From Lentisphaerota bacterium (lineage in GTDB: Bacteria > Verrucomicrobiota > Lentisphaeria > Victivallales > Victivallaceae), in NCBI GenBank assembly GCA_015061775.1, contig SUVY01000015.1:1-47677 (forward strand): a DNA stretch of 47,677 nt, written 5' to 3'. Below the pieces are notes generated by a model, which was given only the letters and a program-made list of their open reading frames with translations, ran no database searches and was not told where the DNA came from. Of the stretch, positions 1 to 47,677 are shown piece after piece; positions within the stretch are counted from its first letter, which is position 1; each line of letters starts with the position of its first letter. Made by a program: the position numbers and the translations under genes.

Positions 1-478
1 GTTGGGCTGGCTTCCTCCCCTTGTCACGGCGTAGTGTAACGAAGACGGATGCACCCGTCGTGAGCCGATTTTTATATCGGCTCACTCCTACTTTTGTATA
101 TTGCACGCTCTTCAGAGAAGCTTCCTCAAATGAAACGTCTGAGCTGAAGAACAAACAGCCTTGTGAATTGGTGAAATAAGGTGTTTCTTTTCTGTCACGG
201 CTTATTATATTTCTAACTTTTGGCTCAAATAATAGATAAAGGCTGTTGCTCACCTTTCCAAGGTTTTGCAACAGAGCCTTTTTTTTGTGAGTTTTATAAG
301 TTTCCTGCTTGTAAAATATTCCGTAAGATGTATTTTATAGGAACAGATTTATAAGGGATATGCTCCGCTTTTTGTTTGATGTTATATGACATTAACCGAA
401 AAAACGGAAGGTGTATAGCAAACAGTGTATAGTTATGCTTGATAATGATCTGTACACGCATTTGGGCAAGAGGAAAAT
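1..478. other. intergenic region with hairpins, no gene
   Basis: No convincing reading frame lies in these bases. They hold a near-palindrome at 44-59 (GACGG...CCGTC), a perfect 9-bp inverted repeat at 61-84 (TGAGCCGAT/ATCGGCTCA, 6-base loop), and a strong intrinsic terminator at 239-286. The last 190 bases are AT-rich and should hold the promoter of the seven-gene operon that starts at 479. No box pair stood out there, although GTGTATAG occurs twice near 411-433. Confidence 0.6.
239..286 (+). terminator. intrinsic terminator
   Basis: AAGGCT (239-244) pairs with AGCCTT (275-280) and GTTGC (245-249) with GCAAC (268-272). An inner ACCTT/AAGGT stem closes on a TCC loop. The 3' arm runs directly into eight T residues (279-286). 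It would end a transcript arriving from left of the window and insulate the operon starting at 479. Confidence 0.75.
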
Positions 479-2158
479 ATGGCGCAGGATAATGAAAAAA
501 TATACCTTTTTTTCAATGGAGTGAAATACGGTCCATGTACCCGGGATGCTGTGCGCGGCATGGCGCTTCCGGACGGAGCGATGATAAAAGAGGGCGACGG
601 GGCCTGGACATGGCCGCAGAATATTCCATGGCTTGATCAGAGCAGCATAAGTGATATTTCAGATGATGTTGTTACGGATGAAGCTTGCCAGGATGATGAC
701 GAGAAAGAGGCCTGTTTTGTCGTCTGTCCGCATTGCTGGACAAAGTTTAATCTGGAAAAAGTGAATTACATTTCAAGCCACCCCAATCTTATCGGTGACC
801 CCAAGTTGGGGGAAGAGGCGCAGAAGCGTTTTCTTCCGACGAGATTTGATGCCAAAGGCTACGCTATCGACGAAATGGGGCTTGTTTGTCAGAAGATGGC
901 ATGTCCGAATTGCCACCTTGAGATACCGGAGTCCTGCACTCAGCTGCCGACTAAGACCTTCTCCATTGTTGGTGCTCCGTCAAGCGGAAAGTCCTACTAT
1001 CTTACCTCGATGATTTGGAACATCCGCAAGCTTCTTTCTCGCCAGTTCGATTATTCTATGGTTGATACCGATGAGAATTTCAACGGAGTGCTCAACAACT
1101 ATGAGCAGATACTCTTTTTGAATTCCGGAAAACAGAACTGTGTATTTCTTCCCAAAACAGAGCTTCAAGGAAGCAACTACAGCAATCAGGTGCTGATAAA
1201 TGGAATGACTGTTGATTTTCCGCTTCCCTTTATCTTCACTTTGTCTCCGACCCAGGCTAATATGTTCGCGTCAGAAAACGATATGTGGAATATCATCCTT
1301 TACGATAACGCAGGCGAGCATTTCGAACCAGGACGCGATCAAGTCAATAACCAGGCAACCCAGCATCTTGTTCAGGCTGAAAGCATTGTTTTTCTCTATG
1401 ATCTGCTCAAGGACAGCAGGATGAAGAGGTTTTGTGATCAGAACGATCCGCAGCTTCATCTTCAGGACAGCAGTAAAAACCAGCTCGTTCTGCTGAACGA
1501 AATGATAAACCGCATAAGAAAGTATATGGGACTCGGAATAAAAGACAAGTGCTCAAAGCCGCTTATAGTGACTGTTCCGAAGTACGATGCGTGGCGCAAT
1601 AATTTTGTTTTCGACCTCAACGATGTGGAGTATATCCATTACAGCGAATCTGAGATGAGGAGCTATCTCGATGTGGGCAGGGTGGTATGTGTATCCCATG
1701 CGCTGCGGGAGTTTCTTTTTGAACTCTCTCCGGATATCGTTACTGCTTGTGAAAACTTTTTTGATACTGTTTATTACCTCCCGGTATCTGCGCTCGGACA
1801 CATTCCGTCTTTTGAAAACGGCATGATTGGCATAAAGCCGGATGATATATCTCCAGTTTGGATCGAGGTTCCGATGCTCATGCAGTTCTGGCTTGCCGGG
1901 TTGATTTCCGGCTGCAACACTTTGAGCAAAGCTGGTGAGGAGATAGCTAACTATAAATTTGTCAATAACTCTCTGATCTACACATTGCCGGGAGAGCGGG
2001 AACGCAAAGTTGTTCCTCTGACTTATTGCGGCTATACGGTTTATTCACGGACTCTGCAGAAGTTTATAAAACTTCCAGCAGCGCACGAAAGCCGGGAGTC
2101 GGAGTCTGCAACACCCAGGACTGCGTCGGCAAGTGATGATGATTTCTGGTCAGAATAA
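479..2158 (+). CDS. GYF/zinc-ribbon P-loop GTPase (DO-GTPase2-like)
   Basis: A soluble, cytosolic predicted GTPase of 559 residues. Residues 1-55 resemble the GYF_2 fold (YLFFNGVKYGPC, then a tryptophan-rich end). A split zinc ribbon follows: C83-P-H-C86 and C142-P-N-C145. The GTPase core has a Walker A loop G165-APSSGKS-172, a DxxG-type motif D276-NAG, and a PKYD motif at 367-370 in the place of the usual N/TKxD. From memory this matches the double-GTPase 2 family, which occurs with GAP1 proteins in predicted bacterial conflict systems. The next gene is exactly such a GAP1 protein, 14 bases downstream. An AGAGGA ribosome site precedes the ATG. I see no membrane segment and only one GTPase domain. 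The GTPase nature is well supported; the family name is less certain. Confidence 0.8.
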   Translation: MAQDNEKIYLFFNGVKYGPCTRDAVRGMALPDGAMIKEGDGAWTWPQNIPWLDQSSISDISDDVVTDEACQDDDEKEACFVVCPHCWTKFNLEKVNYISSHPNLIGDPKLGEEAQKRFLPTRFDAKGYAIDEMGLVCQKMACPNCHLEIPESCTQLPTKTFSIVGAPSSGKSYYLTSMIWNIRKLLSRQFDYSMVDTDENFNGVLNNYEQILFLNSGKQNCVFLPKTELQGSNYSNQVLINGMTVDFPLPFIFTLSPTQANMFASENDMWNIILYDNAGEHFEPGRDQVNNQATQHLVQAESIVFLYDLLKDSRMKRFCDQNDPQLHLQDSSKNQLVLLNEMINRIRKYMGLGIKDKCSKPLIVTVPKYDAWRNNFVFDLNDVEYIHYSESEMRSYLDVGRVVCVSHALREFLFELSPDIVTACENFFDTVYYLPVSALGHIPSFENGMIGIKPDDISPVWIEVPMLMQFWLAGLISGCNTLSKAGEEIANYKFVNNSLIYTLPGERERKVVPLTYCGYTVYSRTLQKFIKLPAAHESRESESATPRTASASDDDFWSE

Positions 2159-2172
2159 TATTGGAGTAAATT

Positions 2173-4509
2173 ATGGCGTATGAGTTGATTTACACCTCAG
2201 TCCCCCAGGGATTGAAAGCCGGAAGCAGCGGTTTCTGTACTGCCGCTTACACCAAAGGACTTGCGGCAAATGTCGTGATGCTGCTCGAGAGTCTGAGTGC
2301 ATATAAACCGTGTTTTCAACTCAACGACGTAAATGAGTTGGCCAATCCGGTATCGTTTGTGCATCTGCGTTATGAGAATTCAGGCAAGATTTTGCATATC
2401 CTCAGCCGCATAAGTTTTTACGGAACAGATTATACCGGACGCACCAATAAGCTTGCCCATCATGTGGTTTGTGAACAACTTGAGGCATCAGTTGTGCAGG
2501 CGGGACCTGCGTCTGTATTCCGTCAGAGCGGACTCTTTCGTACGGATTGGAATGAGCCTCCGCAACTTTTTTCTCAACAAATAAAAATAAACCCTCCGGC
2601 GGTCAAATTTCGCAAAGCCGTGACTTGGGAGAGCTATGCCGGAGACGCCGGATGGGCCGGAGTGCTTGCCAAACAATTTATTGAAAATCCAGATAAGCCG
2701 GTATTCATCATATTTGACCCATTGAAGCATCCCGATACTTTTTTGTTGGTCGAAGAGGCTTTGCAGCTGCTTCCTCCGGAAAAACGCTGGAGTGTTACTT
2801 TCAATACCTATTTCAATACGCTTCCTCCCGGAATGAAGTGCGCGTGGCGTTTCTGTCTTGCCGATGCCCCTTGTCTCAAAGAGGCACGCCGTATTCCCGG
2901 AGTGAGAGTGATAGACCTCACTAACCCTGCGCCGGTTATAGAGAGTGATACGATGATCGAGTGCGCACGCAGCGGAGTTGCTCCTGTCCGCACGAGTGCT
3001 GCTGTGCCCCCTGTTCAAAGAATAGTTCCTCAGCTTGCGAAGGTTCCCGCGCAGTTTGTTCCTCAAAGCCAAAGTATTCCGACCTATCACGGAGCTCCAA
3101 TCCCCATCGTCGCAGAAGAAGAAGAAGAGGGCGACCGCAAGCGTTTTGTGAAATTTGCGCTCATCGCGGGAGGCGTTTTGCTGGTAGTTGCGGTGGTCGT
3201 TGTTCTCGGAATTCTTTTCAAAGACAGCATCGTTCCGCCTGCGAGCGGCAATAATGAGAGTCCACGGCGCGGTTCAGCTGAAGCGCCTCGGAAAAAGGAG
3301 TCTGCCCAAACTCCGCCAAAAGCGGATAAGACGCAGCCCAAAAGAGCTTCCTCGGCGGCAAAAGCAAAAAGAAAATCCTCCATTGCGGATGACGTGTTGT
3401 CCGGCAGCAGCGCGAGCGGTGGCGAAAGCACAAAAAGTGCAAAGACAAGTTCTTCTCAAGAAGGAATTTTATGTTCTGTTCACTCCGAAAAGACGGATGA
3501 TTATCCAGCAAGGACTCTTGTCTGGTGTAATCCTGACGCAAAGAAATTTTTGCGCGGGGATGTAAAAACGGTAGTTCTAAACGACGTGTTAGAGGATGGA
3601 GAGACGCTTGCGTCAGGAGTCGAAGCCATTGAACTTAATCTGAGTGATGATGTGGCAAACAGTACGCGTCCGCCTAAACGCAACGGAGATTTGTTTGTAG
3701 TCGAAACCAGAAATCATACAGCTCACATGCCAACCTGGGAACCTGAGTTCGAATTGGAAGCAAAATGTAATGGTAAGTCGCTTGAACTTAGTATCAGGAA
3801 GTATTCCGACAGGATATCTGCCAAAAACATTCTCTATTTCAAAACATCGCTTGGAAAAAAAATCTGCTTTAATTTTACTCCGGGATATTGCAATCTTCCG
3901 GGGAAAAATTCAGAGGTGGTGATAAAGAAGAACGGAACTCTTTATATGACAGATAAAACGGTATCCGATTGCTACAGAAAGATAAAGTCCAAGTCCGAAA
4001 CAAGGGCTTATGCCGTATTAAGCGATAGAAAAGAAGAGCCTGTTTCAAACCTTTCCTTAAATGTCGCAATAAAGATTTTTCAGAATGTAAACAACGTGCT
4101 CGACAGTCACTTCAAGGATCTCGTGTCGCAAAGCGACTCCGGTTCAGCCTTCGAGACTGCGTCTCATGATCGCTTGCGGTACATTGCGGCACTTGAGAAA
4201 TTAAGTAAAGCCAAAGATGAAGCAAAAAAGAAAAGTTATGAAAGCAAGTGGAAAGGTTTGGTTGAACAAAAATATAAATTTATGAATGGCGTCAGCGATC
4301 CGGGCGGGTTAAAGAAAAAACTGGAAAATACTCAGTTGTCAGAACTTGCAAAGCAATTTGGCTTGAACTCATACAGCAAACTGAGCGTTACTGAAATAAT
4401 AAAAAAGAGAAAAGAGCTGAGTTCCGGAAAATGTTCTGTTAAAATATGGATCGAAAATAAGGCAAAGAGGCATCTGATATGGGAAAGCCGCGATGTGAGG
4501 TGTGAATAA
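2173..4509 (+). CDS. GTPase-associated protein 1 (GAP1-N2/GAP1-M) with membrane anchor
   Basis: A 778-residue protein whose first 260 residues match my memory of GTPase-associated protein 1. The type 2 N-terminal domain covers about 1-135 (YTSVPQGLKAGSSGFCT, later LAHHVVCE), and the middle domain about 145-255 (PPEKRWSVTFNTYFNTLPPG). A proline-rich linker and an acidic EEEEEG patch lead to basic DRKRFVKF and one membrane helix at about 326-349. By the positive-inside rule the GAP1 part is cytosolic and the rest is outside. After the helix comes a long Ser/Ala/Lys-rich linker and a C-terminal region (about 440-778) that I do not recognise. The gene overlaps the next by one base (TAATG), so translation is probably coupled. 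It is the expected partner of the upstream GTPase. Its biochemical role is unknown. Confidence 0.78.
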   Translation: MAYELIYTSVPQGLKAGSSGFCTAAYTKGLAANVVMLLESLSAYKPCFQLNDVNELANPVSFVHLRYENSGKILHILSRISFYGTDYTGRTNKLAHHVVCEQLEASVVQAGPASVFRQSGLFRTDWNEPPQLFSQQIKINPPAVKFRKAVTWESYAGDAGWAGVLAKQFIENPDKPVFIIFDPLKHPDTFLLVEEALQLLPPEKRWSVTFNTYFNTLPPGMKCAWRFCLADAPCLKEARRIPGVRVIDLTNPAPVIESDTMIECARSGVAPVRTSAAVPPVQRIVPQLAKVPAQFVPQSQSIPTYHGAPIPIVAEEEEEGDRKRFVKFALIAGGVLLVVAVVVVLGILFKDSIVPPASGNNESPRRGSAEAPRKKESAQTPPKADKTQPKRASSAAKAKRKSSIADDVLSGSSASGGESTKSAKTSSSQEGILCSVHSEKTDDYPARTLVWCNPDAKKFLRGDVKTVVLNDVLEDGETLASGVEAIELNLSDDVANSTRPPKRNGDLFVVETRNHTAHMPTWEPEFELEAKCNGKSLELSIRKYSDRISAKNILYFKTSLGKKICFNFTPGYCNLPGKNSEVVIKKNGTLYMTDKTVSDCYRKIKSKSETRAYAVLSDRKEEPVSNLSLNVAIKIFQNVNNVLDSHFKDLVSQSDSGSAFETASHDRLRYIAALEKLSKAKDEAKKKSYESKWKGLVEQKYKFMNGVSDPGGLKKKLENTQLSELAKQFGLNSYSKLSVTEIIKKRKELSSGKCSVKIWIENKAKRHLIWESRDVRCE

Positions 4510-7499
4510 TGATTCCGATTGAAAATATATCTTCTATCATCGAGCAGCTGTATTTAAGGCAACTGCCTGCGGCGGTGAACAAAGCAGCTATCATCCGCGG
4601 TTATAACCAATATTGTCTTGAATTCAACGCCCAGGTCAGGACATGCGTCGATATGGCGCAAGAAAACAATATAGCCGGACTGATGAGTTATGTCGAGTCT
4701 GAAGACATGGAAGAGAGATTTTTTGCTCTTTTGCTCAAAGACACCGAAGCAGCAGAAAGAGCGTGTGAGGAGCTCTCTCTTCCCCGCCTGGAAAGAGTTG
4801 ATTCAGCGTCGTTTTTGCCGATACTCAATCTGATATCTGACTTTGAAACAAACTTATCTCCGTTGATTGAAGCCTACCGCAAGATTGCCCGTGCTGGAAG
4901 CATTCCTGAAAAAATTGCTCTGCTCCGTAAGATCGTCGATGTGTCCGGAGAACAGGAGTGGCTTGACGTCCTTAAAGAGAACGAGCAGATATTGCTCGAT
5001 GACCTTGCCCACCGAGCCAAAAACGCGATTTTGTCGGAGGACTATGCAGCTCTCAAACGCATTCGCTCCCAGTTCGGCGGAAATTGGAAAGTAAAACCCA
5101 AAGAGATAATCCTGCGCAAGATAGATAATGTCCTGCGCGAGCATCACCTCCGGGAAGTCGAAGCAAAAGTAAAAGAGCTTCTGCGTTCCATCAATGATGC
5201 TTACAGCGCATTTGACGTCAAAGCTCTCGGAGAATACTTGTCAGAATACGATATGTTTATGTCAGGCGAGCTTGATTATACTCCTGAAAAAAATATTCAG
5301 CAGCAGATAGCTGAGGCGAGAGAGTATTTCAATGAGCAGGCAAAAGAGCTCGGCAAACAGGCTGATTATGAGCGTTTAGTCGAAGAGTTGAGAGTGGGGC
5401 TTCTCAACGAGCAGCCGCTTGCTTATCTGCAGAAACGTGTCAATACTATCATGTCCATGGGATATAACATTCCTGAAAATCTTTTGACCTCGTTTGCCGC
5501 TTATCAGGAAAATGCAGAAGCTGAAGCCCGCCGTCGCCGTCTGGTAAAGAGCATCATTACGGGAGTCATCTGCATCGCGGTCATCGGAGGCATCTCTTTT
5601 GCCGCCTATACCTACATAATCCGCAACCTTGAGCGTCAATGGCTTGCGCGTCTTGCCGAATCCAATAAAAACAACAGTGCAGACGAGACGCTCAAACTGT
5701 TTGCTGATCTGGAAAAGAGTTCCGCTGCGGTGAGCCGTCGTCCGGCTATCCTCGAGATACGGCACAAAGTGGAACGTCGTAAAGCGCAAGAGGATATCAA
5801 GCGTGAAACATTCCGTAAACTATCTGAGAAAATGCGAACGCTGCTCGGCGACTACGCGAAAAACCGGGAGCTTATCGATAACTTGAAAGTACAGCTCATC
5901 CGCAATGTGGTCGATCAGAAAGAGAGGGCGGTCCTCGAAGAATTCGAGCTTGAGATAAGCGCTGAAAATTCTGATTTTCTGTCTCAGCAGAAAAAACTTT
6001 ACTTTCGCAGTCTCTCTGATTACAAACAGCAGTATGCGTTCCTTGCCGCCGCGGTTTTGCAGTGCGATATCGACAAGGCAAATACAATAGCCGCAGAAAT
6101 GAAAAAAATCAGATTCGCTATGGAAAAAATTCCATGCAGCGATGTTCATTTGAAAAAAGAGAGCAATCGTGTTTTCCGCGAGACTGCCAATATAGAAGAT
6201 ATGCTCAATGCTTTCGGCAAGGCATTGACTGCGCCTTCTTTTGATGAATTCACCATGAACACCAGAGCATTTGTCCAGCTTCTTTCTGAACCGTCGATTG
6301 CTGCAATAGCAAAACCCCTGGAAAACAGCGATCTTGCTGTCGGCAATACGCTTTTCAGCGGAACTTCCAGCGAAATCCTCGCGTTGCCGTTTTTCTCAGC
6401 CGACGCTGCGCGGTTGACAGCGTTGAACCAGAAGGGGGAAACTGCCCGCAAAGCCATTATTTCTGATCTTGACGAAAAACTTAAGCTGCTCAAGGAAGAT
6501 CACATGGTCATTCTCAGAAATGAAAAAGGAGAGTATTGTAATCTTCTGTTTGCGCCGAAGGTAAAGCGCGGCGGTAAAATGGTTGGCAACCCGTTGTTCA
6601 AAGCCGCAGATCCCCAATGTGTCTATTATTATTTGACCTGTTACAGGAACAAGAGCAGCGTTCAGATATCATTAACTCATTATGAACATCAAAAGCGGAT
6701 GTCAGTGACGCTTACAAGCCGCGACCGTCGCAAAAAGAAGTCTGAACAGATAACGCGGCAGCGTTTTGTCGGAGATATCGTCTATCCTGAAAACTTCAGC
6801 TTCAAAGCTCCGCACGTTTACGTTCCGTACTTGGAAGAACTTAAAAAGCAGATGCAGTCAACCAAAGGCGGTATGATATCCGGGCAGCAGGCGATACTGT
6901 TCTCCATGTTGAAATGTTTCGGGGACGGCAGTTTGAATCCGATGTTGAAGTTAGGACTGCTTGACCAATTTAGTTTATATCTTGCAAAATATACCAATGA
7001 AAAATTATTTACGGAAAATGTTCATTGGTATTCTGAAATACCAAAAGTGAATAAAAAGGTGGGCAGAACTTGGCTTATTACTAGCGGAAACAAAAATATC
7101 AAGAACGAAACTGCGGCGGTAGATAGTTTGAAAAAGTTTTTCCCGATACCATTCAGTGGTAACGAGGTCCGCGCGCTCGAGACAGTGCTTAATCGCAACG
7201 TTAAACCGGTCGGATATATCTACAACCGCAATTCCATCGTCGGAATAAAACTCTTCGATGGAGCTCCGCAAACAGGCGAGGTCTGGCTCACAGATGCCGC
7301 CGGAAGATTTGTTTTTGCCGGAAATTACAAAGGCAATGAGTTCATCGGCAACGACCCGCAGATACAGCTTTTCAAAGTTGTTTTCAGTCCTTCCGACAAA
7401 CTCAGCACCCCTGAGCTGGCAAAACAGTTCGCAGAAAAAATGCCGAAGGACAGTATTCCGCGCGCGATGCCGGTAGAATATACCGCAAACAACCAATAA
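4509..7499 (+). CDS. large single-pass helical membrane protein, unknown family
   Basis: I do not recognise this 996-residue protein. Residues 1-340 are almost entirely charged and helical, with no signal peptide. The segment EARRRRLVKS at about 339-348 is followed by one membrane helix (about 349-371), so the N-terminal half should be cytosolic and the remaining 620 residues outside. The outer part starts with long predicted helices or coiled coil (about 375-560) and ends in a more mixed region with YYYLTCYRNKSS and GYIYNRNSIVGIKLFDGA. It starts on the last base of the upstream stop codon and lies 17 bases before the ExbB-like gene. The context suggests a scaffold or effector arm of the membrane machine. 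No catalytic motif was found. Confidence 0.7.
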   Translation: MIPIENISSIIEQLYLRQLPAAVNKAAIIRGYNQYCLEFNAQVRTCVDMAQENNIAGLMSYVESEDMEERFFALLLKDTEAAERACEELSLPRLERVDSASFLPILNLISDFETNLSPLIEAYRKIARAGSIPEKIALLRKIVDVSGEQEWLDVLKENEQILLDDLAHRAKNAILSEDYAALKRIRSQFGGNWKVKPKEIILRKIDNVLREHHLREVEAKVKELLRSINDAYSAFDVKALGEYLSEYDMFMSGELDYTPEKNIQQQIAEAREYFNEQAKELGKQADYERLVEELRVGLLNEQPLAYLQKRVNTIMSMGYNIPENLLTSFAAYQENAEAEARRRRLVKSIITGVICIAVIGGISFAAYTYIIRNLERQWLARLAESNKNNSADETLKLFADLEKSSAAVSRRPAILEIRHKVERRKAQEDIKRETFRKLSEKMRTLLGDYAKNRELIDNLKVQLIRNVVDQKERAVLEEFELEISAENSDFLSQQKKLYFRSLSDYKQQYAFLAAAVLQCDIDKANTIAAEMKKIRFAMEKIPCSDVHLKKESNRVFRETANIEDMLNAFGKALTAPSFDEFTMNTRAFVQLLSEPSIAAIAKPLENSDLAVGNTLFSGTSSEILALPFFSADAARLTALNQKGETARKAIISDLDEKLKLLKEDHMVILRNEKGEYCNLLFAPKVKRGGKMVGNPLFKAADPQCVYYYLTCYRNKSSVQISLTHYEHQKRMSVTLTSRDRRKKKSEQITRQRFVGDIVYPENFSFKAPHVYVPYLEELKKQMQSTKGGMISGQQAILFSMLKCFGDGSLNPMLKLGLLDQFSLYLAKYTNEKLFTENVHWYSEIPKVNKKVGRTWLITSGNKNIKNETAAVDSLKKFFPIPFSGNEVRALETVLNRNVKPVGYIYNRNSIVGIKLFDGAPQTGEVWLTDAAGRFVFAGNYKGNEFIGNDPQIQLFKVVFSPSDKLSTPELAKQFAEKMPKDSIPRAMPVEYTANNQ

Positions 7500-7516
7500 T
7501 ACCTGAAAGGAGTAAT

Positions 7517-8398
7517 ATGGATATCTTTGAATTGAACTGGAAACGTCTCGATCCTGAAGCCAAGTGGGGGATCCGGGCAAAAAAATATACCGGAGTCAAC
7601 AATATATACACATTCTGTCTCGGTGTGCTGTTTACCGGAATATTTTACATTCTGCTGCTTCCGCTCTATTGGCTCAATAAATACCAGATGGTCAATATGT
7701 TTTTTCACGGTGGTCCGGAAAACCGTTCCACCATTCCGTATTACACCATGCTTCTGACCTTCTGGTGTCTTGCGATACTTCTTGTAAAATGGCAGAAACT
7801 CAAGGTGCAGCGCAAGGCTCTTGCGTTCAAACTTATTCCGGAGACGGCGGATTATGTTATATCCTCAATGAACGCAAACGAGATAATCGTCAATATGGGC
7901 AACAAGGTCAACCGGGTGGAAAACTTTATCGTTCTGTGGAGAGTTCAGCGGGCATTGAGCAATCTTAAAAACATCGGACGTGTTTCCGATGTCTCAGCGT
8001 TGCTGTCTGACCTTGCCTCTGATGACTCAAATTACATTGAAAACACCTATACTCTGCCCAAAGGTTTGATCTGGGCGATTCCGGTCATCGGATTTATAGG
8101 AACCGTTCTCGGACTCTCTCAGGCGGTCGGAGGATTCGGTCAGGTGATTGCCCGCGGAGCCGATCTCGATGCGCTCAAAACCGCTCTCGGAGGAGTTACC
8201 GGGGGCTTGGCTACTGCGTTTGAAACCACCCTTATCGCCCTCGTGGCCGCTCTGGCTGTCCAGCTTCTCATGACGCTTGAGATGCAGAAAGAGGAGGATT
8301 TCCTTGACGACTGCGCCGGATATTGCCATGACAATCTGACATCTCATCTCAAGATGATCAATATCGATGATGAAATCGATGAGGAAATGAACCGCTGA
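7517..8398 (+). CDS. MotA/TolQ/ExbB-type proton channel subunit
   Basis: A 293-residue inner-membrane protein. Predicted membrane helices lie at about 31-53, 74-92, 182-203 and 229-254. The last two carry the family core: PVIGFIGTVLGLSQAV, and after a short loop GLATAFETTLIALVAAL, where the conserved threonines line the proton path in ExbB, TolQ and MotA. The family assembles as a pentamer around two single-pass partner helices and turns proton flow into motion or force. Two such partners are encoded directly downstream. The ribosome site AAAGGAG is strong. The large cytosolic loop (about 95-180) is family-like. ZorA of Zorya is a relative with the same channel core, but it carries a long C-terminal tail that is absent here. 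Confidence 0.9.
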   Translation: MDIFELNWKRLDPEAKWGIRAKKYTGVNNIYTFCLGVLFTGIFYILLLPLYWLNKYQMVNMFFHGGPENRSTIPYYTMLLTFWCLAILLVKWQKLKVQRKALAFKLIPETADYVISSMNANEIIVNMGNKVNRVENFIVLWRVQRALSNLKNIGRVSDVSALLSDLASDDSNYIENTYTLPKGLIWAIPVIGFIGTVLGLSQAVGGFGQVIARGADLDALKTALGGVTGGLATAFETTLIALVAALAVQLLMTLEMQKEEDFLDDCAGYCHDNLTSHLKMINIDDEIDEEMNR

Positions 8399-8411
8399 GT
8401 ATTTTCCGGAT

Positions 8412-9257
8412 ATGAAAAAAAGTTCTCCGATCTCACTATTTTCTTTTCAGGATATCATTACTTGTCTGACGGGAATAATGATCGTCATAGTCTTGATAAT
8501 CCTGCTTCAGCTTGTTGATGCGATGAACCGCGTCAAAGAGGCTTCTCCGCTGCGCGATGAGGTAAAGCGGCTTGAGGCGGTCGAGCGCAAACTGAAAAAG
8601 GAGCGCGATGCGTTGAAAGCCCCGCAGAATGACGAGCTGGACCCGCGGCTTGAAAAGTTTGCCAAAATGAGTGTCGAAGAATTGCAGACCCTCTGCAATA
8701 TCACAATAAGCAGCATAACAAATTTGCAGAGGATGGCGGAAGAGTACCGCAAGGAGGCAGAACGTCTGCTTGCAGCTTCCGTTGAGAGTTCAAAAAAACT
8801 TGCCAAACTGCGCAAAGAGCTCAAAGAGCTCAATGCCGAAGAGCGCTCTATCATGGCGGCGTTTGCCAAACTGTCCGACTTGCGGAAGAAACGTCAAAAT
8901 ATGCAAAATACCGTGCGGCGCAAACGCAAGACGCTCAGACTTGAGTTTGCCGGAAGTATTACCGGAACGCCGGTCATCGTCGAATGCAATTACTGGGGAT
9001 TTCGCTTAAGAAAGCATCCTGACGGAAAAATCGAGACGGTCGGAAATCCGTCGAATGGAAATTTGAAGGACAATATTTCTGCACTATGCCAACGCCTGAA
9101 AAATGGCGATATGAAGGATTCTTATCCGGTTTTTCTGGTCCGAGAGGAGGCGTTTCCTTTTACATCTGAGCTGAGAGAAAAAGTCGAATCAGCGTCATTG
9201 AAAAATGGCTACGGTTTTGAGTTGGTTTCAGACAGAGAGGAGGTGTTCAGCAAATGA
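8412..9257 (+). CDS. ExbD/MotB/ZorB-like single-pass motor subunit A
   Basis: A 281-residue protein. The N-terminus (SPISLFSFQDIITCLTG) places an aspartate, D14, at the start of a membrane helix (about 16-35). This is where ExbD, TolR, MotB and ZorB keep the proton-accepting Asp. A long coiled coil rich in Lys, Glu and Arg runs from about 40 to 175, followed by a C-terminal alpha/beta domain (about 176-281, with VFLVREEAF and GYGFELVSD). No OmpA-type peptidoglycan-binding motif is visible. It sits 13 bases after the channel gene and overlaps the next gene by four bases (ATGA), so the two partners are probably made in equal amounts. The motor-subunit role is inferred from the helix and context. 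Confidence 0.75.
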   Translation: MKKSSPISLFSFQDIITCLTGIMIVIVLIILLQLVDAMNRVKEASPLRDEVKRLEAVERKLKKERDALKAPQNDELDPRLEKFAKMSVEELQTLCNITISSITNLQRMAEEYRKEAERLLAASVESSKKLAKLRKELKELNAEERSIMAAFAKLSDLRKKRQNMQNTVRRKRKTLRLEFAGSITGTPVIVECNYWGFRLRKHPDGKIETVGNPSNGNLKDNISALCQRLKNGDMKDSYPVFLVREEAFPFTSELREKVESASLKNGYGFELVSDREEVFSK

Positions 9258-10174
9258 GCAGAGCTAAAAAAGAGCTTCCGGAAAGTCTTGAATTGTTGCT
9301 CGACACCATGTGCAATACCTTCGGCGGCATCATGTTTATCGCGCTTGCTTTGATAATCATATCCCAGCTGGTGACTAAGCAGCTCAAAGAGATGACTCCG
9401 GAGGAGATTGACCGCAAACGTATCGAACAGCTCAACGCAAGCATAAAAGAGCTTGAGGCCGAAGTAAAGAAACTGCGCGCTGAAAATGCAGATAAAGCGG
9501 TCGCAAAATACAATGTTTCCGCCGAACAGAAGCAGCTTATTGTAAAAATAGTAACTGCAATAGATGACTCTCTTGATTTGAACAGCAAAGTGTCTGCCGC
9601 CGGGGAGAAGATCAAAGACGAGCGCAAAAAGGCGGCAGAAAACAGACGGCAGATCGCCATTCTTGAGAAGCAGAAACAGCGCAAGATCAAAGACAATAAG
9701 GAGACCCGCGCGCGTTACAGCAAAGTTGCTGCAGCTCTTGAACGCGAGATAGCCGAGCTGGAAAAATCCCTTGCTTCATCAAGTCCGCGCAATCTGCGTT
9801 TTGCCAAAGAAGAGTCAACCAGTCTCAAGGTTTACCGCATACTGCTGCAAGCCGGAACTGCTTACCGTTTCGGAAACGAAGCATCACCTGTTGTTGGTGA
9901 GGTAACTGTGTCTAAAAACGGAAGGATTGCAACCCTGATTCCGGTTCGCGGAACTCATATAGGTGCTGATCCGGAGCAAACTCTCAACGGGATATTCGAT
10001 AATATCGATAAAAATCGTTATTTTATCATGATAATTTCAGATCTCGACAGTTTTTCAACCCTTCTGGCAATGCGCCAGTATTTGCGGGATAGAGGATTCC
10101 GCGCAACTTGGAGTGTCAATCCTGAATTCAAATTCTATATGGTTGACGAGGTCAAGCATAAAGCATCGTTCTGA
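9254..10174 (+). CDS. ExbD/MotB/ZorB-like single-pass motor subunit B
   Basis: A 306-residue second partner for the channel. The N-terminus reads ELLLDTMCNTFGGIMFIALA, with D17 at the entry of a membrane helix (about 20-40). I recall this LLDTMCNTFGGI style from ExbD-like proteins of envelope and defence operons. A coiled coil spans about 45-180. The C-terminal domain (about 185-306) has a pattern like that of the preceding protein: hydrophobic strand, SFSTLLAMRQYLRDRGF helix, then a strand ending in a polar turn. The two genes therefore look like diverged duplicates. The four-base overlap with the upstream gene predicts translational coupling. Confidence 0.75.
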   Translation: MSRAKKELPESLELLLDTMCNTFGGIMFIALALIIISQLVTKQLKEMTPEEIDRKRIEQLNASIKELEAEVKKLRAENADKAVAKYNVSAEQKQLIVKIVTAIDDSLDLNSKVSAAGEKIKDERKKAAENRRQIAILEKQKQRKIKDNKETRARYSKVAAALEREIAELEKSLASSSPRNLRFAKEESTSLKVYRILLQAGTAYRFGNEASPVVGEVTVSKNGRIATLIPVRGTHIGADPEQTLNGIFDNIDKNRYFIMIISDLDSFSTLLAMRQYLRDRGFRATWSVNPEFKFYMVDEVKHKASF

Positions 10175-10195
10175 AATTAGAGAAAAGAGGTCATT

Positions 10196-12286
10196 ATGAA
10201 GGCAACCTGCCCAAAGTGCAAAACTAATTATGAACTGAACGACAGTCAGTATGGAACATATTTTGTATGTATAGAGTGCGGAGCAAAATTTGAGGCTGGA
10301 GTGACCCGCCGCAAGAGCGGAGCCGGAAAGGTTTTTTTTGTGGTCCTCCTGCTTTCCGCGGCTTTTGCTGCCATACTTTACTTTGTTTTGAAGAGTTCCA
10401 AAGATAAGACTCAAACTGTGTCTGCCGAGGTCGCGAAAGTTGTTTCCAACGATCCGGAGTTCAGGTATAAAGAGTTTTGCTCATTTATCCGGCAGGGAGA
10501 AAACATTAAACTCGGCAAATTTGTGACTGCCGCTGATTTTACCAGCAAAAAATTTGATGTTCCGCTGCTGCATGTCGCCATAAAAGAGCAGAATTCCGAG
10601 GCGGTGAAAATACTGGTGTCCGCCGGAGCTGATGTGCATGAGTCTGGAACTGATGGAATTCCGCTGACTATAGCAGCTTCCAGCGGAAATCTTGAAATAC
10701 TGAAGTACCTGCACCAGCAGGGCGCAGGCTTGACTGAGACGTTCCACCGCAAATCCGCATTGAGTATAGCCGCTGAGCGTGGAGATGTCGATATGGTTCG
10801 CTACATACTTGGTTCAGCCAAGACCCTGAAAGAACCCGCAGTAGAGGAGAAAGCTATCTTTATTGCCATGCAGAATCGCAAAGCTGACTGCGTGCGTGAA
10901 CTGCTCGGATATTACGATACGAATGTGACCGACCAAAACGGAAATACTCTGCTGCTTGCCGCAGTATTTTCCGGAGATTTTACAATTTTTTCGATGGTTA
11001 AAAAACTCGACCTCGATCTGTCTGTGACCAACGACAGAGGAGAGAGCGTGATGTTTGCCGCGCTTAAATCCAATCAGCCTGCGATTCTTGCAGCGCTCAG
11101 CACAGAGAAGGTTGACTCCGACTACAAAAACTATGACGGAGTTACGCTGCCGATGGTCTGTGCTCAGTCAGGAAATCTCACCTGGTTGAAAAAACTTCTG
11201 AGCGACAAAAACAAAAATGCCCGCGATAAAAGCGGCCGCAATCTGCTTTTCTATGCAGTAAGTTCAGGAAACCGTTCCATCATAGATTTTGTCGTGTCAA
11301 GCGGGGTTGAAAATACTGCCGAGCATATCGAGCAGCATCCGTTCTATGCAGCACTTTGCAATGGAGATCTTTACTCCTGCCGCCGTTTTGCGGTCAGAGA
11401 TATCAATGTGACGGATTCAAAAGGAAACACTCCGCTTATGATCGCATCTGAGAAGGGATATGAGGATGTTACCGAGTGGTTGTTGAGCCAGAAATGCAAT
11501 CTCAACATCCGCAACAGCAACGGTAAAAACGCCCATGAGATAGCAGTCGGCAAATCGCACACCGAAGTTGCGGCGATGATCCGCAAGGCAATGCGTAAGG
11601 AGGAGTACGGCATCCTGACAGGAAAGGCTTCACAGATAATCAAATCCGGCAACTCCGCAGAAAACAAAATAAATTCCCTTGAACAGCTCAAGAAGACAAT
11701 AAATGACAATCCAGAAGCCGTCCAGTATATAGATGACAGAATTTCCGCTTTGCGTTCTCAGGAAACAGACCGCCAGACGGAAGAGGTGGCTAAGGCGATT
11801 ACTTCAAGCTCCAAGATGAGCAGTGAAAATGCAATCAGTTGTTTGGAGCGGGCAATCAAAGACAATCCGTGGGCGACGAACCTGAATATCGCCCGGACTC
11901 GCCTTGGAAATTACCGCAAGCAGTACAAAAAAGAACAGGAGCGCATCGCCGAAATAAAACGCCGCAGAGCAAAAATCAACAATATGAGCAAATCGGAGCT
12001 GCAAAACGAGATAAGTTCATTTATCAACAGTTGGTTGTCGGATATGAAACGCGGTGCCAGCACTGAAAGTTATTGGAGCATTCCGTCAACTGCAAAAACT
12101 TTTTTCTCGGTGAAGAGTTGGGAAATCGTCAGTACTCGAGAAGATATGAGACCCTGGGCGATGTGTTTAAAGGTGTTGGTTGAATCTTCCACCAGAGGAG
12201 GCAGCCCTGTCCGCAACACCTGGTCGATATTTATCAGCCGCCAAGAGTCAACATTGCAATGGAAGATCGATCTGATATCAGAATGA
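10196..12286 (+). CDS. zinc-ribbon, single-pass, ankyrin-repeat membrane protein
   Basis: A 696-residue protein. It opens with an MJ0042-like zinc ribbon (C5-P-K-C8 and C25-I-E-C28), then basic TRRKSGAGK and one membrane helix at about 45-66. The ribbon should be in the cytosol and the rest outside. Ankyrin repeats run from about 120 to 470 (for example SGTDGIPLTIAASSGNLEIL and DSKGNTPLMIASEKGYEDV). A helical Lys/Glu-rich stretch (about 490-600) and a small C-terminal domain (about 605-696) follow. It lies 21 bases after the second motor subunit, with AGAGG before the ATG, and closes the operon. It may recognise a target or act as a spring-like periplasmic arm. That role is inference. Confidence 0.75.
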   Translation: MKATCPKCKTNYELNDSQYGTYFVCIECGAKFEAGVTRRKSGAGKVFFVVLLLSAAFAAILYFVLKSSKDKTQTVSAEVAKVVSNDPEFRYKEFCSFIRQGENIKLGKFVTAADFTSKKFDVPLLHVAIKEQNSEAVKILVSAGADVHESGTDGIPLTIAASSGNLEILKYLHQQGAGLTETFHRKSALSIAAERGDVDMVRYILGSAKTLKEPAVEEKAIFIAMQNRKADCVRELLGYYDTNVTDQNGNTLLLAAVFSGDFTIFSMVKKLDLDLSVTNDRGESVMFAALKSNQPAILAALSTEKVDSDYKNYDGVTLPMVCAQSGNLTWLKKLLSDKNKNARDKSGRNLLFYAVSSGNRSIIDFVVSSGVENTAEHIEQHPFYAALCNGDLYSCRRFAVRDINVTDSKGNTPLMIASEKGYEDVTEWLLSQKCNLNIRNSNGKNAHEIAVGKSHTEVAAMIRKAMRKEEYGILTGKASQIIKSGNSAENKINSLEQLKKTINDNPEAVQYIDDRISALRSQETDRQTEEVAKAITSSSKMSSENAISCLERAIKDNPWATNLNIARTRLGNYRKQYKKEQERIAEIKRRRAKINNMSKSELQNEISSFINSWLSDMKRGASTESYWSIPSTAKTFFSVKSWEIVSTREDMRPWAMCLKVLVESSTRGGSPVRNTWSIFISRQESTLQWKIDLISE

Positions 12287-12424
12287 GCTCCGTCCGGAAA
12301 TATATCCGGGAAAACGAAAAAATTTTGAATTTTTACATTGCCGGTATGGAAAATCCGGGGAAACGCGTGTATCTTATAGCATAATATTTTGTAAGAAACC
12401 AAACGTGGAGTGTTATTGGGAAAA

Positions 12425-13072
12425 ATGAGTACAGTTGTCGCCATAGATGGTCCTGCCGGAGCGGGCAAGAGTACTGTCGCGAAACTTTTGGCAGATAAAC
12501 TCGGAATAACTTATGTCAACACCGGAAGTCTTTACCGCGCCGTCGCCTGGGCTCTTGATCAGCAGAACTTGGCGGTCGAAGAACTGACTGCGGATTTCCT
12601 TGAAAAACTCTCCCTCGAATATGTCAATGGCTCTCTCCTGGTCAATGGAAACGATCCCGGCGCCGCCTTGCGTACAGCCGAAATTGCTGCCGGAGCAAGC
12701 AAAGTATCCAAACTGCAGATCGTCCGGGATCACCTGCTTCCGGTCCAGCGCGAAGCCGCCCGCAGAGGATGGATCGTCATGGAGGGCAGGGATATCGGAA
12801 CGGTGATTTTTCCCGATGCTAAATGTAAATTCTTTATTACGGCAAGTCTTGAGGCGAGGGCAAAACGCCGCCTCGCTCAACAGGGAGAAGTCTCCGGAAA
12901 TGCCACTCTCGAAGATGTCATGCGTGATATTGCCGCCCGTGATGAGCAGGACTCCAAAAGGGAAATAGCTCCGCTCAAAGCCGCAGAAGACGCGGTAGTG
13001 ATCGATACCGGAGATATGACTCCGGACCAGGTGGTCGATGCGATGGCGGCTGAAGTTTTGAAAGTGATGTAA
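12425..13072 (+). CDS. cmk: cytidylate kinase
   Basis: Phosphorylates CMP and dCMP using ATP in pyrimidine nucleotide salvage. The 215-residue protein has the P-loop GPAGAGKST near the N-terminus, TGSLYRAVAW (usually TGAMYRA) in the CMP-binding region, and GRDIGTVIFPDA, all typical of bacterial Cmk. Length is normal. I chose ATG at 12425, because MSTVVAIDGPAG starts as in relatives. An in-frame GTG at 12410 would add five residues but overlaps the only GGAG. It leads an apparent cmk-manA-radC run. Confidence 0.92.
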   Translation: MSTVVAIDGPAGAGKSTVAKLLADKLGITYVNTGSLYRAVAWALDQQNLAVEELTADFLEKLSLEYVNGSLLVNGNDPGAALRTAEIAAGASKVSKLQIVRDHLLPVQREAARRGWIVMEGRDIGTVIFPDAKCKFFITASLEARAKRRLAQQGEVSGNATLEDVMRDIAARDEQDSKREIAPLKAAEDAVVIDTGDMTPDQVVDAMAAEVLKVM

Positions 13073-13089
13073 TATTTAGGGAGCGCAAG

Positions 13090-14112
13090 ATGAACGAATA
13101 TCCTGATTACGCAAATCTTTATCCGCTTAAATTCCATCCGGTGTATGTTCCCCGCGTATGGGGAGGAAACCAGATGAAGGAATTCCTCGGACGCGATGTT
13201 CCCGCAAGCGACACTCCGATAGGTGAAGCGTGGGAAATATCCGACCGCCCAGAAGCAGCGAGCGTTGTCTCCAACGGCGCGCTCGCCGGAGCCAACCTCA
13301 GTGATCTTGTCAAACATTACGGACGGGCTATCCTCGGCGACAGCTGCCGCGATATATCACGTTTTCCGCTGCTGGTAAAGCTGATCGATGCAGGAGAAAG
13401 GCTCAGTCTCCAGGTGCATCCGGATGAAAATTTCTGTCGGGAAGACGCTTCCGGAGCTGAACCTAAAACCGAGATGTGGTATATCATCTCAGCTCTTCCC
13501 GGTGCAAAGATACTTGCCGGTCTCTCCGAGAAAGCGACCCGCCACCACCTGCGCGAACTTATATCTTCTCCGGACGTGGAGCGGCTTCTTCAGGTCTATC
13601 CGTCCAGACGCGGAGACGCATATTTCATTCCCTCCGGCACTCTTCATGCCATCGGAGCCGGAAACCTCATTCTGGAAATCCAGCAGAGCAGCGATACCAC
13701 TTACCGTATCAGCGACTGGGGACGCGTGGATGCCAACGGCAACAGCCGTGAGCTGCACGTCGAGCAGGGAGTCAGGGCGGTTAATTTTGCCAACCGCAAG
13801 TCTCCGCGGATCGCCGGAGCTTCTGACCTTGTCCAGCGCAACCGCAAATATGATATCATTTCTATATGTCCATACTTTTCGGTATCTGATTTACGGCTTG
13901 TCGAGCAGAGGATCGACGATACGAAATCCAAAAGTTTTCATCTTCTGAGTGCGGTGAACAGCCGATTTGATGTCGTTTGCCGCAATAACGGCAGTGAACC
14001 TGTGACCGTTTTTCCCGGTGAGACAGTTCTGATTCCGGCTGCGGTCGGAAGTTACAGTATTGAGCCGTCGAAAGACGCGGAAGAGTGTGTCGTTATCAAG
14101 ACAACTGTTTGA
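13090..14112 (+). CDS. manA: mannose-6-phosphate isomerase, class I
   Basis: A zinc enzyme that interconverts mannose 6-phosphate and fructose 6-phosphate. The 340-residue length fits the short ManA branch found in Bacillus and many anaerobes. Visible motifs are WGG near the N-terminus, GEAWEISDRPEAASVV, LSLQVHPDE (two zinc ligands, Q and H), KTEMWY, and SGTLHAIGAG with LEIQQSSDTTYR in the second cupin half. It lies 17 bases after cmk with GGGAG before the ATG, and four bases before radC. It would feed mannose released by enzymes such as the GH92 protein at 41563 into glycolysis. Confidence 0.93.
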   Translation: MNEYPDYANLYPLKFHPVYVPRVWGGNQMKEFLGRDVPASDTPIGEAWEISDRPEAASVVSNGALAGANLSDLVKHYGRAILGDSCRDISRFPLLVKLIDAGERLSLQVHPDENFCREDASGAEPKTEMWYIISALPGAKILAGLSEKATRHHLRELISSPDVERLLQVYPSRRGDAYFIPSGTLHAIGAGNLILEIQQSSDTTYRISDWGRVDANGNSRELHVEQGVRAVNFANRKSPRIAGASDLVQRNRKYDIISICPYFSVSDLRLVEQRIDDTKSKSFHLLSAVNSRFDVVCRNNGSEPVTVFPGETVLIPAAVGSYSIEPSKDAEECVVIKTTV

Positions 14113-14115
14113 ATC

Positions 14116-14796
14116 ATGGGCAATGCAAATCCGGGGTTGAGCGAAGGGCATCGCGAGCGTTTGCGGATGCGTTATATCAAAAATGCAGACAGCCTGCTTG
14201 ACTATGAATTGATAGAACTTCTTCTGACTTACGCTATTCCGAGAAGAGATGTCAAACCGCTTGCCAAACTGCTTTTGCGTGAGTTTGGCAGTTTTCATAA
14301 TGTGTTTGAAGCGTCTCCGGAAGAGTTGATGAGCGTCAAGGGAATCAGTGAAAGAATGGCTGTTCTCATCTCTCTTATGCGGGCGTCTGGGCAGTTTGCC
14401 CTGAAAAGCAGGTTCAAAATCGGAGAAAATATGCTCAACATCCAGAGCTTGAGCGATTATATACGCCTTCGGATGTCCGCGCTTAACGAAGAGGTTTGCC
14501 ACTTGCTGATCTATGATCGCCGCGGAGTGCTTCTGACGGAAAAAGAGTATCAGGGAACTCCGAATGACATCTCTCTCAAGGTCGGTGATATCGTCAAACA
14601 CGTTCTCTTTCATAACGGAACCAATGTAGTTTTGATACACAATCATCCTGATAACGGCAGAAACCGTTTCTCTCCGGAGGATATAGCAAGTACCGAAAAA
14701 ATCATCAAGGCGTTGAATCTGGTCGGAGTTGAGTTTTACGATCACATCGTCGTGTGCGGAAAACGCTGGTACCGCTGGCGGGAAAAATATGTCTGA
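14116..14796 (+). CDS. radC: RadC-family JAB1/MPN protein
   Basis: A 226-residue protein of the RadC family, whose function is unsettled despite the historical DNA-repair name. Residues about 60-95 hold a helix-hairpin-helix (SPEELMSVKGISERMAV). The C-terminal MPN domain has the metalloprotease-like signature LIHNHPDNGRNRFSPEDIAST, cited here only in part: His-x-His-Pro, then Asp. The start is ATG three bases after the manA stop, so it is likely translated from the same message. Length is normal. Confidence 0.9.
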   Translation: MGNANPGLSEGHRERLRMRYIKNADSLLDYELIELLLTYAIPRRDVKPLAKLLLREFGSFHNVFEASPEELMSVKGISERMAVLISLMRASGQFALKSRFKIGENMLNIQSLSDYIRLRMSALNEEVCHLLIYDRRGVLLTEKEYQGTPNDISLKVGDIVKHVLFHNGTNVVLIHNHPDNGRNRFSPEDIASTEKIIKALNLVGVEFYDHIVVCGKRWYRWREKYV

Positions 14797-14817
14797 CCGG
14801 TCAGGGAATATACGGTT

Positions 14818-15648
14818 TTATCGTTCTTTTGAGCCGGCTTTTCTTTTTTTCCCGGACGAACGTTTTCTTGTTGAAGATTTATCGCTGTCAAAAGTCCAGT
14901 CTCCGGAGCCTTGTTGAAGTTCAAGTTCATTGACATCTTTGAATTCAGGGGCGCAGAAAAAGTCATATCCTGTTATTTTCTCAATAGTTTTTACCGGAAC
15001 GGCGAACTCTTTAAGCGATATGCCGCTTCCCTGGTTGGGGATGATAAAACCGATCATTTTCTTTGGAGGTGTTACATCGTAAATCACCTTGAAAAAAGCC
15101 ACAGGGACAGCTATTCTTGTATCTTTCATCTCTTTTGCATCTTTGGGAATCACCGGTCCCGTGAGCACAATGATTTTTTTCTCTTTGACCGCCCATTTTC
15201 TGACTTGAGTTTCAAGCTTTTTCCATATTCCCCGGTTGCATGCCGGATGCTGCGGAGAGATATTCGTCATGTAAAAACTGTCGTGCATGGATGATTTGCT
15301 GTAACTCATATCTGATGCAGGAACGAGGTGTCCACGGTCAAATCCGGTTGCCGTGTACTCTTCCGGGCGCACCGGATCAGCAACCGCGTAATCGGTTTTG
15401 AATTTGTTTGTCCTTTTTACCTTTTTGCCTTTTACCTGTTGAGCTGTCAGGGTATAGCAGGTGCAGCCCGCCTGACGGAACTCAGGAGTGTAGGCGATGT
15501 AAAAGCCGTTCTTGTGCAGTATGATCCCGCTGTCTCCGGAAAAGTGCGGAGCGCAATTTACTGCTGCAAAAAATACCGACAGCAGCCAAATGATGGCAGT
15601 TGTTTTCAATTTAAAAAAGATTTCAGAGCAGAGATTGAGGATCGACAT
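14818..15648 (-). CDS. exported DNA/RNA non-specific endonuclease (NUC1 family)
   Basis: A ββα-metal nuclease that cuts single- and double-stranded nucleic acid. The family's active-site motif is present as DRGHLVPASDMSYS, followed by a metal-binding NISPQHPACN (Asn). A hydrophobic segment near the N-terminus (TTAIIWLLSVFFAAVNC) looks like a signal peptide, so the enzyme probably acts in the periplasm or outside, perhaps for scavenging nucleic acid. The C-terminus is a basic Lys/Arg/Ser tail. The start overlaps the end of priA. I chose ATG at 15648, ten bases after a GGAG. ATGs at 15654 and 15666 are also possible. Confidence 0.82.
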   Translation of the reverse strand: MSILNLCSEIFFKLKTTAIIWLLSVFFAAVNCAPHFSGDSGIILHKNGFYIAYTPEFRQAGCTCYTLTAQQVKGKKVKRTNKFKTDYAVADPVRPEEYTATGFDRGHLVPASDMSYSKSSMHDSFYMTNISPQHPACNRGIWKKLETQVRKWAVKEKKIIVLTGPVIPKDAKEMKDTRIAVPVAFFKVIYDVTPPKKMIGFIIPNQGSGISLKEFAVPVKTIEKITGYDFFCAPEFKDVNELELQQGSGDWTFDSDKSSTRKRSSGKKRKAGSKER

Positions 15649-17863
15649 CAGCATAAAACTCCACATTCTTTGGCGGAGTGCGGTGCAGCACCAGCACTCT
15701 GACTGCTTCGCGCAGGGTCTTGAGTTTGTTGCCCCTGATAAGTATCTGGTAGCGGAATTTGCCTTTTATCCGCTCTATCGGAGCAGGTCCGGGAGGAGTC
15801 ATTGATATCTCAGAGTGGATGTACGGCATAAGTTCATCATATATTTTTCGCGCATACTCTTCCACGCTTTTTTCGTTTTCTCCTCTGAAATTGAGCAGGA
15901 TTATTCTGGAATAAGGAGGATAGTTCAGCAGTTTTCTGAATTCAAGATCAAAATCCCTGAACCCTTCAAAATCGAGATTTGCGGCAAAGTCTATGGTATC
16001 GTTTCCGGGATTGGAGGTCTGGATTATGACCTCTCCGGGATGGTCTCCGCGTCCTGCCCGTCCTGCGACCTGAGTTATGAGCTGGAAGACTTTTTCCGAA
16101 GCTCTGAAATCAGGGATCATCAATCCGAGGTCGGCATTGACTATTCCGACCAGCGTGACGTTGGGGAAGTGCAGACCTTTTGCGATCATCTGGGTTCCGA
16201 TGAGAATATCGAGATTTCCGCGTCTGAAGTCTTCGAGTACGCGCTCATAGTCCTCTGCGGAACGCATGGAGTCTGAGTCCATCCTGCCCACCCGGGCGAA
16301 TGGAAACGCTCCGCGCGAGACAGATTCAAGTTTTTCTGTTCCTGTTCCTGAAAAACGGATCTCAGGACTCTGGCAGTCCGGGCAAACTTCCGGAGCAGGC
16401 TCTGTCCTTCCGCACAGGTGACAGGTGAGGAGTGCTTTGCTTTTACTGTAAACAAAGGGGGTGGAGTGTCCGGTTCCCGGAACAGAACATTCCGGGCAGC
16501 ACGCCTCATATCCGCATTGCGGACAGCTCATGCTTCTGGCATATCCGCGGCGGTTGAGAAAGAGTATGCATTGCTCAGAGTTCTCAACTTTCCGCCTCAC
16601 AGCCTCTATAAGCACAGGAGAAAACACTCTGTTTTCTCCCGGAGTCGGCGCGGGATCGAGTCTGCGGTCGAGAACTGTTATCCGCGGAGCAGGTTTCGAT
16701 GCCACCTGATCGCGCATTTCCACCAGGACGAATTTGCCGTGCTGAGCATTGAAAGCAGTCTCTGCACACGGAGTTGCGCTGCCGAGGATGACACAGCAGT
16801 TTTCAAGCTCTCCGCGCATAACTGCGACATCCCTTGCGATATAACGCGGAGCTTCTGACTGCTTGTAGCTTGATTCGTGTTCTTCATCGACGATGATGAC
16901 TCCGAGATTGCGGAAGGGGGCAAACAATGCGCTTCTTGCTCCGACGGCAATTTTTACCTGATCCTGATTGATCCTGTTCCATTGTTCAAACCGCTCACTG
17001 TCGGTCAGGCGGCTGTGGAGAATACTCAGACTGTCTCCGAAACGGGCACGGAAACGGCGCACCGTCTGGGGCGTGAGCGATATCTCCGGAACGAGAACTA
17101 TCGCGCTTTTTCCCTCTTTGACGACCTGTTCTATCATCTGCATATAGACTTCAGTCTTTCCGCTGTTGGTGACTCCGTGCAGCAGCATGGTGCGGCGCGG
17201 TTCCTCTCCGGAGAGCATTTTTGCAAAGACTCCGAGGGCTTTTTTCTGCGCCGGAGTCGGCTCAGGAGGTATGCTTTTAGCTATTTCAGTCTGCGGCTGA
17301 GCGATGCGGCTGCACTCCTCATCATAACTTGTGACAACAGCGTTCCTGACCAGCGTTTTCAATGCTGATTCGCTGAAATCTTCGATCAGACGCAGCTGTC
17401 CGATATCAAGATTTGAGCGGGACAGGGCTTGCAGAACGGCTATTCTGCCTTTGTTCCGTGCGGAGGGAGTTTCATTAAGCAGTTTTTGAGCTTCTTCCTG
17501 CTTTGCGATGGTGTAGATTTTCCGCATTTTTGGCTTTACTCTGCCGTTGCGTACTGCTGCCGGAAGCAACGTCCTTATTGCGTGTTCGTAGCTGCAGCAA
17601 TAGTATTGCGCCATCCATTTGCCGAGTTTGATAAGATTTTCCGGAATATGACTGTTCTGTTTTTTTATTCCGGCAAGCGGGCGCAGTTTGCCGGGTTCGA
17701 CCGAGCTTGCGACATCAAGTGCGACAACGTAGCCGTTGCGCAGGGTCTTGCCGAAAGGCACATCGACAGCCATTCCGATACTGATGGAGTTTTCCAATTC
17801 AGCCGGAACAAGATAGTCGAACTCTCGGTCGAGAGATATATCGGTGATGACGCGGCAGATCAT
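15623..17863 (-). CDS. priA: primosomal replication restart helicase PriA
   Basis: A superfamily 2 DNA helicase that reloads the replisome at stalled forks. The Walker A motif is GVTNSGKTEVY (about residue 228), the DEAH-box variant is VDEEHESSYK (about 323), and paired zinc fingers lie at about 441-495 (CPQCGYEACCPEC, CHLCG, CPDC). Helicase motifs V and VI (GTQMIAKGLHFPNVTLV, QVAGRAGRG) follow. The ATG at 17863 is preceded by CAGGAAA. Further upstream in-frame codons lack homology. A 17-bp-spaced promoter lies just upstream. The length of 746 residues is normal. Confidence 0.95.
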   Translation of the reverse strand: MICRVITDISLDREFDYLVPAELENSISIGMAVDVPFGKTLRNGYVVALDVASSVEPGKLRPLAGIKKQNSHIPENLIKLGKWMAQYYCCSYEHAIRTLLPAAVRNGRVKPKMRKIYTIAKQEEAQKLLNETPSARNKGRIAVLQALSRSNLDIGQLRLIEDFSESALKTLVRNAVVTSYDEECSRIAQPQTEIAKSIPPEPTPAQKKALGVFAKMLSGEEPRRTMLLHGVTNSGKTEVYMQMIEQVVKEGKSAIVLVPEISLTPQTVRRFRARFGDSLSILHSRLTDSERFEQWNRINQDQVKIAVGARSALFAPFRNLGVIIVDEEHESSYKQSEAPRYIARDVAVMRGELENCCVILGSATPCAETAFNAQHGKFVLVEMRDQVASKPAPRITVLDRRLDPAPTPGENRVFSPVLIEAVRRKVENSEQCILFLNRRGYARSMSCPQCGYEACCPECSVPGTGHSTPFVYSKSKALLTCHLCGRTEPAPEVCPDCQSPEIRFSGTGTEKLESVSRGAFPFARVGRMDSDSMRSAEDYERVLEDFRRGNLDILIGTQMIAKGLHFPNVTLVGIVNADLGLMIPDFRASEKVFQLITQVAGRAGRGDHPGEVIIQTSNPGNDTIDFAANLDFEGFRDFDLEFRKLLNYPPYSRIILLNFRGENEKSVEEYARKIYDELMPYIHSEISMTPPGPAPIERIKGKFRYQILIRGNKLKTLREAVRVLVLHRTPPKNVEFYADVDPQSLL

Positions 17864-17895
17864 AAAAGTGTTTCCTGAATTTATTGTCGTCAGGA

Positions 17896-17924
17896 AATAT
17901 ATCACGGCACATCCGGCTTTTCAA
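17896..17924 (-). promoter_or_regulatory. candidate sigma-70 promoter of priA
   Basis: Read on the minus strand: TTGAAA (17919-17924), exactly 17 bp, then TATATT (17896-17901), about 32 bases upstream of the priA start. The layout matches other candidate promoters in the window. Confidence 0.6.
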
Positions 17925-17947
17925 TGTATATTATGTAAAAAAGCCGC

Positions 17948-17976
17948 TTGAAATATTCTCTTTTACAGGATATCTT
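17948..17976 (+). promoter_or_regulatory. candidate sigma-70 promoter of the amidohydrolase gene
   Basis: TTGAAA (17948-17953), 17 bp, TATCTT (17971-17976), placing transcription start near 17983 and the ATG at 18006. It is arranged divergently from the priA promoter with 23 bases between their -35 boxes. Confidence 0.55.
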
Positions 17977-18005
17977 AACTCTGATTACAACAGGAGACGA
18001 ACCGG

Positions 18006-19505
18006 ATGAATAAAATCGACTGTCATATACACGCTCAGACCAACGGAAATTACCATGAGGATATCTGCCGCCTGATAACTCACATGCAGCAGCACGGTAT
18101 ATCCAAAGCATTGATATCCGATCTCGGAGACAACTGGATGGCTTATCCTGACAGCGGGACACTTATTACAGCCAATGCGCGCGTGAAGTATGAAGCTGAA
18201 AACTCTTCCGGCAGACTGGAGTATCTGGTGTATATAAATCCGCAGCTTCCTGATTGGCGTGATATATTCTTACGTTTTATCGATGGCGCATGCGGAGTGA
18301 AACTCTGGATATCCCTGCGTTCGGAGACAGGTTCGCTTGAGGAGACAAAAGATGTCCTGCGCCTTGCTGCAAAACACGATAAGGCGGTGTTGATACATAC
18401 CTTCGGACGCACCGTTCCGACCCTGCCGGGGGAGATCGGTATTCCGGAGATCATCGAACTCGCCCGCGCGGTTCCTCAGTGCCGTATCGTCGCTGCCCAT
18501 GCCGGAGGCAACTGGCGCAAGGCGATAGAATTGGCTGATGAAATTCCTGAAAATGTCTCTTTGGATATATCCGGGAGTTTCCCCGAACGCACAATGGTAA
18601 GGCGTCTTGCGGATGCTTTCGGCTGTGACAGACTTTTATACGGTTCAGATGCTTTCGGACGCTCTTTCGGCTCCCAGTTGAGCAAGGTGTACGAGAGTGA
18701 TCTTGCTGCTGAAGATATGGAAAAAATACTCCGGCTCAACAGCATAAGGATATTCAAACTTACTGAAAACGCTCCTGCGGAAGAGGGGGTGTCTCCTGAG
18801 ACATGGAGTATTCCCGAACGGAACGGGGATAATTTCTGTTTTGTCGGAAAGGGGAAATACTGGGATCACAGCGTCACTCCGGAAATGTTGGCGGAAAATG
18901 CGGTCAGACATTCGGTCGATACGCTCTTTGCCGCCGACCTCTCAGCATTTTTTGCTGAAGACAGAATGGAAGCGAACAGAAAACACCTTGACGCCTGCCG
19001 CAGTTTTCCGCAGATATTTCCGCTCGCGGTTGCCGATCTCAATGATATTGAGGGTACGTTATCTCAACTTGATGAGCTCGCCGGATTTGCCGGAGTTTTG
19101 ATATCTCCGTATCTGCACAACTACCGTCTGGAATATTCCGCTCATGCAAAATTTTTCGACCTTTGCGCTAAGCGCGGAGTTCCGGTCTGGATAAACACTT
19201 CCCTCGGAGATGACCGTTTCAGGGATGCCCGGCTCATCACCCGCACCGTTTTGCCGGAAGATATATTGGAGTTTACAGAAAACGCCCCCCGTAATTGCTA
19301 TGTTTTTCAGGGAGTCCTTCCCACTCCGGAGTTGAGCAAACAGCTGCCGGAATATTGCAAACTTGAGTGTTCAAAACTTTCAGATCACGAGTACGCTCCC
19401 GAAGAGTTTTTCAGCCGGGGAGCTGTGGAACGTCTCTGTTTCGGCAGCGAATATCCGTTCCGCGATTTCGGAAGCGTCAGCAATGTGCTTGAAGGTAAGC
19501 TCTGA
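18006..19505 (+). CDS. amidohydrolase-2 family protein with two barrel-like halves
   Basis: A 499-residue cytosolic protein. The first half (about 1-255) reads as a metal-dependent TIM-barrel amidohydrolase: DCHIHAQ near the N-terminus, VLIHTF, AHAGGNW, and LLYGSDAFGR, which give the usual His, His and Asp ligands. The second half (about 270-499) repeats the layout with GVLISPYLHNY, VPVWINTS and ERLCFGSEYPFRDF. It lacks the HxH and internal His ligands, so it is probably a catalytically dead copy. CAGGAGACG precedes the ATG. The substrate cannot be read from sequence. Neighbours give no pathway hint. Confidence 0.75.
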   Translation: MNKIDCHIHAQTNGNYHEDICRLITHMQQHGISKALISDLGDNWMAYPDSGTLITANARVKYEAENSSGRLEYLVYINPQLPDWRDIFLRFIDGACGVKLWISLRSETGSLEETKDVLRLAAKHDKAVLIHTFGRTVPTLPGEIGIPEIIELARAVPQCRIVAAHAGGNWRKAIELADEIPENVSLDISGSFPERTMVRRLADAFGCDRLLYGSDAFGRSFGSQLSKVYESDLAAEDMEKILRLNSIRIFKLTENAPAEEGVSPETWSIPERNGDNFCFVGKGKYWDHSVTPEMLAENAVRHSVDTLFAADLSAFFAEDRMEANRKHLDACRSFPQIFPLAVADLNDIEGTLSQLDELAGFAGVLISPYLHNYRLEYSAHAKFFDLCAKRGVPVWINTSLGDDRFRDARLITRTVLPEDILEFTENAPRNCYVFQGVLPTPELSKQLPEYCKLECSKLSDHEYAPEEFFSRGAVERLCFGSEYPFRDFGSVSNVLEGKL

Positions 19506-19513
19506 TTTGCCCC

Positions 19514-19542
19514 TTGAAAGATGCGCGCGCGGGTATTATATT
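19514..19542 (+). promoter_or_regulatory. candidate sigma-70 promoter of clpC
   Basis: TTGAAA (19514-19519), 17-bp GC-rich spacer, TATATT (19537-19542), about 48 bases before the clpC start. I saw no CIRCE or CtsR-type operator beside it. Confidence 0.6.
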
Positions 19543-19589
19543 ATAAAATGAGTGTCTGTAACTAACTTTTTCAGGGATTTATTATATAT

Positions 19590-22100
19590 ATGGCAGATAA
19601 ACACGATTTTGAACATCTTACTCCGCGGGCGCGCCAGATACTGCTGCTTGCAAACCGTGAGTCTGAACGTCTCAACCATGACCATATCGGCACAGTACAC
19701 CTGCTGCTCGGAATACTTGCACTCGGCGAAGGTGTCGCTGTCGAGGTGCTCAAGAGCGTCGGAGTGAACCTCAAACAGCTGCGTCTTGAAGTGGAAAAGA
19801 GCTTTTCAAGCCCCGGAACTCAGGCTGTCGCCGGAGTCCGTCCGCTCACTCCGCGTTTGCGTAAAGTCATCTCTCTTGCGGCTGCCGAGGCGCGCAATAT
19901 GAACTACAATTTTATCGGAACAGAGCATCTGCTGCTCGCGCTCCTGCGCGAAGGAGAGGGCAAGGCTGCCCGTATGCTGAGAAATCTCGGAGCTGATATT
20001 TCCGAAGTCGAAAAGTGCATACTTGAGGCTCTTGACCCGGATTATCTTCCCGACAGTCCCTCAGCCGATGACTCCAATGGAGACAACTCCGGACACGAAG
20101 AACCTCAGGGAGCCCAAAATAAAGGCAGCTCTTCTGAAATGTCCGCTCTCTCAGCATTCGGACGCAACCTCACCGATCTTGCCTCCCGCGGAGAGCTCGA
20201 CCCCGTCATCGGACGCTCCAAAGAGATCAGCCGGGTCATCCAGATACTCTGCCGCCGCACCAAAAACAATCCGGTGCTTATCGGAGAGGCCGGAGTCGGT
20301 AAAACCGCGATCCTCGAAGGACTTGCTCAGGCTATCGTTTCCAAAAATGTTCCTGACCTGCTGCTCGACAAACAGATATACGCTATCGACCTTCCTCTCA
20401 TGGTTGCCGGAACCAAGTACCGCGGCCAGTTTGAGGAGCGCATCAAGGCGGTCATCGACGAGGTGCGCAACTCAGGCAAAGTTATTTTGTTTATCGACGA
20501 ACTCCACACTATCGTCGGAGCAGGCGGAGCCGAGGGCGCGATGGATGCCGCTAACATTATCAAGCCTGCGCTCTCACGCGGAGAGCTGCAATGTGTCGGA
20601 GCTACCACCCTCGATGAGTACCGCAAGGGCATCGAAAAAGACTCCGCACTTGAGCGGCGTTTTCAGCCGGTGACGGTCGATCCTCCGGGAATCGCGGACT
20701 CCATACTCATTCTCAATGGTTTGAAACGTGTCTATGAGGAGCATCACCACGTGAAATACACTTCAGATGCCCTTGAGAGTGCGGTGAAACTTTCTGACCG
20801 ATATATCACCAGCCGTCATCTTCCGGATAAGGCGATCGATGTCATGGATGAAGCCGGTTCCCGGGCACGCCTTGCCTCCGGAAACAGAAAACTTGATCTT
20901 TCGCGTTACGATAAGCAGCTTTCCGAAGTGACCGCCGCCAAGCTTCAGGCGGTCGAAGAGCAGAATTTTGAGCTCGCTTCCAAAAAGCGCGATGAAGAAC
21001 GCAAAATAAAGGCGCGTATCGCCAAGGCTGAGGCGGATTGGAAAAAGAAGATCGCCGCCAATCCGACGACTGTTGACGCAGAGGATATCGCGCTTGTGAT
21101 TTCAGAACTTACCGGAATTCCTGTGCGTCAGATGAGCGAGCAGGAGAACGCCAAGCTGCTCAATATGCAGAGTGTTCTGCAAAACCGCATCATCGGTCAG
21201 GATAAAGCCGTTGAGACCGTCTCCCGGGCTCTGCGCCGCAGCGGTTCCGGCTTGAAGGATCCCAAACGTCCGATCGCGAGCTTTATTTTCCTCGGCCCCA
21301 CCGGAGTCGGAAAAACTCTGCTTGCCAAGAAGCTTGCCGAAGAGATGTTCGGCAGCGAGGATGCTCTCATCCAGATCGATATGTCCGAATATATGGAAAA
21401 ATTCAATGTCTCACGCCTGGTCGGTTCTCCTCCGGGATATGTCGGCTACGGAGAGGGCGGAGAGCTCACCGAGCGGGTGCGTCGCAAACCTTACAGCGTG
21501 GTGCTGTTCGATGAGATCGAGAAAGCCCATCCGGACGTGATGCACATGCTGCTTCAGATACTTGAAGAGGGACGCATCACCGATACTCTGGGCAGACGAA
21601 TAGACTTCCGCAATACGGTGATAATCATGACCAGCAACGTCGGAGCATCTGTGCTTTCGCGTACAGGTACTCTCGGATTCGCCGCCGACTCCGCCGCAAG
21701 CTCGGCAAAGGATGCCGACCGTCAGCTCGAAGTGGCGCGCCGGGCATTCAAGCCGGAGTTCCTCAACCGCATCGACGATATCATCGTCTTCAACAAGCTG
21801 GATTCTGATGCCATGCAGAAGATCACCATGATCGAACTTGATAAGCTTATTGAGCGGTTGAAAGAAAAAGATATCGCTCTCAAAGTATCTGCGGATGCCG
21901 TGAAATTCATCACTGACAAGGGCTGTGAGCCGGAGTACGGAGCACGTCCGATACGGAGAGCCGTCGAGCGTATGGTCGAAGATCCGCTGGCACTCGACCT
22001 CCTTGCCGGAAAGTTTGACGGAGCCAAAACCATCGAGCTTATTCTGCAAGGCGATAAACTTGTTTTCAAAAGCCGCAAAAGGGCAAATAAAAATGCGTGA
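19590..22100 (+). CDS. clpC: ATP-dependent Clp protease ATPase subunit ClpC
   Basis: An AAA+ unfoldase that feeds proteins to ClpP. Domains in order: double Clp_N repeat (about 1-150), first AAA+ module with GEAGVGKTA (about 232), a UVR/coiled-coil segment (about 430-475; [15 protein letters not shown]), second AAA+ module with GPTGVGKT (about 569), and the C-terminal D2 small domain. The UVR segment and the 836-residue length separate ClpC from ClpB, whose middle coiled coil is longer. The gene ends inside the start of the next gene (eight-base overlap). Confidence 0.95.
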
Positions 22101-22476
22101 AGGCGATAAAATCACTTGTCCATCGTGCGGAGTTGAAAGTATAGTAAAAAGCACTGTCGTCATGTCCGATGACTGGAGTTCCAAACGCAAAGTATTTATT
22201 TGCGCTTTCTGCCGCGCCGAGCTCGGGGAAGATGACAGCAGCACAGAACAGGCTGCCGTTTCCGCTCCGGGAGCTTCATCGCGCCTTGCCGCGCTGCTCG
22301 GAGACGATGTCGAATCTGCTGAGAGCGCGGTGATAAACGTCGAGCCTGACGATGTGAAACTCTGCCGCAACTGCCGCCACCTTGCTGTGCATCCGTTCAA
22401 AATGGTCTGCCTGATAACTCAGAATGAGGTCGATCCGATGGACGATTGTGAAAAATTTGAGAAGAAAACTGAATAA
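22093..22476 (+). CDS. small double zinc-ribbon protein coupled to clpC
   Basis: A 127-residue protein that I do not place in a named family. The N-terminal ribbon has CPSCG (residues 9-13) and CAFC. The C-terminal one has LCRNCRHLAVHPF, a further Cys, and DPMDDCEKFE. A low-complexity Ala/Ser linker joins them. The ATG at 22093 lies within the last codons of clpC, so translation should be coupled. In Firmicutes the zinc protein McsA is encoded beside clpC and adapts substrates to it. The resemblance here is in zinc content and position, not in alignable sequence. An adaptor role is inference. Confidence 0.7.
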   Translation: MREGDKITCPSCGVESIVKSTVVMSDDWSSKRKVFICAFCRAELGEDDSSTEQAAVSAPGASSRLAALLGDDVESAESAVINVEPDDVKLCRNCRHLAVHPFKMVCLITQNEVDPMDDCEKFEKKTE

Positions 22477-22497
22477 TTTTAATTTCGGGGAGGATAT

Positions 22498-24123
22498 ATG
22501 AATACAGTGATTGAAAACATGGGGTTGTGGAGTATTCTTCCTCCGCTGCTTACCGTGATAGTCGCTCTGGCGTTCAAGGACGTGGTGCTTGCGCTGCTGA
22601 GCGGAATTTTTTCCGGACTTCTCATCGTCAACCGCGGAGACGTGGTGATTTCCGCGCTGCAGATGGTTGACCGCATCGCTTCGAGTCTCTGCGATGCCTG
22701 GAACATCAGGATTTTTCTCTTTTGCGCTCTGCTCGGATCTTTTGTTGCGATCCTGTCGCGTACCGGCAGCGCGTATGCCTTCGGTTCCTGGGCGGCAAAC
22801 CGCATAAAGAGCCGCAAGGGAACGATGTTTTTCACCTTCTTTTTCGGAATACTTATTTTTATAGATGACTATTTCAACTCCCTGTCAGTCGGAACTGCTA
22901 TGCGTCCGGTTTGTGACAGAATGAAAATATCCCGCGCAAAGCTCGCGTATCTTCTGGACTCAACGGCGGCTCCTATCTGTATAATCGCCCCCGTGTCGAG
23001 CTGGGTGGTTACCGTCATGAGCTATGTCCGCAAAGCCGAGGGATTTCAAGAGCTCGGAATATCTGAGCTGGATTTCTTTATCAGTCTGATTCCCTATAAC
23101 CTCTACGTTATATTTACTCTTCTTTTTGTCGTATTGATGATAATTTTCGGCTTCGATTTCGGTCCGATGGCAAAAGCCGAGAAACGAGCCCTGAATGGAG
23201 AGGGACTCTGGGATAAGGGTTACAGTCAAAGCGTCAGTGAAGAGTCCGTTGAGCAGAATGAGCGGGCAAAGCCGTTTGATATGATTTTTCCGCTGGCGGT
23301 GCTGGTTTTTTCAGCGGTAGTTTCTTTTCCGCTTACGGCGTGTTACGCTGCGGTGAAAGATGGCAAATTCAAGACATTTTCTGCGGCGTTTTCTTCATCA
23401 AAACTTATTGATCTCTTCAAAAATGCGGATGTATCCTGCGCGCTCTTCTATTCAATAGTCTTTTCACTTGCAGTAGTGATAATCTGGTTCCTTGCCCGCC
23501 GTATGCTCAAACTCAATGAGATATCAGCATCTATTGTCAAGGGAGTCCAGTCGATGATTCCCGCTCTGGTCATCCTGGTTCTTGCCTGGACGATAGGAGG
23601 CGTCATCCGCAATACTCCGGCAGAGGGAGGAGTCGGTTTGGGCAATTATCTTGCGACCCTTGTGAAGTCAGGTTTTTTTCCGTTCCTGCTGCTGCCGCTT
23701 CTGGTATTCCTGCTCTCCTGCCTGATAGCTTTTTCGACCGGAACGAGCTGGGGATGTATGGCGATAATGATTCCGGTGACAATGCCGCTTGCGGTGAGTG
23801 CGGCACAGGCATCCAATCCGTCTGCCCCGCTTACCGGAGTGCTGTTTATCGTAAGTGCGGCGGTGGGAGGTGCGATTTTCGGAGACCATGCTTCTCCGAT
23901 ATCCGACACCACCATCCTGTCTGCAACAGGAGCCGGATGTCCCTGCCTCGAGCATGTATCAACTCAGCTTCCTTATGCTTTGTTCGTCGCGGTCTGTTCC
24001 GCTGTCGGTTATATCGGCGGAAGCTTCTTTATGAACATTTATGCTGCCTTCGCCTTCGCCGCAGTTATGTTTATCACCGGAATAATCATAATGGTCATGC
24101 GGACCCGCAGGCTCAAGGCATAA
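22498..24123 (+). CDS. nhaC: NhaC-family Na+/H+ antiporter
   Basis: A 541-residue inner-membrane protein with about a dozen hydrophobic segments. Family hallmarks are visible: IDDYFNSLSVG, DSTAAPICIIAPVSSW, GTSWGCMAIMIPVTMPL and FGDHASPISDTTILSATG. Members exchange sodium for protons or act on malate/lactate or amino acid exchange, so the exact substrate is open. A strong GGGGAGG ribosome site lies seven bases before the ATG. Its 3' end overlaps the convergent lipoprotein gene by 11 bases. Confidence 0.85.
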   Translation: MNTVIENMGLWSILPPLLTVIVALAFKDVVLALLSGIFSGLLIVNRGDVVISALQMVDRIASSLCDAWNIRIFLFCALLGSFVAILSRTGSAYAFGSWAANRIKSRKGTMFFTFFFGILIFIDDYFNSLSVGTAMRPVCDRMKISRAKLAYLLDSTAAPICIIAPVSSWVVTVMSYVRKAEGFQELGISELDFFISLIPYNLYVIFTLLFVVLMIIFGFDFGPMAKAEKRALNGEGLWDKGYSQSVSEESVEQNERAKPFDMIFPLAVLVFSAVVSFPLTACYAAVKDGKFKTFSAAFSSSKLIDLFKNADVSCALFYSIVFSLAVVIIWFLARRMLKLNEISASIVKGVQSMIPALVILVLAWTIGGVIRNTPAEGGVGLGNYLATLVKSGFFPFLLLPLLVFLLSCLIAFSTGTSWGCMAIMIPVTMPLAVSAAQASNPSAPLTGVLFIVSAAVGGAIFGDHASPISDTTILSATGAGCPCLEHVSTQLPYALFVAVCSAVGYIGGSFFMNIYAAFAFAAVMFITGIIIMVMRTRRLKA

Positions 24124-24565
24124 AACCGAAGCTTACGATTTTGAGTTTATCATCGAGCCGGGCTGCGGTCAGTTTGAACAGCAGCTCCTGCCCGGTGATT
24201 TTTTTATCTGCTCCGGACTTTTCAAACTTTACCGCCCACAGTGCTGAGGTGAAAACTGGTCCCTTGAGTATTCCGAGCAGACGGCAGTTTTGCATATTTC
24301 CGGCGGATTTGGTGATCTGTTTTCTTCCTGTTTCAAAAGAGTCGGTTCCGAACTCTTTTTTCAGCTCTCCGGAGAGCTGCTGCGAAAAGAGCCGGCTGTC
24401 GTTTTCCCGGAATGCCTTGAGCATGGTGTTTCCGGCGGAGACCAGCTGATTTTCAAAATTGCCGTCTGCAGATATGTCCGCAGTTTGTTTTTCTGTGAGA
24501 GTAGTGCAGGATACCGCTGTCATCATTATCAGCAGTATTGCCGGGAGGATTTTTGGCAGAGTCAT
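24113..24565 (-). CDS. small predicted lipoprotein, unknown
   Basis: A 150-residue protein starting MTLPKILPAILLIMMTAVSC, a signal peptide with a lipobox-like AVSC, so the mature protein would be a lipid-anchored periplasmic or outer-membrane protein. The mature part resembles small DUF4019-like/NTF2-like domains (QLVSAGNTMLKAFRENDSRL, later WAVKFEKSG), but I cannot assign it. The start at 24565 was chosen because it begins the signal peptide; 20 more in-frame codons upstream lack one. It converges on the NhaC gene. Confidence 0.65.
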   Translation of the reverse strand: MTLPKILPAILLIMMTAVSCTTLTEKQTADISADGNFENQLVSAGNTMLKAFRENDSRLFSQQLSGELKKEFGTDSFETGRKQITKSAGNMQNCRLLGILKGPVFTSALWAVKFEKSGADKKITGQELLFKLTAARLDDKLKIVSFGFMP

Positions 24566-24692
24566 GTTTTCTTTTCCGTTTTTTGTGGTTATCGAAATCC
24601 CCCTAAATAAGGCAATATATATCAAAGAGGTATTTTTTCAAGCATATACTGCACATCCAAAGCATTTTTCTGCAAAAAACAGTATGCGGCAC

Positions 24693-24721
24693 TTGCATAA
24701 AAAACAAAGTAATGTTATATT
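24693..24721 (+). promoter_or_regulatory. candidate sigma-70 promoter of the MarR gene
   Basis: TTGCAT (24693-24698), 17 bp, TATATT (24716-24721). The MarR start codon is 46 bases downstream, and a palindrome lies right after the predicted start of transcription. Confidence 0.6.
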
Positions 24722-24736
24722 AGTCCGGTAAATAAA

Positions 24737-24748
24737 TTAGTAAACTAA
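24737..24748. promoter_or_regulatory. candidate MarR operator
   Basis: TTAGT-AA-ACTAA, a 12-bp palindrome located just after the predicted transcription start and upstream of the ribosome site of the MarR gene. MarR proteins commonly repress themselves through such AT-rich palindromes. Confidence 0.45.
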
Positions 24749-24766
24749 ACATTCTATGGAGTCTCA

Positions 24767-25222
24767 ATGAAAAAACTGTCACATCTTGAGCGGCTGCGGA
24801 TGCTTTTTGGAGTAACTGAGTATATGCGTACCCACCTTGAACGCAGCCGTCCTGAGTTTGCTCCGGGCAGAAGTGCGACGCTGTCTCAGCTGAAGGTAGT
24901 GAGCTGCATCCTGCACAGTCCGGGCGGCAGAATAAAAATCAAGGACATTGCCGGAAATCTCGGAATAACCAGCGGCGGAGTCTCCCAGATCGTCGATAAT
25001 CTGGTTCGTGACGGACTTGTTATACGTCAGGCGTCCGAGGAGGATCGCCGGGTGAGCTGGATAGCACTTTCCGAAGAGGGAAAAAAACGCCGCAGGGCGA
25101 TCGAAGAGTTTATGAACGGACTGACTGAAGAAGTCATGGAGGACGTTCCGGAAGAGAAGCGCGAAATATTCACTGAAGTATTGAGTATCATGTACGAAAA
25201 GCTGGGTGAAAAGCTGAAATAG
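24767..25222 (+). CDS. MarR-family transcriptional regulator
   Basis: A 151-residue winged-helix regulator. The recognition region reads KIKDIAGNLGITSGGVSQIV, and the wing carries ASEEDRRVSWIALSEEGKK, the typical DxR motif of MarR proteins. Helices at both ends would form the dimer interface. TATGGAG precedes the ATG. The gene has its own promoter and a palindrome that suggests autoregulation. The ligand and other targets are unknown. The ankyrin gene downstream has a separate promoter. Confidence 0.88.
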   Translation: MKKLSHLERLRMLFGVTEYMRTHLERSRPEFAPGRSATLSQLKVVSCILHSPGGRIKIKDIAGNLGITSGGVSQIVDNLVRDGLVIRQASEEDRRVSWIALSEEGKKRRRAIEEFMNGLTEEVMEDVPEEKREIFTEVLSIMYEKLGEKLK

Positions 25223-25455
25223 TCTGTAAATTTTTTTGTTTTGACTGTAAAAATACTTGCTTGAATTGCAATATATGCTAAATTAAAAGTTAATGTCTCA
25301 AATGTTGTGAAGAAAGATGACCGGCGGCGGTGCCCCGTGGTCAATCTCGCGCCTTGCATCTGCGTCGCGGCGGTCGTGTACAAAAGTACACTTCCTTGCT
25401 GTGCTCGATGCAAAACGCGACATTGTCTCACGGATTCATCCACCGATGCAAAAAA

Positions 25456-25540
25456 GCGTTTGGCGTATGTTGACAAAACATAGTGAATGTGCTATATTTA
25501 AACGTATATCAAAAAACGTTTATCATCGATTTTAAAAATT
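25456..25540 (+). repeat. 85-bp promoter-bearing module, copy 1
   Basis: Eighty of 85 bases match the inverted copy at 41455-41539 without gaps. The module contains a complete promoter (25470-25498), here directed at the secreted ankyrin gene. Confidence 0.8.
25470..25498 (+). promoter_or_regulatory. strong candidate sigma-70 promoter of the secreted ankyrin gene
   Basis: Consensus TTGACA (25470-25475), 17 bp, TATATT (25493-25498). Transcription would start near 25505, leaving a leader of about 120 bases before the ATG at 25628. Both boxes and the spacing are conserved in the second module copy. Confidence 0.75.
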
Positions 25541-25627
25541 ATTCACAAAAATTGGTACAATACCAATTAAAATTGCAGTTGTTTTTTTGTGTCAAATATA
25601 CCTTAGTAAACAGAGGATCATCATTTT

Positions 25628-27784
25628 ATGAAGCGTTTTTGTGCAGTTGTTATCGCAATGCTCGTGTCGTTGCAGGTTTTTGGCGAATCATATCCACGTT
25701 TCAAACGCATCGGCGGTTTCATTGATGTAAGGATCACAGGCGTCAATGCAAAAGGAATAAAGGTATCTCACTCAAACGGACTCGGATATTTGAATGAGAA
25801 AAACCTTGATGAAGACGAAATCGCGCAGGTCAAAAAATATTACGATCAGTATGTGAGAAAAAAACAGGCGGAAGAGGCTCGTAAAAACGCAGCGCGTGCG
25901 AAGAGAAGATCCGCGTTGGCAAAGCTCAAAGCTCAGCAGACTGCCCGCGAAGATTTCATCAAGGCAGCTGCAGAAAATGATATTGAGAAAGTAAAAAAAC
26001 TTCTCGGCACAGGGGTGAATATCAACAGCAAAAACAGCCGCGGAGTTACTGCGTTGATGAATGCCGCAAATGCCGGAAATGTTGAGATCGTCGAGTATCT
26101 CACCACCCGCGGAGCAGATGTGAATATAAGATCAGTTGCAGGAAAAACTGCGTTGATGTATGCGGCGGAAAATAATAAACCCCAAGTCATCCCTGTTCTG
26201 CTCAAAGCCCGTACCGCACTGAAAAGCGCAGACAACAGTACCATTATCGCGCTGATGTATGCGGCTTCAGATGGATATGTTGAAGTCGTTGAAGCGATGT
26301 TGAAAAACCGCGTCAATGTCAATATCCGTGATAATAGCGGAATGACCGCTCTTGCTTATGCTGTACTGCATAACGAGATCGAAATGGTCAAAATGCTTCT
26401 TGAACACGGAGCGAATGCCGATGTCCGCAACCATCTCGGAATGACTCCGTTGATGTACGCAGCCCGCCACTATTCAGGAGAAGTTTTTACGCTTCTTATG
26501 TCAGAGAAAAAGAGTCCGAAGAAAAAAGCCCCCCAAGCCGCTGCTCCCGCGCCTGCTGCGGACGCCCAAGCCGTGCCTCCTCCTGCCGATGGTGCTGCTC
26601 CTGCTGATGCTCAGCAGCCCATTGCGGACGGAGGAGAAAACACTCCGCCTCCGCCGGATGGAGAAAATCCGCCGCCCGCGCCTGCCGGAGATGAAGCTCC
26701 CGAGGATGTTCCGACTGACGAGAAAAAAGACAAAGTCTATTATGCCAATCATCATTTGCTCGACAATAACGGCTGGTCACCTCTTATTTACGCTGTGCTT
26801 TACCGCAATATAGATGTTGTCCGTATTTGGCTTGCTCAGGACAGTATCAGATTGGCTGCCAACGACAAAAGCAGCGAAGCCGGAGTTCGCGCAAATGCCA
26901 TAATGAGGGCGATATATATAGCCGAAGAGTCTGGCGGAAGGGCATCGATCGCAAGTTTGCTCAGAGCCGCGCTCAGAGATATGAAGGTCGAGTACAAACG
27001 TGAGGAAGCTCATAAAGCAGTATATGAAAGCGTAAGTTATTCAAATATCCCCAAGGAGATCCTTGATACAACTACTGTTGAAGATTTGGCGAGAAGCAAA
27101 GCTTTTCCGAGCGTGGAAAATATTCTCTGGGCACGTTCTTCCAAAGGATGGTCTCCTGATTTGCTCCACGGACTTGGCACCGTCGAGGATGAGTCAGGTG
27201 AAAGTCGCGGGGGATGTGTGCAGTTTTTGAACCTTCCGACCGAAGGCGGCTACGGAAAACTGGTCATACTGCCGCTTATCAGCAATGAAGGAAAAAATAT
27301 CGCCATATACGAAAATGAATACCGTATCGGCAAGGAGCTTGAAGCATTCAACAACGGATATCAACGTTCCGACTCCGGAAAATCATCTGGAAGCGATGAC
27401 TCATCTAATGGAGTAAGTCTCAGTGACAGCACAAGTTCTTCCAAAGGCAGTTATGTCTGGCGCAATGACCGTTGGCTCAACGAGCGCGGAGTAAATACCC
27501 ACGGTGTCACCGATGGTCAGGAGTTATATCGCGCAGTAGCAATGGCTTATGAAAAGCGGGTACAGGGTGTCGTTAATATATATCAGTATCTTTCGGGACG
27601 TGTCAATAACCGCAAGGTCACCGAGATCGCACGGGACAACTATATGAGCGGTTTCCTCGCCAAAGGCTGGTATATCGCGATGTTTTCCCAGGGAAAACGG
27701 CTCTATTATGCCGTGTTTCCTGTTGACCGCGGAAACGTGATAGTCAATTTCAAAGAGATGTATTTCATCAAAAAGATCAGATAA
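25628..27784 (+). CDS. secreted ankyrin-repeat protein with SHD1-like N-terminus
   Basis: A 718-residue protein. Residues 1-20 form a signal peptide (MKRFCAVVIAMLVSLQVFG). Residues about 24-75 resemble the SHD1 domain common in this superphylum (GIKVSHSNGLGYLNEKNL). A basic coiled segment leads to ankyrin repeats from about 110 to 290 (GVTALMNAANAGNVEIVEYL). An Ala/Pro-rich linker (about 297-362) interrupts the array, and one more repeat follows (NNGWSPLIYAVLYRNIDVV). The C-terminal 280 residues are unrecognised and include a Ser-rich patch. It is a plausible periplasmic or surface scaffold. Its ankyrin part recalls the operon protein at 10196, but the domain order differs. Confidence 0.75.
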   Translation: MKRFCAVVIAMLVSLQVFGESYPRFKRIGGFIDVRITGVNAKGIKVSHSNGLGYLNEKNLDEDEIAQVKKYYDQYVRKKQAEEARKNAARAKRRSALAKLKAQQTAREDFIKAAAENDIEKVKKLLGTGVNINSKNSRGVTALMNAANAGNVEIVEYLTTRGADVNIRSVAGKTALMYAAENNKPQVIPVLLKARTALKSADNSTIIALMYAASDGYVEVVEAMLKNRVNVNIRDNSGMTALAYAVLHNEIEMVKMLLEHGANADVRNHLGMTPLMYAARHYSGEVFTLLMSEKKSPKKKAPQAAAPAPAADAQAVPPPADGAAPADAQQPIADGGENTPPPPDGENPPPAPAGDEAPEDVPTDEKKDKVYYANHHLLDNNGWSPLIYAVLYRNIDVVRIWLAQDSIRLAANDKSSEAGVRANAIMRAIYIAEESGGRASIASLLRAALRDMKVEYKREEAHKAVYESVSYSNIPKEILDTTTVEDLARSKAFPSVENILWARSSKGWSPDLLHGLGTVEDESGESRGGCVQFLNLPTEGGYGKLVILPLISNEGKNIAIYENEYRIGKELEAFNNGYQRSDSGKSSGSDDSSNGVSLSDSTSSSKGSYVWRNDRWLNERGVNTHGVTDGQELYRAVAMAYEKRVQGVVNIYQYLSGRVNNRKVTEIARDNYMSGFLAKGWYIAMFSQGKRLYYAVFPVDRGNVIVNFKEMYFIKKIR

Positions 27785-27800
27785 CACTTTTTATAGAATT

Positions 27801-27827
27801 GGCTCAGTAAGGAGCCTTCTGTTTTTT
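27801..27827 (+). terminator. weak intrinsic terminator after the ankyrin gene
   Basis: GGCTC (27801-27805) pairs with GAGCC (27812-27816) and is followed by a T run (27822-27827). A competing stem with GGCTC downstream (near 27832) is possible. The short stem makes this tentative. Confidence 0.4.
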
Positions 27828-27845
27828 AATAGGCTCTGTTCCAGA

Positions 27846-28030
27846 CAAAGGTAGGTAAAAGTAGATAAAAAAGTTTTTTCGCTTTTCTTGAAAGGGTGAG
27901 ATCCGCCGTCGCCAAGGCTATGGCGGGACAAGGGGAAAAGAATAACGAAGCCGACGTTCGGCTTCTTTTCTCGCGAAAAGAAGTTTTCCCGTTTTCCCCG
28001 CATCATCTCCCCATATCGGGAACAAAGCTT
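27846..28030 (+). repeat. 185-bp dispersed repeat, copy 1
   Basis: Identical to 40049-40233 except for four substitutions, with no gaps. It holds two inverted repeats, CCGCC/GGCGG (27903-27926) and GAAGCCGA/TCGGCTTC (27947-27965, 3-base loop), plus a CTTTTC/GAAAAG pair. No protein is convincingly encoded. It fills most of the gap before the gene at 28050, so that gene's promoter may lie inside it. It looks like a REP-like or non-autonomous mobile element. Confidence 0.85.
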
Positions 28031-28049
28031 TTTAATAAGGGATTTTTAT

Positions 28050-30125
28050 ATGTTGAATGAAGCCGTCCGGTCTCTCCGGGATTTTCTTAATTTTGTCCGC
28101 CGTGAACAACTGCATGAAGCAGAGAACGGACTACTGTACTATGGAAGCGGAGAGGCGGCGCATTGGCCGGTCCAGAGCAATCTCAATGTGGCGGCAGCTT
28201 TTGCTGCTGCCGGTGTTGCAGATGATAACATGGAAGATATCGAAGTTGCGCTCAAACTTTTCCGTTATGCATTCCGCACCCATGTTACCGGAGATATGGT
28301 CTGCTCCTGCGGCAGCCAGTGGGGACGTCATTGGATAAGTGTGCTCGGACTCGAACGCGCTACCCACGCGATAAACGCGCTCATGCCATATTTTACGGAA
28401 GATGACCTTGCGAGATACCGTGCATTGCGTATCAGCGAGGCGGATTTTCTGCTCGATTACGAAGTAGTTGCATCCATGAGCGGAGCCGAGCACAAAAACA
28501 AGCCCGAGTCAAACGCGTGGAACGGTGGTTTCCTCTGGAGATGTGCTCTCGATTATCCCGACCATGAGAAGGTCGCGCTCTGGAAAAACAAGGGCAACAA
28601 ACTTTTGCTCAACGGAATATCCTATATCACCGATGCTCAGAGCGATGAACTGTATGACGGAGTTCCGCTCAAAGATTGGCATATCGCTCCCAACTTTACC
28701 GAAAACTATTCGCTCGACCACCACGGTTATATGAATATCGGTTACAGCTTTGTCACGCTGTCGAATATAGCGATGCTCCACTTCAACTTCAAGGAGAAAC
28801 AACAGCAGGCTCCTGCCGCGCTTTATCTCCATGCCGGCGACTTGTGGAACACGATCAAAAAATTTGTTTTTGATGACGGAAGAATGTTGCGTATAGGCGG
28901 CTATAACCGTTCCCGCTATACCTATTGCCAATGTTATATGCTTCCGGTATTTTTGTTTGCCGCGGATCATCTCGGAGACTCCGATGCCATGAGGCTTGGA
29001 AAGAACTGCATGGAGCTCATCCGCAGGGAGCAGCTTTATAATGAGGACGGAAGTTTTTACAGTAAACGTCTCGATGAGATAAGAAAACACTCTTACTATT
29101 ATTACGTCCGCCTTGAGTCCGATCCGGCAGTTGTGCTCTCGCAGTATGTTTATTGGAACAAACTTTTCGGTTTCCCCGGGGCGAATTGCGGAAAACAGCC
29201 GGATATTGTCTGGAGTGATGACTTCCACGGAGCACATCTTATCAAAAAAGATGGAGCGATCCGCAGCTTTGTAGCGTCTGCCCACCGTTTTTCGGGTCCG
29301 ATCGCACTTTGCGTACCTGCTGATTGCAGCGATATGGCTGAGTGGCAGGGAAATCTGTCCAGCCGTATAGTGATGAACCGTGCAGGCAGTACACTGCTCC
29401 ATTCCGCAGGAACACAGGAAGAGGACCGATTTACCCACAACTGCAAATTTGTGTGGTATAACGATCTTCCGCTGGGGGAGGGCGAACAGAAATATCCGAT
29501 AGCAGAGACGTGCAGTGCCGTTGCCGCGCTTCCGGACAGAAAGACTCTAGTCGTCATCGAGAGATGCCGTGCGATAAAAGAGGAGGTCTTTGAGGAGATA
29601 ATCCCTCTGCAGTTCTCCATGCCGAACGACCTTTTTAACGGAGGAGTCCGCCGTTATACAGGAGAAAACTTCGATATCGTATCCAAGATGCTTCCGGATA
29701 CAGAGAGCGACACCGATACCCGTTGCCGCAAACTTGCGATCGACGGAAGAGTCACAGTTTGCGCGCTTGCGGAAAACGATACTTTGCACCTGATAAAGCC
29801 GGCAAGCCGTTCAGCCCATGTCATAGATAAAAAGACGTTGAAATCGTTGTATATAGACTATATAAGCCCTGCGGGTGTAATGAAATACCGTTTTGCCCGC
29901 CCGGGAGAGGTCTTTTCCGATACCGCAGTTGCGGTGGCGGTTGACGCTCCGGAAAACTTCTGTTCTGACGCAAAGTTTTCCAGCGACGGCGATTTGCGCA
30001 CAGTTGAAATAACCGGAGCCGACTCAAAGCGTTATGTGTTTGCCGCGAATTTTGGAGATGCTCCTGTTAAGTTCCTGAATGTTGAACTTGCTCCGCAAAG
30101 TTCCATTCTGACTGAAGTAAAATAA
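28050..30125 (+). CDS. putative (alpha/alpha)-toroid polysaccharide lyase or glycosidase
   Basis: A 691-residue protein without a signal peptide, so probably cytosolic. The first 390 residues are helical with many aromatic and acidic residues (ESNAWNGGFLWRCALDYPD, ENYSLDHHGYMNIGYS, IGGYNRSRYTYCQCYM), a pattern seen in alpha/alpha-toroid polysaccharide lyases and heparinase-like enzymes. The rest is beta-rich, as in their C-terminal sandwich. The His-His-Gly-Tyr segment could hold the catalytic residues. I cannot name a family. An AAGGGA ribosome site precedes the ATG, directly after a dispersed repeat. Confidence 0.6.
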   Translation: MLNEAVRSLRDFLNFVRREQLHEAENGLLYYGSGEAAHWPVQSNLNVAAAFAAAGVADDNMEDIEVALKLFRYAFRTHVTGDMVCSCGSQWGRHWISVLGLERATHAINALMPYFTEDDLARYRALRISEADFLLDYEVVASMSGAEHKNKPESNAWNGGFLWRCALDYPDHEKVALWKNKGNKLLLNGISYITDAQSDELYDGVPLKDWHIAPNFTENYSLDHHGYMNIGYSFVTLSNIAMLHFNFKEKQQQAPAALYLHAGDLWNTIKKFVFDDGRMLRIGGYNRSRYTYCQCYMLPVFLFAADHLGDSDAMRLGKNCMELIRREQLYNEDGSFYSKRLDEIRKHSYYYYVRLESDPAVVLSQYVYWNKLFGFPGANCGKQPDIVWSDDFHGAHLIKKDGAIRSFVASAHRFSGPIALCVPADCSDMAEWQGNLSSRIVMNRAGSTLLHSAGTQEEDRFTHNCKFVWYNDLPLGEGEQKYPIAETCSAVAALPDRKTLVVIERCRAIKEEVFEEIIPLQFSMPNDLFNGGVRRYTGENFDIVSKMLPDTESDTDTRCRKLAIDGRVTVCALAENDTLHLIKPASRSAHVIDKKTLKSLYIDYISPAGVMKYRFARPGEVFSDTAVAVAVDAPENFCSDAKFSSDGDLRTVEITGADSKRYVFAANFGDAPVKFLNVELAPQSSILTEVK

Positions 30126-30203
30126 TATAGCCGCAAAAACAAAAACTGCGTCTGACAAGTATCCCGTTGGAATGGGGGGATCGCATCATAAGCTCACATC
30201 ATT

Positions 30204-32030
30204 TCAATCGAGCTTTGTGACTTTGAAGACTGTCCGCATGGCGGCGGGATCGGCGGCGTGCAGTGTCAGTTTGTACTCCGTATCCAGAGTGAAGTTTCCC
30301 TGCAAACGGCATTTGTATTCGTAGGCAAGCTCAGGAATCATAAACGTCAGCTGCCCATTCTGGCGGGCGACAAGTGTTGCCGTCGTTTCGTATTCCGGGT
30401 GCTGCGCAAGATATACTATTGTATAGTATTCATTGGAGTATTTTTCCAGCTTGCGGCGCGATGCAGCTGCGTTTTCGGCATAGGTCATACGCGACTCAAG
30501 CTCTTCGTAGGATAAGGGCTCTGTTCCAGTTATCAGGCTGCGCAGCTGGTAATGCGCCAGCAGGTCAGCGTAACGTCTCAAGGGGCTTGTCACTCTGCTG
30601 TAAGGCTCAAGTCCCAGTCCGCTGTGGCGGGCTCCTTTGAATTCGACGCTTCCTGACTTTGACGCTCTTCTTCGCGCGTACATAGCACTCATGCTTTCCC
30701 CTTCCGGAGCCTCTTCATCCGGTTCCGGCTGGACTACGAATGGAAAGTTTATATCCTGTTCACTCATATATTTTGCTACAGCATATCCCGCTGCAAGCAT
30801 TGAGTTCGCCACCAGCTCCCGCTCAAACGTTATCGGCAGCGGAGTTATTTCAACTTTGTTGTCTGCCACTTTGACTTTGACTTCAGGCAGTCTTATCAGC
30901 CGTGCTCCATTGGCGACCCGGAATTCTTTAAAGAGTTCAAGCTGCCGGGTCATTTCCTTAAAATCCTCTTGTCCGAGCAGCTCATTACATCCTTCGTAAC
31001 TCAGGCGGGTGACTTTGACTTTTGACAGTACCATATCTTTTAAAGTAACGTCTCCGTCATCGGATATCTTCAGGATAAAGGTTATCGCATTATTGGTTTC
31101 CTCAAGTCCGAGCGCGCACTTGAGGCGTACCTCTTCCGGAAGCATGGGGCTCAGCAGTTCAGGCAGATAGAGACTCTCTCCGCGGAGAGACGCCTCTTTT
31201 TCGATTTCTCCTCCGAATTCGATAACATCCGCGGGGTCTGCTATATGGACGTAGAGCAATCCGTCGGCAAAGCTCAGCGCATCATCCGGATCATTGCTTG
31301 TTTTGTCGTCGATCGCATACGCCGCAAGATGGGTGAGGTCAGTCCTCGGAACATCAGTTGCCGCAGATAAAGGAAATTCCGGAACAGAAGTATCCTCTTT
31401 CATGCGTGCTGTCCAGGGGTTGAGCATGATGTCCCATGCTCCGAGCTCCAGCAGCAGTTTGTGGGCTTTTTCCGGAGTAGCTTCAATTCCGAGCTCCTTG
31501 AGCAGTTTGCTGTTTTCGCTTTTTCCCAATGCTACGGCTTCGATTTCTCTCAAGTACACTCTGTCGCTTTCGAGCATTTCCCGCTTCTGCAGGCGTTCCA
31601 GCAGTTCGGAGCGGCGGCGTTTTTCCGCCTCTTTGGCTTCGCGTTCAGCGATAAGTTTTTCGCGTTCTTCAGCGGATTTGCAGCTTACTTCAAGCTCATT
31701 ATTGAGCGAGAACCACACTCCGTTTGCAACTTCGAGATACGCTGACCACGCTGTTTGCGGAGTGTATTTTCCGTAAAGCAGTTCGCAGAAGTCCGCAAAA
31801 GAGAGCGTTTCATCTCCCATAAGCTCTGCCGCGTCTTCATACGGAGTTTCAGGTTCGATCGCTTGCGGAATAGTTGCCGCGGCTCCCGGGTGTATCGGAA
31901 TAAGCTCTTTGGCTTTGACTATCTTATCTGAACCATCGGTATGGATGGTGATTTTAGCTCCTGCAACGCTTTTTATGACTGCCGCTTTGTCACGGCAGAC
32001 AGCGAGCACTCCCTCTGCTATATTTATCAT
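30204..32030 (-). CDS. RNB-domain (RNase II family) exoribonuclease
   Basis: A 608-residue 3'-to-5' exoribonuclease-like protein. The RNB catalytic region reads AIDDKTSNDPDDALSFADG (about residue 245), with the Asp cluster that binds Mg2+, then VHIADPADVI. The C-terminal family motif RVTSPLRRYADLLAHYQL is present. It is shorter than RNase R and closer to the compact RNase II forms. ATG at 32030 was chosen because it follows the stop of the upstream epimerase by 14 bases; an in-frame ATG at 32072 would overlap that gene. It is the last gene of the minus-strand arn-like cluster. Confidence 0.85.
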   Translation of the reverse strand: MINIAEGVLAVCRDKAAVIKSVAGAKITIHTDGSDKIVKAKELIPIHPGAAATIPQAIEPETPYEDAAELMGDETLSFADFCELLYGKYTPQTAWSAYLEVANGVWFSLNNELEVSCKSAEEREKLIAEREAKEAEKRRRSELLERLQKREMLESDRVYLREIEAVALGKSENSKLLKELGIEATPEKAHKLLLELGAWDIMLNPWTARMKEDTSVPEFPLSAATDVPRTDLTHLAAYAIDDKTSNDPDDALSFADGLLYVHIADPADVIEFGGEIEKEASLRGESLYLPELLSPMLPEEVRLKCALGLEETNNAITFILKISDDGDVTLKDMVLSKVKVTRLSYEGCNELLGQEDFKEMTRQLELFKEFRVANGARLIRLPEVKVKVADNKVEITPLPITFERELVANSMLAAGYAVAKYMSEQDINFPFVVQPEPDEEAPEGESMSAMYARRRASKSGSVEFKGARHSGLGLEPYSRVTSPLRRYADLLAHYQLRSLITGTEPLSYEELESRMTYAENAAASRRKLEKYSNEYYTIVYLAQHPEYETTATLVARQNGQLTFMIPELAYEYKCRLQGNFTLDTEYKLTLHAADPAAMRTVFKVTKLD

Positions 32031-32044
32031 AGTACAGATCCGGT

Positions 32045-33022
32045 TTATTGGTGGTCGAAGTACCAGCGGCAAGTCCGGCTCAAACCCTCTTGCGCCGTAA
32101 CGAGGACGCGGTAATTGAGGAATTTTTTCGCAAGCTCGATGCTTCCGAGCGAGTGCGGAATATCTCCAGCGCGATTTTCTCCATATTCCGGAGAAATCTC
32201 AGCCGCCCGGGGATCAAATTGTGCCAGCGCATCTTGAAGAGCTGCAAAGAGCCCATTGAGATCAAGTTCGCTGCCGCAGGATACGTTATACATCTTTTGG
32301 CACGCGTCGCTGCCTGCCTCAAGGGCGAGACAGTTTGCAGATACTACATTATCTATATAGGTGAAGTCTCTGGAGTAAGAACCGTCACCGTTGATGTGCG
32401 GACTCTTGTGTGCGAGCAGACTTCCGATAAACTTGGGAATGACCGCCGCATAAGCGCCGTCAGGGTCCTGTCTTCTGCCGAATACATTGAAGTAACGCAA
32501 TCCGATGACTTCAATTCCGTACAGTGCGGAAAAATTAAGTGCGATAGTCTCGTTGCTCTGCTTGGATATCGCATACGGAGAAAGTGCTTTGCCTGTCTTT
32601 TCTTCAACTTTTGGAAGCGTTTTTTCGTCTCCGTAAACCGAGCTTGAGGAAGCGAAGACAAATCTTTTGACTCCGTTTTCAACCGCCGAGTGGAGTATAT
32701 TTGTAAATCCGTACACATTGACTTCTATGGTCGTTGCCGGATCTTTGATCGATCTCGGAACCGAACCGAGAGCTGCTTCGTGCAGAATATAATCCATACC
32801 GGCTGTCGCTCTGTCACAAACGGCACGGTCGCGGATATCACCTTCGATAAGCTCAAAATTGGAACTTTTTGCCGCTTCGTCGAGATTTTTGCGGTATCCG
32901 GTAGAGAAATTGTCTAGTACGCGGACAAAAGCTCCCTCTTTCAGCAAATAGTCTGTGAGATTTGAGCCGATAAATCCCGCGCCTCCTGTTACCAGAATTT
33001 TTTTGCCGTCAAATCTTGCCAT
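32045..33022 (-). CDS. NAD-dependent UDP-hexose 4-epimerase (WbpP/GalE-like)
   Basis: An extended short-chain dehydrogenase of 325 residues. The NAD-binding loop is GGAGFIGSN, and the active site has Ser-rich SSSSVYGD and YAISK (Tyr and Lys). The segments RRQDPDGAYAAVIPKF and GDGSYSRDFTYIDNVV match the WbpP group, which epimerises UDP-GlcNAc or its uronic acid at C4. It likely makes a sugar nucleotide for lipopolysaccharide. It follows arnD by three bases, with GGAG inside arnD's end, so it belongs to the same message. Confidence 0.88.
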   Translation of the reverse strand: MARFDGKKILVTGGAGFIGSNLTDYLLKEGAFVRVLDNFSTGYRKNLDEAAKSSNFELIEGDIRDRAVCDRATAGMDYILHEAALGSVPRSIKDPATTIEVNVYGFTNILHSAVENGVKRFVFASSSSVYGDEKTLPKVEEKTGKALSPYAISKQSNETIALNFSALYGIEVIGLRYFNVFGRRQDPDGAYAAVIPKFIGSLLAHKSPHINGDGSYSRDFTYIDNVVSANCLALEAGSDACQKMYNVSCGSELDLNGLFAALQDALAQFDPRAAEISPEYGENRAGDIPHSLGSIELAKKFLNYRVLVTAQEGLSRTCRWYFDHQ

Positions 33023-33025
33023 GAT

Positions 33026-33925
33026 CTACTCCGCAAGCAGTTGTACTGCAAGTTTTCCCTCTCTTCCGGGAAACTCCTTGAGCTGCATTTTTCCGGCAGG
33101 AGCTTTGTCGGCAAATTCAGCCGCAGCTTCGCCCAGAGTGATAAATCTGTAACCGGCAGCCAGCGCCGCTTTTACATAATTTGCAAACATATCTGAGCAG
33201 CGTCCTCCTTCAGCTTCTGCATGGATGGTGAGGACATTGAGCTTATCTTCTCTCAGCAGGGACAACTGATAATCATTGTAGTTGCTGTCAGTTACTCCGT
33301 CGCATCCCAACGCTTCGTCGTAGGTCGGAAGCGTGACCGGTATCTGCATTTGAGACAGCTTTTCTCCATTGACGACCGGATAGAACGGAAATGAACCGCG
33401 GCAATCACTGTTATAGGCGAAGTTAAATTTGCTTTTAACTTCAAGCAGCTGATCGTTCGCTCTCCATCCCGGAGCAGCTGTGCTGGAGGGAAAAACTCCC
33501 AATATGCGCTGCAGCTCTTCTGTTCCTCTGCGGAGCTCTCCGGTCATGCGCTCAACGCTCATATCCGTAAGGTGCGCCTGGGCGTAATGGTGATCCCAGG
33601 CGTGAAATCCCGGCTCGTTGCCGGCTGAAATAATGTCGCGTATCGCCTGTTCGTGGTGTTTTCCGATTTTAAGTCCAGGCCATGCAGTGCCCATCAGCAC
33701 GATTTCCGGACCGTAAAGTCCGGCGGCATTGGTGCGGAGCATTTTCCAGAGAAAAGCCGGTTTGAGCAGTCGCCACAGATGGCGGCCCATGTTGTCCGGA
33801 CCGACGGAAAAGTAGAATGTGCCTTTGATACCGAGGTCGGAAAAAATCTCCCCCAGACGGGGAACTCCCCGTCCGGTTCCGCGGTATGTATCTACATCAA
33901 TGCGTAAGGCGATGGTCTTGAGCAT
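33026..33925 (-). CDS. arnD: ArnD-like deformylase (polysaccharide deacetylase fold)
   Basis: The family removes the formyl group from undecaprenyl-phosphate-L-Ara4FN on the path to aminoarabinose-modified lipid A. The 299-residue protein starts LKTIALRIDVDTYRGTGRG (metal-binding Asp-x-Asp) and has the second metal motif as FHAWDHHYAQ, then SSTAAPGWRAN, all as in ArnD. It starts two bases after the arnA stop. The pairing with ArnA supports the assignment over a generic chitin deacetylase. Confidence 0.85.
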   Translation of the reverse strand: MLKTIALRIDVDTYRGTGRGVPRLGEIFSDLGIKGTFYFSVGPDNMGRHLWRLLKPAFLWKMLRTNAAGLYGPEIVLMGTAWPGLKIGKHHEQAIRDIISAGNEPGFHAWDHHYAQAHLTDMSVERMTGELRRGTEELQRILGVFPSSTAAPGWRANDQLLEVKSKFNFAYNSDCRGSFPFYPVVNGEKLSQMQIPVTLPTYDEALGCDGVTDSNYNDYQLSLLREDKLNVLTIHAEAEGGRCSDMFANYVKAALAAGYRFITLGEAAAEFADKAPAGKMQLKEFPGREGKLAVQLLAE

Positions 33926-33927
33926 GA

Positions 33928-35922
33928 TTACTCGGCGGTGAATTCACCGGATTTGATCGCTTCATTGAGGAAGAAGTCCAGAGTGGTCTCGATAGACTGG
34001 TCGAGAGTGATCTCCGGAACCCAGTTGATATAACGTTTTGCGTTTTTGATGCTGGGTTTGCGGTGCTGGACATCCTGATATCCTTTGCCGTAAAAGGCTC
34101 CGGACTCAACTACGATGAAACCGGCGAACGGCGGGAATTTATCGCGCAGCGGATGGGCATCGAATTTCTTGACGAGAGTCTCAGCCATCTCTTTGATGCT
34201 CGCTTCGTTGTCGGGATTACCGATGTTGATGATTTTTCCGTCGCAGCATCCGTTCTCGTTCTCGATGATGCGGAAGAGAGCCTCGCTGCCCTCTTTGATA
34301 TCGACGAAGCAGCGTTTCTGCTCTCCGCCGTCAATGAGCTGGATGGGTGAACCCTGAACCAGATTGAGGATCAGCTGGGTGATGGCACGGCTGCTGCCGA
34401 TACGCGCGCTGGTGAGGCTGTCGAGACGGGGGCCGATCCAGTTGAACGGACGGAACAGCGTGAAGTTGAGCTGTCCTTTTGCTCCGTAAGCCCAGATGAC
34501 GCGGTCGAGCAGCTGCTTGCTGCTGGAGTAGATCCAGCGCTGCATGCTGATGGGACCGGTGATGAGTTTGCTGCTGTCCTCATCGAAGTTCTCATCGGTG
34601 CACATTCCGTAAACTTCGCTTGTTGAGGGGAAGATGATGCGTTTGTTGTATTTGACGCAGTAGCGCACGATCTTGAGGTTCTGCTCGAAGTCGAGCTCGA
34701 AGACGCGCAGCGGATTGCGGGTGTACTCGATGGGAGTAGCGATGGCGACCAGCGGAAGCACGATATCGCACTTGCGGACATGGTATTCGATCCACTCGCT
34801 GTGGATGGTGATATCTCCCTCGCGGAAGTTGAAGTTCTCTCTGCCGATCAGGTGGTCGATATAGTTGCTGCGCAGGTCCATTCCGTAAACTTCATATTTG
34901 CCGGACTCGAGCAGACGCTCGCTGATGTGGCTGCCGATGAATCCGTTGACACCGAGGATGAGGACGCTCTTTTTGCGGCCGGCGTTTTTGATACGGACGG
35001 GGTCGATGTTCCACTTCATGTTGGCGACGATCCTGCCGTCTTTGGCAAGCTGGCTGCCGGACTGGCAGATGCCGTTCTCAAACTCTCCGGAGGTGATTTC
35101 GACAGCCTTGTCTCCGCAGGCAACTACGAGCGGATCGGCAGAGATGACGGTTCCGGCGGCGGCACCGGTGGTGTTCTCGACGATCTTGGAGCCCCAGAAG
35201 AAGCATTTTCTGTCTCCGAGGAAGCTGAAGGCGCCGGGATAGGGTTTTGTGACAGCGCGGATGAGGTTGTGAACAGCTTCGGCACTCTTGTTCCAGTCGA
35301 TTTCACCGTCTTTTGCGCAGCGTCCGCCGTAGGTGGTGGCGTCTGCGTCGTTCTGAGGAATACGCTCAGCAGTTCCGTTTGCCAGTTTGGGCAGGGTGGT
35401 CTTGAGCAGTTTTTTTGCGGCATCGACAGCTTTGCCGAAGACGGTTTTCGCGGTGTCGCAGCAGCAGATGTCAAAACGCTCCTGAGCGATGATGTCTCCG
35501 GCGTCGGGTTTGTTGGTCATATAGTGCAGAGTTACTCCGCTCTCGGTCTCGCCGTTGATGATCGCCCAGTTGATCGGAACTCTTCCGCGGTATTTCGGAA
35601 GCAGTGATCCGTGGAGATTGACCGCTCCTTTTGCCGGGATATCGAGGATATCCTGCTTGAGGATGTTGCGGTAGTAGAAGCTGAAAATGAAATCCGGCTG
35701 CATCGCGCTGATCCTGCCGACCCAGACCGGGTGGTTGACGTTTTCAGGAGCATAGACCGGAATACCTTTGCTTACTGCAAGTTCGGCGACTGAGTCAAAC
35801 CAGATGTTTTCGTTTTTGCTGTCCTGATGGGTGAAGACGGCGCTGATTTCGTAACCTGCCTCAAGCAGTTCATTTATGGCGGCGCAGCCGATGTTGTGAT
35901 AGGCAAAGACAACACACTTCAT
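33928..35922 (-). CDS. arnA: bifunctional UDP-L-Ara4N formyltransferase / UDP-GlcA dehydrogenase ArnA
   Basis: A 664-residue two-domain enzyme. The N-terminal half (about 1-300) is a formyltransferase with [12 protein letters not shown] (Asn-x-His) and DAGDIIAQ (Asp). The C-terminal half (about 310-660) is an NAD-dependent decarboxylating dehydrogenase with [32 protein letters not shown] and [11 protein letters not shown]. Both length and order match E. coli ArnA. ATG at 35922 follows AAGGAG by seven bases and begins [16 protein letters not shown] at 35940 is rejected because it overlaps that ribosome site. The aminotransferase ArnB, which works between the two ArnA reactions, is not in this window. 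Confidence 0.93.
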
Positions 35923-36169
35923 AATTAAGCTCCTTTTCAAAACTTATTTGTGGAATATTTACTATAAACTTTAATGTAATATACATCATCATTCCGTTGT
36001 TTTCCAGTATGCAGGCATTTTATTTTGAAACAAAATGCGGACGGCACGTTTTTTTGAAAATGCAAGTGCGTAATCGGAATTTTTTTTAACAAAATTTCAC
36101 ATGTTTTTGTCGAAAAGCATTTGCAATATTGGCACTTGCGGGATATTTTGATAGAGTTGCACCACAGGG

Positions 36170-36178
36170 TTATCAACA
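36170..36178 (+). promoter_or_regulatory. DnaA-box-like site TTATCAACA
   Basis: Differs from the E. coli consensus TTATCCACA at a single base and lies five bases before the tandem 11-mer array. Confidence 0.5.
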
Positions 36179-36182
36179 GGGG

Positions 36183-36215
36183 TTGTTAATAACTTGTTAA
36201 TAACTTGTAAACAAC
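36183..36215 (-). repeat. three tandem 11-bp DnaA-box-like repeats
   Basis: TTGTTAATAAC, TTGTTAATAAC and TTGTAAACAAC stand head to tail with no spacing. On the minus strand each full copy contains TTATTAACA, which matches seven of nine bases of the DnaA-box consensus. The 11-bp period is about one helical turn, so bound proteins would sit on the same face. A fourth exact copy is at 36435-36445. Confidence 0.7.
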
Positions 36216-36434
36216 TTTTTATGAGGAGCGAAGTTGAGCTGGCGTGTTCATAAGCTCTCAATTTTTTGTCTGAAACAGCAGTGTTGAGGCGTTGTACGGC
36301 ATAGAAAGACGTGTTTTTGAGCTCAAAATCACTCTGTCTGACTGTACAAAGGCTCCTGTTTCAGCAAGGATCGTGTGGCTTGCATGATAATGAAAAATAT
36401 TGTAAACCGTTGATTTGCCGCAGAGGAATGTACG

Positions 36435-36445
36435 TTGTTAATAAC
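36435..36445 (-). promoter_or_regulatory. fourth TTGTTAATAAC copy, candidate dnaA autoregulatory site
   Basis: An exact copy of the 11-mer 32 bases before the dnaA ATG. Bound DnaA here could repress its own transcription or translation initiation. Confidence 0.5.
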
Positions 36446-36477
36446 TTTCAGGCAAAACAGTTTTGAGCAGAGGAAAT

Positions 36478-37857
36478 ATGGAACAGTCTGAGTTTAGAGC
36501 ACAGCAGGTATGGAGCATCGCTTCACACCGCCTGATGGAAAAGCACCGGGAGCTTTATGCCACCTGGTTCAGCAAGCTTGTTCCGTTGCGCTGCACCAGC
36601 AATGAACATGGGGAAACCATCGTTCTCGGAGTCAATGACGATTTCTTCGGCCAGTTTATCAGCGAGGATTACAACGATCAGATGTCCGAAGCCCTCCGGG
36701 ATATCGACGGAGTCAATTACCTTTATGAGTGGGAGGCGGGACATATTCCTCCGAGCACTCCGCAGCCTCCGCCTCCGCCGGCACCGGTTGCCAAGGCGAT
36801 CGAGCCCAAGCGGCCTCAGCTTCGTCCGGGCAGCGGAAGAGAGTTCACTTTCCAGAATTTCATCGTGGGCGACGAGAACCGTCACGCCTTTGCCGCCGCC
36901 AAAGCGGTATCTGAAATGCCCGGAGAGATCTACAATCCGCTCTTCATTTACGGTCCGAGCGGAGTCGGCAAGACCCACCTGATGAATGCCATTGCCTCTG
37001 CTATTCAGGAGAAGAATCCGAGACTGCGCATCCGCAATATGACTTGCGATGAGCTTCTTACTGATTTTTATAATCTGCTCACCCAGCACCAGAGTCTGGC
37101 GGAGTTCAGATCGAATCTCCGCGATGTCGATGTGCTTCTCGTGGATGATGTCCATAATCTCGCGCAGAAGAAGCAGATCCAGGAGGAGTTCTTCAATGTG
37201 TTCAATACATTGTATAAGCGCAATGCGCAGATAATTCTGACAAGCGACCGCCAGCCCTGCGAGCTTTCCGGAATCGAACAGCGTCTGACCACCCGTTTTG
37301 AGTCTGAGATGGTGACAGAGCTCAATATGCCGGGATTTGAGGCACGTATGGCGATATTGAGGATGTGGAGAAGTGATATTCTCTCATCGTCGCCGCTTCC
37401 GGATAAATTCCTTGAATTTGTAGCGACCAATATCACTTCGAGCGTGCGCCGTTTGAAGAGTGCGTTTTTCCGTCTTGCGACTTACGCTTCGCTCAGCGGA
37501 AGCTCCGAGTTGACCATAGAACGTGCCGAAGAGCTTCTCCGCGCTCAGATCGCGCAGGAGAGCCGCGAGGTCTCCATAGAGACTATCCAACGCCAGGTGT
37601 CAAAGTATTTCGGAGTAAGTATAACCGACATCCTCGGCGGACGGCGAACCAATAATATAGTTATTCCGCGTCTGATAGCCATGTACCTCAGCCGCGAACT
37701 CACTTTGAAGTCAACAAATGAGATCGGAGCCGCATTCGGACGCAATCATGCGACGATCCTCTCGGCTGAGAAGCGTATAAAAGAGCTGTGCGAGAAGGAT
37801 GAAAATATCCGGCGTTCAGTAAGCCAGCTGCGCCACGAGATAAAGAAGGGCAGCTGA
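36478..37857 (+). CDS. dnaA: chromosomal replication initiator DnaA
   Basis: A 459-residue AAA+ initiator. Domain I covers about 1-80. A Pro-rich linker (PPSTPQPPPPPAP) forms domain II. The AAA+ core has Walker A GPSGVGKT (159-166) and Walker B LLVDDVHNLA. Domain IV carries IVIPRLIAMYLSRELT and the DNA-contact helix. The usual signature GGRDHTTV reads FGRNHATIL here (R422-N-H-A-T426), changing Asp to Asn and Thr to Ala. The ATG at 36478 follows AGAGGA by five bases; an in-frame TTG at 36463 is rejected because it lies upstream of that site. Length and order are normal. dnaN is not adjacent. Confidence 0.95.
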   Translation: MEQSEFRAQQVWSIASHRLMEKHRELYATWFSKLVPLRCTSNEHGETIVLGVNDDFFGQFISEDYNDQMSEALRDIDGVNYLYEWEAGHIPPSTPQPPPPPAPVAKAIEPKRPQLRPGSGREFTFQNFIVGDENRHAFAAAKAVSEMPGEIYNPLFIYGPSGVGKTHLMNAIASAIQEKNPRLRIRNMTCDELLTDFYNLLTQHQSLAEFRSNLRDVDVLLVDDVHNLAQKKQIQEEFFNVFNTLYKRNAQIILTSDRQPCELSGIEQRLTTRFESEMVTELNMPGFEARMAILRMWRSDILSSSPLPDKFLEFVATNITSSVRRLKSAFFRLATYASLSGSSELTIERAEELLRAQIAQESREVSIETIQRQVSKYFGVSITDILGGRRTNNIVIPRLIAMYLSRELTLKSTNEIGAAFGRNHATILSAEKRIKELCEKDENIRRSVSQLRHEIKKGS

Positions 37858-37872
37858 AAAAGCAAGTTTTTG

Positions 37873-37907
37873 AGGAGTTTTTCCGACAGGATAAGCTCCT
37901 TTTTTTT
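37873..37907 (+). terminator. candidate terminator after dnaA
   Basis: AGGAG (37873-37877) can pair with CTCCT (37896-37900), followed by a T run to 37907. The loop is long (18 bases), so it is moderate evidence only. Confidence 0.45.
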
Positions 37908-37943
37908 GGCACAAAATCTATGTTTTTTGTCATGAAAATAATC

Positions 37944-37972
37944 TTGTAAAAAGAGCATTCAGATGGTATTTT
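37944..37972 (+). promoter_or_regulatory. candidate promoter of the glycosidase gene at 38009
   Basis: TTGTAA (37944-37949), 17 bp, TATTTT (37967-37972), followed 36 bases later by the ATG, with AAGGAG in between. Confidence 0.5.
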
Positions 37973-38008
37973 AAGTAAAATCTTAAAATATTGTAAGGAG
38001 TTGATAAT

Positions 38009-40057
38009 ATGTCTGCTTATTCTGTCGCCAATGCTGTTATATCCTCTTGCGGAAAACTGCTGTCGTTGAAGTCTCCCTCGGGAATGGAGCTCGTTTCTCC
38101 GGGAGAGCTGTGGAGTCTCTGCCTCGCCACGGATGAGTGTCAGGAAATAGAGGTTTGTTCTTCCGGGGATCCTGAAATCAAAGAGCTTGAAGATGGGCTC
38201 GAGATGCGTTATTCTGAAGTTTGCGACAGTCTCGGCAGGATATATGAAATTGACGTGAAAGTTATAATCTCCGCTGCGGACGGCAAACTGGCAATGGGAA
38301 TCGAACTCGCCAATAATGTGCCGGGGACCGTGGTGAGAGAGTGCCGTTTTCCGGTGCTGAAACTCTCTCCTGCGGCAGAAAAGTTTGCATGGCGCAACTC
38401 GCAGAAGGCGGGAACAGTCCATCCGTCGATAGAGGCATGGAAAAACTCCAAACTCAATGCTGCTCCGGGGTATCAGGGGCTTGACGAAGTTTTCAGACGG
38501 GAAATACTCCATTATCCCGGCAAGATGGCGACCACCAACAGCTATATCCTCGATGGAGGAGATGAAGGCGTTTATCTGGGAAGTCACGATACCTCTTTTC
38601 AGACTACTTTGCATATTGCTCAGGCAAATGTGGAAGACAGCTCTGTCAATATGATGATGGTGAAACTTCCTTTCCTTGAGGCGGGCAAAAACTTCGTTTG
38701 CCGGGATTTCATTTTGTCAGCCTATTCCGGCACATGGCACAAGGGAGCTGATATCTACCGGGAGTTTCTGGTGAAAAATATTGCCCTTCCGCAAATTCCG
38801 GAAAAACTCAAGTTTTTCAACGGCTGGGAGCGGCTTATCCTGCGTACGCAATACGGAGAAAACCTCTTTACCTACCGCGATTTGCCTGCCGTCGCTGCCG
38901 AGCTCAAGGAGTGCGGAGTTGACTCGCTGCTTATTTTCGGATGGCACTCTGGAGGGCATGATAACGACTATCCGAACTACTGTGTTTCCGAAAGTCTCGG
39001 AGGCTATGATGAGTTCAAAAAAGCAATCGCGCAGGTAAAAGCTATGGGAATTCAGGTGAATTTATATTCAAACGGTCAGCTCATCGACCGAACTTCTGAG
39101 TTCTACCGCTCAGGAGCGGGTCCGCGCAGCGCGATACGCGATATACGCGGAGTTGAAGAGTCCCAACGCTGGGGATTCAGCGGCTACGGTATTTACAACA
39201 GCTATTTCGGAGGCAGAACATTTTCCCGCGCCTGTCCGTGTGCAGTTGAAATGACTGAAAAACTGTATGAATTTGTGGATCTTGCTTATGATCTCGGAGC
39301 TGACGGAGTGTTTTTCGATCAGCTCGGCAGCGGAGATCCAATATGCTTTGCTCCTGACCACGGCCACGAGGTTCCGTTTACGCGAATCATGACGGCGAGA
39401 AGGGATATGCTGCTCAAGCTGCGCGAATATGCTCACTCCAAGGGGCTCAGTATCGGAATCGAACACGCATCTGATATTACAGCCGGTTGCGTGGATTACG
39501 TGCACAGTATGCCCGGAGGAGCCGCGGTGAGAGGCAAGATCACCGATGGAGTAAAGCCTTTTATTCCGACAGATTTTGAGTATTTCCACTATGTTTTCCC
39601 TGAGGCGCAGATATCGAACCGCGAGATACGCGACGACAATGATATTGAGCGCAGAGTGAATCGTATGCTGCTCTTTTGTTTGCAGACCGATGTGGAAATC
39701 AAACGCTGCCGTGCAACGATCGGAACGACTCCGCATTATAAGGCATATCTTACGGAGGCGTTGTCATTCAAAAAGCGCAACCGCCGTTATCTTGAAGATG
39801 CAAAGTTCCGTTCGACAGCTGATGTAAGAGCCGAAGGGAAAGATATCGACGTTGCAGGCTTCCTGCTTCCGGACGGAACATACACCGTGCTCGCCACCCA
39901 GTCGCACCTTGAGGAGGCTGAGTTTGTTCCAAGCGGCTTTGCGCTTTCCGAGTGCGATCATATAGACGTTCTTGGAGAAGCAGAGCAGCTTCCCGGCGGA
40001 AAGATGTTGCTGAAGCGTCATGCTTTAGTGCTTATGCATATCAATAGGCAAAGGTAG
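38009..40057 (+). CDS. DUF6259-like TIM-barrel glycoside hydrolase
   Basis: A 682-residue protein without a signal peptide. A beta-rich N-terminal part (about 1-260) precedes a barrel (about 265-600) with IFGWHSGGHDNDYPNY, VNLYSNGQLIDR, GADGVFFDQLGSG and GLSIGIEHASD, in the style of GH36/GH-D-like enzymes and, from memory, DUF6259. The Asp in FFDQLG and the Glu in GIEHASD are candidate catalytic residues. An AAGGAG site precedes the ATG. The last two codons and the stop lie inside a dispersed repeat, so the C-terminus may have been remodelled. The substrate is unknown. Confidence 0.72.
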   Translation: MSAYSVANAVISSCGKLLSLKSPSGMELVSPGELWSLCLATDECQEIEVCSSGDPEIKELEDGLEMRYSEVCDSLGRIYEIDVKVIISAADGKLAMGIELANNVPGTVVRECRFPVLKLSPAAEKFAWRNSQKAGTVHPSIEAWKNSKLNAAPGYQGLDEVFRREILHYPGKMATTNSYILDGGDEGVYLGSHDTSFQTTLHIAQANVEDSSVNMMMVKLPFLEAGKNFVCRDFILSAYSGTWHKGADIYREFLVKNIALPQIPEKLKFFNGWERLILRTQYGENLFTYRDLPAVAAELKECGVDSLLIFGWHSGGHDNDYPNYCVSESLGGYDEFKKAIAQVKAMGIQVNLYSNGQLIDRTSEFYRSGAGPRSAIRDIRGVEESQRWGFSGYGIYNSYFGGRTFSRACPCAVEMTEKLYEFVDLAYDLGADGVFFDQLGSGDPICFAPDHGHEVPFTRIMTARRDMLLKLREYAHSKGLSIGIEHASDITAGCVDYVHSMPGGAAVRGKITDGVKPFIPTDFEYFHYVFPEAQISNREIRDDNDIERRVNRMLLFCLQTDVEIKRCRATIGTTPHYKAYLTEALSFKKRNRRYLEDAKFRSTADVRAEGKDIDVAGFLLPDGTYTVLATQSHLEEAEFVPSGFALSECDHIDVLGEAEQLPGGKMLLKRHALVLMHINRQR

Positions 40058-40233
40058 ATAAAAGTAAATAAAAAAGTTTTTTCGCTTTTCTTGAAAGGGT
40101 GAGATCCGCCGTCGCCAAGGCTATGGCGGGACAAGGGGAAAAGAATAACGAAGCCGACGTTCGGCTTTTTTTCTCGCGAAAAGAAGTTTTCCCGCTTTCC
40201 CCGCATCATCTCCCCATATCGGGAACAAAGCTT
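40049..40233 (+). repeat. 185-bp dispersed repeat, copy 2
   Basis: Matches 27846-28030 at 181 of 185 positions in the same orientation. Its first nine bases (CAAAGGTAG) are also the last two codons and stop of the upstream gene. The inner GAAGCCGA stem is kept, with one outer G-T wobble. Confidence 0.85.
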
Positions 40234-40254
40234 ATCAATAAAAGCATTTGAGAA

Positions 40255-40296
40255 AAATTTATTCCGGAGAGTGCTTGATTTCTCCGGAATAAATTT
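40255..40296. terminator. perfect 16-bp hairpin, bidirectional terminator
   Basis: A 16-base arm (40255-40270) is exactly complementary to 40281-40296, with a 10-base loop. The core is ATTCCGGAGA/TCTCCGGAAT, flanked by AAATTT on both sides. It lies between convergent genes and could stop transcripts from both. The remaining bases to 40365 hold nothing recognisable. Confidence 0.7.
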
Positions 40297-40365
40297 CCAA
40301 ACGCACCGAAAATCCCAATACTGAGCATTATTCCGGTCAGATTATTTCACAACACCGGTCGAGTT

Positions 40366-41406
40366 TCATTTTTCGGCAGTTGTTTTCTCCATCCTGCTTT
40401 CGGCATCGCATGCAGGGAATATGATGGTGTCATTTTTAATCTCTGCCGGACGGGAAAAATCAATGACGAGATTTTTTGAATGATGACCGAAGGGAAATCC
40501 GGTATAAACAGGCACATCGACTTTTTCTGTAAATTTTTCGAGTACAGTATTGATATTATCCAGCTTGTCATTTGTCCTTGTGATATGACCGAACACAACG
40601 GCAGAAACTCCTTTAAAAAATCCTGCTGTCAACAGTTCATCCAGGTCGGCGCTGATTTTTTTTGCATTTTGTTTCACGCTCTCTATTATCACGATTCTGC
40701 CGGCGGTTTGCAAACCGTAATTTGCACTCATTACCCGGGTATAACGCTGGATCAGCCCTGCTACGACTTTGCCGGAACAATCACCGCTGCGGAGCGGTTT
40801 CAGTTTCACTCTTACTTCCTCTCCATGCAGCATTTTTTTCATCAGAGGTATGATTTTTTTAGAGAGCCCGGGATGTGAGTTGACCGTGGGACCCGCCATT
40901 GGACGTCCGTATCCTTTTGTACTCAAAGCACAAAGCAGCATTGTTACATCGCTGTATCCCAGTACATAAAGTTCAGGGCGGCGCGGTAATTTTTCCCAGT
41001 TGATATTTGCTACCAGATCTTGTGTGCCTCTTCCGCCGCGGGAGCAGATGATGATATCATTTTCCATATCACACCATGCTGCTTCAAAATCTTTCACGCG
41101 CAATTCGACCGGAATCGAAGCATAAGAATTTTTTTTGATATTTTCCGGTACCATGGAGGCATGGGGATATACTTTGACTTTCATACCTGCAGCCCGTAAA
41201 AGTTCGATCCCTTTGTTATATGACTTGGGGGCAGGATATGATGCCGGAGTAATTACTGCAACTGTTTTTATGTGTGCGGGATATACTCCTGTGTAATCAA
41301 TGTTTTTCCCTTTTACGTCAAATACTTCCGGATCTGCATTTGCCGGAGCACTTGAGAGATGGGCGACACAAAACGAAAACAAGGTGAGCAGTAAAAACTT
41401 TTTCAT
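40366..41406 (-). CDS. exported S66-family LD-carboxypeptidase-like protein
   Basis: The family trims the terminal D-alanine from peptidoglycan tetrapeptides, or acts on related peptides such as microcin C7 (MccF). This 346-residue form has an N-terminal signal peptide (KKFLLLTLFSFCVAHLSSA), unusual for the mostly cytosolic LdcA, and so would act in the periplasm. The catalytic triad is readable: Ser in VLGYSDVTML (about 150), Glu in IVIIESVKQ (about 240) and His in FPFGHHSKN (about 305). SRGGRGTQDL matches the family's SRGG segment. It is driven by the second copy of the promoter module. Confidence 0.85.
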   Translation of the reverse strand: MKKFLLLTLFSFCVAHLSSAPANADPEVFDVKGKNIDYTGVYPAHIKTVAVITPASYPAPKSYNKGIELLRAAGMKVKVYPHASMVPENIKKNSYASIPVELRVKDFEAAWCDMENDIIICSRGGRGTQDLVANINWEKLPRRPELYVLGYSDVTMLLCALSTKGYGRPMAGPTVNSHPGLSKKIIPLMKKMLHGEEVRVKLKPLRSGDCSGKVVAGLIQRYTRVMSANYGLQTAGRIVIIESVKQNAKKISADLDELLTAGFFKGVSAVVFGHITRTNDKLDNINTVLEKFTEKVDVPVYTGFPFGHHSKNLVIDFSRPAEIKNDTIIFPACDAESRMEKTTAEK

Positions 41407-41454
41407 AAAACGCCTTTGATTATTTTTTTGCTATTGTCCTGATTTTTGTAAAAA

Positions 41455-41539
41455 ATTTTTTAAAATTGATGATAAACGTTATTTGATATAGGTCTAAATA
41501 TAGCACATTCACTATATTTTGTCAACATACGCCAAACGC
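41455..41539 (-). repeat. 85-bp promoter-bearing module, copy 2 (inverted)
   Basis: Eighty of 85 bases match 25456-25540 read on the other strand. It fills the gap between the GH92 gene's end and the carboxypeptidase gene and points at the latter. Confidence 0.8.
41497..41525 (-). promoter_or_regulatory. strong candidate promoter of the LD-carboxypeptidase gene
   Basis: On the minus strand: TTGACA (41520-41525), 17 bp, TATATT (41497-41502). Start of transcription would be near 41490, about 84 bases before the ATG. Both boxes are unchanged relative to copy 1. Confidence 0.75.
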
Positions 41540-41562
41540 TTGTTGCGGACAGCGGGACCATT

Positions 41563-43590
41563 TTACAGCCACTCCGGGATCGGAGATTTTCCTGCAGGTT
41601 TGTTGCTCAAATGGAATTTCAGCGTTCCGCCGCGTTCCAGGCGATCAAGGGACAGCCACGGTTCGGAAAATTCCTCTCCGTTGAATTCATATCCGGCAGG
41701 ATATATAGCTGTTGCGCTTTCGCGTTCAACTTCGATTTTCAAGGTTCCATTGGGCAGGTCTATTTCGGCATAATCGACCGAAGGCGATGCCAGAAGATAG
41801 TAGCTGGTTCCGGTCAATGGATAAATTCCCAAAACGCTCCAGACATACCACGAACTCAAACCTCCGGAGTCATTGTTGCCCGGGCAGCCGCCTTCTCCTT
41901 CGCAAAAACGGCACCGCCGCACAAGATCACTGACCTCTGCGAGACGGTCACTGCGCCCCGCCCACAAATAACAGTACGGAGTCTCCATGTCGGACTCATT
42001 ATTCATTCCCTCGAAGCGGTTGGGAATACTCACGCGGTCGCCCGGTTCAGTTTCACAAGGACGATCTGCTCCGAAAAACTTGTCCAGCAGTACGTTGAAC
42101 TTTTCCACGCCTCCGGCAAGCGCGACGCGCTCACTCATCCGGGTATGGGGACGGAAAGAATAATTCCAATACGTTCCCTCATAGTAGGCTGCATCTGCGA
42201 TCAACAATCCGGTTTTTGCATCGTATGCCGTCTTCCAGACATCGCTTTCCCTGCTCAATTTCGCGGCATACTCTTTGTCGCCGCAACGCATTGCCACATC
42301 GGACGCCGCCCGCAATGCTCCAGCCATATCCAACCGGTGCGTGGGGGACTTGTCGGAGATATCTGCGTGATTGAATTCGGCAGCAAAAGCATTTTTCAAC
42401 CGGGCATAATCCGTGATAAAACCGCGGTTGAAACCGTCACACAAGGTGTAAATCACCAGTGAAGTAGCCTGCATATCGTCGTGATGATAATCATTGGTCA
42501 TCATGTAGCCGTTGGGGAAAAATCCGAAACGTTCTATCGTGTTTATCATAGATTCAACGATTTGCTTTCCCAAATCCGGAGCGGTCGCAAAAAGCAACGG
42601 CAGCTGGGTACGGTACACATCCCACATCGTCTGAAAATCGGTGTACTCACAACCGGCATCGACCGGCTTCAAAAGCGAGTGATAAAGCGCGCTGTAAAAA
42701 ATCCTTGCATCAGATTCTTTGGAAAACTCCACGCGAATTGCACTCAAACGTTTCGTCCACTGGGCTTTTGCTTCCCTTTCCGTTTGATCAAAACCGGCTT
42801 CAAGAGCTTCTGAGAGACGTGCTTTTGCCTCTTCGACAGAACCAAGCGAGAACGCCAGCACAGCCTGAGCATTGTTGCCGGATAATTTGATTTCAGCAAC
42901 GCCGTCTTCAACGGTTTCTGAAATTATATTGCCGGAAAACTTCACGGCATAAAAGATTTTGACCCCGTTTCCGGTAACAGAACCGGAATATGCTCCGCTT
43001 CCGTCTTGCTCCAGTGACCAATCTTCCATAACTTCATACTTGCGGTTGCCCAGCAATTGCTTTTCCAATCCGAGCTGCCTGACATTGAGTCTGATTTTTG
43101 CCGCATCCGCGGTAAACCTGTAACGGTGAAATGCTGCATATTTTCCGGAAGTGAGTTCGAAATCCACTCCGTAATCGCTCATTGTGCCGGAATAATATCC
43201 AGGATGCGCGTTTTCATTATCCAGGCGGGAGCGCTTTGAGACATCTGCTGATTCGATTGCCGCAGTCAGCAGAAAATAGTTGTAAAAGTACCCCAGATAA
43301 CCAACTCCGCTGGTATGGAAATGAGTTACACCCCAGGCATATTTCCGGTCGAAAGCCACCGGAGCAGGGCCGGTGCTCGAAACACCGGTGATACCGTATC
43401 CGGTGGAATATGCTCCGGAGTACGGAACCGCGCTCACCCACCCGCACGGGAGCAATGCTCCGGGGTGGGTGTTGCCGGTTTGAGCTTTAAGCCAGTTCCA
43501 GTTGCGTGCCATTCCTTCTGCTGCGGGTGACGCCGTACCGGCATTTCCCCAGAATGGATTTGCAAGATTCAAAACATCAATTTTTTTCAT
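41563..43590 (-). CDS. GH92-family alpha-mannosidase-like enzyme
   Basis: GH92 enzymes are calcium-dependent exo-acting alpha-mannosidases. This 675-residue copy has the N-terminal sandwich motif GNTHPGALLPCGWV, FHTSGVGYLGYF, and the signature CPGNNDSGGLSSWYVWSVLG with the preceding acidic CEGEGG. It lacks a signal peptide, whereas many GH92 proteins are exported, so it may act on imported oligosaccharides. It is the third gene of the prepilin/beta-helix cassette, 44 bases after the beta-helix gene. No clear ribosome site precedes the ATG at 43590. The mannose could pass to the ManA encoded at 13090. Confidence 0.85.
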   Translation of the reverse strand: MKKIDVLNLANPFWGNAGTASPAAEGMARNWNWLKAQTGNTHPGALLPCGWVSAVPYSGAYSTGYGITGVSSTGPAPVAFDRKYAWGVTHFHTSGVGYLGYFYNYFLLTAAIESADVSKRSRLDNENAHPGYYSGTMSDYGVDFELTSGKYAAFHRYRFTADAAKIRLNVRQLGLEKQLLGNRKYEVMEDWSLEQDGSGAYSGSVTGNGVKIFYAVKFSGNIISETVEDGVAEIKLSGNNAQAVLAFSLGSVEEAKARLSEALEAGFDQTEREAKAQWTKRLSAIRVEFSKESDARIFYSALYHSLLKPVDAGCEYTDFQTMWDVYRTQLPLLFATAPDLGKQIVESMINTIERFGFFPNGYMMTNDYHHDDMQATSLVIYTLCDGFNRGFITDYARLKNAFAAEFNHADISDKSPTHRLDMAGALRAASDVAMRCGDKEYAAKLSRESDVWKTAYDAKTGLLIADAAYYEGTYWNYSFRPHTRMSERVALAGGVEKFNVLLDKFFGADRPCETEPGDRVSIPNRFEGMNNESDMETPYCYLWAGRSDRLAEVSDLVRRCRFCEGEGGCPGNNDSGGLSSWYVWSVLGIYPLTGTSYYLLASPSVDYAEIDLPNGTLKIEVERESATAIYPAGYEFNGEEFSEPWLSLDRLERGGTLKFHLSNKPAGKSPIPEWL

Positions 43591-43634
43591 ATCAATAAAA
43601 TTTCAATAATAACAGAAATCTGTAATCAGAATAA

Positions 43635-45509
43635 TTACCTTGTTCTCAACAGCAGATCAGGATTTTCGGCAAAGACTCCATTGAGAGGAGCCGGGAAAAG
43701 TATAGTAAAATCATCCCGTGAAGAATCGATTTTGATTTGCCAGATTTTGGACTCTTTGACTCCCTTTGTGCTACCGGCAAAGAATTCCGGTTTCTCAAAC
43801 TTCACTTTGCGCTTGACGATCTTGCCGTCGGGATCGATCAGGCTTGCGGAAACAGATTCTTCGGGATTGCCCCAGATGAGGATGTTGAACTTATCCAATC
43901 CTCCGGGAACTTCAAAGAAGAGCGAACCGCGGCTGCGGAAGAGCTGTAAACGCGCTCCCATCAGCATTCCCTGACCTCGATGGTCGGTCGTGACAGTGAG
44001 TTTACTGCGGGAAAAGGTGGTGACTTTGTACCAGCCATTCATTTTGGGAGTAAAACTTACTTCCTGCTTTTTGAAGTTTGAAAAAGACTTGTTCAAAATC
44101 GTTTTACCTTTGGGATCTTTGACTGTTATCGTGCATGCCGAATGGCGTCTTGTAACGCCTGCACCGGTGAGTTTTACGGTGATTTTTTCCCCTTTGCGGC
44201 CATCGAGCACCAGGGTTCGGTTGTTGCGGTATCCGATGCTCTGTTTGGATTTCGTTTTATATTTCTGTTTTACCGGAGCAGGAGATTTCAGCGTGTTGAT
44301 GTCGGTTTTTGCGGCGATGATGGCATCTCCGTAGAGTTTTTTTAGTTTCTCAAATTCCGGTGCGGAAGAAACCGCTTTGCCGTTGAACGTGAAGTTTTCC
44401 AGTTTCAGTTCAGCCGTGATCGTTGCCGGATAGATGAATGCATCAAACAGCTGAGTGTTTTCCGGAGCGGTGACAGAGATGTTTTTTAATGTGGCTGTTC
44501 CGGCGATCTGCTTATAGACTTTCGGCATCAAGATTGAAATGACCGGATATTTGCTGGTGTGTTTTGTTTTAAGACCGTTGAATACGACCGGAAAATCAGG
44601 TATGATATCAATCGACAAACTGTTCTTGCGTGCGTTGGTGACGGTGCAATTTTCAAAAGTGATGCTTCCTTTCGGAGAATTGGCGCCGCGATTTATGATG
44701 ATTCCGTGACTGTTTCCGCCTTCAAAAACGCAATTTTTATAGGTGATCGAAACCGGTTTGGTAGTCGCATTGAACTTGCTTAATACGTGAAGGGCGTTGG
44801 CGCCGTGGTTATTGCTCAAAGTTGTATTTTCAATGATACAATCAGTAAATTCATGGTACGGGTGATTGGGTTCAAAGTCGATTCCGGCTTGCGGAGAGAG
44901 ACCGCGGGTATCTCTGAAAGAGCAGTTCCTGATCCGGAGACCGTTGACGGAGATGAGTGAAACACCCTGGCGTCCCTGCTTGGAAACATCGAGGTTCTCA
45001 AGGGTGATATTGCAGCTTGACTTTCTCTTGTGATCCCGGATATAGAAACCATCTCCGCCTGAGCCCTGGAGTTTCAAATCTTTGATGGTGATATTGGTAC
45101 AACCGGCAAGCGAAAAAGTGTGCCGCCATTCGGATTGACTGTAAACTTTGCGGTTGAAGTAATCATTTTCGTTGATTATTGCCGCATTCTTTTTTCCGGA
45201 AATAGTGATATTACTGACATTTTTACCGGTAAACATAGAGTCCTTAACGCCGTGAAATCCATCGTGACGCGCTCTGATCACCACATTTTCATCAAGGACG
45301 ATGTTTTTATCGCTCCGCAGGATGATCGGATCGACGATCCAGTCGCTTCCTGTATTGTCAATGATAAGATCACGATGTTTGGAATCCAAGGCAGCCTGGA
45401 TGCATTTTGTCGCATTATTTTTATCAAAGCCGAAGCTTGATACTTTTACCGGAGAGGCAATTACTGACATGATCGCCAGCGCGAAAATGATTGAAACAGT
45501 TGTTTTCAT
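43635..45509 (-). CDS. secreted right-handed beta-helix protein
   Basis: A 624-residue protein with a signal peptide (MKTTVSIIFALAIMSVIAS). Residues about 30-340 form a parallel beta-helix typical of pectate lyases and polysaccharide depolymerases, with repeated short strands (NITIKDLKLQGSGGDGFYI, NGLRIRNCSFRDT, SITFENCTVTNARKN). The C-terminal part (about 400-624) is beta-sandwich-like. It probably binds or cuts a polysaccharide outside the cytosol. The specific activity is not readable. It lies 17 bases downstream of the prepilin-like gene and upstream of the GH92 gene. Confidence 0.75.
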   Translation of the reverse strand: MKTTVSIIFALAIMSVIASPVKVSSFGFDKNNATKCIQAALDSKHRDLIIDNTGSDWIVDPIILRSDKNIVLDENVVIRARHDGFHGVKDSMFTGKNVSNITISGKKNAAIINENDYFNRKVYSQSEWRHTFSLAGCTNITIKDLKLQGSGGDGFYIRDHKRKSSCNITLENLDVSKQGRQGVSLISVNGLRIRNCSFRDTRGLSPQAGIDFEPNHPYHEFTDCIIENTTLSNNHGANALHVLSKFNATTKPVSITYKNCVFEGGNSHGIIINRGANSPKGSITFENCTVTNARKNSLSIDIIPDFPVVFNGLKTKHTSKYPVISILMPKVYKQIAGTATLKNISVTAPENTQLFDAFIYPATITAELKLENFTFNGKAVSSAPEFEKLKKLYGDAIIAAKTDINTLKSPAPVKQKYKTKSKQSIGYRNNRTLVLDGRKGEKITVKLTGAGVTRRHSACTITVKDPKGKTILNKSFSNFKKQEVSFTPKMNGWYKVTTFSRSKLTVTTDHRGQGMLMGARLQLFRSRGSLFFEVPGGLDKFNILIWGNPEESVSASLIDPDGKIVKRKVKFEKPEFFAGSTKGVKESKIWQIKIDSSRDDFTILFPAPLNGVFAENPDLLLRTR

Positions 45510-45526
45510 AAATTCTCTTTTCTTTA

Positions 45527-46297
45527 TTAATTGCCCCAGGCATGTCTCTGATGGGTTGATACGCTGGTGTCAACGGCGGCTTCCCAACCGTAATCGCCGT
45601 AGCGGAAGTCTGATCCGTCCTGATCTTCAGTCAGGTTGTTGTTGAGTCTTATGGAACGGGCACTGCCATCGACAAAATTGCAATTCATCACGGGGGTTGT
45701 ATCGGTGCCGCCGGGATGGGTGCCGACTGGTTTATTCTTTCTTACCACCCAGTCGGAATGCAATCTTGCTTCTGAAGGACTTCTCTGCTTTCCGTATTTG
45801 GGACTGCGGCGCTTTTTGCCGGGAGTATTGACCATTACTGAGCTGCAATAATAGTTTGTTCCAGCATAGGATGAACTGTTTGCTTTTCCTTCAACTGCCT
45901 CGAGCGGATTGTAAATATCCTGCATATCGATGCACACAGTTATTTTTTCAAGACTCCGTGCCAAGCGTTTGCTTCCGCCTCCGGAAGCATCCCTGCTGCC
46001 TGAGCCAAGTAAATATTTCAGCAACGGATTGACGACCGGAGCAGTGACCGGCATGACTTTATAGTCTTTATGCCCTTTAAGCCAAAAGTTTTTGTAGCCC
46101 CATTGCGGAAAATAGTCATCGTTTTCCTGCCCATAACTCTGGTATGCCGAAGAAATCGTTTTCAAATTATTTAAGCAGTTTGCGGAACGCCCACGGGCGC
46201 GGGCCTGCTGGAGTGCCGGCATCAAGATTGATGCCAGAATTGCAATAATTGCAATTACAACGAGTAATTCGATCAAGGTGAATTTTTTCTGAGTCAT
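45527..46297 (-). CDS. prepilin-like protein with type IV N-terminal methylation motif
   Basis: A 256-residue protein with the class III signal [19 protein letters not shown], cleaved by prepilin peptidase before Phe6. The C-terminus contains [15 protein letters not shown], the DG-containing end typical of the abundant DUF1559-type pseudopilins of Lentisphaerota and Planctomycetota. AAGGAGG precedes the ATG. It heads the cassette with a beta-helix protein and a GH92 enzyme. Such proteins often stand beside polysaccharide-degrading genes in this phylum, perhaps as surface-display or uptake parts. That role is inference. Confidence 0.88.
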
Positions 46298-46335
46298 TTT
46301 ATTTTCCTCCTTAGGTTTGTTTTTAACCTTATTAT

Positions 46336-46364
46336 AATATAACTTGGAAAAATTATCAGGGCAA
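46336..46364 (-). promoter_or_regulatory. candidate promoter of the prepilin/beta-helix/GH92 cassette
   Basis: On the minus strand: TTGCCC (46359-46364), 17 bp, TATATT (46336-46341), with the overlapping TATAAT as an alternative -10. The ATG lies 38 bases downstream. The poor -35 suits activation by the divergent AraC protein. Confidence 0.55.
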
Positions 46365-46387
46365 CCGCTTTACTTTTGAAAAAGTTG

Positions 46388-46400
46388 TGATATCTTATCA
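46388..46400. promoter_or_regulatory. small palindrome, candidate AraC-family operator
   Basis: TGATA-TCT-TATCA lies between the cassette's -35 box and the AraC start codon. Its place fits a regulator site for the divergent pair, but AraC proteins usually bind direct repeats, so this is weak. Confidence 0.3.
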
Positions 46401-46435
46401 AAAAAGCATTGTATTGTATCAATGGAGGTGTGATC

Positions 46436-47317
46436 GTGAAAGTCAGAAAGCCATGCCGCTACGGAGCAGTTCCGGGAACTCCGTTATGGGGATATGATTA
46501 CGGAGATTATCCGATTCATTCCTTTAAGCATAATACCCATCCGAATGCTTATATCCCGTTGACTGTCTCTGCCGGAGGGGATGATAAATGGCACAGAAAT
46601 TGCGTTCGTCACCGTCACTGCAGCCGCATTTTTGCCATTGAATATGTGGTTGACGGAGTTTTTATTTTTACTCACAATAAAGTATCTTACCGGTGCGAAA
46701 AAGGAGATATTTTTCTCGTTCATCTTGAGGCAGATTGCTCCATGTGTTGTGAGACGGTTTTTGCTTCCAAAAAAATGATTTGTCTGGACGGTCCGATCCT
46801 GAAAACTCTTATCAGTTCCATCGGGTTGGAAAATGTCACCGTTATCCGCGGCGGAGACCGGACTGAAATAGACCGCTGTTTCGATGAGATACTCGCTTTA
46901 TGCGGTACTGAAACGCCGGGAATGCATCACCAATTAAGTTTGCTTACATACAATCTTTTGATTGAACTTGCCAAGCAGGTGGAATGTGCCGATCTGCCGC
47001 CGCCATTGCTGCGTGGAATCGACTTCATCCGGAGTCATATCCGGAGCGAACTGTTTCTTGATGATCTGGTAGCTTATTCCGGAGTAAGTAAGGCAACATT
47101 GCATCGTATATTTGTCAAGTACCTTAAAACTTCGCCGATGAACTACTATCTTGAACTTAAAATGAACGAAGCGAAAAGTATGCTGCTTTCGAATCAGCGG
47201 GTAAAAGAGGTAGCCCGGCGTTTGAACTTTTCCTCAGCGGCGTATTTTTCGGCTGAATTTAAAAAACGCTACGGAATCTCTCCCCGTAGTTACTGTTTGA
47301 AAGACGACCTTCATTAA
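46436..47317 (+). CDS. AraC-family transcriptional regulator
   Basis: A 293-residue regulator. The N-terminal part is cupin-like (VSYRCEKGDIFLVHLEADC), a sugar-sensing fold. The C-terminal part holds the double helix-turn-helix: LFLDDLVAYSGVSKATLHRI and VKEVARRLNFSSAAYFSAEF, ending RYGISPRSY. The start is probably GTG at 46436, seven bases after GGAGG. It is divergent from the carbohydrate cassette and probably activates it in response to a sugar. Confidence 0.88.
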   Translation: MKVRKPCRYGAVPGTPLWGYDYGDYPIHSFKHNTHPNAYIPLTVSAGGDDKWHRNCVRHRHCSRIFAIEYVVDGVFIFTHNKVSYRCEKGDIFLVHLEADCSMCCETVFASKKMICLDGPILKTLISSIGLENVTVIRGGDRTEIDRCFDEILALCGTETPGMHHQLSLLTYNLLIELAKQVECADLPPPLLRGIDFIRSHIRSELFLDDLVAYSGVSKATLHRIFVKYLKTSPMNYYLELKMNEAKSMLLSNQRVKEVARRLNFSSAAYFSAEFKKRYGISPRSYCLKDDLH

Positions 47318-47677
47318 CGATCCCGGCTCCTGAGAGTTTTCCGTATGCGGCTATTTGTTTTTTACCCTCGCAAAAGCATACAAAAAGGAGCTGTTGCAAA
47401 ACCTTATTGTTTCAGCATCGTATGGTGAGGGAGTTTAAGAGGCTGCTTGCCTCTTAAAAATCTCCAGGCAGGGGAGAGTCCCCTGCACCTCTGGACACAT
47501 GATTTTTCCAAAATCATGTGTCCGACGCTTTTTTGGGGGGATGGAAAATAGAGACTTCTGCTCTTTTTTCTGCGAATTTCTGCTCCCGGCTTCATCCGCC
47601 TCTTCCCTGCGTTCGGCTCCGGGCGGCATAGTAGCCGCCCCTGAGCAGCCTTTTCTGGCTGCTCAGGCACTCTCTCC
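47318..47677. other. gene-free right end with hairpin array
   Basis: No supported gene. The stretch holds five perfect inverted repeats between 47434 and 47666. A 15-base word at 47391-47405 is the exact reverse complement of 260-274, inside the terminator at the left end. A minus-strand frame of 88 codons covers the hairpins but is low in credibility, because its codons are dictated by the stems. Confidence 0.5.
47434..47666. repeat. array of five perfect hairpins
   Basis: Stems: TTTAAGAGGC/GCCTCTTAAA (47434-47458), GCAGGGGA/TCCCCTGC (47468-47486), a 14-bp stem beginning GGACACATGA (47493-47523, 3-base loop), GGGCGGC/GCCGCCC (47621-47640), and CTGAGCAGCC/GGCTGCTCAG (47641-47666). All arms are perfectly complementary. 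It may be a REP-like cluster, a mobile-element end or a structured RNA. Confidence 0.7.

Follow-up and report, generated by a model that had tools for sequence, protein, structure and literature searches.

The window analyzed in this work, i.e., the whole stretch of DNA of 47,677 nucleotides, is contig C60 of the draft genome (G000) of a gut Lentisphaeria bacterium, of 2.70 Mb in 107 contigs, whose closest named relative is a genome of the Lentisphaeria assembled from a sheep colon metagenome (DnaA identity 84%). It harbors the single dnaA gene found in this genome; no dnaN is present within the window, this gene being located on contig C65. The features of the dnaA region, in window coordinates, are the following:

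36129..36157, + strand: predicted sigma-70-like promoter (TTGGCA-17-TAGAGT, the -10 being preceded by TG), whose end is 25 bp from the array
36170..36178, + strand: DnaA-box-like TTATCAACA, in the orientation opposite to the array
36183..36193, - strand: 11-mer unit 1, exact, reading TTGTTAATAAC on the + strand, with box TTATTAACA at 36184-36192
36194..36204, - strand: 11-mer unit 2, exact copy of TTGTTAATAAC, with box TTATTAACA at 36195-36203
36205..36215, - strand: 11-mer unit 3, degenerate (TTGTAAACAAC, 2 mismatches), with box TTGTTTACA at 36206-36214
36245..36253, - strand: putative weak box TTATGAACA
36403..36415, + strand: IHF/HU-bend-like site YAANNNNTTGATW, located 33 bp upstream of the single box
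36435..36445, - strand: single exact 11-mer, with box TTATTAACA at 36436-36444, 32 bp before the dnaA ATG
36478..37857, + strand: dnaA, 459 aa, with Pfam Bac_DnaA and Bac_DnaA_C above cut-off and the domain IV loop FGRNHAT

The genes lying at 32045-35940, divergent from dnaA, code for an ArnA-like formyltransferase-epimerase fusion, a polysaccharide deacetylase and a second epimerase, a group resembling a lipid A aminoarabinose set.

The TTATTAACA boxes of the array and of the single site all read on the minus strand, and the single 11-mer box lies 241 bp from unit 2 of the array. The original prediction, made from the letters of this DNA, was largely accurate as to this layout: the tandem at 36183-36215 is present, although its three head-to-tail 11-mers are unequal (two exact and one degenerate); the near-consensus box placed five bases before them exists, but the gap is of four bases; the fourth exact 11-mer was found close to the dnaA start, whose ATG is at 36478; and both the non-classical, DnaA-box-like consensus and the 11-bp phasing were confirmed, in an array that is kept in relatives. 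The only row outscoring the array in a tandem-repeat scan of the window is a 27-bp repeat at 26629-26682. One might suppose that these are AT-rich repeats assembled by chance, given the composition of the motif TTATYAACA and its genome-wide count (43), which is not above that of its reversed form (42). The local cluster, however, is of a different kind: the 537-bp dnaA intergenic region contains four TTATYAACA sites against 0.0086 expected from the genome-wide frequency (P ~2e-10), a number reached by 0/2000 dinucleotide shuffles, and TTATTAACA occurs three times in the window against 0.30 expected (0/100 shuffles). Chance has virtually no probability as an explanation, and the order-wide conservation of the array had already refuted it.

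Indeed, matches to the array (≤3 mismatches) were found in 41/60 relatives, mostly 200-1000 bp upstream of dnaA, and with all loci oriented, a box pair spaced by 11 bp was found before dnaA in 50 analyzed upstream regions of relatives. In 33 of these 50, a single box in the same direction follows 217-278 bp past the array (mean 249), and among relatives its distance from the dnaA start ranges from 37 to 357 bp. The absence of conserved 11-mers near dnaA in relatives, which had been named as an outcome that would contradict the prediction, is therefore not what the comparison returned. Several same-genus relatives have the array 450-990 bp from the dnaA start; in some members of the genus it is up to 991 bp away from dnaA and the script recognized no single box. 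In one same-genus draft (G018, L064), DnaA carries RDHAT and no boxes stand before dnaA, and a perfect array is found on contig C76; it is possible that this mismatch reflects contamination or a second dnaA lineage. As for the IHF-like site YAANNNNTTGATW, it is exact and in nearly the same place at two loci (L003, L004) and has one mismatch at four others (L005, L023, L024, L027); it is conserved in part of the genus and not beyond, and for this reason it was rejected as a core part of the module. The genome encodes one gene of the HU/IHF family.

In this clade, base 6 of the box is A instead of the C found in canonical DnaA boxes (TTATCCACA); the box thus falls outside the TTWTNCACA class as defined by TTATNCACA with C at position 6 and represents a near-consensus variant of it. 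The residue at position 433 of DnaA was compared with the TTATNNACA sites in the 1 kb upstream of dnaA. Position 6 was A in 80 and C in 5 of the sites of N433 genomes (A in 80/96), A in 32 and C in 1 in T433 genomes (A in 32/48), and C in 6 and A in none in the D433 outgroups, the chance level being ~1.5 per letter or less, with ~1 each expected for A and C in the N433 genomes; the D433 class comprises three genomes only, and related genomes are not independent in these counts. The recognition loop, GGRDHTT in B. subtilis (8btg), reads GRNHAT or GRTHAN in the clade, with one Gly deleted. In some other families of the order, the second Gly is retained and the Asp is replaced by N or T. The E. 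coli loop is GGRDHTT as well. Both D433 and T435 are among the DnaA residues recognizing the box, and a T435M DnaA is defective in box binding (PMC7561715; PMC5742627). The tie between N433 and A6 is not strict, since three outgroup genomes with an NHAT DnaA (L098, L101, L105) have mixed or C6 boxes. On the whole, comparison of the sequences suggests that the repeats are likely DnaA boxes with a clade-specific consensus, TTATYAACA, with TTATTAACA in place of TTATCCACA, and that the box variant would match the changed DNA-reading loop of the DnaA of this clade.

The same region had also been proposed as a candidate chromosomal origin, a reading that is suggested by phased boxes in an AT-rich intergenic region adjoining dnaA and by a small skew change near dnaA in G036. 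The GC-skew check on relatives, which the prediction itself had named, speaks against it. G036, a member of the same order, consists of one contig of 3.66 Mb; its cumulative skew reaches the minimum near 3.13 Mb, ~0.6 Mb from dnaA (at 0.065 Mb), and adjacent 5-kb windows pass from -0.29 to +0.24 at 3.131 Mb, upstream of dnaN. G065, of the same family, has its flip at ~1.676 Mb, beside gmhA, and its dnaA at 3.045 Mb, ~1.4 Mb from the minimum. No skew flip at dnaA was seen across the window or in the 172 kb around dnaA of G015, so that the locus does not sit at a GC-skew minimum in the relatives or, locally, in the window, its own genome being a 107-contig draft. Moreover, separate box clusters exist elsewhere. 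A four-box TTATYAACA cluster is found at the G036 flip, between gmhA and dnaN-recF (C1:3130777-3130948, L159/L188), the only one in the sequence sampled (~1/3 of the genome plus the flip region); in G065, boxes at 1676322 and 1676433 stand beside gmhA (L194, C1:1676322-1676441), the other flank being a gene that we take, from its sequence by eye, to be DUF721/DciA-like; and in several relatives boxes precede dnaN or occupy the interval separating it from gmhA. The candidate oriC of the genome studied here is at C65:523-625, where TTATCAACA(-), TTATCCACA(-) and TTATTAACA(+) fall within 103 bp; dnaN is also on this contig, at a distance of 10 kb. The dnaA locus was rejected as the origin on skew, and we regard that part of the original prediction as very improbable. 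A GC-rich stretch precedes the dnaA array, with at most one TAG triplet (a DnaA-trio reading made by eye only). In this group of organisms, box clusters occur both at dnaA and at the origin that skew defines; since boxes of this type are clustered at the sharp flips of G036 and G065, the box type can be assigned to the initiator.

A third location of the boxes is linked to a dif-like sequence, TCGCATAATNTNNRTTATGTTAA, present in 49/60 relatives and mostly once per genome, which resembles E. coli dif, the dif site being the place of final chromosome separation. In both G036 (1.479 Mb) and G002 (96 kb of C39), the dif-like sequence is close to the skew maximum. Loci combining it with an 11-mer array are:

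G000:C9:15371-15513 (L199): dif-like site and 11-mer array
G002:C39:96090-96233 (L200): dif-like site and 11-mer array
L205, L206, L207, L062 and L132: dif-like site and 11-mer array

In ten genomes, the starts of the array and of the dif-like site are exactly 100 or 102 bp apart, the array being invariably on the XerD side and in the same orientation. A gapped pattern of half-site plus box was found in 95/199 relatives, with 101 matches versus ~10 for the reversed control, and the gap from the XerD half-site to the box is 79-81 bp in 84 of the 101 matches (31 lengths being allowed), in about 80 Lentisphaeria genomes; in G036, the gap from the dif-like site to the box is 66 bp. A search beyond Lentisphaeria, which also covered canonical boxes, did not return the linkage in this form, the few scattered matches being at chance level. 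In the genome studied here, two TTATYAACA within 150 bp occur only at dnaA (C60), at the dif-like site (C9) and at C65:523/617. The dif-side array of G000 and G002 was considered as an oriC and rejected: the presence of the dif-like site, together with a skew maximum in G002:C39, indicates that this locus is the terminus. The spacer between dif and the array often contains a dyad, e.g., TTGCAACAT-N13-ATGTTGCAA in G026 (L199, L200, L206 and the pattern matches), and in some genomes an IHF-like motif. A tentative and rather doubtful idea is that clade-type DnaA arrays mark dnaA, oriC and dif alike, and that the dif array, 79-81 bp from the XerD half-site, might form a DnaA-XerCD complex tying initiator status to termination or dimer resolution. 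If the dif-linked box binds DnaA, an event at the terminus would involve the initiator; no such site is described in the literature searched, where nothing relevant on Lentisphaeria DnaA boxes, oriC or dif-DnaA links was found by title and abstract.

The occurrence at dif, unexpected for DnaA, might suggest that a different regulator binds the boxes, the near-palindromic GTTRTTAAYAAC in 11-bp tandem being its operator; the units are indeed near-palindromic, and L003 has the full palindrome GTTGTTAACAAC. Such a regulator would not account for the way in which box base 6 varies with DnaA residue 433, for the same boxes at skew-defined origins or for the C6 boxes that outgroups carry at similar places before dnaA, and we consider it quite improbable.

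Coming back to DnaA as the protein that would bind the array, the boxes lie between a predicted promoter-like element and the ATG, that is, in the dnaA promoter region. TTGGCA-17-TAGAGT is one of two promoter matches, with a chance mean of 1.7, and matches the consensus weakly; among relatives, promoter-like matches precede the array more often than in shuffles (50% vs 14%), most -10 ends being 22-39 bp before the box. Since the -10 element ends at 36157, the array would lie within ~50 bp after the transcription start. A structured leader RNA was rejected, no Rfam match being found at E up to 1 in 35000-38000. That DnaA regulates its own gene is established for E. coli (PMC5742627) and for B. 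subtilis (reference in PMC13220808). Hence, the most probable function of the array, as far as its arrangement indicates, is dnaA autoregulation: we give a probability of about two in three to the reading that Lentisphaeria-type DnaA boxes (TTATYAACA, A6) form an autoregulatory module for dnaA. In such a module, two strong boxes and a weak one stand head-to-tail just downstream of the promoter-like element, with a further strong box in the same direction ~250 bp downstream, near the dnaA start; ATP-DnaA would load on the array as a short head-to-tail filament, which may reach the distal box by looping, and the array-bound DnaA would block or modulate the dnaA promoter. Here we infer DnaA binding, looping and the sign of regulation. 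The sequence evidence is in line with the autoregulatory part of the original prediction, the boxes being DnaA-box-like, conserved, phased by 11 bp and placed where such a site should be; the part that fails is the candidate origin. A point against the module is the 450-990 bp that separate the array from the dnaA start in several same-genus relatives, a long distance if the array were a simple operator.

According to a different reading, the array and the distal box, together with a bend of HU type, would make up a datA/DARS-like element titrating DnaA or altering its nucleotide state, its place before dnaA being inherited and transcription control secondary. The length from array to single box is kept (217-278 bp) while that from box to ATG varies (37-357 bp), as would fit such an element; the strong boxes all have one direction, as in datA, part of the genus has an IHF-like site at a constant position, and a similar array is present at dif. 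In datA, the direction and spacing of the boxes count, as does one IHF site (PMC5742627). On the other hand, the IHF-like site is not kept outside part of the genus, and nearly all the genomes inspected have the unit linked to dnaA. The datA and DARS of E. coli are not known to lie at dnaA, unlike the array described here, which stays with this gene; datA acts by promoting the hydrolysis of DnaA-bound ATP, aided by an IHF site. We regard this explanation as unlikely, though clearly less so than the origin or the different regulator.

Two implications may be noted. Origin predictors seeking TTATCCACA near dnaA would miss these boxes and misplace the origin in Lentisphaeria; moreover, the paired change of DnaA residue 433 and box base 6 represents a natural experiment on the joint change in specificity of an essential initiator and of its sites.

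As in the autoregulated dnaA genes of E. coli and B. subtilis, DnaA boxes stand here in the dnaA regulatory region beside a promoter-like sequence; what differs is the TTATYAACA box and the strict 11-bp head-to-tail array with a distal box ~250 bp away. The head-to-tail boxes of E. coli oriC and datA, which ATP-DnaA reads, are separated by 2-bp gaps, i.e., they have an 11-bp phasing. Head-to-tail 9-mers, 2-bp gaps and strong boxes in one direction are shared with those arrays; in contrast, the array described here is off the skew flip, has few boxes and is linked to dnaA. With the bipartite oriC of B. subtilis (oriC1 before dnaA) it has in common a box cluster upstream of dnaA and, possibly, a loop partner, whereas the Lentisphaeria tested have their skew-defined origin 0.6-1.4 Mb off, near dnaN or gmhA. 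Thermotoga maritima DnaA recognizes a divergent box sequence. Its loop likewise has neither the second Gly nor the Asp (FNRSHP, chain 2z4r) and goes with a non-classical box, but both the loop residues and the box differ from those of the clade described here.
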